Source: Streptomyces rubrogriseus
GTDB lineage: Bacteria > Actinomycetota > Actinomycetes > Streptomycetales > Streptomycetaceae
Assembly (NCBI RefSeq): GCF_027947575.1
Contig: NZ_CP116256.1
Location: forward strand, 124,001-188,000
DNA: 64,000 nucleotides
Direction: 5' to 3'
Notes under the pieces: model-generated
The model's database searches: none
What the model was told of the DNA's origin: nothing
Seen by the model: only the letters and a program-made list of their open reading frames with translations
Made by a program: the position numbers and the translations under genes
Shown here: positions 1 to 64,000 of the stretch, piece after piece
How the letters are laid out: each line of letters opens with the position of its first letter
Position numbering within the stretch: position 1 is the stretch's first letter

Positions 1-687
1 GACGCGGTCGCGCCCGACGACGTCGTGGACTGCCCCAAGTACCTGACCGTGGGCAAGGAGTTCCACAACGTGGAGACCTCCGAACACCCCGGCGCCACCT
101 TCCGCAAGGACTTCACCGAGTCCTGCAACACCGCCTTCATCAGCCTGCGCGGCAAGCTCGACGACGGGGAGCTGGGGAAGGTCGCGCGCACCTACTTCGG
201 GGTCGGCCAGGAGTGGCACATCGGCATCCCGACGTACGACGGCTCGGTGCCGGTGCCCAAGGACGAGACGGAGAAGGCCGCGTCGATGATCGGGCAGGGC
301 CGGGTCCAGGCCAACCCCCTGATCATGGCGTCGGTGACGGCCACCGCGGTCTCCGGCGAGTTCCACCAGCCGTCCGTCACCGCGGGCAACGAGGACGAGA
401 CCCGCACCGAGCCGCTCCCCGACGAGGTCGTCACCCAGCTGCGCGGGCTGATGCGGGCCACCGTCACCGACGGCACCGCGCGCGTCCTGGCCGACCTGCC
501 CGGCGAGATCGGCGCCAAGACCGGCACCGCCGAGGTCTCCGACGACCAGGACAACAACGGCTGGCTCGTCGCCCACCGGGGCAACGTCGCCGTCGCCGTG
601 GTCGTCGAGGAGGGCGTCACCGGCGGCGGCTCGGCGGGGCCGATCGTGCACAGCCTGCTGTCGGCCGTACCGGAGGACCCTTCCTGA
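1..687 (+). CDS. Penicillin-binding protein, transpeptidase domain (5' end outside window)
   Basis: The reading frame is open from base 1, so only the C-terminal ~228 residues are visible. The SxN motif (SCN, in ESCNTAFISL) and the KTG triad (KTGTAE) of the penicillin-binding transpeptidase fold are both present; the SxxK motif must lie upstream of the window. The protein would cross-link peptidoglycan outside the membrane. The downstream P450 gene is convergent, with only 30 bp between stops. The class (high-molecular-weight class B is likely) cannot be settled without the N-terminus. Confidence 0.9.
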   Translation, partial: DAVAPDDVVDCPKYLTVGKEFHNVETSEHPGATFRKDFTESCNTAFISLRGKLDDGELGKVARTYFGVGQEWHIGIPTYDGSVPVPKDETEKAASMIGQGRVQANPLIMASVTATAVSGEFHQPSVTAGNEDETRTEPLPDEVVTQLRGLMRATVTDGTARVLADLPGEIGAKTGTAEVSDDQDNNGWLVAHRGNVAVAVVVEEGVTGGGSAGPIVHSLLSAVPEDPS

Positions 688-717
688 GAACCCTTCTCGA
701 GCCCGTACCGAGCGGGA

Positions 718-1857
718 TCAGCCGAGCCGCACCGGCAGTTCCACCAGCCCCCGCAGCAGGGTGCTGGTGCGCCAGGTGAGCGCCGCCGGGTCGGCGACCG
801 GGGCGAGCGCGGGATGCCGGTCGAGCAGCAGGCGTACGGCGACGGCGGCCTCGACGCGGGCCAGCGGGGCGCCCAGGCAGTGGTGCGGGCCGTGGCCGAA
901 ACCGAGGTGGCCCCGCGGGCGGCGGCCGATGTCGAAGCGGTCGGGATCGGGGAAGTGCGCCGGGTCGCGGGAGGCGGCGGCGAGGGAGACGAGCACCGGT
1001 TCGCCCGCCGCGATCGCGGTGCCCGCCAGCTCCAGCGGCTCGGCCGCGAAGCGGAACGCGGAGGAGTGGACGGGCGAGTGGTACCGCAGCGACTCCTCCA
1101 CGGCGGCCTCGGTCAGCTCCGGCTCGGCGCGCAGGCGGGCGAGCTGGTCGGGGTGGGTGAGCAGGCCGTGCACGGTGGCGGAGATCAGGTTGACGGTCGT
1201 CTCGTGCCCGGCGACCAGGATGAGGAAGGCCATGCCGAGCAGTTCGTCCGGGGTGAGTTCGCCGCTGTCGGCGGCGGCGACCAGATCGCCGAGCAGCGTG
1301 CCGTCCGGGGTGCGCCGCTTGGCGTCGGTCAGCTCGGTGAGGTAGCCGGTCAGCGCGGTCGCCGCCGACCCGGCCGCCTCCGGCGAAGTGGGCATGACCA
1401 GCTCGTTCGACCAGGTGTGGAAGCCCTGGCGGTCGGCCTCGGGCACGCCCAGCAGCTCGCAGATCACCGTGACCGGCAGCGGCAGCGCGTACCGGGCGAC
1501 CAGGTCGGCCGTGCCCGTCGGCGGCAGCGCGTCCAGCAGGTCGTGCGCGATGCGCTCGACGCGCGGGCGCAGGGCGGCGGTCCGGCCCGGCGTGAAGTGT
1601 CCGGCGACCAGCCGGCGCAGGCGGGTGTGGAGCGGCGGGTCGCTCTGGAGCATGTTGTGGCCGATGGCGTGCCCGCCGTCGCTGTCCCAGGAAGCGGAGT
1701 GCCGGATGTCGTTGCGCAGCCGCGGGTCGGTGAGCGCGGCCCGTGCCGCGTCGCGCGTCACCACCAGCCGGCTCTCCCCGCTGCCCGGCACGAGCACCCG
1801 GTGCACGGCGCCCACGGCCCGCAGGGCGGCCAGTTCCTCGGAGGTGGGCGCGGTCAT
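718..1857 (-). CDS. Cytochrome P450
   Basis: The 379-residue protein has the full P450 signature set: the I-helix AGHETT oxygen-activation motif, the K-helix ExxR (EESLRYHSP), and the haem loop FGHGPHHCLG with the axial cysteine near residue 327. Size fits a soluble bacterial CYP. It should insert one oxygen atom into a small organic substrate using an external ferredoxin and reductase; none is encoded beside it. It is divergent from the TetR gene at 1976, with two palindromes between them, so repression by that TetR is the simplest model. The ATG start follows an AGGAGG-type site. The substrate cannot be predicted. Confidence 0.95.
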   Translation of the reverse strand: MTAPTSEELAALRAVGAVHRVLVPGSGESRLVVTRDAARAALTDPRLRNDIRHSASWDSDGGHAIGHNMLQSDPPLHTRLRRLVAGHFTPGRTAALRPRVERIAHDLLDALPPTGTADLVARYALPLPVTVICELLGVPEADRQGFHTWSNELVMPTSPEAAGSAATALTGYLTELTDAKRRTPDGTLLGDLVAAADSGELTPDELLGMAFLILVAGHETTVNLISATVHGLLTHPDQLARLRAEPELTEAAVEESLRYHSPVHSSAFRFAAEPLELAGTAIAAGEPVLVSLAAASRDPAHFPDPDRFDIGRRPRGHLGFGHGPHHCLGAPLARVEAAVAVRLLLDRHPALAPVADPAALTWRTSTLLRGLVELPVRLG

Positions 1858-1884
1858 GGGACCTCCTGTGAAGGACGGCTAAAC

Positions 1885-1950
1885 GGGGAGTGCTCCCCAT
1901 TTCCTCCGCCGACGATAGCATCGGCGTTCGGAGCACGGGGAGCACTCCCC
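1885..1950. promoter_or_regulatory. Paired palindromic operators between P450 and TetR genes
   Basis: GGGGAGTGCTCCCC at 1885-1898 and its exact reverse complement GGGGAGCACTCCCC at 1937-1950 each form a GGGGAG-NN-CTCCCC palindrome, with centres 52 bp apart. They flank the middle of the 118-bp divergent intergenic region, as expected for a TetR dimer controlling both genes. Binding is inferred. Confidence 0.7.
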
Positions 1951-1975
1951 GGTTCGTACGACCCGGAGGGCGAGG

Positions 1976-2713
1976 ATGACCGTCGGCGCACGCGACGGAG
2001 CGCCCCGGCAGCGACGCGACGCGCGGCGCAACCGGGAGCTTCTGCTGGAGGCGGCCCACGAGGTGTTCACCGAGCAGGGGCTGGACGCGGCGCTGGACGT
2101 GATCGCGCGCCGGGCGGGGGTCGGCAACGCGACGCTCTACCGCCACTTCCCCACCCGTGCCGCCCTGGTGGACGCCGTGTTCCGGGACTCGCTGACCGGC
2201 ACGATGGACGCCGGGGAGCGGGCCAGGAAAGCGCCGGACGCGTGGACCGGGCTCACCGGCTATCTGGAGGTGGTCTTCGGCGCCCTGGCCGCGGACCGGG
2301 GCTCCAACGACCTCATGACCACGCACCTGCGGGGCGTCGACAGCCTGGAGGCCGTGCACGAGCACAACCGCCGGACCGTGGACACGCTGCTGACCCGACT
2401 GCGCGACGAGGGCACCGTCCGCGCCGACGTCACCACCGAGGACGTCCTGTTCGGGCTCGCGGCGCTCGGCCGCGCCGTCCCGGCACTGAGCGCCGCGACC
2501 GCGGCCACGGCGGCCGGCGCGTCCGCGCCCGCGGCCGGGACCGCGCCGGACGCCTGGCGCCGCCCCTCGCCCTGTTCCTGGGCGGCCTGCGCACCGCGCC
2601 GGCCGCCGCGGCCCTGCCGGCAGCCGGCGCTCACCGCCGCCGAACTCGGCGAGGTCCTGCGCGAACTGGGCCCGCACCGCACCCGCGCCGGGGACCGCGA
2701 GCCCCGCGCGTGA
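1976..2713 (+). CDS. TetR-family transcriptional regulator
   Basis: The N-terminal ~60 residues form a TetR helix-turn-helix (LEAAHEVFTEQG ... VGNATLYRHFPTRAALVDAVF). The rest is the helical ligand-binding region. Divergence from the P450 gene and the two intergenic palindromes suggest that it represses the P450 and itself. Between about 2560 and 2630 the frame reads as an arginine/proline-rich stretch, while another frame reads LALFLGGLRT, typical of this position in the family. The end (LTAAELGEVLREL) is normal again. This suggests two compensating indels or sequence errors, so the C-terminal portion should be treated with care. Confidence 0.9.
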   Translation: MTVGARDGAPRQRRDARRNRELLLEAAHEVFTEQGLDAALDVIARRAGVGNATLYRHFPTRAALVDAVFRDSLTGTMDAGERARKAPDAWTGLTGYLEVVFGALAADRGSNDLMTTHLRGVDSLEAVHEHNRRTVDTLLTRLRDEGTVRADVTTEDVLFGLAALGRAVPALSAATAATAAGASAPAAGTAPDAWRRPSPCSWAACAPRRPPRPCRQPALTAAELGEVLRELGPHRTRAGDREPRA

Positions 2714-2725
2714 GACGGGCCGGGG

Positions 2726-2962
2726 TCAGCCCCGGGGGCCGGTGCCGCCGTCGTTACCGGTGTCGGTGTCCTCGCGCTTGACCGTCTCCCCCGGGATGAC
2801 GCGCGGCGTCCCCGGTTCGTCCGCGTCCCTGGCCGCGCGGGCCTCGGACTTGAGGATGCGGGCCGACTTGCCCGCCGAGCGGGTCAGCTCGGGGAGCTTC
2901 TTGACGGCCAGGACGGCCGCGACGACGACGAGAATGATCGCGAGCTCGCTGAGTCCGAACAC
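2726..2962 (-). CDS. TatA-like twin-arginine translocase component
   Basis: This 78-residue protein has one N-terminal membrane span (about residues 4-21), then an amphipathic helix KKLPELTRSAGKSARILKSE and an acidic tail, the order seen in TatA/TatE. TatA oligomers help folded proteins cross the membrane. The usual hinge, a Phe-Gly just before the Lys-Lys-Leu-Pro, is replaced: the sequence reads VLAVKKLPEL. No tatB or tatC lies nearby, so it is probably an accessory TatA paralogue. It ends 13 bp from the convergent TetR gene. Confidence 0.85.
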   Translation of the reverse strand: MFGLSELAIILVVVAAVLAVKKLPELTRSAGKSARILKSEARAARDADEPGTPRVIPGETVKREDTDTGNDGGTGPRG

Positions 2963-3087
2963 GGCGCTCTCCTGGGGGACGTACGGTCACGGGCCCGCGG
3001 CACGGGCCCGCACACGGAATCTACGGCACGGTCGGCGGGCCCGGGGGCCCGCACGGTCTGGTGGCTCTCAGAGGCTCTCGGAGGTTC

Positions 3088-3543
3088 TCAGAGGTCGAAC
3101 TCGTGCGGCGGCAGGTCGAGGGCGTAGCACGCCTCGCGGACCACGGCACGCTCGTCCTTGTCGAAGTCCCCGTCGGCGCCGCCGATCACGATGCCGATCT
3201 GGACCACGGCCCGTGCCTCGGCGGGCTTCTTCTTCGCCTTGGCGATCTCCTGGAGGATGCCGACCTTGCCGAAGGCGAAGTCGGCGGTCAGCTTGTCCAG
3301 GTTCTCCTCGAAGCGGCGGCGCAGGTCGTCGGCGGGGAAGTTCTGCAGCACCTCGTTGGTCGAGATCAGCTGGGCGACCCGCTGCCGCTCCGAGGCGTCG
3401 ACGGTGCCGTCGGCCGCGGCGACCAGCGCGCACATCGCCATGCTCGCGTCGCGGAAGGCGCCGCTCTTGAGGTCGTTCTTCTTCGCCACGAGCTGCGTCT
3501 GCATCTGCGACGCGGACTCCTTGAAGCGGTCCCACAGGGCCAT
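3088..3543 (-). CDS. TerB-family tellurite/stress resistance protein
   Basis: The 151-residue cytoplasmic protein matches TerB. It has paired acidic helix-loop segments, AAADGTVDASERQRV near the N-terminus and GGADGDFDKDERAVV near the C-terminus, which are the acidic (probably metal-binding) sites of the family. TerB works with TerD and TerC proteins in membrane-associated metal and stress responses. A CTACAG-type palindrome lies about 100 bp upstream and recurs before the neighbouring spo0M-like gene, hinting at common control. The ATG start is at 3543. Confidence 0.9.
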   Translation of the reverse strand: MALWDRFKESASQMQTQLVAKKNDLKSGAFRDASMAMCALVAAADGTVDASERQRVAQLISTNEVLQNFPADDLRRRFEENLDKLTADFAFGKVGILQEIAKAKKKPAEARAVVQIGIVIGGADGDFDKDERAVVREACYALDLPPHEFDL

Positions 3544-3640
3544 GAGAACTCCGTACTCCGTACCGGTCGGACGGGAAGGGATGTGACGGGAAGGGGTGAT
3601 CGGACTGGTCGGGGAGACCGGGACTGGCGGTCCCGAACCT

Positions 3641-3654
3641 CTACAGCACTGTAG
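3641..3654. promoter_or_regulatory. CTACAG palindrome upstream of the terB-like gene
   Basis: CTACAG-CA-CTGTAG is a perfect palindrome, 98 bp before the terB-like start and just beyond the spo0M-like stop. The wider block CTCTACAGNNNNGTAGAAGC is shared with 4689-4708. The binding factor is unknown. Confidence 0.5.
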
Positions 3655-3660
3655 AAGCTA

Positions 3661-4632
3661 TCAGCCTTCCCCGTCGCCGGAGTGGCCCTCGAAGAAGTCC
3701 CCCGCCTCGTCGACGACTTGGGCCGCCACCGTCCCCCCGGCGACCCCGGCGACCCCGGCGACCCCGGCGACCCCCGCGGCCCCGGCCGTGACGGCCGCGC
3801 CGACCCCGGAGTCGTGGCCGTACACCGCGTGGGAGCCGTACGACGCCCGGTGCTCGACCAGCTCCCGCATCCAGCCGTCGACGAGGGCGTTCCAGTCCCG
3901 CGGTCCGGCGGAGCCCTCGTGCGGGACGGTGAAGCGGCTGAGCGCGTCGTGGCCGCCGTGGCCGTCGGAGGGCGGGCCGCCGCGCTTGTCCGCCTCCAGC
4001 ACCACCTCGAGGGCGCCGGGTACGGCCAGGAAGGTCAGCTCGATCTCGTCGACCTGGTGGGCGAAGTGCGGGGGCGGGGTCAGTTCGATCTCCTGGTGGA
4101 AGGGCAGCTGCTGCCCGGTGCCGCCGATGCGGCCGTACTCCAGGTCGGCGGAGCGGAATCCGCAGCCGAGCCGGCCGAGGGCCTCCAGGACGGCCTCCTG
4201 CGCCGGGAGCGGCGCCACGGCGAACGGGTCCAGGTCGCCGCAGTCCCGGGCCCCGGCGACGGCCAGCTCGGTGCGCACGCCGAGCACGACGCCCAGCTGC
4301 CGCCCGTACAGCTCGGTGGCCGGGGTCTCCCAGGGCAGCGTCACCGTGAACGGGATGCTCGTCTCCTCGCCCGCCGCGAGCCGGAAGGCGCCGCTCACGG
4401 TGTGCCGGCCGAAGACGACGACGCCCTCGCCGTCACCGTGCTCCCCGTCCCCCGTCTCCACGCGGGCCACCAGCTCCAGCGCGACCTGCTCGACGTCGTG
4501 GCCGGCGGTGCCGCCGACGATGCGGACCCGGCCCGACAGGGTGCCTCCCGGCCGGGCGGCGCCCGGGGCGAGCGTCGTGTCCACCGTGGGTCCGCCCACG
4601 CCGAGGGAACCGAGCAGCCGCTTGAACACCAT
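3661..4632 (-). CDS. Spo0M-family sporulation-control protein
   Basis: The 323-residue protein begins MVFKRLLGSLGVGG and has the Spo0M layout: an N-terminal arrestin-like beta domain (GGTLSGRVRIVGG, PFTVTLPWETP) and a second beta domain ending in the EIELTFLAVPGALEVVLEADKR region. Spo0M proteins affect sporulation and envelope biology in Bacillus and actinobacteria. The C-terminal tail has a GVA tandem (bases 3738-3770) and is probably disordered. I chose the ATG at 4632 because GGAG lies just upstream and homology starts there; the open frame reaches 4710. A CTACAG-type element lies 58 bp upstream. Confidence 0.9.
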   Translation of the reverse strand: MVFKRLLGSLGVGGPTVDTTLAPGAARPGGTLSGRVRIVGGTAGHDVEQVALELVARVETGDGEHGDGEGVVVFGRHTVSGAFRLAAGEETSIPFTVTLPWETPATELYGRQLGVVLGVRTELAVAGARDCGDLDPFAVAPLPAQEAVLEALGRLGCGFRSADLEYGRIGGTGQQLPFHQEIELTPPPHFAHQVDEIELTFLAVPGALEVVLEADKRGGPPSDGHGGHDALSRFTVPHEGSAGPRDWNALVDGWMRELVEHRASYGSHAVYGHDSGVGAAVTAGAAGVAGVAGVAGVAGGTVAAQVVDEAGDFFEGHSGDGEG

Positions 4633-4690
4633 CGAGGCGTTCTCTCCTTCGCGTTCGTGCGGGGAACAACCGGAACCGGCCGGCCGTTCT

Positions 4691-4704
4691 CTACAGGCGA
4701 GTAG
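4691..4704. promoter_or_regulatory. CTACAG-type element upstream of the spo0M-like gene
   Basis: CTACAGGCGAGTAG repeats the flanks of the 3641-3654 palindrome; CTCTACAG and GTAGAAGC are identical in both. It lies 58 bp before the spo0M-like start. A shared activator or promoter class for the terB-like and spo0M-like genes is inferred. Confidence 0.45.
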
Positions 4705-4838
4705 AAGCATAGGGGTCTCAGGACTCCCGATCTTTTTGCTCGTCCTTTACCATGAGGGAGAACCCTCGGGCGCCCGGCTGGTACCGGCGCCCACCGACCC
4801 CGTTAAGGAGTCCCGTTCCGTAATGGAGCCTCCCAGTA

Positions 4839-4857
4839 CCGGCCGTGCCACGGCCGG
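4839..4857. promoter_or_regulatory. Perfect hairpin in the leader of the CNNM pair
   Basis: CCGGCCGTG-C-CACGGCCGG forms a 9-bp stem 45 bp before the GTG at 4903. It could be an attenuator or the terminator of an upstream leader transcript. No known Mg2+ or Mn2+ riboswitch is recognisable by eye. Confidence 0.35.
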
Positions 4858-4902
4858 CCCACCAGTGCCCCCGTATGTGCGTGAGGGAAGCGGGGTGGCA
4901 CG

Positions 4903-6279
4903 GTGACCGAGGTCCTGCTGCTCCTGCTGGCCCTCCTCCTCACCCTGGCCTGCGCGCTCTTCGTCGCGGCCGAGTTCTCCCTCACCACCGTCGAGCGCTC
5001 CGACCTGGAGCGTGCCGCCGAGTCCGGTGAGCGCGGCGCGGACGGCGCCCTGCGGGCCGTACGCTCCCTGACCCTCCAGCTGTCCGGTGCCCAGCTCGGC
5101 ATCACGGTGACCTCGCTGGTCATCGGCATGCTGGCCGAGCCGTCGATCGCGGTGCTGCTGCGCGGCCCGCTGACGGCGATCGGCCTGGGCGGCGCCGCCT
5201 CGACGGTGGCGACCCTGCTCGGCGTGGTGCTCTCCACCGTCGTCCTGATGGTCGTCGGCGAGCTGGTCCCCAAGAACTGGGCGATCTCCCGCCCGCTGGC
5301 CGTCGCGAAGGTCGTCGCGGGCCCGCAGCGCGGCTTCACCACCGCTTTCGGCCCCTTCATCCGGCACCTGAACAACACGGCGAACCGTTTCGTGCGCCGC
5401 TTCGGCCTGGAACCGGCCGAGGAACTGGCGTCCGCCCGCAGCGCCGAGGAGCTGGTCGCCCTCGCCCAGCACTCGGCCGCGGAGGGCGCCCTGGAGGCCG
5501 ACTCGGCCGAGCTCTTCGTCCGTACGCTGCACCTGAGCGAGCTGACCGCGGAGAACGTCATGACGCCGCGCGTGGACGTCAAGGCCCTGGAGGCCCACGC
5601 CACCGCCGCCGACGCCGCGAACCTCTCGCACGCCACCGGCCTGTCCCGCTTCCCGGTCTACCGGGACAGCCTGGACGAGGTCGTCGGCACCGTCCACATC
5701 CGCGACGTGCTGGCCCTGGAGCCGGAGAAGCGCCGGGCCACCCCCGTCACCGAGCTGGCCACCGCGCCGCTCCTGGTACCGGACAGCCTGCCCGCCGACC
5801 GCCTCCTGGAGCGCATGCGCGCCACCCGCACCATGGCCGTCGTCATCGACGAGTACGGCGGCACGGCGGGCGTGGCGACCGTCGAGGACATCGTCGAGGA
5901 GGTCGTCGGCGAGGTGCGCGACGAGCACGACCCGGTCGAGATACCGGACCTGCTGCCCGCCCCCGCGGACCCCGACGGCCGCGCGGCCTGGGAGGCCGAC
6001 GGCTCGCTGCGCCTGGACCACCTGGAGCGCATCGGCCTGACCGCGCCGGAGGGACCGTACGAGACCCTGGCCGGCCTGGTCGCCACCCACCTGGCACGCA
6101 TCCCCGCCAAGGGTGACGTGGTCGCCCTGGACGGCTGGCGCATCGACGTCCTCGACGTCGACCACCACCGTGCCGACCGTCTGCGCGTCACGGCACCCGT
6201 GCCGGACGACGCCCGGTCGGCGTACGAGCGGCCGGCCGGCGAGCGGTCGGCGCACGGCGAGCGGGAGCTGGCCCGATGA
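4903..6279 (+). CDS. CNNM/CorC-type hemolysin-family membrane protein (first of a pair)
   Basis: The 458-residue protein has an N-terminal DUF21/CNNM transmembrane domain (residues ~1-190, with VAAEFSLTTVERSDL and the GELVPKNWA motif), two CBS motifs (~210-330; MTPRVDVKALE, MAVVIDEYGGTAGVATVEDI) and a C-terminal CorC/HlyC domain. CNNM/CorC proteins are linked to Mg2+ or Co2+ efflux and are not true hemolysins. The GTG start follows GGAAGCGGGG. The stop overlaps the next gene by ATGA, so the two are probably translated together, perhaps as a heterodimer. The neighbouring ter-type genes suggest a role in metal stress. Confidence 0.92.
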   Translation: MTEVLLLLLALLLTLACALFVAAEFSLTTVERSDLERAAESGERGADGALRAVRSLTLQLSGAQLGITVTSLVIGMLAEPSIAVLLRGPLTAIGLGGAASTVATLLGVVLSTVVLMVVGELVPKNWAISRPLAVAKVVAGPQRGFTTAFGPFIRHLNNTANRFVRRFGLEPAEELASARSAEELVALAQHSAAEGALEADSAELFVRTLHLSELTAENVMTPRVDVKALEAHATAADAANLSHATGLSRFPVYRDSLDEVVGTVHIRDVLALEPEKRRATPVTELATAPLLVPDSLPADRLLERMRATRTMAVVIDEYGGTAGVATVEDIVEEVVGEVRDEHDPVEIPDLLPAPADPDGRAAWEADGSLRLDHLERIGLTAPEGPYETLAGLVATHLARIPAKGDVVALDGWRIDVLDVDHHRADRLRVTAPVPDDARSAYERPAGERSAHGERELAR

Positions 6280-7301
6280 CCGTCGTACAGCTCTTCATCG
6301 GCGCGCTGACGCTGCTGACCAACGCGTTCTTCGTGGGCGCCGAGTTCGCCATGATCTCGGTGCGCCGCAGCCAGATCGAGCCGCGCGCGAAGACGGGCGA
6401 CAAGCGCGCCCGGATGACCCTGTGGGGCCTGCAGCACATCTCCCAGATGATGGCCACGGCCCAGCTCGGCATCACCGTCTCCTCCCTGGTGCTCGGCGCG
6501 GTCGCGGAGCCGGCCATCGCGCACCTGATGGAGCCGGTGTTCGAGGCGGTCCACATGCCGCACGCGCTGGTCCACCCGGTGGCCTTCGCCATCGCCCTCA
6601 CCCTGGCGACGTATCTCCACATGCTGATCGGCGAGATGATCCCGAAGAACATCGCGCTGGCCGCCCCGGCGACCACCGCGCTGTTCCTCGGCCCGCCGCT
6701 GGTCGCCCTCACCCGGGCCCTGAAGCCGGTCGTCTTCGGCATCAACGCCTTCGCCAACACGCTGCTCAAGCTGCTGCGGGTGGAGCCGAAGGACGAGGTC
6801 GAGGCCGTCTTCACCGACGACCAGCTGGCCCGCATGGTGGTCGACGCCAGCGAGGCCGGACTGCTCACCCCGGCCGACGGCGAGCGCCTGCGCGACGCGC
6901 TGGAGCTGGGCACCCGCCCGGTCGGCGAGATCCTGGTCCCGGCCCAGAAGATGCGCACCGTCCCGCACACGGTCACCCCGGCCGAGCTGGAACGCATGGC
7001 CGCCGACGCGGGCTACTCCCGCTTCCCGGTCACCGGCCCCGGCGGCACCGTCCTCGGCTACCTGCACATCAAGGACACCCTGGGCCTGACCGACCGCGAG
7101 AGCCCCTTCCCGCGCACGGCCCTGCACCGCGTCACCCGCGTCCGCATCGACACCCCCCTGGACGACACCCTCACCGCCCTGCGCACCGAGGACAGCCACC
7201 TGGCCGCCGTCACCGGCGAGACGGGCTCGGTCCTGGGCTTCGTCACGATGGAGGACGTCCTGACGGAACTGGTGGGCCCGACGACGCCGGTGGCGTCGTA
7301 A
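6276..7301 (+). CDS. CNNM/CorC-type membrane protein (second of a pair)
   Basis: The 341-residue protein repeats the DUF21 domain (VGAEFAMISVRRSQIE, GEMIPKNIALAAPA) and has two CBS motifs (residues ~200-335; GYSRFPVTGPGGTVLGYLHIKD, VLGFVTMEDVLTELVG). It lacks the C-terminal CorC/HlyC domain of its partner. It overlaps the upstream gene by four bases (ATGA) and is followed by a strong hairpin at 7306, so the operon ends here. The pair probably forms one transport or sensing unit; the ion is inferred from the family only. Confidence 0.92.
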   Translation: MTVVQLFIGALTLLTNAFFVGAEFAMISVRRSQIEPRAKTGDKRARMTLWGLQHISQMMATAQLGITVSSLVLGAVAEPAIAHLMEPVFEAVHMPHALVHPVAFAIALTLATYLHMLIGEMIPKNIALAAPATTALFLGPPLVALTRALKPVVFGINAFANTLLKLLRVEPKDEVEAVFTDDQLARMVVDASEAGLLTPADGERLRDALELGTRPVGEILVPAQKMRTVPHTVTPAELERMAADAGYSRFPVTGPGGTVLGYLHIKDTLGLTDRESPFPRTALHRVTRVRIDTPLDDTLTALRTEDSHLAAVTGETGSVLGFVTMEDVLTELVGPTTPVAS

Positions 7302-7305
7302 CGCG

Positions 7306-7336
7306 ACGCGGCCGATCGCCCCCCGGTCGGCCGCGT
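7306..7336 (+). terminator. Intrinsic-type terminator after the CNNM operon
   Basis: ACGCGGCCGA (7306-7315) pairs with TCGGCCGCGT (7327-7336), a 10-bp GC-rich stem with an 11-base loop, 5 bp after the stop. There is no U-tract, as is common in Streptomyces. Confidence 0.7.
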
Positions 7337-7418
7337 TCCGTTCCCTTCCAGGCGCCTTGTGCGCTTGACCCACGATTGCCCCCACCACGCATTAGAGTGC
7401 CGCCGTGCGCTGAGTGTG

Positions 7419-7467
7419 CTGTGAGTCACAGCGCGACACGGCGGACGGGCTAGGGGAGTCCGTCCGC
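7419..7467 (+). promoter_or_regulatory. Operator-like palindrome and leader hairpin before the TerD-nuclease gene
   Basis: CTGTGA-G-TCACAG (7419-7431) is a perfect palindrome. It is followed by a hairpin with arms GCGGACGG (7441-7448) and CCGTCCGC (7460-7467). Both lie within 80 bp of the start at 7496 and probably control this gene. Confidence 0.45.
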
Positions 7468-7495
7468 GCTCGAACGCAAGTGCTTGGGGGGTTCT

Positions 7496-9580
7496 GTGTA
7501 CGAAATGGTCAAGGGGTCCAACGTCGCCCTGTCGACTCTGAGTGACAGCGTCGGCTCGGTCATCGTGAGCCTGGGCTGGGCCAGTCCGACCGGCGAAGGC
7601 GATGCGGACGTGTCCGTCCTGCTGCTGGGCGGCCAGGGGAAGGTGCGCAGCGACGCCGACTTCTACTTCTACAACAACGCGGTCGCCGCCGACGGCAGTG
7701 TGCAACTCCTGGGCAAGGCTCCCACGGGGGAGGGCAGCGAGGACCGTATCGTCTTCGACCTGACGGCGATCCCGCCGGACGTGGAGCGGGTGGTCGTCGC
7801 GGCCAGCCGGTACGAGGGCGCCCGGTTCGGTGAGCTGGACGACCTTCGGGTGACCTTGGCCGACGGGACCGGCGACGGTCTGCTGCGGTTCGCGATCGAC
7901 GACGCCGGGTCGGTGAGCGCCTTCATCTTCGGCGAGTTGTACCGCCGCGGTGAGGAGTGGAAGTTCCGGGCCGTCGGCCAGGGGTACGACAACGGCCTGG
8001 CCGGGCTGGCGACCGACTTCGGCGTGGACATCGACGACGACGCGTCCGGCGAGGACGAGCAGCCGGACGACGAGGCGGAGGACGTCGCCCGTCCCGCGGC
8101 TGTCACCGAGGAGCAACCGCCCCGCGCCGCGGAGCCGGAATCCGCACCCGCGGCGACGGCCGAGCCGGTGCCGTCCACGCCGTTGGAAGCGGTGCCCGCT
8201 CCCCGGCGGCCGGAGGAGGACGCGCAGCCGAAGAAGACAGCCGCACGTCCGCGCACCGCCAAGAAGAAGGTCACCCTGCCCAAGGTGGTGAAGAAGTCCC
8301 TCGCGGAGAACGACTCCTGGAAGGAGGCGAGGCTCTTCCCGGTGTCCGCGCTCAAGAGCGACCGGGACCGCGAGACACGCGCCACCTCGGTGCTGCTGTC
8401 GGTGATGGCGCAGGTACCGGAGTTCGGCAGGAGGCTCACCGCCGCCTTCGGCGCTCCGGCCGGCCGCATGGAGACCTTCACCGAGGTCTCGTTGCCGCAC
8501 GGCGACACCCCGCGCCGCCCGGACGGCGTCATCCGGGTGGAGCGGGCCGGCAAGTTGTGGACGGCGCTGGTCGAGACCAAGACCAACGGCAACGCACTCA
8601 GGCCCGAACAGGTGCAGGCGTACGCGGACATCGCCGCCAGACGCGGCTACGAGGCCGTCATCACGCTCTCGAACGACGTTGCGCTGGAGGGCAGCCCGCT
8701 CGTCGACGTCAAGATCGACGGCCGGCGCAAGCACAAGGTGGCCCTGTGGCACCTGTCCTGGGCCGAGGTGGCACACCAGGCACAGATGCTGCTGCGGCAC
8801 GAGGGCGTGGGCAACGCCGCACACGCCTGGCTGCTTCAGGAGCTCCTCCACTATCTCCAGCACGAGAACTCCGGCTGCCACGGCTTCCAGAACATGGGCG
8901 CGGCCTGGGTGCCCGTTCGCCGCGGCATCGACGACGAGACCCTGTGCCAGGGCGATCCGCGCCTGCTGGAGGTGGTCGAGAGCTGGGAGCGTCTCGTCAG
9001 GCAGGTCTGCCTGGGACTCGGCGGCGAACTCGGGCACAAGGTGCTCCCCGTGCAGCGCGCCAAGCGCGGAGCCGATCCCGGGGCCCGGCGGGCGGACATG
9101 GCGGACCGCCTGTGCGCGGACGGCAGACTGCACGCCGAACTGCGCATCGAAGGCACCCCGGGCGTACTGGCGATCACCGCCGACCTGCGCACCGGAAAGC
9201 TGCGCACGTCCTTCGACATCCCGGCACCCGAGCAGGGGTACCCCCTGACCTGGTCGAAACGACTCATCAGACGGCTCGCCGAGGCACCGGCCGACCTGCA
9301 CGTGGAAACCCTCGTCGAAGGCGAGGCGGGAGGACCGCGGGGCACTCTGGAGCGGCTGCGCCCGGAGCCCGCGGACATGCTTCCGAAGAACGGAGCCCAG
9401 ATCACCGGCTTCCGGCTCTCCCTCTTCAAGGGCATGGGCAACTCCCGCGGCAAGACGGAGTCGGGCTTCATCCGGAGCGTCGACGACGCCGTGCAGCGGT
9501 TCCACGCCTCCGTCGTCACCTCCCTGGACCGGTCGGCTCCACGACCGACGCCCTCGGCGGAGCGCGCCGCGGCGCCCTGA
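7496..9580 (+). CDS. TerD-domain protein fused to a PD-(D/E)XK nuclease-like domain
   Basis: The protein has about 694 residues. Residues ~1-190 are a TerD stress domain (LGWASPTGEGDADVSVLLLG, DADFYFYNN, FDLTAIPPDVERVVVAAS). An acidic then Ala/Pro/Lys-rich linker follows (~190-280). From ~285 a domain begins with RDRETRATSVLLSVMAQVPEFG and carries RPDG (Asp343) ... VETK (Glu360, Lys362), the PD-(D/E)XK nuclease arrangement; the end of the protein is unassigned. TerD domains bind calcium and appear in Ter phage and chemical defence networks, some of which include nucleases. The GTG at 7496 is preferred because GGGGGG sits five bases upstream; ATG 7505 is an alternative. Confidence 0.85.
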   Translation: MYEMVKGSNVALSTLSDSVGSVIVSLGWASPTGEGDADVSVLLLGGQGKVRSDADFYFYNNAVAADGSVQLLGKAPTGEGSEDRIVFDLTAIPPDVERVVVAASRYEGARFGELDDLRVTLADGTGDGLLRFAIDDAGSVSAFIFGELYRRGEEWKFRAVGQGYDNGLAGLATDFGVDIDDDASGEDEQPDDEAEDVARPAAVTEEQPPRAAEPESAPAATAEPVPSTPLEAVPAPRRPEEDAQPKKTAARPRTAKKKVTLPKVVKKSLAENDSWKEARLFPVSALKSDRDRETRATSVLLSVMAQVPEFGRRLTAAFGAPAGRMETFTEVSLPHGDTPRRPDGVIRVERAGKLWTALVETKTNGNALRPEQVQAYADIAARRGYEAVITLSNDVALEGSPLVDVKIDGRRKHKVALWHLSWAEVAHQAQMLLRHEGVGNAAHAWLLQELLHYLQHENSGCHGFQNMGAAWVPVRRGIDDETLCQGDPRLLEVVESWERLVRQVCLGLGGELGHKVLPVQRAKRGADPGARRADMADRLCADGRLHAELRIEGTPGVLAITADLRTGKLRTSFDIPAPEQGYPLTWSKRLIRRLAEAPADLHVETLVEGEAGGPRGTLERLRPEPADMLPKNGAQITGFRLSLFKGMGNSRGKTESGFIRSVDDAVQRFHASVVTSLDRSAPRPTPSAERAAAP

Positions 9581-9682
9581 TCACCGAACGACGGCGAGGT
9601 GCCCCGGTCGTGCGGACGGCCGGGGCCGACTCGATGCCGGGGGCCACCGGTGGACCCCGGTCCGGTGCGCGATGCTTGCCGT

Positions 9683-10063
9683 ATGTTCGAGACGATCCGG
9701 TGGCGTTGCCACGTACACGCCAGTGACCGTCGCGGGGCCGAGCGCGTAGTCGGCCGGCTGGCGGCGCGGCTGGACAGGGACATCCGGATCGAGACCTACG
9801 AGCGGTACTGGAAGTACCCCGAGCTTGCCGAACTGTGCCTGACGTCGCCCCTCGAGTCGGACGGCCCGGAGGCCGCGCTCCTCGCCGTCCTCCGGAGCGC
9901 GTGGCGGATCGCGACGCCCTGGTCGCTGGGAGCCCCGGGAACGGATGGTGAGTTCGACGGGATCGCCTCGGCGAACACCGGGTCCCGCTTCGCCGTTGCG
10001 GGAGTCGAGTGGATGGAGTTCTACGTCACCTCCGACGGGTCTGACGAGGGAACCTCGGCGTGA
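9683..10063 (+). CDS. Hypothetical protein
   Basis: The 126-residue soluble protein begins MFETIRWRCHVHASD and has no family I recognise. Its alternating hydrophobic and charged pattern, with RVVGRLAARLDRDIRIETYERYWKYPE and a Ser/Gly-rich end, looks like a compact alpha/beta domain. The ATG at 9683 sits six bases after a GATGCT -10-like hexamer, so the transcript may be leaderless; the open frame extends upstream to 9599. It lies 102 bp after the TerD-nuclease gene on the same strand and might serve with it, but nothing in the sequence shows this. Confidence 0.6.
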   Translation: MFETIRWRCHVHASDRRGAERVVGRLAARLDRDIRIETYERYWKYPELAELCLTSPLESDGPEAALLAVLRSAWRIATPWSLGAPGTDGEFDGIASANTGSRFAVAGVEWMEFYVTSDGSDEGTSA

Positions 10064-10124
10064 GCGCGTTCGTCTCCACCCACGACAGCGACAGCGACAT
10101 CCGTACCCGTCGGAGGAGACGCCC

Positions 10125-10637
10125 ATGGCCATGGTCGGCCTGTTCTGGATCACTGAGGGGTGTGTGTACCTGGGGGCGAAGCCCGTCGGTGCGGGGCCCG
10201 GTGTGCGGCTGACCGAGGGCGGGGTGGAGATCCTGGGGGACGGGCAGGGCGGCCGGTCCTGGGGGTGGGACGAGGTGCGGGGGCTGGACGTGCGCGACGT
10301 GGCCGTGCGGTCGGCCGGGCGGCGGCTGGCGTCCATGGCGTTCGACTCGGTCGTCGTGCTGTTCACAGGCGACGGCGAACAGCCGCCGCTGTTCACGGTG
10401 TGCGTGGAGACGGAGGGGGACGGCACGGTCGAGGCGAGCGTTCTGGCCGCCGTCACCGGTGGTATCCACACGCCCGACGAGTACGAACTCTCCCGTTCCC
10501 TTCTTGCCCGCCTCGCCGACGGCACCACCACCGTCGGGGAGCTGGTCGGCTGGCGCCGGGACGAGCCCGAGGACGTCGCCCCCACCAAGGACCAGCGTCT
10601 GGCGCTGCTGCGGGAGTGGACGGCGGCCTCCGTCTGA
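10125..10637 (+). CDS. Conserved-looking hypothetical protein
   Basis: The 170-residue protein begins MAMVGLFWITEGCVYLGA; a GGAGGAG ribosome binding site at 10111-10117 fixes this start although the frame is open further upstream. It has no signal peptide or membrane span. The first half is beta-rich with a PH-like look (VRLTEGGVEILGDG ... WDEVRGLDVRDVAV), and the C-terminus is helical (DQRLALLREWTAA). I do not recognise a family with certainty. The gene is followed by the regulated promoter of the DUF1023 hydrolase. Confidence 0.65.
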   Translation: MAMVGLFWITEGCVYLGAKPVGAGPGVRLTEGGVEILGDGQGGRSWGWDEVRGLDVRDVAVRSAGRRLASMAFDSVVVLFTGDGEQPPLFTVCVETEGDGTVEASVLAAVTGGIHTPDEYELSRSLLARLADGTTTVGELVGWRRDEPEDVAPTKDQRLALLREWTAASV

Positions 10638-10680
10638 GGGACGGGTCGGTCGCCGACGCGGCCGACCTGCTCGTAGCCGA

Positions 10681-10725
10681 CCCCCTACCGGGGTATCACT
10701 CCCGGCTTGGCTCTCCGGAGTGACG
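10681..10725 (+). promoter_or_regulatory. Regulon-type promoter motif before the DUF1023 hydrolase
   Basis: CCCCCTACCGGGGTATCAC (10681-10699) is followed by TTGGCTC, CCGG and TGACG at the same relative spacing as upstream of the ABC transporter (15149-15194). The core CTACCGGGGTAT is a near-perfect palindrome. The likely binder is the NarL-type regulator at 14404. Confidence 0.6.
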
Positions 10726-10792
10726 TCCCGGCCCGTAGCTGCTTCCTACCTTCCCTTCGTCAGCGTCACGACGAGACGGAGGAGGCGGACGG

Positions 10793-11770
10793 ATGGGTCG
10801 CTTCAGGAGGGTCCTGACCACCGCCGTACTGACCACGCTGCTGGTCGGCGGCACGGCCGGCTGGGCGTCGGCGAGCAGTGAGAGCGCGCCCGGCGGCCCG
10901 CTCCCCGGTACCGCCGCCTGGCTGGCGGACGACTCCCTGGGCAGGAAACTGCCGGACCCCGCCACGGCCACCCCGGCCGAGGTGGCCGCGTTCTTCGCCG
11001 GGCTGAGCGGCGCCCAGCGGCACAGACTCGCCGAGGACCATCCCGCCGTGGTGGGCAACCTCGACGGCGTCCCGGTGCACCTCCGTTACGAGGCCAACGC
11101 GCCCGCGGGGGACCGGGTGCTGGCGTACGACCCGCGCGGGCGCGGGACGATCGCGCGGGTCGCGGGCGACCTGGAGAACGCAGCCCACGTCTCGGTGATC
11201 GTCCCGGGCTCGGACATCGACGCCGGGACCTTCGACCGTACGGCGCGGCGGGCCGCCGACCTCCAGGCGGCGGCGGGCGACGACACGGCCGTCATCGCCT
11301 GGGCCGGGTACACGACGCCCTCCGGCATCGGACTCGACCTGGCGACGGGCCGGCTCGCCGAGGCGGGTGCCGAGCGGTTGGTCCGTCTCACCGAGGGGCT
11401 GGACGCGGCCGGTCTTCCCGATCCCTCCCTCTTCTGCCACAGCTACGGCTCGGTGGTCTGCGGCCTCGCCGCCGACGACACCGACGCCCGGGACATCGTC
11501 GTCATGGGCTCGCCCGGCATGCGCGCCGACGACGTCGGCGACCTCGGCACCGGCGCCCACGTCTGGGCGGCGAAGTCCCCGGACGACTGGATCGACCGCG
11601 TCCCCAACGTCGAGTTCCTGGGCCTCGGCCACGGCGTCGACCCCACCTCGCCCGGCTTCGGCGCGACCGTCCTGCCCGCCGACGACGTCCCGGCGCACGA
11701 CGAGTACTTCGCGCCCGGCACCTCCACCCTGGCCGCGTTCGCGGCGATCGCGGACGGAGAGCGCTCATGA
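10793..11770 (+). CDS. Secreted alpha/beta hydrolase, DUF1023 family
   Basis: The 325-residue protein has a signal peptide (MGRFRRVLTTAVLTTLLVGG, cleavage after ASA near residue 26) and the DUF1023 hydrolase fold: VSVIVPGSDID, and the nucleophile elbow CHSYGS with Ser at about residue 217. A C-terminal His (HDEYF) is a candidate catalytic base. It should act outside the cell on an ester or amide; the substrate is unknown. A GGAGGAGG site precedes the ATG. It overlaps the acyltransferase gene by ATGA, and its promoter motif is shared with the ABC transporter at 15268. Confidence 0.88.
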   Translation: MGRFRRVLTTAVLTTLLVGGTAGWASASSESAPGGPLPGTAAWLADDSLGRKLPDPATATPAEVAAFFAGLSGAQRHRLAEDHPAVVGNLDGVPVHLRYEANAPAGDRVLAYDPRGRGTIARVAGDLENAAHVSVIVPGSDIDAGTFDRTARRAADLQAAAGDDTAVIAWAGYTTPSGIGLDLATGRLAEAGAERLVRLTEGLDAAGLPDPSLFCHSYGSVVCGLAADDTDARDIVVMGSPGMRADDVGDLGTGAHVWAAKSPDDWIDRVPNVEFLGLGHGVDPTSPGFGATVLPADDVPAHDEYFAPGTSTLAAFAAIADGERS

Positions 11771-12981
11771 GGGGGCTGCTCGCCAGGCTCGCCCGGCTCG
11801 GCGCCCGGGTCGACGAGCGGACCCCGGCCCACCGCGACCGCGCCGTCGACGGCCTGCGCGCGCTGGCGCTGCTGGCCGTGCCCACCGGTCACTGGCTGGT
11901 CGGCGGGTTCACCCTCGACGGCGGCGGCGGACTGCACAACGCCAGCCCGCTGGCCACGTTCGGCGCCCTCGCCCCGGCGAGCTGGGTCCTCCAGATGCTG
12001 GGCATCTTCTTCCTCGTCGGCGGCTACTCCTCGTTCCTCTCCTACCGGCGTCGCAAGGGGTCGGCCCGGGAGTGGACGGTCGGGCGGCTCAGGCGGCTGG
12101 GGCGGCCGGTCCTCGGTGTCACGGCCGTGTGGGCGCTGCTCCTTCCTCTCCTGCACTACGGCCTCGGTGTGCCGGGCGACACCCTGCACACCGCCGCCAC
12201 GCTGGTCGTCCAGCCGTTGTGGTTCGTCGGCGTCTACGCCGTGATCACGGCCCTCACGCCGTACTGCGTCCGCGCGTCCGAACGCCTGGGCGCCCGGGCC
12301 GCGGTGCCGTTGATCGGGTCCGTCGCGGTGGTTGACTTCCTGCGGTACGGGCCCTTCGCGGACGCGATGCCGTCCTGGCTGAGTCTGCTCAACCTGCTGC
12401 CGGGCTGGATGTTCGCCTACCAGCTCGGAGTGTCCTGGGCGGACGGGCGGATCGGCAGACGCGGGGCGTGGCTGCTGCTGGCCGGCGGTGCCGCGCTGTT
12501 CGCCACGCTGCTGCTGGCCTTCCACTACCCGATGTCGATGGTGGGCGTCCCCGGTGAGGCCCGGACCAACTCCCACCCGCCGTCCCTGCTGGTCCTCGCG
12601 CTCGCCGCCGCCCAGTCCGGCGCGGCGATCCTGCTGCGCGACCGGCTGGCCCGGCTGCTGCGGCGGCCCGCCCTGTGGGCGCCGGTGGTGATCGTCAACC
12701 TGTCGGCGATGACGATCCTGTGCTGGCACCAGACGGCGATGCTCGCCGCCGCCGTCCCCGGCTCGTACCTCGGTGAGATCCCCGGGCTGACCGCCGCACC
12801 CGACACGGGCGGCTGGGTCCTGGCCCGGCCGGCCTGGATGCCGCTCTTCGCGGGGCTGCTCGTGGCGATCGCGAGGTTCGCCCGCCCGCTGGAGTCCCCG
12901 TGGGACCGCACCGGCACGGCCCGGCGTGCGGCGGCGGCGGTGCTGGCGGCGGGCTTCGGCTACTTCGCGCTGGCGGCGTGA
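11767..12981 (+). CDS. Membrane acyltransferase (acyltransferase 3 type)
   Basis: The 404-residue integral membrane protein has about ten hydrophobic spans and the N-terminal acyltransferase-3 pattern, RDRAVDGLRALALLAVPTGHW, whose His is the likely catalytic residue. Later spans (ILCWHQTAML) match the family. Such enzymes O-acylate sugars or lipids at the membrane. It overlaps the DUF1023 gene by four bases, so acylation and hydrolysis may act on the same surface molecule; that link is inferred. Confidence 0.85.
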   Translation: MRGLLARLARLGARVDERTPAHRDRAVDGLRALALLAVPTGHWLVGGFTLDGGGGLHNASPLATFGALAPASWVLQMLGIFFLVGGYSSFLSYRRRKGSAREWTVGRLRRLGRPVLGVTAVWALLLPLLHYGLGVPGDTLHTAATLVVQPLWFVGVYAVITALTPYCVRASERLGARAAVPLIGSVAVVDFLRYGPFADAMPSWLSLLNLLPGWMFAYQLGVSWADGRIGRRGAWLLLAGGAALFATLLLAFHYPMSMVGVPGEARTNSHPPSLLVLALAAAQSGAAILLRDRLARLLRRPALWAPVVIVNLSAMTILCWHQTAMLAAAVPGSYLGEIPGLTAAPDTGGWVLARPAWMPLFAGLLVAIARFARPLESPWDRTGTARRAAAAVLAAGFGYFALAA

Positions 12982-13025
12982 GCCGGCGACTCCCAGCGCC
13001 CCCAACCGACCAGCCCCCAACCGAC

Positions 13026-13080
13026 CACACCGTCCCCGGCCACACCGTCCCCGCCCACACCGTCCCCGGCCGCACCGTCA
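13026..13080 (+). repeat. 15-bp tandem repeat
   Basis: CACACCGTCCCCGGC (13026-13040) is repeated with one change at 13041-13055, exactly at 13056-13070, and partly at 13071. A CCCCCAACCGACC direct repeat precedes it. It lies in the 184-bp gap before the histidine kinase; no function is evident. Confidence 0.7.
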
Positions 13081-13165
13081 AGGAGCCCCTCATGCCCCCG
13101 CCCCGCGAATCCGCCGCCCCTCCGGACGCCGTCGCGGCGCAGACCGGGCGCCTAGGCTGGTGCCC

Positions 13166-14407
13166 ATGATCCCAGTGGAGGCGGAACGCCCGCGCGCGCT
13201 GCTCGCGGGGGCGTCGCGGCGGTGGGTGCGGCTGCTGCCGTGGGCCGTGGCGTTCGTGCTGTGCGTCGCCCTGCTGCCCACCACCATCGTGGTCCTCACC
13301 GCCGACTACGGGCTGAACGGCGCCCTCGCGAGCGCGCTGGCCGTCGCCCAGGCCGCCCCGCTGCTGCTCGCCGTCGTACGGCCGTTGCAGGCCTGGTACG
13401 TGGTCTTCGCCGCGGACGTGGCCGGTGCGCTCGCCCTGCTCACCGTCGACTTCCAGGAGCGGCTGCTGTGGCCGTTCCCGCCCATGGAGATCGTCGGGTA
13501 CATCGGCCTCTGCCTCGCCCTGGGCCTGCGCGAGCGGCGCCGGACGCTGCTGCTGGTGTGGCTGGCGACGGCGGGCGCCAACGTCGGCCTGGGGTTCGTC
13601 GCCCCCCACGGCACCGGCGCCAAGGACCTGTTGCTCACCATCCTCGGGGGCGTCGCACTCCTGCTGGGCGGCGCGCTGCGCGAGCGGTACGAGGTGCAGC
13701 GCAGGCTGGCCGAGCAGGAGACGATCAGCGAGGCCGAGCGGGGCCGGCGCACGCTGCTGGAGGAACGCGCCCGCATCGCACGCGAGCTGCACGACGTGGT
13801 GGCGCACCACATGTCCGTCATCACGGTGCAGGCGGACACCGCGGAGTACCGCCTCGCGGCGCTGCCGCCGGACGTGCGGGAGGAGTTCACGTCCATCGCG
13901 GCGACCGCGCGGGAGTCGCTCGGCGAGATGCGGCGCCTTCTCGGCGTGCTGCGCAACGAGGAGGCGCACGGCGAACTCGTGCCCCAGCCGGGCCTCGCGC
14001 AGATCGGGCAGCTGGTGGAGGCGACGGCGCGGACGGTCGGGCCGGTGGAGTTCACCCCCTGCGACGCCGAGGTGCCGGAGGCGGTGGGCCTCTCGGCGTA
14101 CCGGATCGTCCAGGAGGCCCTCGCCAACGTCGTACGGCACGCGCCGGGAGCGGCGACGCACGTGTCGCTGACGGTCGCGCGGCCCGCCGACGGGCAGGGC
14201 GCCGAGCGGCTCATCGTCCTGGTCGTCAACGACCCGCCGCCCGAGCCGCCCGCCGGGCCGCTCGAAGTGGGCGGCACCGGGCACGGACTGGTCGGCATGC
14301 GCGAGCGGGTAAGGCTCGTCGGCGGCACCCTCGACGTGGGGCCGCTGCCGGACGGCGGCTTCCGGGTCGCCGCACAACTTCCCCTGACGGAAGAGGAGAT
14401 CACGTGA
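13166..14407 (+). CDS. Sensor histidine kinase, NarL-partner (HisKA_3) type
   Basis: The 413-residue kinase has an N-terminal block of five or six membrane spans (residues ~20-155), a dimerisation helix with the phospho-acceptor in RELHDVVAHHMSVI (His ~209), and an HATPase domain (QEALANVVRHAPG ... GHGLVGMRERVRLVGG). It has no large extracellular loop, so it probably senses a membrane signal. The ATG at 13166 follows a TAGGCT -10 hexamer by seven bases, indicating a leaderless mRNA. Its stop overlaps the response regulator start by GTGA. Confidence 0.93.
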   Translation: MIPVEAERPRALLAGASRRWVRLLPWAVAFVLCVALLPTTIVVLTADYGLNGALASALAVAQAAPLLLAVVRPLQAWYVVFAADVAGALALLTVDFQERLLWPFPPMEIVGYIGLCLALGLRERRRTLLLVWLATAGANVGLGFVAPHGTGAKDLLLTILGGVALLLGGALRERYEVQRRLAEQETISEAERGRRTLLEERARIARELHDVVAHHMSVITVQADTAEYRLAALPPDVREEFTSIAATARESLGEMRRLLGVLRNEEAHGELVPQPGLAQIGQLVEATARTVGPVEFTPCDAEVPEAVGLSAYRIVQEALANVVRHAPGAATHVSLTVARPADGQGAERLIVLVVNDPPPEPPAGPLEVGGTGHGLVGMRERVRLVGGTLDVGPLPDGGFRVAAQLPLTEEEIT

Positions 14408-15078
14408 CGACGCGCGTCATCATCGTCGACGACCAGGCCATGGTGCGGGCCGGCTTCGCCGCGCTGCTGGCCGCCCAGAGCGACATCGACGTGGTGGGCG
14501 AGGCCCCCGACGGCGCGCAGGGCGTCGAGCTGAGCCGGCGTACGCATCCGGACGTCGTCCTCATGGACGTGCGGATGCCCGAGATGGACGGGCTGGAGGC
14601 CGCGCGCCGGCTGCTGTCGCCGCCGCCGGGGGTGACCCACCGGCCGCGGGTGCTGATGCTCACCACGTTCGACGTCGACGACTACGTGTACGAGGCGCTG
14701 CGGGCGGGCGCCAGCGGCTTCCTGCTGAAGGACGCGCCGCCGGCCGACCTCATCGCGGCGGTCCGCGTCGTGGCCTCGGGCGACGCGCTGCTCGCCCCGT
14801 CCGTCACCCGCCGCCTCATCGCGGACTTCGCCCAGCAGCGCCCCGCGTCACGGGGCAAACCCGCGCTGCGGCTCAAGGGGCTGACGGAACGTGAGACCGA
14901 GGTCCTCACCCTGGTCGCCCGCGGCCAGTCGAACACGGAGATCGCCCGGACCCTGGTGCTGGCCGAGCAGACGGTCAAGACCCACGTCAGCCGCGTCCTC
15001 ACCAAGCTCGACCTGCGCGACCGCGCGCAGGCGGTGGTCTTCGCGTACGAGTCGGGGCTGGTGGCCCCGGGAGAGTAG
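14404..15078 (+). CDS. NarL/LuxR-family response regulator
   Basis: The 224-residue regulator has a receiver domain (IIVDDQAMVRAGF, phosphorylated Asp55 in LMDVRMPEMDG, LTTF, LLKDA) and a C-terminal LuxR helix-turn-helix (LTERETEVLTLVARGQSNTEIA ... VKTHVSRVLTKL). The GTG start overlaps the kinase stop. The ABC operon directly downstream and the hydrolase operon at 10793 share a palindromic promoter motif, which this protein probably binds. The arrangement resembles two-component systems that switch on an adjacent exporter under envelope stress. Confidence 0.95.
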   Translation: MTTRVIIVDDQAMVRAGFAALLAAQSDIDVVGEAPDGAQGVELSRRTHPDVVLMDVRMPEMDGLEAARRLLSPPPGVTHRPRVLMLTTFDVDDYVYEALRAGASGFLLKDAPPADLIAAVRVVASGDALLAPSVTRRLIADFAQQRPASRGKPALRLKGLTERETEVLTLVARGQSNTEIARTLVLAEQTVKTHVSRVLTKLDLRDRAQAVVFAYESGLVAPGE

Positions 15079-15148
15079 TCCCGCCCGTCCCGCCCGGCCG
15101 GTCGCACCGACGACCCGCCCGTCCACGGTGCCCCGCCTCCCTCCTTCG

Positions 15149-15194
15149 CCCCCTACCGGGGTAGCACCTCCACATTGGCTCCCCGGTATGACGC
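15149..15194 (+). promoter_or_regulatory. Regulon-type promoter motif before the ABC transporter
   Basis: CCCCCTACCGGGGTAGCAC (15149-15167) contains the perfect palindrome CTACC-GG-GGTAG, followed by TTGGCTC, CCCGG and TGACG. It matches the block at 10681 nearly base for base and lies about 100 bp before the start codon. Confidence 0.65.
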
Positions 15195-15267
15195 CCGGCG
15201 CCGAGCCGTCCCCGCACTCTTCACCTCGTCACAGAGACGCACGAAGCACGGACGAGGAGACGGCACC

Positions 15268-16119
15268 ATGAGGCTACGCAAGGGCAACCGGCAGAAGGCG
15301 GACGACCGGGCGAGGGCGGACCACCGCGACCACCGCCCCGAGGCGCCCGCCGCCACGCCCGGGCTCGCCGTCGAGCTGCGCGGGGTCCGGCGGCGGTACG
15401 GCCGCGGCACGGGCACCGTGCACGCCCTCGCGGGCATCGACCTCGCCCTGCCGCGCGGCACCTTCACCGCCGTCATGGGCCCCTCCGGGTCCGGCAAGTC
15501 CACCTTCCTCCAGTGCGCCGCCGGGCTCGACCGGCCGTCGGCCGGATCGGTGCGACTCGGCGGTACGGAGATCACCGGCATGAACGAGAACGAGCTGACC
15601 GAACTGCGCCGCAGCCGCCTCGGCTTCGTCTTCCAGGCGTTCAACCTGCTGCCGTCGCTGACCGTGGAGCAGAACGTCCTGCTGCCCATGCGCCTGGCCG
15701 GGCAGCGCCAGGACCACCGCCGGGCGGCCGACGTACTCGCGCAGGTCGGGCTCGCCGACAAGGCGCGGCGCCGGCCCGGCGAGCTGTCCGGCGGCCAGCA
15801 GCAGCGGGTGGCCGTCGCCCGCGCCCTGGTCACCACCCCCGACGTGATCTTCGCCGACGAGCCCACCGGCGCCCTCGACACCGGCACCGCGGCCGAGGTC
15901 CTCGGACTGCTCCGGCAGGCGGTGGACAGCCTCGGCGCCACCGTCGTCATGGTCACCCACGACCCGGCCGCGGCCGCCTGGGCCGACCGCGTGCTGTTCC
16001 TCGCCGACGGGGCCTTCGCCGACCACCTGGAGCGGGGTTCGGCGGAGCAGATCGCGGCGCGGATGACCGCGCTCACCGGCCGGGCGCGGGCGACGGCCGC
16101 GGCGGGGGTGGCGGCATGA
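15268..16119 (+). CDS. ABC transporter ATPase (LolD/MacB type)
   Basis: The 284-residue ATPase carries Walker [10 protein letters not shown], the Q-loop [16 protein letters not shown], the signature [15 protein letters not shown], Walker [13 protein letters not shown] and the H-loop VTHD. A basic N-terminal extension of ~35 residues is unusual but open; the ATG at 15268 follows GAGGAGACGG. It overlaps the FtsX-type permease by ATGA. Such pairs act as mechanical transporters or exporters of peptides and lipids rather than importers. The upstream palindrome and the adjacent two-component system suggest inducible expression. Confidence 0.95.
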
Positions 16120-18629
16120 GTCTCAAGCCCAACGGCCTGGCCCGCGCGGCCGTACGCTTCAAGCCCGCCTCGTTCGCGGGCACGTTCGTCGCGCTGCTGA
16201 TGTCGGCGCTGATCGTCGCGGCCTGCGGTGTCCTGCTGGAGACCGGCATCCGCGCCTCGGTGCCGGCCGAGCGGTACGCGAACGCGCCGGTCGTCGCGGC
16301 GGCCGACCAGTCCGCGCGCGTCGTCGCCGACACCGTCGACGGCCCCGAGGAGACCGAGTACCCGCTGCCCGACACCGCCCGCGTGGACGCGGGGCTGGCG
16401 GCGAAGGCCGCCCAGGTGCCGGGTGCGGCCGCCGCCGTGCCGGACTTCACCTTCCCGGTGCACGGCGCGGACTCGGCGGGCGCGCTCACCGGCCACGGCT
16501 GGGGCTCGCACGTCTTCACCGGCACCGCGCTGACGCAGGGCGGCGCACCGCACCCGGGCGAGGTCGTGCTCGGCGCGGACGCGGCCCGTACCGCCAAGGC
16601 GGGGGTCGGCGACACCGTCGTGCTGGAGACGGCCGACGGCCGCACCGGATTCCGGGTGTCCGGGCTGGCCGAGGCCGGTGCCGGGGACACCGTCGGCGAG
16701 GGGGCGGGCGGCGCGGCCACGGCCTGGTTCGCCGACGCCGAGGCGCCCGTGCTGGCCGGGCACCCCGGCAAGGCCGACGCCATCGCCGTGACGGCGAAGG
16801 ACGGGGCCGACACGGACGCCCTCGCCGCCGCCGTGGAGAAGGCCCTCACCGGCACCGGCGCGCGGACGCTCACCGGGGACGACCGCGGCGAGGTCGAGGA
16901 CCACGGGCTGGCGTACGGCAAGGAGACGCTCTTCGCGATCGGCGGCTCCTTCGGCGGCATCGCCACCCTGGTCGCGGTCTTCACCGCGGCCGGGACGGTC
17001 GCCCTCTCCGTCGGCCAGCGCACCCGCGAGTTCGCGCTGCTGCGCGCCGTCGGCGCCACCCCGCGGCAGATCCGGCGCGCGGTCGCCGCCGAGGCGCTCC
17101 TGGTCGCCCCGCTCGCCGGGCTGCTCGGCTGCCTGCCGGGCATCGGGCTCGCGCACTGGTGGTTCGGGCAGATGCAGGACCGCGGGGCGGTTCCCGAGGC
17201 GGTCGAACTGCACGTCTCGGGGTTCCCGCTGCTGGCCGCCGTCGGCGTCGGGCTGCTCACGGCGCTGGGCGCCGGCCTGGCGGCCGGGCGCAGGCCCGCG
17301 AAGATCAAGCCGGGCCAGGCGCTCGCCGAGGCCTCGGTTGAGCGGCTGCGGCCGGGTGTCGTCCGTACCGTCCTCGGTGTCGCCGCGGTCGGCGGCGGCT
17401 CGGCGCTCGCCGGTGTGGCGGCCTCCGCCGCCGGTTCCGACGCGGCCAACGCCTCCCTCGGCGTGGTCATGCTCTTCATGCTGGCCGTCGCGCTGCTGGG
17501 CCCGATCCTGGCCCGGCTGTGCGCGGGGCTGTTCGGACTGCTGCTGCGCGGCGGTGACGCCTCCGCGTCGCTGGCCGCCGCCAACTCCCGTACCAACGCC
17601 CGCCGCCTGGCCTCCGCGATCACCCCGATCGTGCTGGCGATGGCCTTCGCCTCGACGCTGGTCTTCATGCACACCAGCGAGAGCCACGTCGCCTCGGAGC
17701 AGCTCCGCGACGGCATCACGGCGGACCACGTCGTCACCGCCCCGGCCGGCCTGCCCGCCGACGCCGCCGACCGGGCCGCCCGCGCGCCCGGCGTCGACGC
17801 GGCCGTGAGCCTGCTGGACACGCAGGTGCTGGTGCCCGTCCGGGGCGGCGGCGAGACCTCGTTGCAGGGGACGGCGACCCAGGGCGTCTCGGGCTCCGGC
17901 GCCCAGCTCGCGCAGGTGCAGGACCTGGACGTGCGCGAGGGCAGCCTGGACCGGGTGGGCGAGGGCCGCATCGCCATCGACCGGACCCTCGCCACCGCCA
18001 CGGACACCGGCCTCGGCGACAGGCTGTCGCTCTACCTGCCCGACGGCACGAAGGCCGCCCCGGAAGTCGTCGCCGTCTACGGCCGCGGCCTGGGCCTGCC
18101 GGCGGTGACCATGGACCGAGCCTCCCTGGACGGGCACGTCACGTCCGCCTTCGCCGACACCCTGCTGGTCAGCGGCGGCGACGCCGGGCCGCTCGCCCCC
18201 CTCGGCGAGGTCACCGACGCCTCCGGCTACGCCCTCGCGCAGAACGTGGACCGCGAGTTCGGCGCCTGGGCCAACTACATGATGGCCGCCGTCCTGGGCG
18301 GTTTCGCCGCCGTCGCCGCGGTCAACACCCTGGTGATGACGGTCCTGGACCGACGCCGCGAACTGCACACCCTCCGCCTCGTCGGCTCCACCCGGCGCCA
18401 GGTGCTGCGCATGCTGGGCTGGGAAAGCCTGCTGGTGTCGGCGGCGGGCGTGGCCCTGGGCACCGCCATCGCCATGATCACGCTGACCCCGATGATGCGC
18501 GGCCTGACCGGCGAGTTCCCGCACGTGCCGCCGCTGCTGTACGCCGCCTTCGCGGCGACCGCGGTAGCCCTCGGCCTGGCCGCCGTCACCCTCCCGGCCC
18601 GCGCGGCCCTGCGCGACCGGGGTGCCTGA
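16116..18629 (+). CDS. FtsX/MacB-type ABC transporter permease
   Basis: The 837-residue permease has a first span (~20-45), a large extracytoplasmic domain, three spans with the FtsX motif ([20 protein letters not shown]), a second extracytoplasmic domain and a final group of spans ([20 protein letters not shown]). This is the duplicated FtsX arrangement common in Streptomyces. It overlaps the ATPase by four bases and is followed by a terminator at 18634. The substrate is unknown; an antibiotic-peptide or lipid is likely by analogy. Confidence 0.93.
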
Positions 18630-18633
18630 GAGC

Positions 18634-18665
18634 GCGACCGGGGGCCCAGAACCGCCCCCGGTCGC
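18634..18665. terminator. Bidirectional terminator between convergent ABC operons
   Basis: GCGACCGGGGG (18634-18644) pairs perfectly with CCCCCGGTCGC (18655-18665) around a 10-base loop, in the 40-bp gap between two convergent permease genes. Confidence 0.8.
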
Positions 18666-18669
18666 CGGG

Positions 18670-21222
18670 TCAGCCCGCCCGCAGCCCGTCCGCCGGAGGT
18701 GTGCGCAGGGCGTGGCGGGTGGGTAGCTCGGTCGTGAGGTACGACGTCAGCGCCACCGTCGCCGCCACCGCCGGGAGCAGCCAGGCGGGGCCCGCCGGCC
18801 AGGGGTGGCCGAGGAGGCCCTGGCCGAGGAGGGCCAGGGGGACGGCGGACAGCAGGAGGCCGGAGACGAGGGCCGCGGCGGCGATCACCGTGGCCTCGCG
18901 GCGCATCATCGCGCGGATCTGCCGGGGCGTCGTGCCGACCAGGCGCAGCGCGGCGATCTCCGTGCGGCGCTGGGCGGTGGCGGCGACCAGCTTGTTGGCG
19001 ATGCTCAGCAGCAGATAGCCGAGGAGCACCACGACCACCGCCAGGTTGATCCACACCTCGGGCGGCGCGTCCGCCCCCGTGGCGTCCGCGGCGGTGCCCG
19101 CGACGGCGAGGCCGGGTCGGTAGGCGGCCAGCGCGGCCAGGTCCGTCCCGGCCCGCAACGTGCCGTCGGTGCGGACCAGGACCCGCTGGTCCAGGTCGGT
19201 CGTGGTGTGCCCGGCGGCCAGTTGCCGGGAGAGGACGACCGGGCCGAAGCCCAGCCCCCGGTCGTACACGGCGACGACCCGGGCCTCGACGCGCGCCCCG
19301 TCGCCGAGCACCAGGCGCACCCGCTTCCCGAGCCCGGCGTCCCGCGTGCGGGCGGCCTCGGCGCTGACGGCGACCGTCGCCCCGGTCAGCCGGTCCAGGC
19401 CGCCGTCCGTCACGCCGAGGTCGAGGACGTCCCGGGCGTCCGGTGTGAGGATCATCGCCGAGGCGGACTCGACCGCGGGCTCGCCCAGCTCCTCGTACTC
19501 CCACACCACCGTGGTCGTCCCGGCCGGCGCCGCGGCCCGTACGCCGGGCACGTCCCGCACGGCGGACAGGGTGCCGTCGGGCAGCCCGCCCAGCGCCGGT
19601 GCCGTCAGCTCGTACTGGGCGAGCGTGCCGGTGCGGGTGTCGTCGGAGGTGGCGGCCAGCACCGTGGTCTGGGTGAGCGTGTACGTCAGGACGAAGACGA
19701 CGCCCATGGCCAGCGGGCTGACCACACCGGACAGCCGCAGCGCGTAGGCCCGTACGTTGGACAGCGCCAGCCACGTCGGCGCCGCCACCCCGGGCCGCAG
19801 CCGCCGTACGGCGGCCTCGCCCGCGCTCCTGACCAGCGCCGGGCCGCACATCGCCAGCCCGATCGCGGCGAGGATGCCCGCGATGGAGGTGACCGAGGCG
19901 CCGAGGACCGTCCGGGACAGCAGCGGCACCACCGAGAGAGCGCAGGCGCCGAGGATCAGCAGCAGGCCGGCCCCGGTCCGTGCCCGCGACGGGGTGCGCG
20001 GCTCGCTGCGCGACTCGGCGACCGCCTCGGTGGCCGGCATCCGCGAGGTGCGCCAGGCCGCGCACCGGGCGGAGAGCTGCACGGCCGCCGCGATCAGGAG
20101 CAGTGTGGCGAGGGCGGGCAACGGGCTGACGGTGAGGGGGAGTTCGGGTGGGAGTACGTCGCGGTCGGCCAGCAGCTCGCGGAAGTAGCCGGCCAGCAGG
20201 TAGCCGACCGTCACGCCCGGCACCAGGGCGAGGGCCGCGACGACCGTCGACTGCCCGGCGGCCAGCCGCCGGATCTGCCTCGGCGTCGCGCCGACCGCCC
20301 GCATCAGCGCCAGGTCGCGGCGCTGCCCGGCGATGGTCACGCCCAGCGCGCCCGCGACGACGAACCCGGTGATCAGCAGCACGATCCCGCCGAGCGAACC
20401 GGCGAGCAGGATCAGCAGCGAGCGCGCCGAACCCACGCCCGGCGCCACCGCCTCGCCCCGGTCCGCACCGGTGGTCACCCGGAGGTCCGTGCCCGCGACC
20501 TCCGCGCGGACGGCGTCGGCCACCCGCTCCCCGGCGCCGTCGGCGGCCAGCAGGCCGACCAGGTCCACGGTCCCCGCGCGCGGGCCTTCGCTCCCGGTGC
20601 CGCGCCCGGCCAGCGCGGCGGCCGTCCGGTCCGCGAACCAGACGCCGCCGCCCGCACCCGGGGCGTCGACCAGCGCCGAGATCCGGTAGGCGGCGGCGGG
20701 ACGGCCGTTGGCCACGACCCGGACCCGGTCGCCCACCGCGAGGCCCGCCGCGTCGGCCGCCGCCGCGTCCACGGCGACCCCTTCGCCCCGGACGGCGCCC
20801 GCCCCTCGACCCGCGCGCCGAGCCAGCAGCCGGGTCGAGGACCAGCCGTGCCCCGCCGTCACCGGGTCCTGCGCGACGGGGACGGGCCGTCCGCGCCCGT
20901 CGAGGAGCGCCGCCGGGAAGCCGAGGTCGCCGACGGCCGCGGTGACGCCGGGCAGGGCGGCCAGCCGGTCGACGAGCCGGGCCGGGACGGTGGCCCGCTC
21001 GGGCAGTGCGATCGGCAGGTCCCCGCTCGGGTGGAACTCCTGGTCGGCGGCGACCACGACGTCCGCGCCGCCGAGCCGCCCGGGCGGCAGCTGCGAACGC
21101 AGCCCGGACTCGGCGAGCACGCCGGTGGTGGTGAGCAGGGCCGCGCCGCCGAGGACCGCGCACGCCACGGCGAGCAGGGCGGTGATCCGGTGCGCGGCCA
21201 TCCGCAGGGCGAGGTGCAGCAT
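18670..21222 (-). CDS. FtsX/MacB-type ABC transporter permease (second system)
   Basis: The 850-residue permease has the same duplicated FtsX plan as the one at 16116: a first span, an extracytoplasmic domain, a motif block [20 protein letters not shown], a second extracytoplasmic domain, and a final block [20 protein letters not shown]. The ATG at 21222 is two bases from the stop of its ATPase. It is a diverged relative of its convergent neighbour, probably a different exporter. It is the last gene of a three-gene operon. Confidence 0.93.
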
Positions 21223-21224
21223 GC

Positions 21225-21983
21225 CTACCGCTCTCCCAACGCGACGAGACGCTCGGCCAGTTGCGGGGCCGTCGGCCGCTCCAGGGCCTCGACCACCCGG
21301 CCGTCGGCCATCACCAGCGCCCGGTGCGCGCGGGCCGCGGCGGCCGGGTCGTGGGTGACCATGACCACCGTCTGACCCAGGTCGTCGACGAGGGCGCGCA
21401 GCAGGCCGAGCACCTGGTGGGCGCTGCGCAGGTCCAGCGCGCCGGTCGGCTCGTCCGCGAAGACGACGGCGGGCTTCGCCGCCAGCGCCCGCACGACGGC
21501 GGCCCGTTGCTGCTGGCCGCCGGACAGCTCGGCGGGGCGGTGCGACAGCCGGTCGGCCAGCCCCACCCGCTCGGTCAGCGCGCGCAGCCAGTCGCCGTCC
21601 GGGCGCCGTCCCGCCAGGCGCAGCGGCAGCGTGATGTTGTCCTCGACGCTGAGCGAGGGGATGAGGTTGTACGCCTGGAAGACGAACCCGACGCGTTCGC
21701 GGCGCAGTTCGGTGCGCCGGGTCTCGTTCAGACCGGAGATCTCCCGCCCGTCGATGCGGACGCTGCCCGAGGTCGGGGAGTCCAGCCCGGCGGCGCAGTG
21801 CATCAGGGTGCTCTTGCCGGAGCCCGAGGGCCCCATCACCGCGAGGAACGTGCCGTGCTCCACGGTCAGCGACACCTCGTCGAGCGCGCGGACACCGCCC
21901 GGGTAGGTCCGGGCGACCCGGTCCAGGGCGATGGCGGGCGCCCGGCGCCCGGTGACGGTCGCGGCCGGGACGGCGGTGCTCAT
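21225..21983 (-). CDS. ABC transporter ATPase (LolD/MacB type, second system)
   Basis: The 252-residue ATPase has Walker [11 protein letters not shown]-loop [16 protein letters not shown], signature [15 protein letters not shown], Walker [13 protein letters not shown] and H-loop VTHD. I chose the ATG at 21983 because it overlaps the stop of the upstream small membrane gene (ATGA); longer open frames upstream are not coding-like. It powers the permease at 18670. Confidence 0.95.
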
Positions 21984-22285
21984 CGCCGCCCCCGCAGGCG
22001 GCGTACGACGAGGGTGCCGGCGGCGAGGACGGTGACCACGCCGCTGGCCAGGTGGAGCGGGGCGGCGGCACCGGTGAAGGAGAGGGCCATGTTGGCGACC
22101 GCGCTGAGCACCACGACGGCCCACAGCAGCGCGCGCACGACGTCCCCGCGGGAGACGGCGTCCGGACCGTCGCCGGGGCCGGGGCCGGGGCCGGGGCCGG
22201 GGGTGGGGCCGGGGCCGGGGGTGGGAGTGGGGGCGGCCTGGGGTGGGCCCAGGCGGTAGGGGTCCTGGTGGTCCTGGTGCGTCAT
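21980..22285 (-). CDS. Small membrane protein with Pro-Gly repeats, leads the ABC operon
   Basis: The 101-residue protein has an N-terminal 45-residue tail rich in Pro-Gly (encoded by a GGGGCC repeat at 22177-22210) and two membrane spans (LLWAVVVLSAVANMALSFTG; LASGVVTVLAAGTLVV). I do not recognise a family. It overlaps the ATPase by ATGA, which argues for a role in the transporter, perhaps as an accessory subunit. The GC-rich repeat is a candidate for length variation. Confidence 0.75.
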   Translation of the reverse strand: MTHQDHQDPYRLGPPQAAPTPTPGPGPTPGPGPGPGPGDGPDAVSRGDVVRALLWAVVVLSAVANMALSFTGAAAPLHLASGVVTVLAAGTLVVRRLRGRR

Positions 22286-22377
22286 GGCTGCGGCCTCCGT
22301 CGGCGTCGCTCTCGGTCGCCTCCGACGCTAGGGAGCGAGACCCCCCGCGGCCGATCCCGTGGGCCGCCCGGTCCGGG

Positions 22378-22393
22378 GTACAGCAGGCTGTAC
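22378..22393. promoter_or_regulatory. GTACAG-CAGG-CTGTAC palindrome
   Basis: A perfect palindrome lies between the divergent ABC operon and the histidine kinase, about 40 bp before a TAGGGT -10-like hexamer (22433-22438). It overlaps CCGGGGTA, also seen in the 10681/15149 motifs. Confidence 0.5.
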
Positions 22394-22486
22394 TTTCCGG
22401 CTCCGCACCCGCCGAGGGCCCGTCCGGCGGCATAGGGTCGGGCACGCCACGCCGCAGGTGCGTACGGCCCGGAGGGAGGCAGACGG

Positions 22487-23737
22487 ATGACGGTCCCGGT
22501 CGCGTCCGTGCGGGAGACCGCCGTACGGACCCTGCGCGCCGCCCGTGCCGCGACGGGGCAGCTCGTCGGCGGGCTCGGTACGGCGTTCCAGGCACTGGGC
22601 GTGCTGGTGCTGCTGGCGGTGGCCGCCGTGACCGCGCCGGCCGGCCTGGGGCTGCTGCTCGCCCCCGGCGCACTGCGCGCCCTGCACGCCCTCGCCCGCC
22701 GGGAACGCGAACGCCTGTCCGGCCGGGGCATCGAGATCGTCCCGCCCGATCCGCCGCCCACCCGGCTGCGGCTCGCCCTGGCCGACCCCACCACCCGGCG
22801 CGAGTTGGGCTGGCTGGTCCGGCACGCCACCCTGGGGTTGCTGCTGGGCCTGCTCGGCCTGCTGCTGCCGCTGTGCGCCGTCCGGGACACCACCTTCCCG
22901 CTGTGGTGGCGGCTGAGCCCCGGGGAGGCGACGACCACGTCCATCGGCATCGGCACCGCCCACGGCTGGCCGGACGCGCTCGCGGCGACGCTGCTGGGTG
23001 TCGGCTGGACCGCGATCGTGCTGGGCCTCGGCCCGGGCATGGCACGCCTCCAGGCCGCCCCGGCCCGGCGCCTGCTGGTGGCCGGCCCGGGCACGGACCT
23101 GTCCCTGCGGGTGGCCGAACTGACCGCGACCCGGGCCGCGGCCCTGGACGCGCACGCCACCGAGCTGCGCCGGATCGAACGGTCCCTGCACGACGGCGCG
23201 CAGAACCGGCTGGTGTCGGTGACGGTGCTGCTGGGCGCGGCGCGCCGGATGGCGGCGCGGGACCCGGCGGGCGCCGACGAACTGCTGGAGCGGGCGCAGT
23301 CCGCCGCCGAGCAGGCCCTGGCGGAGCTGCGCCAGGTGGCGCGGGGCATCCTGCCGCCGGTGCTGGCCGACCGCGGCCTCGCGGGCGCGCTGTCGGGCCT
23401 CGCGGCGGACTGCGGGGTGCCGTGCCGCGTCGAGGCCGACGTGCCCGAGCGGTGCGCGGCGTCGGTCGAGGCGACGGCGTACTTCGTGGTGGCCGAGGCG
23501 CTCACCAACATCGCGAAGCACAGCGGCGCCGCCCGCGCCTCGGTCACGGCCCGGGCCCGTGGGGGCCGGCTGCGCCTGCTGGTCGAGGACGACGGCCGGG
23601 GCGGCGCCGACGAGGACGGCGGCTCGGGTCTGACCGGCATCCGCCGCCGCGTCGCGGCACTGGACGGCACCCTCCGGCTGACCAGCCCGCCCGGCGGCCC
23701 CACCGTCCTGGACGTGGACCTGCCCTGCGGGCGGTGA
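22487..23737 (+). CDS. Sensor histidine kinase (HisKA_3 type), orphan
   Basis: The 416-residue kinase has about four membrane spans (first ~35-70, then ~110-200), the phospho-acceptor block RIERSLHDGAQNRLVSVTVLL (His ~235) and an HATPase domain (AEALTNIAKHSGAARASVTA ... GSGLTGIRRRVAALDGTL). GGAGGGAGGC precedes the ATG. Kinases of this type usually sit next to a NarL-type regulator, but none follows; the next gene is unrelated. Its divergent partner is the ABC operon at 18670-22285, which it probably regulates through a distant response regulator. Confidence 0.9.
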   Translation: MTVPVASVRETAVRTLRAARAATGQLVGGLGTAFQALGVLVLLAVAAVTAPAGLGLLLAPGALRALHALARRERERLSGRGIEIVPPDPPPTRLRLALADPTTRRELGWLVRHATLGLLLGLLGLLLPLCAVRDTTFPLWWRLSPGEATTTSIGIGTAHGWPDALAATLLGVGWTAIVLGLGPGMARLQAAPARRLLVAGPGTDLSLRVAELTATRAAALDAHATELRRIERSLHDGAQNRLVSVTVLLGAARRMAARDPAGADELLERAQSAAEQALAELRQVARGILPPVLADRGLAGALSGLAADCGVPCRVEADVPERCAASVEATAYFVVAEALTNIAKHSGAARASVTARARGGRLRLLVEDDGRGGADEDGGSGLTGIRRRVAALDGTLRLTSPPGGPTVLDVDLPCGR

Positions 23738-23888
23738 CCCACCGGGGACGCGCCGGGACGGGGCCCGGGGCCGGAGGTACCGTGGAGGAACCGGGGGAAC
23801 GCCGCGCACCGGCCCCGACACCGGTGCCGCTCCCGGCGATCGACGACACCGGGCCGGACCCGCCCGAGCCCGGGGCAGGAATCGCCTC

Positions 23889-24545
23889 ATGACGGTGCAC
23901 GTGCCGGTGCGGCCGGCGACCACAGAGCCTCACGGACGCCCCGCCGGCACCCGTCGGCCGGGCCCGGCACAGCGCTCCTCGCCGCAGGCCGGGGAGCGGC
24001 TGCGGCCGCTGACCAGGCGTCAGATCGAGGACCGGTTCGCCGAGCTGGGCAACCTGTACGCGCAGACCTCCGGCGGCGGGCCCCGGGCGTGGAACGCGGC
24101 CCGCGGCGCCTTCCTGCGCCGGCTGGCCGCCGACGTACGGCGTCCGGGCTTCGGCCTGCTGATAGCGGAGACCACCGTCCTGACCGGCTGCGCCTACGGC
24201 TACCCCGTGCCCGGCGGCGACCCGCCCGGCGCGCGTGGCCCGGAGCGGTACCTGACCGGGAGCGTGCTGCCCGTCGCCGCGTCGGGCCGACTCTTCCTGG
24301 TCTCCGGGATCGTGGTCCCGGCCCGGGTGCGCCGGGAGCACCACGACCGGGCCTGGAACCTCGCCCGCCGCCTCCAGGCCCGCCTGCTCGCCGAACACGA
24401 CGCCGCCCTCGGCGTCACGCTGGTGGACCGCGCCGACGGCGCGACCGTACGGGCGCTGCGCTCCTGGGGCTGGCGCTACGCGGAGGGCGACACCCTCCAG
24501 TCGTCCGTACTCGGCCCGTACGGCGTCCTGGTCCTCGGGCCCTGA
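23889..24545 (+). CDS. Hypothetical protein, possible GNAT-like acyltransferase fold
   Basis: The 218-residue protein has a disordered N-terminus (~45 residues, rich in Pro/Arg/Thr) followed by an alpha/beta domain. The later part (RLFLVSGIVVPARVRREHHDRAWNLAR ... GVTLVDRADGATVRALRSWGWRYAEGD) resembles the C-terminal half of GNAT acetyltransferases, including the Leu-x-Val and Ala-x-x-Arg-Ser-x-Gly-Trp pattern. The classic acetyl-CoA loop Q/RxxGxG/A is not clear. It starts at ATG 23889, 151 bp after the kinase, and may share its transcript. Confidence 0.6.
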   Translation: MTVHVPVRPATTEPHGRPAGTRRPGPAQRSSPQAGERLRPLTRRQIEDRFAELGNLYAQTSGGGPRAWNAARGAFLRRLAADVRRPGFGLLIAETTVLTGCAYGYPVPGGDPPGARGPERYLTGSVLPVAASGRLFLVSGIVVPARVRREHHDRAWNLARRLQARLLAEHDAALGVTLVDRADGATVRALRSWGWRYAEGDTLQSSVLGPYGVLVLGP

Positions 24546-24806
24546 GCGATACCGACACCGCCGTGAGTGGAAATCCGACCCCCGTTGAAACATATATTCG
24601 CTCAGGATGGGAATACATTCCGCCGCGAAAGCAACCGGTCTCTGTCGGCGATTTCTTACCGGGTTGTCGATGCATTTCGTGCTAGGCTGGACATCAGTTG
24701 CAGTTGTGGTTGCCATTTGTGTTACCGGGTTTCCGGGCAGGTGATCATCGCGGCGATGGGGGGCTCGCACAGTGCGGGCCTTCAACACTGCCTAGGAGAA
24801 AAAAGC
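24546..24806 (+). promoter_or_regulatory. Cold-shock gene promoter and conserved 5' leader
   Basis: This 261-bp gap is AT-richer than its surroundings. A TAGGCT -10 hexamer (24683-24688) is followed after seven bases by AGTTGCAGTTGTGGTTGCC (24696-24714), the likely transcript 5' end, and later by GTGATCATCGCGGCGA (24741-24756). Both blocks recur upstream of the other cold-shock gene (38673). AGGAG precedes the start. A separate palindrome GGAAT-AC-ATTCC lies at 24610-24621. Confidence 0.75.
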
Positions 24807-25010
24807 ATGGCTTCCGGTACCGTGAAGTGGTTCAACGCCGAAAAGGGCTTCGGTTTCATCGCGCAGGACGGCGGCGGCGCCGACGTCTTCGCCCACTACT
24901 CGAACATCGCCACCCAGGGCTTCCGCGAGCTCCAGGAGGGCCAGCGGGTGAACTTCGACGTCACGCAGGGCCAGAAGGGCCCGCAGGCGGAGAACATCGT
25001 TCCCGCGTAA
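24807..25010 (+). CDS. Cold-shock protein (CspA family)
   Basis: The 67-residue protein is a single cold-shock domain with both RNA-binding motifs, KGFGFIAQ (RNP1) and DVFAHY (RNP2). It binds single-stranded RNA and DNA and melts secondary structure. The ATG follows AGGAGAAAAAAGC. Expression is probably governed by the long conserved leader shared with the paralogue at 38470. A strong hairpin follows the gene. Confidence 0.97.
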
Positions 25011-25057
25011 CACCACGCGTGCAGTACGTCGCGCGGTAGTCGCGCAGTACGTGTCGA

Positions 25058-25083
25058 GGGCCCGCACCGCACGGTGCGGGCCC
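25058..25083. terminator. Bidirectional terminator after the cold-shock gene
   Basis: GGGCCCGCACC and GGTGCGGGCCC form a perfect 11-bp stem around GCAC, in the gap between the cold-shock gene and the convergent membrane gene. Confidence 0.85.
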
Positions 25084-25094
25084 TTCGCGTGTCT

Positions 25095-26447
25095 TCACCA
25101 GCCGGTCGCCACCAGGTGGTTCACGAGCAGCGCCAGTACCGCCTGCGCCGTCAGCCATCCGCGCGGCCGGTTGAGGAACGCGCAGGCCGCGAGGAGCCAC
25201 AGGGCGAAGGGGAGCCAGATGCGCTCCGTCTCCGCCTTGCTCATGCCGGACAGGTCGGCGGCCAGCAGGGCGAGCAGTCCGGCGGCCACGAGGAACGCCA
25301 GACGGACCTCCCCGGCCCGCGCCCCGTCCGCCCGCTCGCCCCCGGCCCGGCGCCGGACCAGTACGCCCCCGGCCCGCCGCAGTCCCGCCACCGTCGCCAG
25401 GCCGGTGATGAGCACCGTGCAGGCGAGGTTGGCCCACACCCAGTACCCGTAGGGGCGGACACCGGCCGCGCCCTCGTAGTAGCGGGTGACCAGCAGGCGG
25501 TACGCCTCCCACCAGTCGAACCCGGCCGCCGTGAACGCCACCGGCACCACGGCCGCCCCCGCCAGGAGCGCCGCGAGCAGCACCGGGCGCTCCCGCACCC
25601 CGCGCCGGCCGAGCACGAGCACCGCCGCCGCGATCACCGCGAACAGCGTCAGACCGTACGAGAGGTAGCAGGTCAGCCCGAACAGCAGTCCCGAGCCGGC
25701 CGCCCACCCCGGTGAGCGCCGGGTGACCGCGAGGGCGAGCAGCGCCACCGCCCACGCGGCGACCGCCGCGAAGTAGCCGTCGGCGGACGTGCCCATCCAC
25801 ACCGCGGCCGGTGCCAGGGCCAGGAAGGGCGCCGCCCGCCGGGCGAGCCGCTCGCCGGTCAGGGCCCGCACCGTGACCAGCACCGCCACGCAGGCCGTCG
25901 CGCCCACGGTGATGGTCAGGGCCCCGGCCCAGCCCCCGCCGTCGAGCCCGATCCGGTCCAGCAGCACGTAGGTCAGCGTGGCCCCGGGCGGGTGACCGGC
26001 GACGTGGGCGGGCCAGTTGTCGGGGGAGTGGAGCAGGATGTGGCCGTTGAAGTCACGCAGGGTCGCCGGGACGTCGTGCCAGCGGTCGACGACCGAGAGG
26101 TACTCCTGGCTCGTGGTGAGCCGTCCGGCGATGCCGCGGTCCCATCCGTCGATCAGGGCCAGCGACCAGGTCCACGCCAGCGCCGTCCCCCAGGCCGCCG
26201 GGAGCAGCGCGCGCCACGGCAGCCGGGCGGCGACGGCCGGGCCGTACGCCACCACCCCAGCAGCCACCAGGACCGCCGCCGGGGTGCCGGGGCCCAGGTG
26301 CGGGTCCCAGCGGCCCAGCAGGGGCGGCCAGCCGACGATCAGGTCGTCATAGGTGTACACGTACCGGCCGACCAGGACGGCGGCCGTCACGAGGAGCGCG
26401 GCCGCCGCGGCGGCGTACAGGTCGGGGCAGGAGCGGGGGCGGGTCAC
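25095..26447 (-). CDS. Polytopic membrane protein, possible GT-C glycosyltransferase
   Basis: The 450-residue protein has 10-12 predicted membrane spans. A loop after the first spans carries YDDLIVGWPP and later DRWHDVP...GHPPGATLTYVLLDR, and the end reads SGMSKAETERIWLPFALWLL. This resembles lipid-linked sugar (GT-C-like) transferases, whose acidic loops hold the active site, but I cannot assign a family. A glycosyltransferase, DUF2064 protein and epimerase nearby support a glycan role. The gene is divergent from the molybdopterin oxidoreductase. Confidence 0.7.
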   Translation of the reverse strand: MTRPRSCPDLYAAAAAALLVTAAVLVGRYVYTYDDLIVGWPPLLGRWDPHLGPGTPAAVLVAAGVVAYGPAVAARLPWRALLPAAWGTALAWTWSLALIDGWDRGIAGRLTTSQEYLSVVDRWHDVPATLRDFNGHILLHSPDNWPAHVAGHPPGATLTYVLLDRIGLDGGGWAGALTITVGATACVAVLVTVRALTGERLARRAAPFLALAPAAVWMGTSADGYFAAVAAWAVALLALAVTRRSPGWAAGSGLLFGLTCYLSYGLTLFAVIAAAVLVLGRRGVRERPVLLAALLAGAAVVPVAFTAAGFDWWEAYRLLVTRYYEGAAGVRPYGYWVWANLACTVLITGLATVAGLRRAGGVLVRRRAGGERADGARAGEVRLAFLVAAGLLALLAADLSGMSKAETERIWLPFALWLLAACAFLNRPRGWLTAQAVLALLVNHLVATGW

Positions 26448-26560
26448 ACCGGCACCGTAGGACGGAAGATCGCGCGAGGGGCGGTGCGCACGGCGGACGT
26501 CAGCGTTTCGTCATGGGTCGCGGACCGTCCCGGGGGCCCCTCGCGGCCTACGGTCGGCAC

Positions 26561-27799
26561 ATGCGCGACCTCGCCCCACGGCTCCCCTCCTCGCCGGGTT
26601 TCTGGCGCAGCCCGCTGCGCGGGCCCTGGTTCACCTCGGTGCTCGGCCTCGTCCTGCTCGTCGGCATCACGGTGCTGTTCGTGACGGGTCTGGTGTCCTA
26701 CGCCGCCTACAACCCCGGTCTGGACCCGGTCAACGACAAGACCCCGGACAAGGGGCTCCTCGGCTTCTACCTCTTCGCCTGGCCGACCGACCCGCCCTGG
26801 CTGTACCGGCTCACCCAGGGCGTGCACGTCACTCTCGGGCTGGTCCTGATCCCGGTGCTGCTGGCCAAGCTGTGGTCGGTGGTGCCGAGGCTGTTCACGC
26901 TGCCGCCGGTCCGTTCGCTCGCCCACGCGCTGGAGCGGATCTCGCTGCTGCTGCTGGTCGGGGGCGCGCTGTTCGAGTTCGTCACCGGGGTGCTCAACAT
27001 CCAGCTGGAGTACCTGTTTCCCGGCTCCTTCTACCCGCTGCACTTCTACGGTGCCTGGGTCTTCTTCGCCGCGTTCGTCGCGCACGCCGTGCTGAAGACG
27101 CCGATCGCGCTGCGCAACCTGCGGGCGATGCGCGAGGAGCGCGACGACCTGGTCTCCCCGCGTCCGGCCGCGCCCACCGTCTCGCGGCGCGGGGCCCTGT
27201 GGTTCGTCGGGGGCGGCTCGCTGCTGATGTTCGCCACCAACGCGGGGCGCAGCTTCGACGGGCCGCTGCGGGCCACCGCCGTGCTCTCCCCGCACGGCGG
27301 GCCCGAACCGGGCGGCGGTCCGAACGGGTTCCAGATCAACAAGACGGCCGCCCACGTGGGCATCGACCCGGCCGAGACGGGCGAGGACACCTGGCGGCTC
27401 GTCGTCACCGGGCGCTCGGGGACCGTCCGGCTCAGCCGGGCCGAACTGCTCGCCATGGAGCAGCACAGCGCGGCCCTGCCCATCGCCTGCGTCGAGGGCT
27501 GGTCGACGTCCGACCAGTGGTGGCGCGGCGTACGGCTGCGGGACCTCGCCGCCCGCGTGGGCCACGAGGACGACCCGCCGGACGTGTTCGTCGAGTCCCT
27601 CCAGCGGCGCGGCGCCTTCCGCAGCGGCGCCCTGCGCGCCAACCAGGTGGCCGACCCGCGCTCCCTGCTCGCCCTGTACGTCAACGGCGAGGAACTGAGC
27701 CCGGACCACGGCCACCCGGCCCGGATCATCGTGCCCGCCGCGCCCGGCGTGCTGAACACCAAGTGGGTGGCCCGGATGACGTTCGGAGACCTGGGATGA
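26561..27799 (+). CDS. Molybdopterin-dependent oxidoreductase with membrane anchor
   Basis: The 412-residue protein has about four N-terminal membrane spans (residues ~20-190) like a cytochrome b-type or ferric-reductase-like module, then a sulfite-oxidase-type molybdopterin domain (~240-412) with the likely molybdenum-ligand Cys in LPIACVEGWSTSDQWW. It should catalyse a two-electron oxidation or reduction with electrons passing to the membrane. The ATG at 26561 lies six bases after TACGGT, so it is probably leaderless. It overlaps the next membrane gene by ATGA. Confidence 0.88.
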   Translation: MRDLAPRLPSSPGFWRSPLRGPWFTSVLGLVLLVGITVLFVTGLVSYAAYNPGLDPVNDKTPDKGLLGFYLFAWPTDPPWLYRLTQGVHVTLGLVLIPVLLAKLWSVVPRLFTLPPVRSLAHALERISLLLLVGGALFEFVTGVLNIQLEYLFPGSFYPLHFYGAWVFFAAFVAHAVLKTPIALRNLRAMREERDDLVSPRPAAPTVSRRGALWFVGGGSLLMFATNAGRSFDGPLRATAVLSPHGGPEPGGGPNGFQINKTAAHVGIDPAETGEDTWRLVVTGRSGTVRLSRAELLAMEQHSAALPIACVEGWSTSDQWWRGVRLRDLAARVGHEDDPPDVFVESLQRRGAFRSGALRANQVADPRSLLALYVNGEELSPDHGHPARIIVPAAPGVLNTKWVARMTFGDLG

Positions 27800-28278
27800 A
27801 CCTCCTGCGCAGGCCGTCACGGCCGGGCCCGCCGCTCGGCAGCCCCCTCCAGATCCTCCTGCTGGCCTGCTCCTTCGCGCTCGCGGGCTACGCGGGCGTG
27901 CGGCTGCTGGCCGGCGACTGGCCCGGCGTGGTCCTCTGGTTCGTGGGCGCGGCGCTCCTGCACGACCTGGTGCTGCTGCCGCTGTACGCGGGGCTGGACC
28001 GGGCTCTCACGGGCGGTCTCGACGCGGCCCGCCACCGTGAGTGGACGTCGTACGTCCGGTTCCCCGCGGCCTTTTCCGGGCTGCTCCTGCTCGTGTGGTT
28101 CCCGCTGATCGGCGGCCGGGTCGACGCGGGCTACGCGGGGGTCACCGGGCTGTCGGCGGAGGGCTTCCTCACCCGCTGGCTGCTGATCACGGCGGCGCTG
28201 TTCGGCGGCTCGGCGCTGCTGCTCGCCCTGCGGCTGCTGCGCAGCGCGACGAAGCGGCGCTCCCCCGAGGTCCACTGA
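27796..28278 (+). CDS. Small polytopic membrane protein
   Basis: The 160-residue protein has four predicted membrane spans (first ILLLACSFALAGYAGVRLLA) and no family I recognise. It overlaps the oxidoreductase by four bases, suggesting that it is a partner subunit or stabiliser. Its 3' end overlaps, tail to tail, the open frame of the methyltransferase on the other strand by about 150 bp. Confidence 0.75.
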   Translation: MNLLRRPSRPGPPLGSPLQILLLACSFALAGYAGVRLLAGDWPGVVLWFVGAALLHDLVLLPLYAGLDRALTGGLDAARHREWTSYVRFPAAFSGLLLLVWFPLIGGRVDAGYAGVTGLSAEGFLTRWLLITAALFGGSALLLALRLLRSATKRRSPEVH

Positions 28279-28769
28279 CCGGCGGGACGCCACTCGGCGT
28301 CGTGCGCATGCCGGAGCAGGGCGGGCGTGCCGACTCGCGCCCACGGGAACGGGTGGTCGCTCGCGCGGCCGGTGTCGCCGACGACCTGCACGTGGGCCCG
28401 CTCGTCGATGTCGGCCCCGGCCGTCTCGGCGATCAGCAGGCCGCCGGGCGCGAGCAGGGCGGCGACGCGGCCGAGCAGGGCGCGGGGGTCGCCGCCGATG
28501 CCGATGTTGCCGTCCATGAGGAGCACGGTGTCCCAGCGTCCCTCGCCGGGCAGCGGCTCGAACACCCAGCGCCGCAGTGACTGCCCGCCCAGCCCCACGG
28601 TGCGGGTCACGGCGGCCTCGCTGACGTCGATGCCGAGGGCGGTGCGGCCCCGGGCGGCGAGTTCGGCCACCAGCCGGCCGGGGCCGCAGCCCACGTCGAG
28701 CACGGCGCCCTCGCACCGGTCGAGGACGTCCAGGTCGACGGCGTCGGCCCGCGCACACCAGCGCTCCAC
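28131..28769 (-). CDS. SAM-dependent methyltransferase, 5' end probably frameshifted
   Basis: The frame encodes a class I methyltransferase with the SAM-binding motif AVLDVGCGPGRLVAELAARG and later LLAPGGLLIAET. It opens at GTG 28769, but the same frame continues upstream without a start codon and reads sensible protein (ETSDPYAAALRSGHGPLFLR). A GTG at 28912, overlapping the stop of the DUF2064 gene, begins VKGAARLAPGRPSP in another frame. A one-base shift in the C-run near 28866-28876 would join them. The last ~40 residues run antisense to the membrane gene and are probably not native. It is third in a glycosyltransferase operon. Confidence 0.75.
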   Translation of the reverse strand: MERWCARADAVDLDVLDRCEGAVLDVGCGPGRLVAELAARGRTALGIDVSEAAVTRTVGLGGQSLRRWVFEPLPGEGRWDTVLLMDGNIGIGGDPRALLGRVAALLAPGGLLIAETAGADIDERAHVQVVGDTGRASDHPFPWARVGTPALLRHAHDAEWRPAGQWTSGERRFVALRSSRRASSSAEPPNSAAVISSQRVRKPSADSPVTPA

Positions 28770-28908
28770 CTCCAGCGGCAGCAGCCAGCCGTCGGTGCGG
28801 CGCAGGAACAGCGGCCCGTGGCCCGACCGCAGGGCGGCGGCATAGGGGTCGGAGGTCTCCCAGGCGGGGGCGGGGACGGCCTGCCGGGGGCCAGTCGCGC
28901 GGCGCCCT

Positions 28909-29550
28909 TCACCGGCTCGCCCGCCGCCGGTCGGCCACCGGTGCGCAGGCCGCCAGCCGGGCGGCGAACCGGCCGTCCGGGGCCAGGGCGGCGACGGCGC
29001 GGGCGTCGGCGGCGGTGTCGACGTCGCGCAGCGGCGGCAGGTCCCGTACCCGCAGTCCCGCCGCCACGAGCCGCTCGCGCTGCACGGCCCCGGTCACCGG
29101 CGTCGACATGGGTACGCCCCGCAGCAGCGCGGGTTCGGGCCGGGCCAGGCCCAGCGCCCAGAAACCGCCGTCCTCGGCCGGGCCGAAGTACGCGTCGCAG
29201 TCGTGGAAGTCCACGTCGAGGAGGCCGGGCGTCACCTGCGGGGTGTCCATCCCGATCAGCAGGGCCGGCCCCGTGCAGCCGGCGAACGCGTCCGCGAGGC
29301 GGGCGTCGAGACCGCCCGCGCACTGCGGTACGACGTCGAAGCCCGGCGGCAGCCAGGGGCCGGGGGCGCCGTCGAGCACCAGCACCCGGCGCCGCGCGGG
29401 CGTCGCGGCGACGACGGCCAGGGTGTCGGCGAGGGCCTCCTCGGCCAGCGCGGCCGCCTCGACGGGCGTGAAGGGCGGGGTGAGCCGGGTCTTGACCCGG
29501 CCGGGACGCGGCTCCTTGGCGATGACGAGGAGGGTGTTCACCATGCTCAC
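28909..29550 (-). CDS. TIGR04282/DUF2064-type glycosyltransferase-like protein
   Basis: The 213-residue protein begins MSMVNTLLVIAKEPRPGRVKTRL, the N-terminal pattern of the DUF2064/TIGR04282 family (a nucleotide-diphospho-sugar transferase fold), and has GMDTPQVTP and FGPAEDGGFWALGL. Members occur next to GT2 enzymes in arsenosugar and other glycoside clusters; their exact reaction is poorly known. The GTG start overlaps the GT2 stop (GTGA), and its own stop overlaps a GTG for the methyltransferase. This indicates one operon. Confidence 0.88.
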   Translation of the reverse strand: MSMVNTLLVIAKEPRPGRVKTRLTPPFTPVEAAALAEEALADTLAVVAATPARRRVLVLDGAPGPWLPPGFDVVPQCAGGLDARLADAFAGCTGPALLIGMDTPQVTPGLLDVDFHDCDAYFGPAEDGGFWALGLARPEPALLRGVPMSTPVTGAVQRERLVAAGLRVRDLPPLRDVDTAADARAVAALAPDGRFAARLAACAPVADRRRASR

Positions 29551-30266
29551 CGTGAGTTCCCTTCGTGGGCCGCGTCACTCGGCACCGGCCGGCCGGGCGG
29601 CTCGGCCAGCACGCGGCGCATGTCCCGCACCGCGTGCCAGGTGCCGCGCCAGGTCCCGGTCACCTTCGAGGCGCCGGTGCGGGGCAGGTACGGGACGTCG
29701 TGCTCGGCGATCCGCCAGCCCGCGTCGGCGGCGCGGACGACCATCTGCAGCGGGTAGCCGCTGCGCCGGTCGGTCAGGCCGAGGCCGAGGAGCCGTTCGC
29801 GGCGGGCGGCGCGCAGCGGGCCGAGGTCGTGCAGCCGCAGGCCGGTGCGGCGGCGCAGCATCCGGGCCAGGGCGAGGTTGCCGGCGCGGGCGTGCACCGG
29901 CCACGCGCCCCTGGCCCGCGGTCGTCGGCGGCCGAGGACCAGGTCGGAGGTCCCGGCGCGGATCTCGCGGACGAAGGGCGTCAGCAGGCCCGGGTCGAGG
30001 GAGGCGTCGCAGTCGCAGAAGCAGACGACGTCGGCGGTCGCGGCGGTCAGTCCGGCGTGGCAGGCGGCGCCGAAACCGCGTCGCGGCTCGGTCACGACCG
30101 TGGCGCCGAGCGAGCGGGCGAGGTCCGCCGAGCCGTCGGTGGAGCCGTTGTCGACGACGAGCGCACGCCAGCCGGCCGGGATGCGGGCCAGGACCCAGGG
30201 GAGGGCTCCGGCCTCGTTCAGGCAGGGGAGTACGACGTCGACGTCCGGAGCGGGCGAGGTGGTCAC
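29547..30266 (-). CDS. Family 2 glycosyltransferase
   Basis: The 239-residue GT-A enzyme has VVLPCLNEAGALPWVLARIP, the Asp motif VVDNGSTDGS, and CFCDCDASLDP as the metal-binding DxD equivalent. It lacks C-terminal membrane spans. It resembles dolichyl-phosphate mannose synthase-like enzymes and TIGR04283-type partners of DUF2064 proteins. The GTG at 30266 lies seven bases after TAGGGT, consistent with a leaderless mRNA; the GTG at 30275 is less well placed. It heads the operon with DUF2064 and methyltransferase genes. Confidence 0.9.
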   Translation of the reverse strand: MTTSPAPDVDVVLPCLNEAGALPWVLARIPAGWRALVVDNGSTDGSADLARSLGATVVTEPRRGFGAACHAGLTAATADVVCFCDCDASLDPGLLTPFVREIRAGTSDLVLGRRRPRARGAWPVHARAGNLALARMLRRRTGLRLHDLGPLRAARRERLLGLGLTDRRSGYPLQMVVRAADAGWRIAEHDVPYLPRTGASKVTGTWRGTWHAVRDMRRVLAEPPGRPVPSDAAHEGNSR

Positions 30267-30389
30267 GGCGTTCACCCTACGAACCGGAACCGGACGAATC
30301 GGGCTTCCACTCCTTACGAAACACGGACGTCGGGCACCCGGCCCCGCTCGGGAGGGACGCCGGCGGGACGACGGTGCGAGGCTGGCCGC

Positions 30390-31346
30390 ATGCACCAGCA
30401 GCCCCACGGGCCCGCCCCGACGGACACGCCCCCGGACACGCCCCCGGACACGCCTCCGGTCGGGCCCCGGGACACGGCTCCGGTCGGGCCCCGGGACACG
30501 GCTCCGGTCGGGCCCCGGGACACGGCTCCGGTCGGGCCCCGGGACACGGCTCCGGTCGGGCCCCGGGACACGTCCCCGGACGGACTCCCGGACACGTCCC
30601 CGGACGGACTCCCGGACCGACCTCCGGGCGGCCCCCCGGACGGACCCCCGGCCGACCCGGCCCGGATCCTCGTCGTGGACGACGATCCCACCGTCGCCGA
30701 GGTCGTGGCCGGGTACCTCGACCGGGCCGGCTACCGCGTCGACCGGGCCGGTGACGGCCCGGACGCGCTCGCGCTGGCCGCCGGGCACCGTCCCGACCTG
30801 GTGGTGCTCGACCTGATGCTGCCCGGCATGGATGGACTGGAGGTGTGCCGGCGGCTGCGCGGCCGGGGGCCGGTGCCGGTCATCATGCTGACCGCCCGGG
30901 GCGACGAGGACGACCGCGTCCTCGGTCTGGAGGTCGGCGCCGACGACTACGTGACCAAGCCGTTCAGCCCGCGGGAGCTGGTGCTGCGGGTGGAGTCCGT
31001 CCTGCGCCGCACCCGGCCCGCCCCGGCGCCGCGCCCGCCGTCCGCGGCCGGCCTGACCGCCGACCCGACCGCCCGCAGGGCCACCAAGGACGGCGCCGAA
31101 CTGGCCCTGACCCTGCGCGAGTTCGATCTGCTCGTCTTCTTCCTGCGGCATCCGGGGCGGGCGTTCGCCCGGGAGGAGCTGATGCGTGAGGTGTGGGGCT
31201 GGGACTTCGGGGACCTGTCCACCGTCACCGTCCACGTCCGGCGGCTGCGCGGCAAGGTCGAGGACGATCCGGCCCGGCCCCGGCTGATCCAGACGGTGTG
31301 GGGCGTGGGCTACCGCTTCGACCCCGCGGGCCGGGAGGCGGACTGA
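30390..31346 (+). CDS. OmpR/PhoB-family response regulator with a repetitive N-terminal extension
   Basis: The 318-residue protein has a ~95-residue disordered extension made of DTAPVGPR octapeptides, then a receiver domain (ILVVDDDP; Asp ~141 in VVLDLMLPGMDG; DYVTKPFSP) and a winged-helix DNA-binding domain (LTLREFDLLVFFLRHPG ... VHVRRLRGKVE). An extension this long is unusual for the family. No other start codon occurs in frame before the receiver domain. The ATG lies six bases after GAGGCT, so it is perhaps leaderless. The kinase follows two bases after its stop. Confidence 0.9.
   Translation: MHQQPHGPAPTDTPPDTPPDTPPVGPRDTAPVGPRDTAPVGPRDTAPVGPRDTAPVGPRDTSPDGLPDTSPDGLPDRPPGGPPDGPPADPARILVVDDDPTVAEVVAGYLDRAGYRVDRAGDGPDALALAAGHRPDLVVLDLMLPGMDGLEVCRRLRGRGPVPVIMLTARGDEDDRVLGLEVGADDYVTKPFSPRELVLRVESVLRRTRPAPAPRPPSAAGLTADPTARRATKDGAELALTLREFDLLVFFLRHPGRAFAREELMREVWGWDFGDLSTVTVHVRRLRGKVEDDPARPRLIQTVWGVGYRFDPAGREAD
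30445..30612 (+). repeat. 24-bp in-frame tandem repeat array
   Basis: There are seven 24-bp units. The four from 30469 to 30564 are identical (start GGGACACGGCTCC, end GGTCGGGCCCC), with one degenerate unit before and two after. Each unit encodes eight residues (DTAPVGPR or DTSPDGLP), so gain or loss keeps the reading frame. Confidence 0.9.
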
Positions 31347-31348
31347 CC

Positions 31349-32461
31349 GTGCACGCCACCCTCCTCATCGCCCTCTACGCCTTCGCGGGCGCCGCCGCCA
31401 CCGGCCTGGTGGGGGCGGCCGTGCTGCGGCTGATCCGGCGTCGCTCGCTGACCGCGTCGCTCGCCGTGGTGGCCGCGGTCGCCGTCCTCGCGATGCTGGC
31501 GGGCACGCTGGCCGTCGCCTGGGCGATGTTCCTGTCCCCGCACGACCTGTCCGTCGTCACGACCGTCGTGGCGATGGCGGCCGTCGTCTCGCTGGCCACC
31601 GCGCTGCTGCTGGGCCGCTGGGTGGTCGCCCGCAGCCGCGAACTGACGGCCGCGGCACGGTCCTTCGGCGTCGACGGGGACTACGCCGCCCCCAGCACCC
31701 CGGCGACCGCCGAACTGGACGCGCTCAGCCGCGAACTGGCGGCCACCAGCGCCCGGCTCGCCGAGTCCCGCGAGCGCGAGCGCGCCCTGGAGACCTCCCG
31801 GCGCGAGCTGGTCGCCTGGATCTCGCACGACCTGCGCACCCCGCTGGCCGGGCTGCGCGCCATGTCCGAGGCGCTGGAGGACGGGGTCGCCGCCGACCCC
31901 GACCGCTACCTGCGGCAGATCCGCGCCGAGGTGGAACGCCTCAACGACATGGTCGGCGACCTCTTCGAACTCTCCCGCATCCACGCCGGCACGCTCGTCC
32001 TCGCCCCGGCCCGGATCTCGCTCTACGACCTGGTCGGCGACGCCCTGGCGGGCGCGGACCCGCTCGCGCGCCGGCACGGCGTACGGCTGGTCGGCGACGC
32101 GGTGGCGGCCGTACCGGTCGAGGTGGACGGCAAGGAGATGAGCCGGGTGCTGGGCAACCTGCTGGTCAACGCGATCCGCCGGACCCCGGCCGACGGCACG
32201 GTCGCGGTCGCCGCCGAGCGGTCCGCCGACGGCGTGGTGGTCTCCGTGACCGACGGCTGCGGCGGCATCCCCGAGGAGGACCTGCCGCGGGTCTTCGACA
32301 CCGGCTGGCGCGGCACCCACGCCCGTACGCCCCCGGCCGGGGCGGGCCTGGGCCTCGCCATCGTCCGCGGCATCGTCGAGGCCCACCGGGGCCGGGCCAC
32401 GGTCCGCAACATCCCCGGCGGCTGCCGCTTCGAGGTGACCCTGCCGCCGGCGGAGGCCTGA
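31349..32461 (+). CDS. Sensor histidine kinase (HisKA type)
   Basis: The 370-residue kinase has two membrane spans at the N-terminus (~5-25, ~40-90) with a short loop, a HAMP-like linker, a HisKA domain (WISHDLRTPLAGLRAMSEALEDG, His ~160) and an HATPase domain (LLVNAIRRTP, DGCGGIPEEDLPRVFDTGWRG, GAGLGLAIVRGIVEAH). The N-box usually reads NLLxNA; LGNLLVNAIRRTP fits. The GTG start is two bases beyond the regulator stop, giving a coupled pair. The short sensor loop points to membrane-state sensing. Confidence 0.93.
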   Translation: MHATLLIALYAFAGAAATGLVGAAVLRLIRRRSLTASLAVVAAVAVLAMLAGTLAVAWAMFLSPHDLSVVTTVVAMAAVVSLATALLLGRWVVARSRELTAAARSFGVDGDYAAPSTPATAELDALSRELAATSARLAESRERERALETSRRELVAWISHDLRTPLAGLRAMSEALEDGVAADPDRYLRQIRAEVERLNDMVGDLFELSRIHAGTLVLAPARISLYDLVGDALAGADPLARRHGVRLVGDAVAAVPVEVDGKEMSRVLGNLLVNAIRRTPADGTVAVAAERSADGVVVSVTDGCGGIPEEDLPRVFDTGWRGTHARTPPAGAGLGLAIVRGIVEAHRGRATVRNIPGGCRFEVTLPPAEA

Positions 32462-32481
32462 GCCCCGGGCCGGTCCCCGGG

Positions 32482-33486
32482 TCAGTCCCCGCGCAGCCCG
32501 TCCCGGGCGAACTCCCGCATGCCCGCCGCGAATCCGACCCGGGGCCGCCAGCCCAGGTCGGTCCGCAGGCGCGCGGAGTCGGCGGTGATGTGCCGGACGT
32601 CGCCGAGGCGGTACTCGCCGGTGACGACGGGCTCGGGCCCGCCGTGGGCGGCGGACAGGGCGACGGCCATCTCGCCCACGGTGTGCGGCTCACCGCTGCC
32701 GGTGTTGTAGGCGCTGAGGGCGCCCTCCGGCGGCCGGGCGGACTCCAGCGCGGCGACGTTCGCCGCGGCCACGTCCCGCACGTGCACGAAGTCCCGGCGC
32801 TGGCGGCCGTCCTCGAAGACCCGCGGCGCCTCGCCGCGGGCCAGCGCGGAGCGGAAGAAGGAGGCGACACCGGCGTACGGGGTGTCGCGGGGCATCCGGG
32901 GGCCGTACACGTTGTGGTAGCGCAGTGACACCGCCGTCGCGCCGGTCGTCCGGGCCCAGGCGGCGGCCAGGTGCTCCTGGGCCAGCTTGGTGGTGGCGTA
33001 CACGTTGCGCGGGTCGGCCGGGGCGTCCTCGCCGACCAGGCCCGGGGCCAGGTCCGCGCCGCACCGGGGGCAGGTGGGTTCGAACCGGCCCGCGTCCAGG
33101 TCGGCGACGGCGCGCGGCCCCGGCCGCACCACGCCGTGCCGCGCGCACGTGTACCGGCCCTCCCCGTACACGACCATCGACCCGGCGAGCACCAGCCGCC
33201 GCACACCCGCCCCGGCCGCCGCGGCGAGCAGGACGGCGGTGCCCAGGTCGTTGCGGGAGACGTACTCCGCCGCGTCGGCGAACCCGTTGCCGAGGCCGAC
33301 CATCGCCGCCTGGTGGCACACGGCGTCCACCCCGGCGAGTGCGCGCGCGAGGGCCGCCGGATCGCGCACGTCGGCGCCGGGGTCCTCGCGGACGTCGTAG
33401 CCCACGGGCTCGTGCCCGTGCTCCCGCAGGGCCTCGACGACATGGGACCCGATGAACCCGGCGCTGCCGGTGACCAGTACGCGCAT
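32482..33486 (-). CDS. NAD-dependent nucleotide-sugar epimerase/dehydratase (extended SDR)
   Basis: The 334-residue enzyme has the Rossmann motif VTGSAGFIGSH and the YxxxK catalytic pair in NVYATTKLAQEHLA, with LAGSMVVYG supplying the Ser/Thr. It resembles UDP-glucose 4-epimerase-like enzymes. Between ~120 and 160 it carries an insertion with YTCARHG and PTCPRCGAD, four cysteines or histidines that could form a zinc ribbon. The ATG lies seven bases after TAGCGT, so the mRNA is probably leaderless. It is convergent with the kinase gene. It may supply a sugar for the glycosyltransferase cluster. Confidence 0.9.
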   Translation of the reverse strand: MRVLVTGSAGFIGSHVVEALREHGHEPVGYDVREDPGADVRDPAALARALAGVDAVCHQAAMVGLGNGFADAAEYVSRNDLGTAVLLAAAAGAGVRRLVLAGSMVVYGEGRYTCARHGVVRPGPRAVADLDAGRFEPTCPRCGADLAPGLVGEDAPADPRNVYATTKLAQEHLAAAWARTTGATAVSLRYHNVYGPRMPRDTPYAGVASFFRSALARGEAPRVFEDGRQRRDFVHVRDVAAANVAALESARPPEGALSAYNTGSGEPHTVGEMAVALSAAHGGPEPVVTGEYRLGDVRHITADSARLRTDLGWRPRVGFAAGMREFARDGLRGD

Positions 33487-33704
33487 GTCCGACACGCTAG
33501 GCCCGGCCGGGCGCCGGGCCGGGCGCGCCGGTCCGCACGTCACGGGTCCGTAAGAAGCGGGGCGGCCGCGGACCCGGGGTGACTTTGCCATTCCTTTACA
33601 ACCCGGCGGGTCCCCGCCTCGTCTCTCCGTCCGACCCGCATCACCCCCACGCGGTGCGCCGGTGCCCACGCGCCGACGTGCCGACGACGAGAGAGAGCGA
33701 CCCG
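33487..33704 (+). promoter_or_regulatory. Divergent promoter region, epimerase and sortase operon
   Basis: The 218-bp gap contains the TAGCGT -10 element of the leaderless epimerase (minus strand) and an AT-rich stretch at 33580-33600 suited to the sortase-substrate promoter. No ORF or repeat is evident. Confidence 0.4.
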
Positions 33705-34094
33705 ATGCGCCGAACCATCCTCAGTGCCGTGGCCCTGGCCTGCACCGTCGTACTGGCGGGCACCGCACCCGCGTTCGCCGACGACCCCACGCCCGTTCCC
33801 TCCGCCCCCGCCGAGAGCGCCCCGAGCCCCGGCACCGGACCGGCCGAGGCGACCCCCGTGCCGTCCGTCAGCACCCCCGCCGCCGAGCCGACCGAGGCAC
33901 CGGCCCCCGCGCCGGCCGACGGCCAGGTCTCCGTCGTACCGGAGGGCGCGGCCGACACCGGGGTGGCGGGGCCCTCGGACCCGGCCGGGACCGACGAGGG
34001 GCTGATCGGCGCGAGCGCCGGCGGGGTGCTCCTCGCGGGCGGCGCGGTCCTCTTCGTCGTACGCCGTCGACGGGCGGCGGCGACCGGCGCATGA
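33705..34094 (+). CDS. Secreted protein with membrane anchor, likely sortase substrate
   Basis: The 129-residue protein has a signal peptide (MRRTILSAVALACTVVLAGT, cut after AFA), a Pro/Ala/Ser/Thr-rich wall-spanning region, and at the C-terminus a span (ASAGGVLLAGGAVLFVV) with an RRRR tail, the layout of a cell-wall sorting signal. Instead of LPxTG it has GAADTG near the span, close to the LAxTG preferred by class E sortases. It overlaps the sortase gene by ATGA. The protein has no other recognisable domain. Confidence 0.8.
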   Translation: MRRTILSAVALACTVVLAGTAPAFADDPTPVPSAPAESAPSPGTGPAEATPVPSVSTPAAEPTEAPAPAPADGQVSVVPEGAADTGVAGPSDPAGTDEGLIGASAGGVLLAGGAVLFVVRRRRAAATGA

Positions 34095-34717
34095 TCCCCC
34101 GCCCCGGCCGGGTCCTCGCGACCGCCGCGCTGGCCGCGCTGCTCGTGGGCTGCGGCGGCGGCCAGGGGGACGGCGGCACGGCACCCGACCGGCTGGCGCC
34201 CTCGACGGCCGCGGCACCGCCCGCGCGGGCCCCCGCCAAGTCGGTGCGGCCCCTGGCGCGTTCGGTGCCGGTGGGGCTGCGCATCCCCGCCATCGGGGTC
34301 GACACCCCGGTGATGGGTCTCGGACTGGCCGGGGACGGCACGGTGGAGGTCCCGCCCGTCACGGACGACGACCGCGCCGGCTGGTACCGGCACTCGCCGA
34401 CGCCGGGCCAGGTGGGTCCCTCGGTCCTCCTGGGCCACGTCACGGTGGGCAGGTACGGCGACGGGGTCTTCCGGCACCTCGCGCGACTGCGCCGCGGCGA
34501 GCGGATCGAGGCCCGCCTGGAGAACGGCACCGCCGCCGAGTTCACGGTCACCGCCGTACGGACGGTGGCCAAGGCCGACTTCCCGACGGACGACGTCTAC
34601 GGGGACGTGGCGGGGCCGGAGTTGCGGCTCATCACCTGCGGCGGTCCGCGCGACGGCGAGGAGTACCGGGACAACGTGATCGTCTTCGCCGAACTGAGCG
34701 CCACCAAGGGCCGCTAG
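34091..34717 (+). CDS. Class E/F-type sortase, lipoprotein-like N-terminus
   Basis: The 208-residue enzyme has an N-terminal hydrophobic segment ending LLVGCGGG, which fits a lipobox, and a sortase beta-barrel with catalytic His116 (LLGHVT), Cys183 (LITCGG) and Arg193 (EEYRDN). It would attach surface proteins to peptidoglycan, and the overlapping upstream gene is the obvious substrate. The short TLxTC-like motif (RLITCG) fits actinobacterial class E/F enzymes. Confidence 0.92.
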   Translation: MIPRPGRVLATAALAALLVGCGGGQGDGGTAPDRLAPSTAAAPPARAPAKSVRPLARSVPVGLRIPAIGVDTPVMGLGLAGDGTVEVPPVTDDDRAGWYRHSPTPGQVGPSVLLGHVTVGRYGDGVFRHLARLRRGERIEARLENGTAAEFTVTAVRTVAKADFPTDDVYGDVAGPELRLITCGGPRDGEEYRDNVIVFAELSATKGR

Positions 34718-34768
34718 GACAGGACCCGGTGCGCACCGCACCGCATACCCTCACGACCATGGAGAGCG

Positions 34769-35260
34769 TTGAAACGGTCCCGTGACAGGGCGGCGTCCGA
34801 GCTGTTCGCCGCCCTGTATCCGCGCCTCGCCGGCTGGTGCCGCCGGCTCGTCGACGACGACGAGACGGCCCACGAGATCGCCTCCGAGGCGTTCACCCGG
34901 CTCTGGGCCCGCTGGACGTCCGTGGAGGAGCCCCGCGGCTTCCTCTACGTCACCGCCGCCAACCTCGTCCGCGACCACTGGCGCAAGCTGGAGCGCGAGC
35001 GCCGGGCGGTGCGCCGGGTCACCGCGGAGGTCGCCGTGCGCCCGCACCCGGAACAGGCCGACCCCTCGGTGCGGCTGCTCGTACAGTCGCTGCCGGAGCG
35101 GCTGCGGGTGCCGATCCTGCTCCACTACTACGCCGACATGCCGATCCGGGAGGTGTCCGTGCTGACCGGACGCAAGGAGGGAACCGTCAAGGCCGACCTG
35201 CACGCGGCCCGCGAACTGCTCCGCGTCCATCTGAGGAGAAGCCTTGACCACACGCCTTGA
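34769..35260 (+). CDS. ECF-type RNA polymerase sigma factor
   Basis: The 163-residue protein has sigma region 2 (ELFAALYPRLAGWCRRLVDDDETAHEIASEAFTRLWAR with FLYVTAANLVRDHWRK) and region 4 (LPERLRVPILLHYYADMPIREVSVLTGRKEGTVKADLHAAREL). The TTG start at 34769 is chosen because GGAGAG precedes it and homology begins there; the ATG at 34759 is in another frame. It overlaps the next gene, a membrane protein that may be its anti-sigma factor. Confidence 0.9.
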   Translation: MKRSRDRAASELFAALYPRLAGWCRRLVDDDETAHEIASEAFTRLWARWTSVEEPRGFLYVTAANLVRDHWRKLERERRAVRRVTAEVAVRPHPEQADPSVRLLVQSLPERLRVPILLHYYADMPIREVSVLTGRKEGTVKADLHAARELLRVHLRRSLDHTP

Positions 35261-35822
35261 GGACGAGATGGACGAGCCCGGTTCCGACCGCGACGATCCG
35301 CTGCTGGTCGTGCTGCGTCCGGGCGCCGACTTCCTGGGCCCGCCGCCGGGCCGCTACGAGGCGATCCGCCGGGCCGCGTCCCGGCGGCGCCTGCTGCGCG
35401 CCGCCGCCGGTGCCGCCGCGACCGCTGCCGCCGCCGCCCTGATCGCGCTGCCGCTGAACCTGGCGGCCCCCACCCCGCCCGCGCGCCCGGCGCCGCCCTT
35501 GGCCCCGGCCCCGGCCGCCCCCACGCCGGAGGCCACACCGAGCCCGGCGCCGCCGAGCGACTCCACCCGGGCGCCCGGTCCGGGCCCGGAACAGCCGACC
35601 GAGGAATCCGCGCCGACCGGCGCCACGCCGTCGCCCTCGGAGCCGTCGCCGTCGGGGCCGTCGACGGCGTCGTCCGAGCCGTCGGCCGAGCCGAGCGACC
35701 CGCCCGTCCGGCAGGCGCCGACGAACGCGCCCGGCACCGTGGTGCCCACGCCCTCGGCGCACGGCCCCGCGGAGCAGGGCGGCCCGGCCGTGACGGACGG
35801 CACGGCTGCTACAACGGGGTGA
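35244..35822 (+). CDS. Single-span Pro-rich membrane protein, putative anti-sigma factor
   Basis: The 192-residue protein has a short cytoplasmic N-terminus (~55 residues), one membrane span (LLRAAAGAAATAAAAALIALPL) and a long extracytoplasmic tail of Pro/Ala/Ser/Thr repeats. The TTG start at 35244 overlaps the sigma gene by 17 bases and follows GAGGAGA. No zinc-binding HxxxCxxC motif is present, so the anti-sigma role rests on position and topology alone. Confidence 0.7.
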   Translation: MTTRLEDEMDEPGSDRDDPLLVVLRPGADFLGPPPGRYEAIRRAASRRRLLRAAAGAAATAAAAALIALPLNLAAPTPPARPAPPLAPAPAAPTPEATPSPAPPSDSTRAPGPGPEQPTEESAPTGATPSPSEPSPSGPSTASSEPSAEPSDPPVRQAPTNAPGTVVPTPSAHGPAEQGGPAVTDGTAATTG

Positions 35823-36175
35823 TGATCTACCACGTGGTACCGCTCGCCGAGTGGAACGCCGACCCGGGCCGGCCGTACGCGCCCGACTCCCTCACGCGGG
35901 ACGGGTTCGTCCACTGCTCGCCCGACGAGGAGACCACGCTCGCCGTCGTCAACGCCTTCTACCGCGGCGCGCCCCGGCCGCTGGTGGCCCTGCTCCTGGA
36001 CGAGGAACGGCTCACCGCGAGGTGCGTGTGGGAGGCGGCCGAACCCGCCCCGCCGCCCGGGGTCGCCGGGGGCACCCTGTTCCCGCACGTGTTCGGCCCC
36101 CTCGACCGCGCGGCCGTCCAGCGCGTGCTGGAGGTCCGCTGGGACGACGGGGGCCGGGCGACGGGCCTGTTCTGA
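35822..36175 (+). CDS. DUF952 family protein
   Basis: The 117-residue protein begins MIYHVVPLAEW and contains DGFVHCSPDEETTLAVVN, the DUF952 core. It is small, soluble and of unknown function. ATG 35822 lies six bases after TACAAC, indicating a leaderless mRNA, although the upstream stop overlaps it (TGA at 35820-35822). Confidence 0.85.
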   Translation: MIYHVVPLAEWNADPGRPYAPDSLTRDGFVHCSPDEETTLAVVNAFYRGAPRPLVALLLDEERLTARCVWEAAEPAPPPGVAGGTLFPHVFGPLDRAAVQRVLEVRWDDGGRATGLF

Positions 36176-36182
36176 TCCCGCC

Positions 36183-36512
36183 TCAGAGTTCCTGGGGGGT
36201 GCCGACGGTGCCGCCGAGCAGCGCGGACGCCGTCTCGACCGGCGTGGTGGCGGGCGCCGCCGGGGCGGGTTCGGCCCCGGGGGCGGGGTGGCAGGTGAAG
36301 CCGAGGCGGGCCATGGCCCGGGTCACCTCGCCGCCGCTGAAGTCGCGCCGGTCCTGCCGGGTGACGACCTCGCCCACCTGCTTGACGGGGTAGCGGCGAC
36401 GGCCGATGGTCACGGACTCACCGGTGACGGGTTCGGGCGTGACGCCCTTCATCGAGTCCAGCACCCCGCTCTTGGTGAGGTCGAACGGGTACCGGGCGAT
36501 GACACAGCGCAT
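36183..36512 (-). CDS. Small conserved protein downstream of the DEAD-box helicase
   Basis: The 109-residue protein has a compact N-terminal domain (MRCVIARYPFDLTKSGVLDS ... YPVKQVGEVVTRQDRRDFSGGEVTRAMARLGFTC) and a disordered tail. I recall similar small proteins beside cold-shock and helicase genes in Streptomyces, but no function. Its position 87 bp after the helicase gene on the same strand suggests cotranscription and a role in RNA metabolism in the cold. Confidence 0.75.
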   Translation of the reverse strand: MRCVIARYPFDLTKSGVLDSMKGVTPEPVTGESVTIGRRRYPVKQVGEVVTRQDRRDFSGGEVTRAMARLGFTCHPAPGAEPAPAAPATTPVETASALLGGTVGTPQEL

Positions 36513-36599
36513 GATGCCTCCAACGAGCGGAATGGGGCGGGTGGGGTCAGGACCCGGATCCGGACCGCGTCCGGACCCGGGGCGGGTGTCCTAGGGGGG

Positions 36600-38186
36600 T
36601 CAGGCCGCCGAGCCGGCCGAACCGCCGGTGGACTGGCGGCGCGGCCTGCGGCGCGGGGACTCGCCGGTGGGCCGCCCCTGGGCGGCGGTACGGGGCTGGC
36701 CGGCGGTGCGGGGCTGTGCGGCGCCGGTACGGGCCTGGGCGCCGGTCCCCTGACCGCCGCTGCGGCCCTGCGCGGAACGGCTGCGGCGGCCGCGGGACGA
36801 GGACCTCGCGCCGGCCGCGGCGCGCCGGGGGCGCTCCACGACCGGTGCGGCGATGACGACGGGGACGCCCGACGGGGTCTGCGCACCGGTGATGCGCGCC
36901 AGCTCCGCCTCGCCCGAGCGGACCGGGGTGACCTGCGGGGTGATACCGGCCAGGGACATCAGCCGGGTCATCTCGCGCCGCTGGTCCGGCGTCACCAGGG
37001 TGACGACGCTGCCGGACTCGCCGGCCCGGGCCGTGCGGCCGCCCCGGTGCAGGTAGTCCTTGTGGTCGCCGGGCGGGTCCACGTTGACGACCAGGTCGAG
37101 GTTGTCGACGTGGATGCCGCGGGCCGCGACGTTGGTCGCCACCAGCGCAGTCACCTGCCCGTCCTTGAACTGGGCGAGGGTGCGGGTGCGCTGCGGCTGG
37201 GACTTTCCGCCGTGCAGGCCGGCGGCGCGCACCCCGCTCTTCAGCAGGTGCTTCACCAGCCGGTCCACCCGGTGCTTGGTGTCCAGGAACATGATGACCC
37301 GGCCGTCGCGCGCCGCGATCTCGATGGTCGCGCGCTGCTTGTCCTCGTCCTGCACGTGCAGCACGTGGTGCTCCATCGTGGTGACGGCACCGGCCGACGG
37401 GTCCACGGAGTGGACCACCGGGTCGGTCAGGTAGCGGCGGACCAGCTTGTCGACGTTGCGGTCCAGGGTGGCCGAGAACAGCATCCGCTGCCCGTCCGCC
37501 GCGACCTGGTCGAGCAGGGCGGTGACCTGCGGCATGAAGCCCATGTCGGTCATCTGGTCGGCCTCGTCCAGGACCGTGATCGTGACGTCGCCGAGGGCGC
37601 AGTCGCCGCGGTCGATGAGGTCCTTGAGCCGTCCGGGCGTCGCGACGACGACCTCCGCGCCGGAGCGCAGCGCCCCGGCCTGCCGGCCGATGGACATGCC
37701 GCCGACCACGGTGGCCGACCTGAGGCCCACGGCGCGGGCGTACGGGGTGAGCGCGTCGGTGACCTGCTGGGCCAGCTCACGGGTGGGGACGAGGACCAGG
37801 GCGAGCGGACGCCGCGGCTCGGCGCGCCTGCCCGCCGTGCGGGCCAGCAGGGCCAGGCCGAAGGCGAGCGTCTTGCCCGAACCGGTGCGGCCGCGGCCGA
37901 GCACGTCGCGTCCGGCCAGGGAGTTCGGCAGGGTCGCCGCCTGGATCGGGAACGGCTCGGTCACGCCCTGGTCGCCGAGCGCGGTCAGCATGCGGGCCGG
38001 CAGGTCGAGTTCGGCGAAGGTCTCGACGGCGGGCAGCGCCGGGGTGATGGTCTTGGGCAGGGCGAACTCGCCGCCCTGGGGCGCGGCGGCCGGGCGGCGG
38101 CCGGAGTTCTGGGGGCGGCCGGCCGAACGGGAGCGACGGGGGCCGTCGCCGGCGCGCCGGCGGTCGTTGGTGCGTGCGCGGTTCAT
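36600..38186 (-). CDS. DEAD-box ATP-dependent RNA helicase
   Basis: The 528-residue helicase carries the Q-motif (FPIQAATLP), Walker A GRTGSGKT, PTRELAQQ, TPGRLKDL, DEAD (VLDEADQM), SAT, and the C-terminal motifs ARGIHV and HRGGRTARAG. Both the N-terminal ~45 residues and the C-terminal ~90 are Arg/Gly/Ser-rich disordered tails that should bind RNA. The ATG at 38186 follows AAGGAAGG. A hairpin directly upstream may mask that site. With the cold-shock gene upstream it forms a cold-response group. Confidence 0.95.
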   Translation of the reverse strand: MNRARTNDRRRAGDGPRRSRSAGRPQNSGRRPAAAPQGGEFALPKTITPALPAVETFAELDLPARMLTALGDQGVTEPFPIQAATLPNSLAGRDVLGRGRTGSGKTLAFGLALLARTAGRRAEPRRPLALVLVPTRELAQQVTDALTPYARAVGLRSATVVGGMSIGRQAGALRSGAEVVVATPGRLKDLIDRGDCALGDVTITVLDEADQMTDMGFMPQVTALLDQVAADGQRMLFSATLDRNVDKLVRRYLTDPVVHSVDPSAGAVTTMEHHVLHVQDEDKQRATIEIAARDGRVIMFLDTKHRVDRLVKHLLKSGVRAAGLHGGKSQPQRTRTLAQFKDGQVTALVATNVAARGIHVDNLDLVVNVDPPGDHKDYLHRGGRTARAGESGSVVTLVTPDQRREMTRLMSLAGITPQVTPVRSGEAELARITGAQTPSGVPVVIAAPVVERPRRAAAGARSSSRGRRSRSAQGRSGGQGTGAQARTGAAQPRTAGQPRTAAQGRPTGESPRRRPRRQSTGGSAGSAA

Positions 38187-38196
38187 GGGGAACCTT

Positions 38197-38219
38197 CCTT
38201 GATACGGCACGTATCAAGG
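38197..38219 (-). promoter_or_regulatory. Hairpin at the helicase ribosome binding site
   Basis: Arms CCTTGATAC (38197-38205) and GTATCAAGG (38211-38219) are perfectly complementary around five bases. In the mRNA the 3' arm runs straight into the AAGG of the Shine-Dalgarno site, 10 bases from the start. Confidence 0.6.
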
Positions 38220-38415
38220 GAGACCCGCAGCGGACGAGCGGCGCAGGGAATCGCAAGAACGAGCCGGACCGGTCGATTTCGGCGTGTTGGGCCGGGCGGA
38301 CCGGGAGAATTGGTGAATGCGGGGGAACGCGGAGACGCGGGGAACGCGGGTGAGTCGAATGCGCGGGGGGAAATCCGTGGCCCCCGCGGGGCGGCGTGCG
38401 CCCGGAAACGCGGCG
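38220..38415 (-). other. Helicase leader region
   Basis: This stretch between the cold-shock terminator and the helicase hairpin holds no credible gene. Short ACGCGGGGA-type repeats lie near 38325-38352. It is probably the helicase promoter and 5' leader. Confidence 0.4.
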
Positions 38416-38451
38416 AGCTGGGGCCCGCACCCCTAGGTGCGGGCCCCAGCT
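38416..38451 (-). terminator. Terminator after the second cold-shock gene
   Basis: A 16-bp perfect stem (left arm from AGCTGGGGCCCGCACC, right arm from GGTGCGGGCCCC) closes around CCTA, just downstream of the stop on the minus strand. Confidence 0.88.
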
Positions 38452-38469
38452 GCGCGGTGTGCGTGAGCG

Positions 38470-39814
<1,345 letters not shown>

Positions 39815-40269
39815 GCCCTCACCCTGCGTGGCACGCCCCCCGCACCACGAGCCCCTGGCAGCTTGCTGCCAGCCCCCGCCCCGCGGCCCGGCCACCACAC
39901 CGACGCGCCGGGGAGCAACGCGGGCCCGGTGGCCTCACGAAGCCGGTGGCCCCCACGGGTGCGGGGGTCGCCAGGCCGGCGGCTGCCGCCGTCGAGGGCG
40001 GCGCGGGCGCCGACGGCCACGGTGACGCCGGTGGTTGCGAGGGCGCTGGTGGTTGCGAGGGCGCCGGTGGTCGCCCTGGCGCCGGGGGAGCATCGCGAAG
40101 CCGGTGACTTCCACGCAGCGGGTGGTGCGCACGGGGCGGTGGCCGCCATGGCCGCGGGGGCCGTCGTCGAGGGCCGCCGGGGCGCCGACGGCGGCGCCGT
40201 GGGTCCGCGCGGGTGCGGCACTCACCGGGACCCCGGCCGGTGGTGAGGCGCGGGCGGCACAATGGCCGT
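39815..40269. other. Gene-poor stretch with degenerate internal duplication
   Basis: No ORF here has convincing features. Two related segments begin CGAAGCCGGTG (about 39938 and 40096) and end GGGGCGCCGACGGC or similar (about 40017 and 40191). Short direct repeats GGTGGTTGCGAGGGCG lie between them. It may be a decayed gene or simple GC-rich drift. The -10 of the next gene (CACAAT) lies at the right edge. Confidence 0.5.
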
Positions 40270-40932
40270 ATGGCCCCGATGGCAGAGAGCATGACGGTGC
40301 ACGGTGATACGGAGTTGCTGGCCCGTGCCGGGCATCTCTTCTCCTCGGTCCGGGAGGAGTTCGTCTGCGCCGCCCGCGACCTCGACACCTGGCCCCGCCC
40401 CGCCGCCCGGCAGGTCGCCCGGGCGCGGGTGCGGGACAGTGGTGCCGCGCACGTCCGCAAGCTGCTCAGCCCGGCCGCGCTGGCCGACGAGGGCGGCCGG
40501 GCGCACCTGGGCGAGCTGGCGGCCCGAGGTGCCCGGGTGCGGATCGCCGCCGGTGCCCTGCCGCACGAGACGATCATCATCGACCGGCGCTGGGCGATCC
40601 TCGCCGGTGCGGACGCGCCCGGCGGCCGCGCGTACACCGTGACCGGTGCGCCCACCCTGGTCGGCGGCGTGCACGCCCTGTTCGAGGCCGCCTGGGAGGC
40701 GGCCACCGACCTCGCGTCCTTCCTGCGGGGCGACCGGCCGCACCTCGACGCCGGGAGCCGGACGGTGCTGCGGGCACTGGGCTCCGGCGCCACGGACGAG
40801 GCCGCCGCACGGGAGCTGGGCATGTCGCTGCGCACCTACCGGCGCCGGGTCGCCGCGCTGCTCGACGCCCTCGACGCCGGGTCGCGGTTCCAGGCGGGCG
40901 TGCGCGCGGGCGAACTCGGCCTGAGCGGCTGA
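40270..40932 (+). CDS. LuxR-type helix-turn-helix regulator with sensor-like N-terminal domain
   Basis: The 220-residue protein has an N-terminal domain (VREEFVCAARDLDTW ... GARVRIAAGALPHETIIIDRRWAILAG, resembling the TrmB/phospholipase-D-like fold seen in Streptomyces LuxR regulators) and a C-terminal helix-turn-helix (LRALGSGATDEAAARELGMSLRTYRRRVAALLDAL). The ATG at 40270 lies six bases after CACAAT, so it is possibly leaderless; ATGs at 40279 and 40291 are alternatives. No phosphorylation domain is present. Targets are unknown. Confidence 0.8.
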   Translation: MAPMAESMTVHGDTELLARAGHLFSSVREEFVCAARDLDTWPRPAARQVARARVRDSGAAHVRKLLSPAALADEGGRAHLGELAARGARVRIAAGALPHETIIIDRRWAILAGADAPGGRAYTVTGAPTLVGGVHALFEAAWEAATDLASFLRGDRPHLDAGSRTVLRALGSGATDEAAARELGMSLRTYRRRVAALLDALDAGSRFQAGVRAGELGLSG

Positions 40933-41039
40933 CGGGTCGAGCGGCTGAGCGGCTGAACGGCCGGGGGGAACGGTTCGGTGCCGCGCTGCGTCGTCCCCTT
41001 CCAGGGCACGGCGGGCGTGCCCCGGGGAGGGGCGGCGCA

Positions 41040-41771
41040 GTGGGTACGGACGGGTTCGCCAAGTGGACACGGCGGTTCGAGGACGAGCGGGAGCGCAGGG
41101 CGGCGCAGGGCGACCCGGACTGGGAGCGGGGCGCCGTACTGCACCGTGCGGTGTGGGCGGGCATCCAGCGTTTCCAGGTCGGCGAGGACGGCGACGGCGC
41201 GAACCTCGTCGCCAAGGCCGAGGAGGCGGGCGACGCCGACTACGCGCGGGCGGTGCGGCTCTTCGTCGCCGAGGAGCAGAACCACGCCCGGCTGCTCGCC
41301 CGGCTGCTGGCCGCCGGGGGGAGGCCGACGCTGAGCGGCCACTGGAGCGACACCGTCTTCGTACGGCTGCGGCGGCTGCTGGGCCTGCGCACCGAACTGC
41401 TGGTGCTGATGATCGCCGAGGTCGTGGCGCTGCGCTACTACCGGGCCCTGCGGGACGGCACCGACGACGCGCTGACCTCGGAGGTGGCGGGCCGGATCCT
41501 GGCCGACGAGCGGCGCCACGTGCCCTTCCACTGCGAGCGGCTGCACCACTCGCTGGCCGAACTCCCCGCGGTGACGCGCCGCCCCGTGATGGCCCTGTGG
41601 CGGCTGCTCCTGCTCGCCGCCACCGTGGTCGTCGCCGCCGACCACGGCGCGGGGCTGCGCCGGCTCGGCGTCGGCCGGCGCCGGTTCGCGGCCGACGTCA
41701 TGGCCTCCGCCTCCGAGGTGGCCGGGGCGGTCCTGACGCCCCGGCCGGACGCCTGGTCCGGCGGCGCGTGA
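41040..41771 (+). CDS. Ferritin-like diiron-type protein
   Basis: The 243-residue helical protein has two ExxH-type metal motifs: AEEQNHARLL (~residue 82) and ADERRHVPFH (~160), the hallmarks of a ferritin-like four-helix bundle. A C-terminal hydrophobic helix (LWRLLLLAATVVVAAD) may sit in the membrane. It could oxidise a lipid or store iron; the exact role is not shown. GGGAGGGG precedes the GTG start. It is convergent with the terD gene at 41860. Confidence 0.8.
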   Translation: MGTDGFAKWTRRFEDERERRAAQGDPDWERGAVLHRAVWAGIQRFQVGEDGDGANLVAKAEEAGDADYARAVRLFVAEEQNHARLLARLLAAGGRPTLSGHWSDTVFVRLRRLLGLRTELLVLMIAEVVALRYYRALRDGTDDALTSEVAGRILADERRHVPFHCERLHHSLAELPAVTRRPVMALWRLLLLAATVVVAADHGAGLRRLGVGRRRFAADVMASASEVAGAVLTPRPDAWSGGA

Positions 41772-41804
41772 GGGACCGGCGCCGGCTGCCGGGCGCCCGC
41801 TGCC

Positions 41805-41858
41805 GGGCCGTAGCGCCGCCGTCGGGCCGTAGCGCCGCCGTTCGGGCCGTAGCGCCGT
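41805..41858 (+). repeat. Triplicated 19-bp repeat
   Basis: CGGGCCGTAGCGCCGCCGT occurs at 41805-41823 and 41824-41842, and a third copy, truncated at its end, at 41844-41858, filling the gap between the convergent ferritin-like and terD genes. Confidence 0.8.
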
Positions 41859-41859
41859 A

Positions 41860-42444
41860 CTACTTGCTGACGGCGAAGCGCATCAGGGCGTGCTCGTCGC
41901 CCTGCTTGATCTTGCCCGTCTCGTTGACGACCTCCAGCTTCCAGGTGCCGCCGACCCGCACCGCCTTGGCCACGGCGCAGCCGTTGTCCTGGCTGAGCAG
42001 GCTGGGCCAGATGTCGGCGACCTGCTCCGAGCTGCCCCCGGTCGCGTCGTAGACCTTGAAGCTGATGTTGCGCGCCTTCTGGAAGGAGCTGCCCTTCTTG
42101 TACGCGGCGGCGACGAACACGATCGAGGTGATGGCGCTCGGGAGCCGCGCGAACTCGACGGTCACCGTCTCGTCGTCACCGTCGCCGTGACCGGTCTGGT
42201 TGTCGCCGCTGTGCAGCAGCGAGCCGTTGCCCATCGGGTCGAGCGAGTCGAGCCCGGCGAGGCGCACCGGGTCGCCGCCCTGCATCGCGACGGCGATCAG
42301 GTCGAGGTCGGTGCCGGTCTTGCGCCGCAGCTTGCCGAGCACACCGCCGCTGCTGCCGGCGGTGGGGTCCCAGGAGACGCCGATGGACAGGTGGGTCACT
42401 CCGTCCAGGTCCGCGGGGCCGCCTTCCTTGGTGAGCGTGATCAT
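41860..42444 (-). CDS. TerD-family stress protein
   Basis: The 194-residue protein is a single TerD domain: THLSIGVSWDPT, the calcium-site regions DLDLIAVAMQ and HSGDNQTGHGDGDDETVTVEF, and a basic C-terminus ending MRFAVSK. TerD proteins act in tellurite, oxidative and phage stress responses. It stands apart from the other ter-type genes (2.7-9.6 kb). A 16-bp palindrome lies in its promoter region, shared with the divergent VOC gene. Confidence 0.93.
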   Translation of the reverse strand: MITLTKEGGPADLDGVTHLSIGVSWDPTAGSSGGVLGKLRRKTGTDLDLIAVAMQGGDPVRLAGLDSLDPMGNGSLLHSGDNQTGHGDGDDETVTVEFARLPSAITSIVFVAAAYKKGSSFQKARNISFKVYDATGGSSEQVADIWPSLLSQDNGCAVAKAVRVGGTWKLEVVNETGKIKQGDEHALMRFAVSK

Positions 42445-42493
42445 GTGTACGTCATCCTCCGTGGTCGTGCCTGTGCCGAAGAGTCTGCCTGGC

Positions 42494-42509
42494 GCCGGAA
42501 CGTTCCGGC
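42494..42509. promoter_or_regulatory. GCCGGAA-CG-TTCCGGC palindrome
   Basis: This perfect 16-bp palindrome lies 50 bp upstream of terD and 66 bp upstream of the divergent VOC gene, which suggests an operator for one or both. It is not an actinobacterial LexA box, which needs GAAC-N4-GTTC. Confidence 0.5.
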
Positions 42510-42574
42510 AGGGCGGGGGAGCCGGTCAGTTTTCGAGAAGCACCGCGGACCCGCCCGCCCATAACGTCTAGGAC

Positions 42575-43195
42575 ATGAACTCCATCGACTCCGTCACCCT
42601 CGAGGTGGCCGACACCGAGGCCGCCGCCCGCTTCTACGCCGACGCCTTCGGGCTCGACGGATCACGGGTGCGGCTCCGCGCCTCGGACGACCCGACGAGC
42701 GGGTTCCGCGGCTTCACCCTGTCCCTCGTCGTCGCCCAGCCCGGCAACGTCGACGCCCTGTTCACCGCCGCCGTCGACGCCGGCGCCACCGTCCTCAAGC
42801 CCGCCGCGAAGTCGCTGTGGGGCTACGGCGGCGTCGTGCAGGCACCGGACGGCACGGTCTGGCAGATCGCGACCTCGGCGAAGAAGGACACCGCCCCGGT
42901 CACCCGCGACGTGGACGAGATCGTGCTGCTCCTGGGCGTCGAGGACGTCAAGGCCACCAAGCGGTTCTACGTCGAGCAGGGCCTCACCGTGGGCAAGAGC
43001 TTCGGCGGGAAGTACGTCGAGTTCGCCACCGGCCCGGACACCGTCAAGCTCTCCCTCTACAAGCGCCGGGCCCTCGCCAAGGTCGCGGGGGTGTCCGCCG
43101 AGGGCACCGGTTCGCACCGTCTCGTCGTCTCCGGCGGCACCCGCCCGTTCGCCGACCCCGACGGCTTCGCCTGGCAGCCGGAGCCCAGCCACTGA
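42575..43195 (+). CDS. VOC (glyoxalase/bleomycin-resistance fold) protein
   Basis: The 206-residue protein has two VOC repeats. The first begins IDSVTLEVADTEAAARFYADAFG and ends GGVVQAPDGTVWQIA; the second begins VDEIVLLLGVEDVKATKRFYVEQG. Such folds bind metals or small molecules and serve as dioxygenases, lyases or resistance proteins. The metal ligands are not all evident, so a binding role is possible. ATG 42575 lies seven bases after TAACGT (leaderless). Confidence 0.88.
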   Translation: MNSIDSVTLEVADTEAAARFYADAFGLDGSRVRLRASDDPTSGFRGFTLSLVVAQPGNVDALFTAAVDAGATVLKPAAKSLWGYGGVVQAPDGTVWQIATSAKKDTAPVTRDVDEIVLLLGVEDVKATKRFYVEQGLTVGKSFGGKYVEFATGPDTVKLSLYKRRALAKVAGVSAEGTGSHRLVVSGGTRPFADPDGFAWQPEPSH

Positions 43196-43213
43196 TGGGT
43201 TAGTTTCCTGTGC

Positions 43214-44560
43214 ATGTCTTCACGGGAAACACCGCGAATACCCAGGGGCGGGACGCGGGCGAGACTCTGGGCCGTGGCGGGTGCGGCGACCCTCGCGTTC
43301 CTCGTCGCGCTGGAGATCGCCGCGCGCCGCTACGGCCTGCCGGGGCCGATGACCAACCAGGCCAAGGAGTTGGTGTTCGCCCCCGCCTCGGGGCCCCTGC
43401 TCTACGCCGGGCTGGCGCTGACGATGGTGGTGCTCACCTGGCGGCAGCGGCTGGTCGCGGCGGCCGTCGCGGTCGGCATCGACCTGGCCGTCGTACTGGT
43501 GCGGTGGGCGGCGGACGCCACCGCGTCCGGCAGCCACTCCTTCGGCAACGGCGCGCTGTGGGTGGTCCTGGGCTGCGGGGTCATCGCCCTGACCCGGCGC
43601 ACCGGCCCCGAACGGATCCTGCTGCTGAAGGGCGTCGGGCTCGGCCTCCTGCTGGTGGCCGGCCGCAAGACCGGCGACGCCTGGCTGCTGATCACGTCGA
43701 AGACCCGCCCGGACGTCCTCGACCCGTACGTGGCGACCGCCGACCACGCGCTGGGCAACCCGTCGTGGCTGGTGGGACGGGCCGTCGAGGCCACGGGCGC
43801 GGTCGGTGAGCACGTACTGGACTGGGTCTACGTCCAGCTCGCGGTGGCCGCGGTCGTCGTCGCGCTGTACCAACTGCGCGGGGTGGCGGCCGAGCGCCGG
43901 TTCCCCCGCCACCATCTGGTCCGCACCTTCCTGCTGATAGGCCTGCTCGGGCCGGCCATCTACATGATCTTCCCGGTCGTCGGACCGGTCTTCGCCTACG
44001 GCACGGGCGCCTTCGGCACCGGCGGCGCGGAGTGGGCGATCGCCGACCTGTGGCCCCACACGCTCCCGCCGGTCGGCCCGCCGCACCCGTTCACGTACGA
44101 CGGGGTCACCCCCCGCAACTGCATGCCCAGCCTGCACACGGCGTGGGCCACCGTGATCTTCATCCACTCCCGTAAGGGGCCGCGCGTCCTGCGCTGGGCG
44201 GGAACGTTCTGGCTCGTCGCCACGCTCACCGCGACGCTGGGGTTCGGCTACCACTACGCCATCGACCTCATCGCCGGCGTCGTGTTCGCGGTCACGGTCG
44301 AGGCGGGGCTGCGCTCCCTGGACCGCGGCTGGGACCGGTCGGGAAGCCTGCTGGTCGCCCACGGGGCGCTGGTGTTCGCCGCGATCCTGGCCTCGACGCG
44401 CTACCTGTCGCTGGAGATGGCCCGGCACCCGTGGGTCTTCGGACCGCTCCTGCTGCTGGCCATGGCCTCGGTGCTCCACGGCTACGTACGGACCACGAAG
44501 GGCTGGGAACCGGTGCCCGCCCCGCCGGCGCTCCCGGAACCACGGCTCGAGGCGGCCTGA
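43214..44560 (+). CDS. PAP2-superfamily membrane phosphatase/transferase
   Basis: The 448-residue protein has about ten membrane spans. The C-terminal half holds the PAP2 motifs: CMPSLHTAW (SxxxH-type) and GYHYAIDLIAG (with the catalytic His). This resembles the AUR1/IPC-synthase branch, which moves phospho-head groups between lipids. The ATG at 43214 lies seven bases after TAGTTT, so it is leaderless. It stands alone, close after the VOC gene. Confidence 0.88.
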   Translation: MSSRETPRIPRGGTRARLWAVAGAATLAFLVALEIAARRYGLPGPMTNQAKELVFAPASGPLLYAGLALTMVVLTWRQRLVAAAVAVGIDLAVVLVRWAADATASGSHSFGNGALWVVLGCGVIALTRRTGPERILLLKGVGLGLLLVAGRKTGDAWLLITSKTRPDVLDPYVATADHALGNPSWLVGRAVEATGAVGEHVLDWVYVQLAVAAVVVALYQLRGVAAERRFPRHHLVRTFLLIGLLGPAIYMIFPVVGPVFAYGTGAFGTGGAEWAIADLWPHTLPPVGPPHPFTYDGVTPRNCMPSLHTAWATVIFIHSRKGPRVLRWAGTFWLVATLTATLGFGYHYAIDLIAGVVFAVTVEAGLRSLDRGWDRSGSLLVAHGALVFAAILASTRYLSLEMARHPWVFGPLLLLAMASVLHGYVRTTKGWEPVPAPPALPEPRLEAA

Positions 44561-44587
44561 GCGCCCCGGGGCCGCACGCCTGCTGAA

Positions 44588-44603
44588 TTGCGAAAGTTCG
44601 CAA
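44588..44603. promoter_or_regulatory. TTGCGAA-AG-TTCGCAA palindrome
   Basis: A perfect 16-bp palindrome lies 65 bp before the anti-sigma-type ATPase start. It is a likely operator; ATPases of this family are often controlled by XRE-type regulators, but none is adjacent. Confidence 0.55.
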
Positions 44604-44668
44604 GTCGTTGGATGCTGGGGCCCCGGGTCCGCAGGAAGCCGCGGACCGGTTTCCCCTGTGGAGACGCG

Positions 44669-45094
44669 ATGAGCACCCTGCTCCAGCCCATGCCCCACCG
44701 GCACGTGCTCACCCTGCCCGCAGCGCCCCCGGCGGTCCGGGTGGCCCGGGAGACGGCCGAGCAGGCCCTCGCCGAGTGGGGCGTGAACCCGGGTCACCCC
44801 GCCGTCGCACCCGCCCTGCTGATCCTCAGCGAACTGGTCACCAACAGCGTCCGTCACGCGTCGCCGCCGAGCGAGCAGGTGACCGTCACGTACGCGGCCG
44901 GAGACGACTGCCTGGCCTTCGCCGTGCACGACCGGCACCCGCACCAGCCGCGGCTGCACGGCGCGCCGACCACCGGCCGGACCGGGGGCCTGGCGACCGT
45001 CATGGAACTCACCGGCACCCTGGGCGGCACCGCGGTGGTCCGGGGCGACGGCGACGGCCGGGGCAAGAGCATCTGGATCACGCTCCCGCTGTGA
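44669..45094 (+). CDS. Anti-sigma-type ATP-binding (HATPase_c) protein
   Basis: The 141-residue protein is a lone HATPase_c domain: LLILSELVTNSVRHA (N-box) and TGRTGGLATVMELTGTLGGT. This is the RsbW/SpoIIAB-like serine kinase group that is very abundant in Streptomyces. It may phosphorylate or sequester a partner in sigma control. GGAGA precedes the ATG. The divergent-side neighbour at 45130 is a PP2C phosphatase, which could oppose it; the two genes are convergent. Confidence 0.9.
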   Translation: MSTLLQPMPHRHVLTLPAAPPAVRVARETAEQALAEWGVNPGHPAVAPALLILSELVTNSVRHASPPSEQVTVTYAAGDDCLAFAVHDRHPHQPRLHGAPTTGRTGGLATVMELTGTLGGTAVVRGDGDGRGKSIWITLPL

Positions 45095-45129
45095 GCCGCG
45101 GACCGGTGTGAGGCGCGGACCGGCCGCGC

Positions 45130-46632
45130 TCACGAGGCGCCGTAGCTCGTCAGGGGCGGGGTGCGCAGGGCGATGACCGCCTTGTCGTCGTGGCCGTTGC
45201 CGGGCCGGTGGGCGACCAGGGCATGGCACAGGTCCTCGGGTGCCAGCCCCACCAGCCGGGAGGCGGTGACGGCCAGGGCGTCCAGGCCCCGGTCCAGCGG
45301 CTGGCCGGGGACCTCCACGAGGCCGTCGGTGAACAGGATGACGGTGCTGTCCACCGGCAGGGGGCGGCAGTGGTCGGGCCTCGGCAGGTCGGGCGCCACC
45401 CCGAGGGGGAGCCCGGGCTCCATGTCCAGGTAGCGGACCCGCCCGTCGGGCAGCAGCACCAGCGGCGGCGGGTGCCCCGCGCTGGACCACCGCAGCTGCC
45501 ACGTGCCGTCGGCGGGCTCCAGCCGGGCGAGGAGCGCGGTGGCGACCGGGGCCTCGTCCAGGGCCGCGTTCATGATCCGGTCGAGCCGGGCGAGGGAGGT
45601 GCTGGGCGCGGCGCCGGGGTCGTAGTACAGGGCGCGCAGCATGTTGCGGATCTGGGACATGTCGGCCGCGGCCCGCAGGTCGTGCCCCACGACGTCGCCG
45701 ATCACCGCCGCGCACGCCCCGCCGGGCAGCAGCATGGCGTCGTACCAGTCGCCGCCCACTGCGGCGGGCGCGCTCGCCGGGCGGTAGGCCGCGCCCGCGG
45801 TGAAGGGCCGCAGGTCGGGCAGGCGCGGCAGCAGCAGCCGCTGGAACTGCTCGCTGCTGTTCTGGACCTGCTGGTAGAGGCGGGCGTTCTCGATCGCCAC
45901 GCCCGCCGTGCCGGCCAGCGCGCGGATCACGCCCTCGTCGTGCCGGTCGAAGGGCTGCCCGTCCTTGCGTTCGGAGAGGTAGAGGTTGCCGTAGATCCGG
46001 CCGCGCACACTGATCGCCACCCCGAGCAGGCTGCGCATCGGCGGGTGTCCGGGCGGGAAGCCCGCCGATTCCGGGTGGCGCGAGATGTCCTTGACCCGCA
46101 GCGGCTCGGGATGGTGGATCAGGTGCCCCAGCAGGCCCCTGCCCCGCGGCAGCTCCACCCCCTCCAGGTCGGCCAGCTCCTTCGTGGTGAGCCCCAGCGG
46201 GATGAACTCCTCCAGGAGCCTGCCCTCCTGGTCGAGGACGCCCATGGCCCCGTAACGGGCGCCCACCAGGTCCATCGCGGTGCGCACGATGCGGCGCAGC
46301 ACCGCGGGCAGCTCCAGCTCGCCGGTGATGTTCACGACGGCCTGGAGCAGCTCCTGAAGGGTCCGCTGGGCGCGGGCCAGGGCGTGCAGCTGCTCGCCGA
46401 TCCGGTTCAGGTCGGAGCTGAGCGGCAGGTCGAGGAGCGAGGCGTACGGCTCGTGGTCGCCGCCGCGGCCGGCGGCGGCGGACCCCTCCCCCGAGCCCTC
46501 CGCGGGACCCGCGCCGGGACCCGCGCCGGAGTCCTCCGTGGGACCCGCGCCGGAGTCCTCCGTGGGACCCGCGCCGGAGTCCACGTCGGCCGAGGTCGGC
46601 TCGTCCGGCGAGCGCCGCCGTTCCTCCGCCAT
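45130..46632 (-). CDS. GAF-domain PP2C (SpoIIE-type) phosphatase
   Basis: The 500-residue protein has a disordered acidic N-terminus with an AGPTEDSG repeat (bases 46515-46580), a GAF domain (~90-250; ITGELELPAVLRRIVRTAMDLVGARYGAMGVLD ... VAIENARLY) and a SpoIIE/PP2C domain (~280-495; VGGDWYDAMLL, GDVVGHD, FTDGLVE, DDKAVIALR) with the metal-binding aspartates. It should dephosphorylate an anti-anti-sigma factor in response to a small ligand. ATG 46632 is preferred because GGAGGCGAGG precedes it. Confidence 0.93.
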   Translation of the reverse strand: MAEERRRSPDEPTSADVDSGAGPTEDSGAGPTEDSGAGPGAGPAEGSGEGSAAAGRGGDHEPYASLLDLPLSSDLNRIGEQLHALARAQRTLQELLQAVVNITGELELPAVLRRIVRTAMDLVGARYGAMGVLDQEGRLLEEFIPLGLTTKELADLEGVELPRGRGLLGHLIHHPEPLRVKDISRHPESAGFPPGHPPMRSLLGVAISVRGRIYGNLYLSERKDGQPFDRHDEGVIRALAGTAGVAIENARLYQQVQNSSEQFQRLLLPRLPDLRPFTAGAAYRPASAPAAVGGDWYDAMLLPGGACAAVIGDVVGHDLRAAADMSQIRNMLRALYYDPGAAPSTSLARLDRIMNAALDEAPVATALLARLEPADGTWQLRWSSAGHPPPLVLLPDGRVRYLDMEPGLPLGVAPDLPRPDHCRPLPVDSTVILFTDGLVEVPGQPLDRGLDALAVTASRLVGLAPEDLCHALVAHRPGNGHDDKAVIALRTPPLTSYGAS

Positions 46633-46890
46633 CACGCGTGCCTCGCCTCCCACCGTGCGGTTCGCCTTTCGCCCACCCTCCCCCGTCGGTCCGGGGCGTG
46701 CCGCCCGTCCACAGCCGGTCGGAGTAACCCGGCACCGCCCCGGTGCGACCGGGTTCGTCCCGGCGGATTCGGCCTGACGGGTGGCTCGGGCGAGGATGGG
46801 CGGCATGCTGATGAGGACGGGACGGGCGCGACGCGCCCCGGGCGGGCCGACCGGGCCGCGCCGCCGCGGCGCGAGGAGGGCGAAGGCACG
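46633..46890. other. Divergent intergenic region, phosphatase and ArsR gene
   Basis: This 258-bp gap must hold both promoters. I see no clear palindrome or -10/-35 pair, and no convincing ORF. Confidence 0.4.
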
Positions 46891-47244
46891 ATGAGCACGC
46901 CGCTGTACCAGTTGAAGGCCGAGTTCTTCAAGACGCTCGGCCACCCGGCGCGCATCCGCGTCCTGGAACTGCTGAGCGAGCGCGAGCACGCGGTGGCGGA
47001 GATGCTCCCCGAGGTGGGAATCGAGCCGGCCCATCTGTCCCAGCAGCTCGCGGTGTTGCGCCGGGCGAACCTGGTGGTGTCCCGCAAGGAGGGATCGACC
47101 GTGTACTACTCCCTGACCAGCCCGCAGGTGGCCGAGCTGCTCAGGGTCGCGCGCGGCATCCTGTCCGGTGTGCTCGCCGGACAGGCCGAACTGCTCGCGG
47201 ACCTCCGGGCCGGACGGCCCGAGCCGGGGCCCGAGCGGGCGTAG
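46891..47244 (+). CDS. ArsR-family winged-helix regulator
   Basis: The 117-residue regulator has the ArsR fold (FFKTLGHPARIRVLELLSEREHAVAEM, then IEPAHLSQQLAVLRRANLVVSRKEGSTVYYSL). No Cys-x-Cys metal site is present (there are no cysteines), so it may sense something other than soft metals. It is followed by the carbonic anhydrase gene on the same strand after 64 bp. ATG at 46891. Confidence 0.92.
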   Translation: MSTPLYQLKAEFFKTLGHPARIRVLELLSEREHAVAEMLPEVGIEPAHLSQQLAVLRRANLVVSRKEGSTVYYSLTSPQVAELLRVARGILSGVLAGQAELLADLRAGRPEPGPERA

Positions 47245-47308
47245 CGCAGCGCTCGAACCGGCGCTGGGCCTGCCCGCCGTTCCGCGATCGGGCCAGTACC
47301 GTGCACCC

Positions 47309-47932
47309 ATGCCTGATCTGAGCCCTTCCTCCCCTGCCGAGGCCTACGCGGCGCTGTTGCAGGGCAACGCCCGCTTCGTGAGCGGTGACCGTCTGCACCC
47401 CAACCAGGACGCCGACCGCCGGTCGGAGCTGGCCCCGCGCCAGCATCCGTTCGCGGTGCTCTTCGGCTGCTCGGACTCGCGGCTGGCGGCCGAGATCATC
47501 TTCGACCGTGGGCTGGGCGACCTGTTCGTGGTGCGGACGGCCGGCCACGTGGCGGGCGCGGAGGTGCTGGGCAGCGTCGAGTACGGCGTCGCCGTGCTGG
47601 GCGCACCGCTCGTGGTGGTGCTCGGGCACGACTCCTGCGGCGCGGTCACCGCGGCCGCCGAGGCCGAGCGCGGCGGCGCGGCCCCGGCCGGTTACCTCGG
47701 GGACGTGGTGGAACGGGTGATCCCGAGCGTGCTCGCCGCGCGCGCCCTGGGCCGCACCCAGGTCGACGAGTTCGTGGACGAACACATCCGCCGCAGCGTC
47801 GACGGGCTGGTGGGCCGCTCGGCGCTGCTGGCGAACGAGGTGGCCGCCGGCCGGTGCGCGGTCGTCGGTCTGTCCTACCGGCTGGCCGGGGGGACGGTGA
47901 AGCGGGTGGCGGCACACGGGCTCGCCGAGTAG
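47309..47932 (+). CDS. Beta-class carbonic anhydrase
   Basis: The 207-residue enzyme has zinc ligands Cys54 (GCSDSR), His107 and Cys110 (GHDSCG), with the Asp56-Arg58 dyad, all matching the beta class. It interconverts CO2 and bicarbonate in the cytoplasm. The ATG lies six bases after TACCGT, so its mRNA is probably leaderless and it can be expressed apart from the ArsR gene. A strong hairpin follows. Confidence 0.95.
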   Translation: MPDLSPSSPAEAYAALLQGNARFVSGDRLHPNQDADRRSELAPRQHPFAVLFGCSDSRLAAEIIFDRGLGDLFVVRTAGHVAGAEVLGSVEYGVAVLGAPLVVVLGHDSCGAVTAAAEAERGGAAPAGYLGDVVERVIPSVLAARALGRTQVDEFVDEHIRRSVDGLVGRSALLANEVAAGRCAVVGLSYRLAGGTVKRVAAHGLAE

Positions 47933-47941
47933 CCGACGACG

Positions 47942-47985
47942 CCTGCATCCCCGTGGTGCCATTCATGGCGTCACGGGGGTGCAGG
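47942..47985 (+). terminator. Terminator after the carbonic anhydrase gene
   Basis: CCTGCATCCCCGTG pairs with CACGGGGGTGCAGG (14 bp, one G-U), with further pairing in the loop, 9 bp after the stop. Confidence 0.85.
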
Positions 47986-48073
47986 TCGGTGCAGATTCTT
48001 TCTCCGGCGTTCCCGCAGATCGGGGGCTTTCGGTGTACCGACTCGGGGTCTTGGCGTCGTTGCTTCTTGCGTA

Positions 48074-48103
48074 TGGCGCCATCGTGGTGCCATCATGGCG
48101 CCA
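48074..48103. promoter_or_regulatory. Operator array of three octamers with 11-bp period
   Basis: TGGCGCCA (48074), TGGTGCCA (48085) and TGGCGCCA (48096) follow each other at exactly 11 bp, on one face of the helix. The last overlaps the start codon and a CATCAT -10-like hexamer. The ribbon-helix-helix product of this gene is the likely binder. Confidence 0.7.
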
Positions 48104-48621
48104 TGGACCTCACCCCGTATGTCGACACACTTCGCCGTGAACTCGCGGTGGCCGCCGAAGCCGGGGGCGACGAAGCCCGCGAGCTGGCCGAGCGGCTCAT
48201 CGCTCCGCTGGAGTCGGCGACCCGGCTGACCATGCTCAACGTGCTCTCCGCCGCGATGGACGAGATCACCCGCGAACTGGCCCCCGGTTCGGTCGACGTA
48301 CGGCTGCGCGGGCTCGAGCCCGACTTCGTGGTGACGCCGCCGCCCACCGACGGCGGTGGTGCCACGGAGCAGGCCGCGCCCGTCGAGACGCTCAGGGCGC
48401 CGGCGCCCGCCGACGGCGACGAGGGCGGTACCGCCCGTGTCAACCTGCGCCTGCCGGCCCACCTCAAGGCGCGGGCCGAGGAGGCCGCGAGCCGCGAGGG
48501 GCTGTCGGTCAACGCCTGGCTGGTGCGGGCCGTGTCGGCCGCCGTCGACGGCGGCGGCACCCCGCCCGCGCCGGAGCGGGCACGCACCGTCGGACAGAGC
48601 TTCACCGGCTGGGTGCGCTAG
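48103..48621 (+). CDS. Ribbon-helix-helix (HicB/Arc-type) regulator
   Basis: The 172-residue protein has a helical N-terminal part (~1-70) and a C-terminal ribbon-helix-helix: ARVNLRLPAHLKARAEEAASREGLSVNAWLVRAVSAAV. This pattern binds DNA as dimers on repeated sites. The array of 11-bp-spaced octamers covering its start fits autoregulation. It heads an operon with DUF4097 and DrrAB-type genes. No toxin gene is next to it, so it is not obviously a HicAB antitoxin. Confidence 0.88.
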   Translation: MDLTPYVDTLRRELAVAAEAGGDEARELAERLIAPLESATRLTMLNVLSAAMDEITRELAPGSVDVRLRGLEPDFVVTPPPTDGGGATEQAAPVETLRAPAPADGDEGGTARVNLRLPAHLKARAEEAASREGLSVNAWLVRAVSAAVDGGGTPPAPERARTVGQSFTGWVR

Positions 48622-48743
48622 CCACCCGCGCCGACACCCGCACCCGCGCCCGGGTGACGGAGAACCGAGCACCGCACCGCACAGCGCTCACACCACGTCC
48701 CACCAGCGGGGACGCCCCACGGACTCAAGAGGACGGTACAGCC

Positions 48744-49586
48744 ATGCCTTCTTTCGACACTCCCCGACCGATCGCGGTGAACGCTCACGTGGGCGCCGGC
48801 TCCATCCGGTTCACCGCGAGCGACCGGTCCGACACGGTCGTCGAGGTGCGCCCCGGCGACCCGGGGCGGGACAAGGACGTACGGGCCGCCGAACAGACCG
48901 AGGTCTCCTACGCGAGCGGCGTCCTGACGATCAGCACGAAGGAGCGCCGTTTCATCGGTCCCACCGGCGCGGTCGAGGTGACGGTGGAACTGCCCGCGGG
49001 GTCGCGTGTGGACACGGTCGGCTCCTGGACCCAGGTCCTCGGCGAGGGCCGGCTGGGCGAGGTCCGGGTGAAGACCCCGGGCGGTGACGTGCGCCTGGAC
49101 ACGACCGGACCGCTCGAGCTCAACGCCTCCCACGGCTCGGTCACCGTGGACCGGGTCGAGGGCTCGGCCGAGATCACCACCAGCTCCGGCAGCGTCCGCG
49201 TCGGCGTCATCGACGGCCCGGCCGTACTGAGGAACTCGCACGGCTCCACGACCGTGGGCGCCGCCCTCGGCGACCTGCGGGTGAAGAACGCCAACGGTGA
49301 CATCAACGTCGCCCACGCCGAGGCCTCGCTCACCGCGACCACCGCCCACGGCACCCTGCGGGTGGACGAGGTGGTCCGCGGCGAGATCCGGCTGGAGACC
49401 TCCTACGGCGCCATCGAGGTCGGCGTCCGCGAGGGCACGGCAGCCTGGCTCGACGTCCAGTCCAGCGGCGGGCTGGTGCGCAACACGCTCACCGCGTCGG
49501 ACAGCCCCGCCGGGTCCGAGGAGACCGTCAAGGTCCACGCCCGCACCCGGTACGGCAACATCGACGTCCGCCGCGCCAAGGCCTGA
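48744..49586 (+). CDS. DUF4097-family beta-repeat protein
   Basis: The 280-residue protein is composed of repeated short beta strands (AVEVTVELPAGSRVDTVGSW, EVRVKTPGGDVRLDTTG, SAEITTSSGSVRVG), the parallel-beta-helix pattern of DUF4097/DUF4098. It has no signal peptide. Its function is unknown; genes like it sit beside ABC exporters and regulators. ATG 48744 is supported by AAGAGGACGG; it follows the regulator by 122 bp. Confidence 0.85.
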   Translation: MPSFDTPRPIAVNAHVGAGSIRFTASDRSDTVVEVRPGDPGRDKDVRAAEQTEVSYASGVLTISTKERRFIGPTGAVEVTVELPAGSRVDTVGSWTQVLGEGRLGEVRVKTPGGDVRLDTTGPLELNASHGSVTVDRVEGSAEITTSSGSVRVGVIDGPAVLRNSHGSTTVGAALGDLRVKNANGDINVAHAEASLTATTAHGTLRVDEVVRGEIRLETSYGAIEVGVREGTAAWLDVQSSGGLVRNTLTASDSPAGSEETVKVHARTRYGNIDVRRAKA

Positions 49587-49652
49587 GCACCGCGCCCGCC
49601 CCTGTCCGTCGGTCACCCACCCCTGTCATCCCCCCTCGAACGGGAGGGCTCC

Positions 49653-50699
49653 ATGCCTTCGTCTGTCATGTCCACGACCACCCCGGGAACCGGTCCTCAG
49701 GCGCCCGCTGCCGTCTCCGCCGCGAATCTGCGCAAGTCGTACGGCGACAAGACCGTCCTCGACGGCATCGACCTGCGCATCCCGGCCGGGTCGGTGTTCG
49801 CGCTGCTCGGCCCGAACGGCGCCGGGAAGACCACCACCGTGCAGATCCTCTCCACCCTCGTCTCCGCCGACGGCGGGCAGGCCCAGGTGGCGGGCCACGA
49901 CCTCACCACCGCCCCGCAGGCGGTCCGCGCCGCCATCGGCGTCACCGGACAGTTCTCGGCGGTGGACGGTCTGATCACCGGGGAGGAGAACATGCTCCTC
50001 ATGGCGGACCTGCATCTGCTCCCGCGGCGCGAGGGGAAGCGGGTCGCCGCCGAACTGCTGGAGCGCTTCGGCCTCACCGAGGCCGCGAAGAAGCCGGCGT
50101 CCACCTACTCCGGCGGCATGAAGCGCCGTCTCGACATCGCGATGACCCTCGTCGGGAGCCCGCGGGTCATCTTCCTCGACGAGCCCACCACCGGCCTGGA
50201 CCCCCGCTCCCGCCACACCATGTGGCAGATCATCCGCGAGCTCGTCACCGGCGGCGTCACCGTCTTCCTCACCACCCAGTACCTGGAGGAGGCCGACGAA
50301 CTCGCCGACCGCATCGCCGTGCTCCACGACGGCAGGATCGCCGCCGAAGGCACCGCCGAGGAACTGAAGCGGCTCGTCCCCGGCGGACACGTCCGGCTCC
50401 GCTTCACCGACCCGGACGCCTATCGCGACGCCGCCACCGCCCTGCCCGGCGGCACCGGCGACGACGACACCCTCACCCTCCAGATCCCCAGCGACGGCAG
50501 CCAGCGCGACCTGCGCTCCGTCCTCGACCGCCTGGACGGCGCGGGCATCGAGGCCGACGACCTGACGGTGCACACCCCCGACCTCGACGACGTCTTCTTC
50601 GCCCTGACCGGCGGGGCCGGTGTCCCCAGCCGGACCGGCCGGACCGGCCGGACCGACCGGACCGACCGGTCCGACACGACCAAGGAGACGGTCCGATGA
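49653..50699 (+). CDS. ABC transporter ATPase, DrrA (daunorubicin-resistance) type
   Basis: The 348-residue ATPase has Walker A GPNGAGKTTT, Q-loop VTGQFSAVD, signature YSGGMKRRLDIA, Walker B VIFLDEPTTGLD, and the DrrA-specific C-terminal accessory domain (~220-330, VRLRFTDPDAY ... DLDDVFFALTG). It exports drugs or lipids with the next gene. The end is an RTGRTGRTDRTD repeat. It starts at ATG 49653 after GGGAGGG. It overlaps the permease by ATGA. Confidence 0.95.
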   Translation: MPSSVMSTTTPGTGPQAPAAVSAANLRKSYGDKTVLDGIDLRIPAGSVFALLGPNGAGKTTTVQILSTLVSADGGQAQVAGHDLTTAPQAVRAAIGVTGQFSAVDGLITGEENMLLMADLHLLPRREGKRVAAELLERFGLTEAAKKPASTYSGGMKRRLDIAMTLVGSPRVIFLDEPTTGLDPRSRHTMWQIIRELVTGGVTVFLTTQYLEEADELADRIAVLHDGRIAAEGTAEELKRLVPGGHVRLRFTDPDAYRDAATALPGGTGDDDTLTLQIPSDGSQRDLRSVLDRLDGAGIEADDLTVHTPDLDDVFFALTGGAGVPSRTGRTGRTDRTDRSDTTKETVR

Positions 50700-51487
50700 G
50701 CACCCTCACCCTCGCCGTGCGCAACTCCTCCACCATGCTGCGCCGCAACCTCCTGCACGCCCGGCGCTACCCCTCCCTCACCCTCAACCTCCTGCTCACC
50801 CCGGTCATGCTGCTGCTCCTCTTCGTCTACGTCTTCGGCGACGCGATGAGTGCCGGGATCGGCGGCGGCGGCGCCGACCGGGCCGCCTACATCGCGTTCA
50901 TCGTGCCGGGCCTGGTGCTGATGACCATCGGCAGCACCACGGTCGGCACCGCGGTCTCCGTCTCCAACGACATGAGCGAGGGCATCGTCGCCCGCTTCCG
51001 GACCATGCCCATCCACCGCGGCTCGGTGATCACCGGACACGTCGTCGGCAGCGTGCTGCAGTCGGTGATCAGCGTGGTCCTCGTCGGTGCCGTCGCCGCG
51101 GCCATCGGCTTCCGCTCCACCGACGCCACCGTCCTGGAGTGGCTCGCGGCCTTCGCGCTGGTCGCCCTGTTCGCCACCGCGCTCACCTGGATCGCCGTGG
51201 GCATGGGTCTGATCAGCCCGAACGCCGAGGCCGCCAGCAACAACGCGCTGCCGCTGATCTTCCTCCCGCTGATCTCCAGCACCTTCGTCCCCATCGACTC
51301 GATGCCGGGCTGGTTCCAGCCGATCGCCGAGTACCAACCGTTCACGCCCGCCATCGAGACCCTGCGCGGCCTGCTCCTCGGCACCGGGATCGGGCACAAC
51401 GGCTGGCTCGCCGTCGGCTGGTGCGTCGCCCTCTGCGCGCTCGGCTACCTCTGGTCCAAGTCGGTCTTCAACCGCGAGTCGAAGTAG
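50696..51487 (+). CDS. ABC-2 transporter permease, DrrB type
   Basis: The 263-residue permease has six membrane spans and the ABC-2/DrrB pattern (NLLLTPVMLLLLFVYVFGDAM, FVPIDSMPGWFQPIAEYQPF). Together with DrrA it would pump hydrophobic compounds out of the cell. It ends the operon that began with the ribbon-helix-helix regulator. Export target unknown. Confidence 0.94.
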   Translation: MSTLTLAVRNSSTMLRRNLLHARRYPSLTLNLLLTPVMLLLLFVYVFGDAMSAGIGGGGADRAAYIAFIVPGLVLMTIGSTTVGTAVSVSNDMSEGIVARFRTMPIHRGSVITGHVVGSVLQSVISVVLVGAVAAAIGFRSTDATVLEWLAAFALVALFATALTWIAVGMGLISPNAEAASNNALPLIFLPLISSTFVPIDSMPGWFQPIAEYQPFTPAIETLRGLLLGTGIGHNGWLAVGWCVALCALGYLWSKSVFNRESK

Positions 51488-51608
51488 GGCGGCCACCCCG
51501 GCCACCTCCGCGGGCGGCACCCGCGACCCGTTCGTCCCAGGGCGGCGCACCCCGACACCTCGCCGGATGCGCCGCCTTCGGTGTTGCCCGGCCGGGCAAT
51601 GGCGCGAG

Positions 51609-51660
51609 TGACGCCAAAAATGGCTCCCGATGGTGCCAAATGTGTGCCATAGTGGTGTCA
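51609..51660. promoter_or_regulatory. Second operator array, octamers with 11-bp period
   Basis: TGACGCCA (51609), TGGTGCCA (51631), GTGTGCCA (51642) and TGGTGTCA (51653) lie at multiples of 11 bp, matching the array at 48074. It is upstream of the GtrA-like gene, so the same regulator probably controls both. Confidence 0.6.
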
Positions 51661-51692
51661 TTAACGGCGCTACGGAGGGGGGCGGTCCGACC

Positions 51693-52445
51693 ATGGACGC
51701 AGTGCAGAGCCGTCGACAGGCCACGCCCGGCGCGCTCGCGGCCTTCGCCCGCTTCGTGCTCTGCGGGGGCGGCGTGGGCCTCGCCGCCGGCTTCGCGGTG
51801 GCCGGCCTCGCCTCCTGGATGCCCTGGGCCCTGGCCAACGCCCTGGTCACCGCGGCCTCCACCCTCCTCGGCACCGAGCTGCACGCCCGCTTCACCTTCG
51901 GCACGGGCGGGCGTACGACCTGGCGCCAGCACACCCAGTCCGCCGGATCGGCGGGCGCCGCGTACGCGGTGACGTGTGCGGCCGTGCTCGGCCTGCACCA
52001 GGTGGTGGCGGCGCCCGGTGCGGTGCTCGAACAGGCCGTCTACCTGTTCGCCTCCGCGCTCGCCGGAATCGCTCGCTTCGTGGTCCTGCGCCTCGTCGTC
52101 TTCGCGCGGGGCGGGCGGCCCGCCGTCGCGGGAGACGCGGGGCGCCCCCTCGTCAGAGACGTGTCAAAGGCGCTCACGCCGCCGTATGGAAGCCGTCAAC
52201 GGTGGCCGGATCCGGTCGGAACGGGGCTCTCATCTCCCTGTCAGCCTCTTTTCCGCACCTCACTAGGAGCCAGCGATGGCCGATGTGGCCTTCGTCGTCA
52301 CCACGATCGCGGTGTTCGCGTTCGTGGCCCTTGTCGCCAAGGGGGTGACGAAGCTGTGACCGCGGAGAACGTCGTCGGCCTCATCGTGGCCGTCGCCCTG
52401 CTCGGTTACCTCGTCCTCGCCCTGATCCACCCGGAGAGGTTCTGA
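51693..52445 (+). CDS. GtrA-like membrane protein, open frame runs on into kdpF
   Basis: Residues ~15-150 form a GtrA-like domain with four spans ([20 protein letters not shown] ... [14 protein letters not shown]), a family that helps flip or move glycosyl-lipid intermediates. The frame has no stop after that; it continues for ~100 poorly structured residues and ends in frame with kdpF at 52445. I doubt the extension is used; a stop may have been lost. Start ATG 51693 follows GGAGGGGGG. Upstream lies an array of 11-bp octamers. Confidence 0.6.
52276..52359 (+). CDS. 27-residue single-span membrane protein leading the kdp operon
   Basis: AGGAG precedes ATG 52276, which opens a 27-codon frame reading [18 protein letters not shown], then a short cationic end (KGVTKL). 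It is one hydrophobic helix. The stop overlaps the GTG of kdpF (GTGA), so it is translated with the pump genes. It may assist the pump in the way KdpF does; I do not know a named family. Confidence 0.75.
   Translation: MADVAFVVTTIAVFAFVALVAKGVTKL
52356..52445 (+). CDS. kdpF: KdpF, small subunit of the potassium pump
   Basis: This 29-residue single-span protein ([20 protein letters not shown], ending HPERF) matches KdpF, which stabilises the KdpABC complex. The GTG start overlaps the preceding small gene. It lies seven bases before kdpA. Confidence 0.9.
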
Positions 52446-52452
52446 GCACCGC

Positions 52453-54114
52453 ATGAGCCCCGTCCTCGCCGGCGTGCTCCAACTGCTCGCGCTCACGGCC
52501 GCGCTGGCGCTCGCCCACGTCCCCCTCGGCAACTACCTGGCCCGTGTCTACTCCTCGCCCAAGCACCTGCGGATCGAGAAGTGGATCTACAAGGGCATCG
52601 GCGCGGACCCGGACACGGAGATGCGCTGGCCCGCGTACCTGCGCGGCGTCCTCGCCTTCTCGCTCGCCGGGGTCCTCTTCCTCTACCTGCTCCAGCGGCT
52701 CCAGGGCGTGCTGCCCGGCTCGCTCGGTTTCGCCTCCATCGACCCGGACCAGGCGTTCAACACCGCCGCGTCCTTCGTCGCCAACACCAACTGGCAGTCG
52801 TACTACGGCGAGCAGGCCATGGGCCACGTCGTGCAGACCGCCGGGCTGGCCGTGCAGAACTTCGTCTCGGCGGCCGTCGGCATCGCCGTCGCCGTCGCTC
52901 TCGTCCGCGGCTTCGCGCGGTCCCGCACCGGTGAACTGGGCAACTTCTGGGCCGACCTGGTCCGCGGTGTCGTCCGCGTCCTGGTGCCCATCGCCGTGGT
53001 CGGCGCGGTGATCCTGGTGGCCTGCGGCGTAATCCAGAACTTCTCCGGCATCCACGAGGTCGGCCAGTTCATGGGCGGCACCCAGGAGTGGAACGGGGGT
53101 GCGGTCGCCTCGCAGGAGGTGATCAAGGAGCTGGGCACCAACGGCGGCGGCTACTTCAACGCCAACTCCGCCCATCCCTTCGAGAACCCGACGCCGTTCA
53201 CCAACCTGTTCGAGATCTTCCTGATCCTGCTGATCCCGGTCGCGCTGACCCGGACCTTCGGCGTCATGACCGGCTCGGTGCGCCAGGGTTACGCGATCCT
53301 CGGGACGATGGCCGCCATCTGGGTCGGCTTCGTCGCCCTGATGATGTGGACCGAGTTCGCCCACCACGGTCCCGCGTTGCGGGCGGCCGGCGGCGCGATG
53401 GAGGGCAAGGAGCTGCGTTTCGGGATCGGCGGCTCGTCGCTCTTCGCGGTGACCACGACCCTGACCTCCACCGGCGCGGTGGACTCCTTCCACTCCTCCT
53501 ACACCGGCCTCGGCGGCGGCATCACCATGCTCGGCATGATGCTGGGCGAGATCGCGCCGGGCGGGGTCGGGTCCGGGCTCTACGGCATGCTGGTCATGGC
53601 GGTCGTCGCGGTGTTCGTCGCGGGGCTCATGGTCGGGCGTACGCCCGAGTACCTGGGCAAGAAGATCGGCATCCGCGAGATCAAGTTCGCCGCCTGCTAC
53701 ATCCTGATCACCCCGGCCCTGGTCCTGGTGTTCACGGCCGCCGCGACGGCCCTGCCCACGCCGGGCGACTCGATGACCAACAGCGGGGCGCACGGTTTCT
53801 CCGAGATCCTGTACGCCTACACCTCCGCCTCGAACAACAACGGCTCGGCCTTCGCGGGCCTGAACGCCGACACCCAGTGGTTCAACAGCACCCTCGGCCT
53901 CGCCATGCTGCTGGGCCGGTTCGTGCCGATGGTGTTCGTCCTGGCCCTCGCGGGCTCGCTGGCCCGGCAGCAGCCGGTGCCGGCCACCGCGGGCACGCTG
54001 CGCACCGAGAAGCCCCTGTTCAGCGGGTTGCTGGTGGGCGCCGTCCTGATCATCACGGGGCTGACCTACTTCCCGGCCCTCGCCCTGGGCCCGCTCGCCG
54101 AGGGACTGGCATGA
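52453..54114 (+). CDS. kdpA: KdpA, potassium-binding channel subunit
   Basis: The 553-residue protein has ten-plus spans and the four KdpA selectivity-filter segments, including [39 protein letters not shown] and [11 protein letters not shown]. It is the translocating subunit for K+ at low external potassium. It lies in kdpFABC order, and the stop overlaps a possible ATG for kdpB. Confidence 0.98.
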
Positions 54115-54143
54115 CCACTCACACGCGGAAACAAGAGGACGCC

Positions 54144-56288
54144 ATGTCCACCCTCACCATCCCGAACCGGGCGCCGCACGACGACGCACCCACCGGGCAC
54201 AAGCCCGGACAGGGCCGCGTCGGCGCGGGCCTCTTCGACCCGAAGCAGTTGGTCAAGTCGCTGCCCGCCGCGTTCCGCAAGCTCGACCCGCGGGTGATGG
54301 TGAAGTCGCCCGTCATGTTCGTCGTCCTCGTCGGCTCCGTGCTGACCACCGCCTTCTCCGTCACGGGCCCCGGCGACTGGTTCGGCTGGACGATCAGCGC
54401 CTGGCTCTGGCTGACCGTGCTCTTCGCCAACCTGGCGGAGGCGGTCGCCGAGGGCCGCGGCAAGGCCCAGGCCGACACCCTGCGCAGGGCCAGGACCGAC
54501 ACCGTCGCCCGCCGGGTCGACGGCACCACGGTCCCCGGCACCGGACTCACGGTCGGCGACCTGGTCGTCTGCGAGGCCGGGGACGTCGTCCCCGGCGACG
54601 GGGACGTCGTCGAGGGTGTCGCCTCGGTCGACGAGTCGGCGATCACCGGGGAGTCGGCGCCCGTCATCCGCGAGTCCGGCGGCGACCGGTCCGCGGTGAC
54701 CGGCGGGACCAGGGTGCTCTCCGACCGCATCGTCGTCAGGATCACCACGAAGCCGGGCGAGACGTTCATCGACCGGATGATCAACCTGGTCGAGGGAGCG
54801 GCCCGGCAGAAGACGCCGAACGAGGTGGCGCTGAACATCCTGCTGGCCTCGCTGACCGTCGTCTTCCTGCTGGCCTGCGCCACCCTCCCGCCGTTCGCCG
54901 ACTACGCGGGCACCCATCTGGACATGATCGTGCTGGTGGCCCTGCTGGTCTGCCTCATCCCGACCACGATCGGCGCGCTGCTCTCCGCGATCGGCATCGC
55001 GGGCATGGACCGCCTGGTGCAGCGCAACGTGCTGGCGATGTCGGGCCGCGCGGTCGAGGCCGCCGGTGACGTCTCCACGCTGCTCCTCGACAAGACCGGC
55101 ACGATCACGGTGGGGAACCGGCAGGCGGCCGAGTTCGTGCCCGTGCGCGGTGCGACGGAGGCCGAACTCGCCGACGCCGCCCGGCTCTCCTCGCTCGCCG
55201 ACGAGACACCCGAGGGCCGCTCGATCGTCGTCCTCGCCAAGGAGAAGTACGGCCTGCGCGAGCGCCCAACCGTCGCCCACCACCGCCCTTCCGGGGAAGC
55301 GCTTCGCGCCTCTTCTTCTTCAGGCGAACTCGTCGGCGCCGAATGGATCGGGTTCACCGCCCAGACCCGTATGTCGGGCGTGGACGCGGACGGCCGCAGG
55401 GTCCGCAAGGGCGCGGCGGGCTCCGTCGCCGCCTGGGTCCGGGAGCGCGGCGGCACGGTCGCCGACGACGCGGACACCGTCACCGCCCGCATCTCCGAGG
55501 CGGGCGGCACACCGCTGCTCGTCGCCGTCGAGGACGACCGCGGCGCGCGGGTCCTCGGGGTGATCCACCTCAAGGACGTCGTCAAGCAGGGCATGCGTGA
55601 GCGGTTCGACGAGCTGCGCCGGATGGGCATCAGGACCGTCATGATCACGGGCGACAACCCGCTGACGGCCAGGGCGATCGCCGACGAGGCGGGCGTCGAC
55701 GACTACCTCGCCGAGGCCACGCCCGAGGACAAGATGGCCCTCATCAAGCGCGAGCAGGCCGGCGGCAAACTGGTCGCGATGACCGGCGACGGCACCAACG
55801 ACGCCCCCGCGCTGGCCCAGGCGGACGTCGGCGTGGCCATGAACACCGGAACGTCGGCCGCCAAGGAGGCCGGCAACATGGTCGACCTCGACTCCGACCC
55901 CACCAAGCTCATCGAGATCGTCGAGATCGGCAAGCAGCTGCTGATCACCCGCGGGGCGCTCACGACGTTCTCCGTCGCCAACGACGTCGCCAAGTACTTC
56001 GCGATCATTCCGGCGCTCTTCGCGGCCGTGTACCCGGGCCTGGACAAGCTCAACATCATGGGCCTGTCCTCCCCGGACTCCGCGATCCTGTCCGCGGTGG
56101 TCTTCAACGCGCTGATCATCGTCGTACTGGTCCCGCTCGCCCTGAAGGGCGTGCGCTACCGGCCCATGAGCGCCGACCGGATGCTGCGCCGCAACCTCGG
56201 CGTCTACGGACTGGGCGGGCTGGTCGCCCCGTTCGTCGGCATCAAGCTCATCGACCTGATCGTCTCGCTCATTCCCGGGATCGGCTGA
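54144..56288 (+). CDS. kdpB: KdpB, P-type ATPase catalytic subunit
   Basis: The ~714-residue P-type ATPase has TGES (actuator), DKTGTIT with the phosphorylated Asp near residue 316, and GDGTNDAP. The N-domain carries an extra stretch of about 18 residues between LRER and FTAQ (bases ~55266-55352), absent from E. coli KdpB as I recall it. I chose ATG 54144 because AAGAGGA precedes it; the ATG at 54111 overlaps the kdpA stop and would add 11 residues. It powers K+ uptake through KdpA. Confidence 0.97.
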
Positions 56289-56293
56289 CCGAC

Positions 56294-56971
56294 ATGAACA
56301 CCTCCCTGACCAACGCCGCCCGGCTGTTCACGGCCGGCCTGCGCGCCCTGCTCGTCCTGACCGTGGTCACCGGCATCGTCTACCCGCTCGTCGTCACCGG
56401 CGTCGCCCAGGGGCTGTTCCCCGGGCAGGCGAACGGCTCCGAGATCAAGGCGGACGGGAAGGTCGTCGGCTCCTCCCTCATCGGCCAGTCCTACAACCCG
56501 CCGCTGAAGGAGGGCCGGACAACCCCGGAGCCGGACCTGAGATGGTTCCAGGGCCGCCCGGCCAACGGCCTCGGCACCAACACCGTGAACACCCAGTACG
56601 AGCTGATCCTGTCCGGGGCCACCAACCGCTCCGCCGACAACCCGGAACTCCTCCGGTGGGTGAAGGACGCCAAGGCCGCCGTCGTCAGGGACAACTCCGT
56701 GCCCGGCCACCCGGTGCGGCCCGAGGACGTGCCCGCGGACGCCGTCACCTCCTCCGGCTCCGGCCTGGACCCGAACATCTCCCCGCGGTACGCCGACCTC
56801 CAGGTGCACCGGGTCGCCGCGAAGAACGGCCTGTCAGCCGACCGGGTCCAGGAGCTGGTCGACGAGCACACCACCCCCCGCACCCTCGGCTTCATCGGCG
56901 AACCGCGGGTCAACGTCCTCGAACTCAACATCGCGCTCCGGGAACTGGTGGCACCGGGGGCCGGGCACTGA
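56294..56971 (+). CDS. kdpC: KdpC, accessory subunit
   Basis: The 225-residue protein has an N-terminal span (LLVLTVVTGIVYPLVVTGVA) and the KdpC motifs (LIGQSYNPP, GLDPNISPRYADLQVHRVA). It boosts ATP affinity of KdpB. It lies five bases after kdpB and ends the operon. No kdpD or kdpE sensor genes follow in this window. Confidence 0.97.
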   Translation: MNTSLTNAARLFTAGLRALLVLTVVTGIVYPLVVTGVAQGLFPGQANGSEIKADGKVVGSSLIGQSYNPPLKEGRTTPEPDLRWFQGRPANGLGTNTVNTQYELILSGATNRSADNPELLRWVKDAKAAVVRDNSVPGHPVRPEDVPADAVTSSGSGLDPNISPRYADLQVHRVAAKNGLSADRVQELVDEHTTPRTLGFIGEPRVNVLELNIALRELVAPGAGH

Positions 56972-56992
56972 GCCGTGGCTACAATCCGGGCC

Positions 56993-57937
56993 ATGGCCCT
57001 GACCGTGCGCGACGTGGAACGGTTCGAGGCCTCCAGGCACCGTCTGGAGGCCATCGCCTACCGCCTCCTCGGCTCGGCGAGCGAGGCGGAGGACGCCGTG
57101 CAGGAGACGTTCCTGCGCTGGCAGGCGGCCGACGTCGCACGCGTCGAGGTTCCCGAGGCCTGGCTCACGAAGGTCCTCACCAACCTGTGCCTCAACCAGC
57201 TCACCTCGGCCCGCGCCCGCCGGGAGACCTACGTGGGCCAGTGGCTGCCCGAGCCGCTGCTCGCCGGGGACCCGATGCTCGGCCCCGCCGAGACGGCCGA
57301 GCAGCGCGAGTCGGTCTCCCTGGCGGTCCTCGCCCTGCTGGAGCGGCTCTCACCGGGCGAGCGGGCAGTGTACGTCCTGCGTGAGGCCTTCGGCTACCCG
57401 CACCGGGAGATCGCCGCGATCCTCGACATCACGGAGGACGCCAGCCAGCAGACCCTGCACCGGGCCCGGAAGCACATCGCGCAGGGCAGGGCCCGTACCG
57501 AGGTCGACGAGGCCGCCGCCCGGCGGATCGTGGAGGAGTTCCTCGCGGCGGCCACCAGCGGCCGGACCGAACCGCTGGTCGAGCTGCTCACCCGGGACGC
57601 CGTGTCGATCGGCGACGGCGGCGGGAAGGTGCCGGCCCGCGCCAAGGCGTTCGAGGGCGCCCAGGCCGTGGCGACGTTCCTGCGGGGCCTGTTCAAGCCC
57701 GGCAAGGCCAAGCGCGCGCTGACCGGCGGCCCCGCCGAGATCCACGCGACCACCGCCAACGGCGACCCCGCCGTCGTGGCCGTCGTGCACGGCCGGGTCA
57801 TCGGGATCATGTGCCTGGAGATCACCCCCGAGGGGCTCGCGGGCTTCCGCAACCAGGTCAACCCCGACAAGCTCGAACGCGCCACCCGCCGGTGGGCGGC
57901 CACCGACCACGGGGAACCCCTGGTCCGCGCCTTCTGA
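56993..57937 (+). CDS. ECF41-type sigma factor with SnoaL-like extension
   Basis: The 314-residue sigma factor has regions 2 (AEDAVQETFLRW) and 4 (LSPGERAVYVLREAFGYPHREIA), the linker motif WLPEPL, and a C-terminal SnoaL-like domain with DGGGKVPA and NPDKL. All are diagnostic of ECF41, in which the extension controls activity instead of an anti-sigma factor. ECF41 genes neighbour oxidoreductases, as here (58050). ATG 56993 lies seven bases after TACAAT (leaderless). Confidence 0.93.
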   Translation: MALTVRDVERFEASRHRLEAIAYRLLGSASEAEDAVQETFLRWQAADVARVEVPEAWLTKVLTNLCLNQLTSARARRETYVGQWLPEPLLAGDPMLGPAETAEQRESVSLAVLALLERLSPGERAVYVLREAFGYPHREIAAILDITEDASQQTLHRARKHIAQGRARTEVDEAAARRIVEEFLAAATSGRTEPLVELLTRDAVSIGDGGGKVPARAKAFEGAQAVATFLRGLFKPGKAKRALTGGPAEIHATTANGDPAVVAVVHGRVIGIMCLEITPEGLAGFRNQVNPDKLERATRRWAATDHGEPLVRAF

Positions 57938-58049
57938 CCGGACTGTGGCGCGCGTCACTCCCCGCCCCTGTCAGGAATCGGCGAGCCGCCCGGTTCAAGG
58001 GGCGAGTCCCGCTGGAGAGGCTCAGCGGCCGCAGACAAGGGAGTACGTC

Positions 58050-59246
58050 ATGCAGCACCCCACGCAGCACCGCATCGTCGTCCTGGGCGCCGGATACGCC
58101 GGAGCCGTCGCCGCCGGCCGTCTTGCCAGGCGGCTGCGGAGTGAGGACGCGGCCATCACCCTCGTCAACGCCGAGCCCCACTTCGTCGAACGGGTCAGGA
58201 TGCACCAGCTCGCCGTCGGCCAGGACCTCAGGGCCCGGCCGCTGGACGAGATGTTCGCGAACACCGGGGTCGAGGTGCGGATCGCAAAGGTCACCGGCGT
58301 GGACGCCGACCGCAGGACCGTCGCCGTCACCGACGAGGACGGCACCGGTGAACTGGTCTACGACACCCTCGTCTACGCCCTCGGCAGTGCCTGGGACCCG
58401 CAGGACGTCCCCGGTGCCGCGGAGCACGCCCACGAGATCGCCGGCCGCCCGGGAGCGCTCCGGCTGCGCGAACGCCTGGCGGGGCTGGAGCCCGGCCGGA
58501 CCGTGGTCGTCGTCGGCGGCGGGCTCACCGGCCTGGAGGCCGCGTCCGAGATCGCCGAGGCCCGCCCGGACCTCGACGTGTCGCTCACGGCCCGCGGCGA
58601 ACTCGGCGACTGGCTCTCCCCCAAGGGCCGCCGCCACCTGCGGAAGGTCTTCACCACCCTCGGCATCACGGCGCACGAGAACGCCGCCGTCACGGCCGTG
58701 GCCGCGGACCACGTGGTCACCGCCGACGGCACGGCCGTCCCGGCCGACGTCACGGTGTGGACCACCGGATTCGCCGTCCACCCCCTGGCCAGGGCCACCA
58801 CGCTGGACGTCACCGACACCGGCCGGATCGTCGTCGACGGGACCATGCGCTCGGTGTCCCACCCGGACGTGTACGCGGTCGGCGACGCGGCGCTGGCGGC
58901 GGGCCCCGGCGGCAGGCCGCTGCGGATGTCGTGCGCCTCGGGCGTGCCCACCGCCTGGCAGGCCGCCGACGCCATCGCCGCCCGGCTGACCGGCCGGAAG
59001 CTGCCGAACGTGACGCCGCGCTACTTCAACCAGTGCATCTCGCTCGGCCGCGGCCAGGGCCTGATCCAGTACGTCACCGCCGACGACCGCGCCGTGCGCG
59101 CGGCCCTGACCGGACGGCTCGCCGCCCGCTACAAGGAACTGGTCTGCAAGTCCGCGGCCTGGGGCGTCGCCAACCCGACCCTCGGCGTCCCGACCCGCCG
59201 CCGCCCGGTGGCGCCCCGCACCCCGGAGCCGGTCCCGACGGTCTGA
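58050..59246 (+). CDS. FAD-dependent oxidoreductase (NDH-2-like)
   Basis: The 398-residue flavoprotein has GxGxxG FAD-binding (VVLGAGYAGAVAAGRL), the NAD-binding VVVVGGGLTGLEAASEI and the second FAD contact VYAVGDAAL. It resembles type II NADH dehydrogenases and pyridine-disulfide-like oxidoreductases lacking redox cysteines. It is the probable target of the ECF41 factor: TGTCAGG at 57969 is like an ECF41 -35 element. AAGGGAG precedes the ATG. Confidence 0.92.
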   Translation: MQHPTQHRIVVLGAGYAGAVAAGRLARRLRSEDAAITLVNAEPHFVERVRMHQLAVGQDLRARPLDEMFANTGVEVRIAKVTGVDADRRTVAVTDEDGTGELVYDTLVYALGSAWDPQDVPGAAEHAHEIAGRPGALRLRERLAGLEPGRTVVVVGGGLTGLEAASEIAEARPDLDVSLTARGELGDWLSPKGRRHLRKVFTTLGITAHENAAVTAVAADHVVTADGTAVPADVTVWTTGFAVHPLARATTLDVTDTGRIVVDGTMRSVSHPDVYAVGDAALAAGPGGRPLRMSCASGVPTAWQAADAIAARLTGRKLPNVTPRYFNQCISLGRGQGLIQYVTADDRAVRAALTGRLAARYKELVCKSAAWGVANPTLGVPTRRRPVAPRTPEPVPTV

Positions 59247-59259
59247 ACGGCGGGCGCGC

Positions 59260-60036
59260 TCACCGCACCGGGAAGCCGAAGGTGCGGCCCTGCTCCTTCA
59301 GCCAGGGCAGGACCTGCCGCAGGGCTTCGACGGTCTGGGTGCGGTCGCCCCCGGCGTCGTGGAAGAGGATGGTCGGGCCGTTGGACAGCTCCCGCTTGAC
59401 GGTGGCGACGATGGCGTCCGAGCCCGGCCGCTCGAAGTCCTTGGTGTCCACGTTCCAGCCCAGCGGGCGCATCCCGTGGGAGGCGGCGAGCTTGCGGCTG
59501 TAGGGGGTGAACGCCCCGCCGGGCGCCCGGTAGTACACCGGCCGCACGCCCCCGGACGCCTCGGTGATCATGCGCTCGGCGTCGAGGATCTCCTTGGACT
59601 GGTAGGCCTCGGACTTCTTGTCCATGGCGGTGTCGTGCGACACCGTGTGGTCGCACAGCCGGTGCCCGGCCGCGACGACGTCCTTCACGAGGTCCGGGTG
59701 GGCCTCGGCCTGAAGGCCCGTCATGCAGAAGGTGGCCTTCACGCCGTACTCCTCCAGCAGGTCGAGCACCTGAGGCGTCCACGCGGGGTCGGGGCCGTCG
59801 TCGATGGTGATGTTCACGCCGCGCGGCCCCGCCTCCGAGGCGTGCGCGATGCTGATGTCGACCGGCTTGGCGTCGCCGCCCGGCGTGGCCGACGCGGTCG
59901 CCCGCGGCGTCGGGCCGCCGCCGACGGAGTCGGCCTGCGCGGTCCACACCGAGGCGCCGACGGCGAGCACCGTCACACCGAGCGCCGCCCCGACCACCTT
60001 GCCGTACCAGCCCCGTCCACCACCGTGCCGCGCCAT
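59260..60036 (-). CDS. Polysaccharide deacetylase (NodB type), secreted
   Basis: The 258-residue protein has an N-terminal signal or anchor (GAALGVTVLAVGASVWTAQA) and all NodB motifs: TIDDGPDP (catalytic Asp pair), HTVSH (metal His), RAPGG, WNVDTKDFE and ILFHD. It would remove acetyl groups from peptidoglycan or chitin-like glycans outside the cell. It is convergent with the flavoprotein gene, 13 bp apart. Confidence 0.94.
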   Translation of the reverse strand: MARHGGGRGWYGKVVGAALGVTVLAVGASVWTAQADSVGGGPTPRATASATPGGDAKPVDISIAHASEAGPRGVNITIDDGPDPAWTPQVLDLLEEYGVKATFCMTGLQAEAHPDLVKDVVAAGHRLCDHTVSHDTAMDKKSEAYQSKEILDAERMITEASGGVRPVYYRAPGGAFTPYSRKLAASHGMRPLGWNVDTKDFERPGSDAIVATVKRELSNGPTILFHDAGGDRTQTVEALRQVLPWLKEQGRTFGFPVR

Positions 60037-60192
60037 GTCCGCCGCCCCGCCTTCGCGTAGTTACTCGCCGCCGGTCTCCGACCACGTCGGGGACCACATG
60101 ACAGGACGGGAGAAACCCGCCGCGGGATCCCTCCGTTACCGATCACGGACAATCCCGGGGGAGTTCGCGGACAACTCGGCGCGGGCTACGGC

Positions 60193-60585
60193 TCACCCAT
60201 GGGCGAGGTACTCCCAGAAATAGGCCGCGACTCCTGTGCAAGCCGTGCCCGACCCCGCCATCCAGTACAGGGAGAAGGTGTTGAGGGGGACCTTGTCCCA
60301 GGGCTTCTCCTCCTGTTCCCGGATGTCGGCCGCGACCTTCCTGGCGATCGGCGCCAGCATGACGACGAACGTGAGCAGGACGCCGCTGTAGACGTAGAGG
60401 GTGTGCGGGACGGAGTAGCCCTTCACCGTGGCGTTGGGCAGCAGGAAGAGCCAACCGGCCAGCGGGGCGGCGAACATGCGCAGCCGGGCCTTGGACGTCG
60501 GCATGCACCAGTACATCGCGGCCGTGTAGACGACGGTGGCGCCGAAGGCGATGAGCCACCAGTCCTCCGTGCTCAGAACAGACAT
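60193..60585 (-). CDS. Small polytopic membrane protein
   Basis: The 130-residue protein begins MSVLSTEDWWLIAFGATVVY and has four predicted spans. I recognise no family. ATG 60585 follows GAAGGGGGCC and overlaps the end of the upstream membrane gene by 13 bp, so the two are probably cotranscribed. Confidence 0.75.
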   Translation of the reverse strand: MSVLSTEDWWLIAFGATVVYTAAMYWCMPTSKARLRMFAAPLAGWLFLLPNATVKGYSVPHTLYVYSGVLLTFVVMLAPIARKVAADIREQEEKPWDKVPLNTFSLYWMAGSGTACTGVAAYFWEYLAHG

Positions 60586-62186
60586 GATCGCGGGCCCCCT
60601 TCGGACGGAAGTCTCGGCAGCCCGGCCGCTTCGGTGTCCGTGGCGGCCCCCGCCGCGCCCAGGGCGTGCAGGATGCGGGCCAGGTCGGCCGGGGCCGCCG
60701 CGAGGCGGACCGGCCCGCCCGCGTCGTCGAGCTCGGCGACGTGCCAGCCGCGGGGCACGCCGTCGCCGTCGCCGCCGCGCGGACGCCGTACGCCCTTGAC
60801 GGTGAGCCGGTGCGCGGGGACGGGCCTCGCCGCGAACCGCCCCGGCCCGGGGTGGGGGACGACGGCGGGCGGGCCGTCGCCGAGTACGACATGGGTGCCG
60901 AAGTGGTTCGGGTTGTAGTCGGTGCTCTCCAGGAAGCGGGCGGCGAGGAACACGTCCGCCCCGCCGCTCTCTTCGGCCACGGCTCCGGCCGCCGTGGCCG
61001 TCGCGGCGGTCTGCGGCGTGCTGATCCGGGTGGCGCGCCACGCCAGGACGAGGAGGCCCAGCGTGGCCAGGGACCCCGCGGCCGACCAGGCGAGGGGCCC
61101 GGGGGAGGCCGGCGGGCCCAGGGGATGGACGTAGCAGAACGGCAGCAGCCACAGCGCGGTGCCGGCCAGTACGCCCGCGAACGGCAGCGCCGACGGCAGC
61201 ACCTCGTCGTCGGGAAGCCGGCGCCCGCGCCGGTGCACCAGCACCCGGGCCCCCGGGTACCCGGCCGCGAGGGCGAGCGCGGCGGCGAGTACGGCCACCG
61301 AACCGGCGCTGGTGAAGTGCTCTCGCCACACGTGGTGTTCCGCCGCCACCACCCTCACCTGTCCGCGCCACAGGGTGAGTTCGACGCGGTCACCGGCCCG
61401 GAACCCCTGGGCGCCCTCCCGCGAGACCGTGAGCCGGTCCACCGGCCGGCCGTCGGCGAAGTACAGCCGGCTGGGCTGCTTCGCCCGGCCCACCTCGGTC
61501 CGCGCGATCACGGCCGGCCGGGTGGTGAGGCAGGCGCCGCGCTCCTCGGACGGCGTCCCGGCCGCGCACGGGACGGCCGAGTCCCACGCCTCCTTCGTCG
61601 CCCCCGTGACCGGCACGAACCACGCGGCCAGCCCGGCCCCCGCGAGCAGCAGCAGGCACAGGAACAGCGGTCCGGCGGTGCCCCGCCCCGCGGTGCGCCT
61701 GGAGATGACGGCGAGACGGTCCGACTCGGGGTTCCCGTGCCGACGGTGCAGGGCCCGCAGCGCGTCCAGCGTCGCGTCGAAGTCCGGCCGGTCGTCCCGG
61801 GACCCGGACACCGGCAGGGGCAGCCGCCGCGTCCGCCCGTCGCGCAGCAGCACGCCGACGCGGAAGTACTCCTCCCCGTGCCGCCCGTACTGGATGTGGA
61901 CGCGCAGGTCGGCGATGTCGTCCCAGGGCACGCTCCGGTGACGGCGCAGCAGCGAGCCGTAGCGCACGCCGTACGCGTCGGCGCCGACCTCGAGGGTGAC
62001 CCCGTGGAGGAAGGCGACGCCGACCAGAGCGGCCAGCAGCCCGCCGCCCACCCACCAGTCCACGAACGCACCCGAGTACACCAGGCGTCCCGCGGCCAGG
62101 ACGGCCCCGGCCGCGCCCACCCCGACGCACACCCACAGGGGCCGCCTGCGCGGCGGCCGGACGCTCACTTCCTGGCCGGCGGTCAT
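60573..62186 (-). CDS. Polytopic membrane protein with PH-like domain
   Basis: The 537-residue protein has two N-terminal spans, then a small beta domain resembling a bacterial PH (bPH) fold (VTLEVGADAYGVRYGSLLRRHRSVPWDDIADLRVHI), more spans (~210-230, ~310-410) and an Ala/Pro-rich C-terminal soluble region (HVAELDDAGGPVRLAAAPADLARIL). Function unknown. I chose the ATG at 62186; a CACCAT hexamer six bases upstream suggests a leaderless mRNA. Confidence 0.7.
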   Translation of the reverse strand: MTAGQEVSVRPPRRRPLWVCVGVGAAGAVLAAGRLVYSGAFVDWWVGGGLLAALVGVAFLHGVTLEVGADAYGVRYGSLLRRHRSVPWDDIADLRVHIQYGRHGEEYFRVGVLLRDGRTRRLPLPVSGSRDDRPDFDATLDALRALHRRHGNPESDRLAVISRRTAGRGTAGPLFLCLLLLAGAGLAAWFVPVTGATKEAWDSAVPCAAGTPSEERGACLTTRPAVIARTEVGRAKQPSRLYFADGRPVDRLTVSREGAQGFRAGDRVELTLWRGQVRVVAAEHHVWREHFTSAGSVAVLAAALALAAGYPGARVLVHRRGRRLPDDEVLPSALPFAGVLAGTALWLLPFCYVHPLGPPASPGPLAWSAAGSLATLGLLVLAWRATRISTPQTAATATAAGAVAEESGGADVFLAARFLESTDYNPNHFGTHVVLGDGPPAVVPHPGPGRFAARPVPAHRLTVKGVRRPRGGDGDGVPRGWHVAELDDAGGPVRLAAAPADLARILHALGAAGAATDTEAAGLPRLPSEGGPRSCLF

Positions 62187-62352
62187 GCGCGCATGGTGCC
62201 ACCGGCCCCGACGCCCCCGCCTGTACGGCATCCGGCAGTGTTCAGGCCCGCCAGGCTGCCGGGACCGGTGCGAGGGCGGACCGGCGTCGCCGCCGCGGGC
62301 TCCTTGTACCGGGAGGCGGTCGGATGGCACCGTGCAGCCTGACGGGGGAGAC

Positions 62353-62907
62353 ATGCGACCACCAGACGAACCGAGCACCGGCCGGGGTGCGGACGCGTAC
62401 GAGTTCGACGCCTTCTACGCCGAGAGCGTCGGCCGGCTCATCGGTCACCTGTACGCGATGACGGGCGACCTCGCCGAGGCGCAGGACGTGGTGCAGGAGG
62501 CCTTCGCCCGGGCCTGGGAACGGCGGGCCGAGCTGGACCTGAATGGTGCCCCCGAGGCATGGGTGCGCACGGTCGCCTGGCGGCTGGCGGTCAGTCGGTG
62601 GCGGAAGGTGCGCACCGCGCTCGCCTTCGCCCGGCGCCAGGGCCCGCCGGCCGCCGTTCCGCCCCCGGAACCGCACCACGTGCTGCTGGTCCAGGCGCTG
62701 CGGCGGATACCCGAGGCGCAGCGACGGGCCGTGGTGCTCCACCACCTGTGCGACCTGACGGTCGAGCAGGTGGCCGCCGAGGTCGGCAGTCCGGTCGGTA
62801 CGGTCAAGGCGCAGCTGAGCCGCGGCCGGGCGGCGCTGGCCCGGCTGCTGTCCGACACCGAACTGGATCCGCGGACGAGTCGCCCGCCGGAGGTGCGTCA
62901 TGGCTGA
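62353..62907 (+). CDS. ECF-type sigma factor (SigE-like)
   Basis: The 184-residue sigma factor has region 2 (FYAESVGRLIGHLYAMTGDLAEAQDVVQEAFARAWER) and region 4 (IPEAQRRAVVLHHLCDLTVEQVAAEVGSPVGTVKAQLSRGRAAL). GGGGGAG precedes the ATG. It overlaps the next gene by eight bases. That gene encodes a single-span protein, the likely regulator of this factor. Confidence 0.93.
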   Translation: MRPPDEPSTGRGADAYEFDAFYAESVGRLIGHLYAMTGDLAEAQDVVQEAFARAWERRAELDLNGAPEAWVRTVAWRLAVSRWRKVRTALAFARRQGPPAAVPPPEPHHVLLVQALRRIPEAQRRAVVLHHLCDLTVEQVAAEVGSPVGTVKAQLSRGRAALARLLSDTELDPRTSRPPEVRHG

Positions 62908-63478
62908 CAGGCTGAAGGATTCCCTGGCGGACCTCGCCGAGTCGGGCCGCCGGCACGCGGTGCCGCCGGCCGCGGAGCGGATCCGGGCGCGCGGCGAGCA
63001 GCGCCTGCGCCGCAGGCGGGCCGCCCTGGCGTCCGGCGGCGCGCTGCTGGCCGCGGCGGTCGCCCTGGGCGGCCTGTCGCTGGTCCGGGCCGCCCGGGAC
63101 CCCGAGCCGCCCGCCGTCCTCCCGACGGCGACCGCCTCGCCCTTCGTGCCGCCGACGCCCGCTCCGGGAGCGGAGTACGCCGAGGAGCTGGCCTACGTGT
63201 ACGACGCGGTGGCTGAGGGCGACACGGTGCAGGTCACCGTCGAGCCGCTGCGTACCGCGCGGGGCGGGGCGACGCCCACGGGCGAGGTGCACACGCTGAC
63301 CCTGCCGCGGGGGACGCCGGTCGAAGCACGGCGGCTGTCCGGCGGGAACCCGGCGGACCTGCGACTGGACGAGCTGCTGGACCGGCTGGCCGCCGGGCGG
63401 AAGTGGGCCTTCGCGATCGACTACGACGGCGAGGGCCGCGTGCACTCGCTGCGGGAGGCCTACTGGCTCGGCGACTGA
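62900..63478 (+). CDS. Single-span membrane protein, putative anti-sigma factor
   Basis: The 192-residue protein has a basic cytoplasmic N-terminus (~45 residues with RRRRAAL), one span (ASGGALLAAAVALGGLSLV) and an extracytoplasmic domain (AEELAYVYDAVAEGDTVQVTVEPL). Topology and overlap with the sigma gene suggest an anti-sigma factor or cosensor; a zinc-binding anti-sigma motif is absent. ATG 62900. Confidence 0.75.
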   Translation: MADRLKDSLADLAESGRRHAVPPAAERIRARGEQRLRRRRAALASGGALLAAAVALGGLSLVRAARDPEPPAVLPTATASPFVPPTPAPGAEYAEELAYVYDAVAEGDTVQVTVEPLRTARGGATPTGEVHTLTLPRGTPVEARRLSGGNPADLRLDELLDRLAAGRKWAFAIDYDGEGRVHSLREAYWLGD

Positions 63479-63577
63479 TCCGGCGGGAAAACCCGGATCA
63501 GCATGCAACCGGCCGGGTGGGTCGGCGCGTAGAGAGTGCGTATCCACAACGCACCACGTCCTTGGGGGGACTTCACC

Positions 63578-64000
63578 ATGCGCGTCGCACACCGCCGGAC
63601 CACTGCCGTCCGCCGCCTCACCGCCGTCACCCTCGGCCTGCTGGCCCTGACCGGGTGCGGCGGCCCGGACGACGGGCCGGACGACAGGCAGGACGCGACC
63701 GCCAAGGCCACCGCTACTGCGTCCGGGACCTCGGCGGCGCCCACCCCGGCGCCGGACGGGACGGCCCCGAGCACCGCACCGAGCGCCACCGCATCGAGCG
63801 CCACCGCACCGAGCGCCTCCGCACCGAGCGCCTCCGCGGCCGGCGCCAACGCGGCCCGCTGGGCCGGCACCAAGCAGTTCGTGCAGATCGACGACGCCCG
63901 GACCGCCGGCGGACGGACCTACCTGTCGGTGCGGCCCGCCGAGAAGAAGCCCCACCCCCGGTTCGAGGCATGGGTGATCGTCCCGGGCGAGGGCCCCTAC
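63578..64000 (+). CDS. Lipoprotein, 3' end outside window
   Basis: The visible 141 residues hold a signal sequence ending in the lipobox LTGC (Cys ~27), a Thr/Ala/Ser/Pro-rich linker with TAPSA repeats, and the start of a folded domain (QFVQIDDARTAGGRTYLSVRPAEKKPHP). It would be anchored to the outer face of the membrane. It lies 99 bp after the anti-sigma-like gene and may belong to the same regulon. Confidence 0.85.
   Translation, partial: MRVAHRRTTAVRRLTAVTLGLLALTGCGGPDDGPDDRQDATAKATATASGTSAAPTPAPDGTAPSTAPSATASSATAPSASAPSASAAGANAARWAGTKQFVQIDDARTAGGRTYLSVRPAEKKPHPRFEAWVIVPGEGPY

What the first reader, a model, noticed from the sequence alone, without database searches (positions are those of the whole stretch)
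7496..9580. TerD stress domain fused to a PD-(D/E)XK nuclease-like domain
Seen: a TerD domain, a long charged linker and a region with Asp343 and Glu360-x-Lys362 in the PD-(D/E)XK pattern, in one ~694-residue protein. Known: TerD proteins bind calcium, and some Ter networks include nuclease and DNA-processing partners. Inference: calcium or stress input may gate a nuclease, so this may act in phage or DNA-damage defence. The ~200 residues after the nuclease motif are unassigned.
Basis: partly seen in the sequence, partly recalled or inferred. Interest (0 to 1): 0.75.

Follow-up and report, generated by a model that had tools for sequence, protein, structure and literature searches.

The report
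TerD-nuclease fusion in Streptomyces and Rhodococcus
A widespread Streptomyces gene annotated only as a TerD-type stress protein joins a TerD domain to what looks like an intact DNA-cutting domain and a third, chaperone-like domain, so the label probably hides a nuclease that may be switched on by a stress signal.

Summary
In 348 aligned sequences E360, K362, Q372 and Y376 never vary; E330, P342 and D343 are missing only in one row with gaps. All 27 VIA-align rows over the nuclease stretch are to that fold, four by recall. TerD and nuclease share one frame in 75 of 80 named Streptomyces loci; plasmid copies occur in Streptomyces and Rhodococcus. The nuclease is the most constrained part (median dN/dS 0.07). 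Neighbour genes are not conserved: 24 of 105 genome pairs share one, against 105 of 105 for a canonical TerD, so it probably works alone.

Gating and defence remain inference. The acidic loop of canonical TerDs is replaced, so calcium input is doubtful; a defence-neighbour test was inconclusive. My best explanation is a self-contained, signal-gated DNase with TerD reading a Ter-pathway signal. The same genome holds another nuclease-TerD fusion, of Mrr type. Novelty: new variant of a known kind.

The parts
7496..9580 (+). Whole gene: TerD - linker - PD-(D/E)XK nuclease - helical segment - type III-chaperone/YbjN-like domain, 694 aa from GTG 7496 (691 from ATG 7505; start not settled)
7486..7491 (+). 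GGGGGG, possible ribosome-binding site, 4 nt before GTG 7496 and 13 nt before ATG 7505
   Evidence: seen directly; function inferred
7502..8029 (+). TerD domain (residues 3-178); D-x-D motif kept, canonical acidic loop not kept
8045..8296 (+). Long disordered linker (residues 184-267)
   Evidence: pLDDT < 50
8333..8800 (+). PD-(D/E)XK nuclease fold (residues 280-435)
   Evidence: sub-threshold Pfam VRR_NUC in 22 of 64 members and Tox-REase-7 in 10 of 64
8483..8485 (+). E330, conserved Glu just after the first strand of the nuclease fold
   Evidence: 347 of 348, one gap
8519..8527 (+). P342-D343-G344, the 'PD' motif
   Evidence: P and D in 347 of 348, one gap; G344 is Ala in two rows
8573..8584 (+). 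E360-T-K362-T363, the 'ExK' motif
   Evidence: E360, K362 and T363 in 348 of 348
8609..8623 (+). Q372...Y376 in the helix after the ExK strand
   Evidence: both in 348 of 348
8801..8938 (+). Helical connector (residues 436-481)
   Evidence: AF2 secondary structure
8939..9532 (+). C-terminal domain resembling class I type III-secretion chaperones and YbjN (residues 482-679)

Best explanation
The gene encodes a single-protein, signal-gated nuclease. Shown here by sequence and prediction: an N-terminal TerD domain, a flexible tether, a PD-(D/E)XK domain with a complete and conserved active site, and a C-terminal domain with a type III-chaperone/YbjN-like arrangement. Inferred: the nuclease is kept quiet and becomes active on DNA when TerD binds a ligand. 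The ligand is more likely the nucleoside-like product that others propose for the Ter pathway than calcium alone. The C-terminal domain binds a protein or peptide (a partner, a trigger or the protein's own inhibitory segment). Because no neighbour gene is conserved, no separate antitoxin or partner is expected. The output would be cleavage of invading or damaged DNA, or of the cell's own DNA under stress.
Confidence: 0.5

Rival explanations
1. Stress-time DNA repair or processing nuclease: part of the Ter stress response that trims or cuts damaged DNA, without a defence role. The YbjN-like domain would dock it to a DNA-repair protein.
For: No clear defence-model excess around the gene. A YbjN homologue, DR1245, is a partner of the radiation-induced SSB-like protein DdrB in Deinococcus (PMC3575483, title and start of abstract in a search listing).
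Against: Patchy: near full length in 26 of 150 family genomes, fragments or split copies in 11 more (my reading). Unstable location and carriage on plasmids are unusual for a housekeeping repair enzyme.
Confidence: 0.25
2. Stand-alone restriction of mobile DNA: the nuclease recognises foreign or modified DNA itself, and TerD only localises or oligomerises the protein.
For: Variable location, plasmid carriage, decayed copies. Relatives work without TerD. Fold neighbours include modification-dependent MspJI and AspBHI.
Against: No base-recognition domain was matched; the C-terminal domain resembles protein-binding folds. The defence-neighbour test was inconclusive.
Confidence: 0.15
3. Calcium-gated nuclease: Ca2+ binding to TerD switches the nuclease.
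For: The TerD fold is clear, and each Asp of the first D-x-D motif is kept in 207 of 214 fused relatives.
Against: The second acidic loop of canonical TerDs is replaced in the fused clade (Lys in 209 of 214).
Confidence: 0.07
4. Non-catalytic: the PD-(D/E)XK fold only binds nucleic acid.
For: Inactive REase domains exist in conflict systems (the Pfam family name NA-iREase1 appeared as a hit for the Mrr-TerD paralogue).
Against: The proposed catalytic residues are conserved over 348 sequences, the unfused ones at about 32-38% identity to this protein.
Confidence: 0.03

Closest known systems
CARF-REase effectors Can2/Card1 (CRISPR ancillary nucleases)
   Different: The sensor is TerD, not CARF; an extra C-terminal type III-chaperone-like domain is present. 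A CRISPR link was not looked for.
Mrr_cat-TerD fusion protein (L117 in the same genome)
   Same: REase joined to TerD in one protein, with an equally unstable context (10 of 105 genome pairs share a neighbour).
   Different: A different nuclease family (Mrr_cat, over its Pfam cut-off), placed N-terminal to TerD; the piece I read ends with TerD.
VRR_NUC and Tox-REase-7 families
   Same: Weak profile similarity over the PD...ExK region (22 and 10 of 64 members, best E 0.0099 and 0.0018).
   Different: The window protein is below the VRR_NUC curated cut-off (13.4 against 23.8 bits); it has TerD and a different C-terminal domain.
TY-chaperone superfamily (T3SS chaperones, YbjN, TY-Chap1-3)
   Same: Similar helix/strand order and best solved-structure matches for the C-terminal domain: of the top 20 VIA rows 15 are T3SS chaperones or YbjN proteins and 5 uncharacterised. 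Described as peptide-binding in conflict systems in PMC9503650 (passages).
Canonical TerD/TerE of Ter operons
   Same: TerD fold and Pfam match.
   Different: Acidic loop replaced; fused to a nuclease; not in a Ter operon.

Membership tests
TerD (PF02342) | Profile match over curated cut-off | tested here: met
   167.1 bits against 25.3
TerD (PF02342) | Canonical acidic loop GDN..GDDE (its role in calcium binding is recalled) | tested here: not met
   GKAPTGEGSEDR here; Lys in 209 of 214 fused relatives. The domain is still TerD by profile and fold
PD-(D/E)XK superfamily | alpha-beta-beta-beta-alpha-beta core with D and ExK on neighbouring strands | tested here: met
PD-(D/E)XK superfamily | Conserved catalytic D/E/K | tested here: met
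   E and K in 348 of 348, D in 347 of 348 with one gap
PD-(D/E)XK superfamily | Metal-dependent nuclease activity | not testable with these tools
   needs an assay
VRR_NUC (PF08774) | Profile match over curated cut-off | tested here: not met
   13.4 bits against 23.8, E=0.083
TY-chaperone (T3SS/YbjN) fold | alpha-beta3-alpha-beta2-alpha domain matching T3SS chaperones or YbjN | tested here: inconclusive
TY-chaperone (T3SS/YbjN) fold | Pfam profile match to a TY-Chap or YbjN model | tested here: inconclusive
   none among the 14 families listed for the 64 members at E<=1; the profile filters drop distant matches
Known anti-phage systems (PADLOC 2.0.0) | Match to any defence protein model | tested here: not met
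   0 families at E<=1
Ter operon component | Encoded beside terC/StiP genes | tested here: not met
   the genome's StiP gene and TerD cluster lie about 1.5 Mb away; a TerB gene is 4 kb upstream in the window, but its family is near the gene in only 5 of 81 loci

The most novel reading that the evidence does not exclude
A one-gene bacterial immune receptor: TerD reads a nucleoside-like second messenger made by the host's Ter operon, the type III-chaperone-like domain reads a foreign or misfolded protein, and only when both keys turn does the PD-(D/E)XK domain cut DNA. This would be a Ter-signal counterpart of the CARF-nuclease effectors, carried alone on plasmids and chromosomes.
Probability: 0.13. 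Interest if true: 0.82.

Novelty: new variant of a known kind. Interest (0 to 1): 0.52.

Why it matters
For this protein about 430 of 694 residues carry no Pfam or NCBIfam domain over cut-off, in a family with 1,888 scored relatives; source names are mostly 'TerD family protein' or variants of 'stress response protein'. If the nuclease is real, TerD is an input module for DNA cleavage in Streptomyces, and Ter signalling gains a concrete, testable output. The ligand of TerD and the product of the Ter biosynthetic operon are, as far as I recall, unknown; a TerD-gated nuclease would give a simple assay for that ligand.

Tried and rejected
NCBIfam and PADLOC listed no family for the protein, and PHROGs only TerD-region matches. 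A profile of 64 members found no related solved structure by sequence; the three hits at E about 0.8 are glucosidases. Operon partners: TerB, Spo0M and the two CNNM/CorC transporters next door look tempting, but the commonest neighbour family occurs in 16 of 81 loci (some loci end at contig ends). Defence-island test: 145 of 197 neighbour proteins (20 loci) against 145 of 184 control proteins (17 loci, one arbitrary place per genome): mad2 6 against 2, mad3 5 against 1, mad8 3 against not shown, while the control held a DpdF-like protein; 31 and 44 families matched, 25 of each shown, so I cannot count proteins with a hit. I call it inconclusive. Neighbour sharing is higher for this gene (24 of 105 pairs) than for Mrr-TerD (10 of 105), so it is not the most unstable TerD fusion. 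Co-occurrence with StiP is uninformative. PRTase_3: nothing rang even in control genomes. Single fusion event: the 19 fused rows lie on one side of a 100/99 branch, but the tool warns that long branches meet there (the Rhodococcus/L008 rows with the Streptomyces clade), and by raw labels it forces at least four changes. Seven rows labelled solo lie inside the Streptomyces clade: four are split copies, two are late starts of my simple gene caller, one (L135) has no TerD beside it. One fusion is therefore likely, not shown. Row choices: one search kept database proteins P0003-P0241 (the listed 120 of each of two searches) plus called genes over 300 aa with over 80% query coverage, 356 rows, 348 unique; one search kept 77 of 80 loci by two sequence words and dS under 2. 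Literature: in the listings I saw no title or abstract start about this protein; passages were seen in five papers. Anantharaman et al. 2012 on Ter systems, the likeliest place for a TerD-REase fusion to be listed, is not held, so prior description cannot be excluded.

Full report
What is there. The gene runs from GTG 7496 (or ATG 7505) to the stop at 9580 on the + strand and encodes 694 (691) residues. Of 214 fused relatives, 94 start at the equivalent of the GTG and 75 at that of the ATG, so the start is not settled. The genome is a single 8.41 Mb contig and the window is 124-188 kb from one end of it. The closest database proteins are from Streptomyces, among them S. coelicoflavus and S. 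lividans at 97-98% over the C-terminal 430 residues. Residue numbers here are for 694 aa.

Active site. In an alignment of 348 unique sequences (the window's own included; 214 with TerD by my count, 134 without), E360, K362, T363, Q372 and Y376 are present in all. E330, P342 and D343 are present in all but one row, which has a gap there. The set leans to close relatives; the unfused ones are about 32-38% identical. The nuclease part is the slowest evolving: median dN/dS 0.073, against 0.099 for the helical segment, 0.172 for TerD and 0.181 for the C-terminal domain, over 77 Streptomyces loci (TerD over 74). This is what a working enzyme looks like, but it is not an assay.

Distribution. In a sample of 396 genomes of the phylum 19 have a match to the C-terminal module, one of them weak; in 150 genomes of the family 37 have one, 26 near full length (six with one stop counted by the tool) and 11 as fragments or split copies (the division is my reading of the table). 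In Streptomyces it is fused to TerD in a single frame in 75 of 80 named loci, with four split by my criterion and one without TerD (the 80 are the best of 514 confirmed stretches); in 28 loci from unnamed family genomes the figures are 23, three and two. It lies on six Streptomyces and five Rhodococcus plasmids of 72,556 plasmid records; the two Rhodococcus copies that I opened are also TerD fusions, as is one from another family of the same class (L008). No phage record matched and one viral contig holds a partial relative. Elsewhere in the phylum sample, and in one database protein from a Dehalococcoidia bin, the module stands alone, in proteins of roughly 430-500 residues. In a 58-row tree all 19 fused rows lie on one side of a branch with support 100/99. 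That fits a single fusion, but the tool flags meeting long branches at that join, so it is not shown.

Context. Neighbour genes are not conserved. Over 81 loci the commonest neighbour family occurs in 16. In 15 genomes that hold both genes, 24 of 105 genome pairs share at least one neighbour family around this gene, 10 of 105 around a Mrr_cat-TerD fusion, and 105 of 105 around a canonical TerD. So the gene relocates, and it probably needs no encoded partner. A test for known defence proteins among its neighbours was inconclusive.

Relation to Ter signalling. The same genome has 19 TerD-domain matches, several of them in fusions: vWA-TerF, CAP, AIM24, and a Mrr_cat nuclease. It also has a Ter operon with two canonical TerDs, TerC/DUF475, a C-C bond lyase and a PRTase_2-TRSP-StiP-PELOTA protein. 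Published surveys propose that such operons make a nucleoside-like signal that TerD and TerB might sense (passages in PMC7824862; for TerD, PMC7159879), and one speaks of a TerD-dependent anti-phage system (passage in PMC3710099). On that reading TerD is the input and the nuclease the output. Calcium as the input is less likely here, because the acidic loop of canonical TerDs is replaced. Two different nuclease families joined to TerD in one genome strengthen the idea that TerD input and DNA cutting belong together.

Verdict. By architecture it works like a sensor-nuclease fusion such as Card1/Can2; it is not filed as a member of that family. Novelty: new variant of a known kind, with the caution that the key 2012 survey could not be read.

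Noticed in passing
L117:2448-3500 (own genome, about C1:7379447-7380499): A second restriction-endonuclease domain joined to TerD: Mrr_cat (E=3.5e-31) followed by TerD; matched in 21 of 32 chosen family genomes, 26 of which were picked because they hold the TerD-nuclease gene of this report.
   Followed up: partly
L116:2343-3500 (own genome): TerD with a long N-terminal region that looks BRCT-like by eye (not confirmed: Pfam found TerD only).
   Followed up: no
L118, L115, L110 (own genome): TerD fused to CAP, AIM24 and vWA-TerF domains: TerD serves many outputs in one genome.
   Followed up: no
L120 and L121 (Rhodococcus plasmids): RES-family NAD+ phosphorylase genes with a neighbour gene (toxin-antitoxin-like) near the TerD-nuclease gene on both plasmids; in L120 also a ThiF and Mov34/JAB gene pair downstream.
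   Followed up: no
window 3088-4710 (-): TerB and Spo0M genes side by side about 3-4 kb upstream, on the opposite strand; the TerB family is near the gene in 5 of 81 loci.
   Followed up: partly
G472:C1:237082-237888 and 9909668-9910474: Two identical-scoring copies of a Mrr-TerD gene matched in two pieces near both ends of one chromosome, as expected for terminal inverted repeats.
   Followed up: no
L013 (G258), L018 (G306): Relatives without a TerD match in which the open frame extends well upstream of the module; possibly other N-terminal parts or just long open frames in GC-rich DNA.
   Followed up: no
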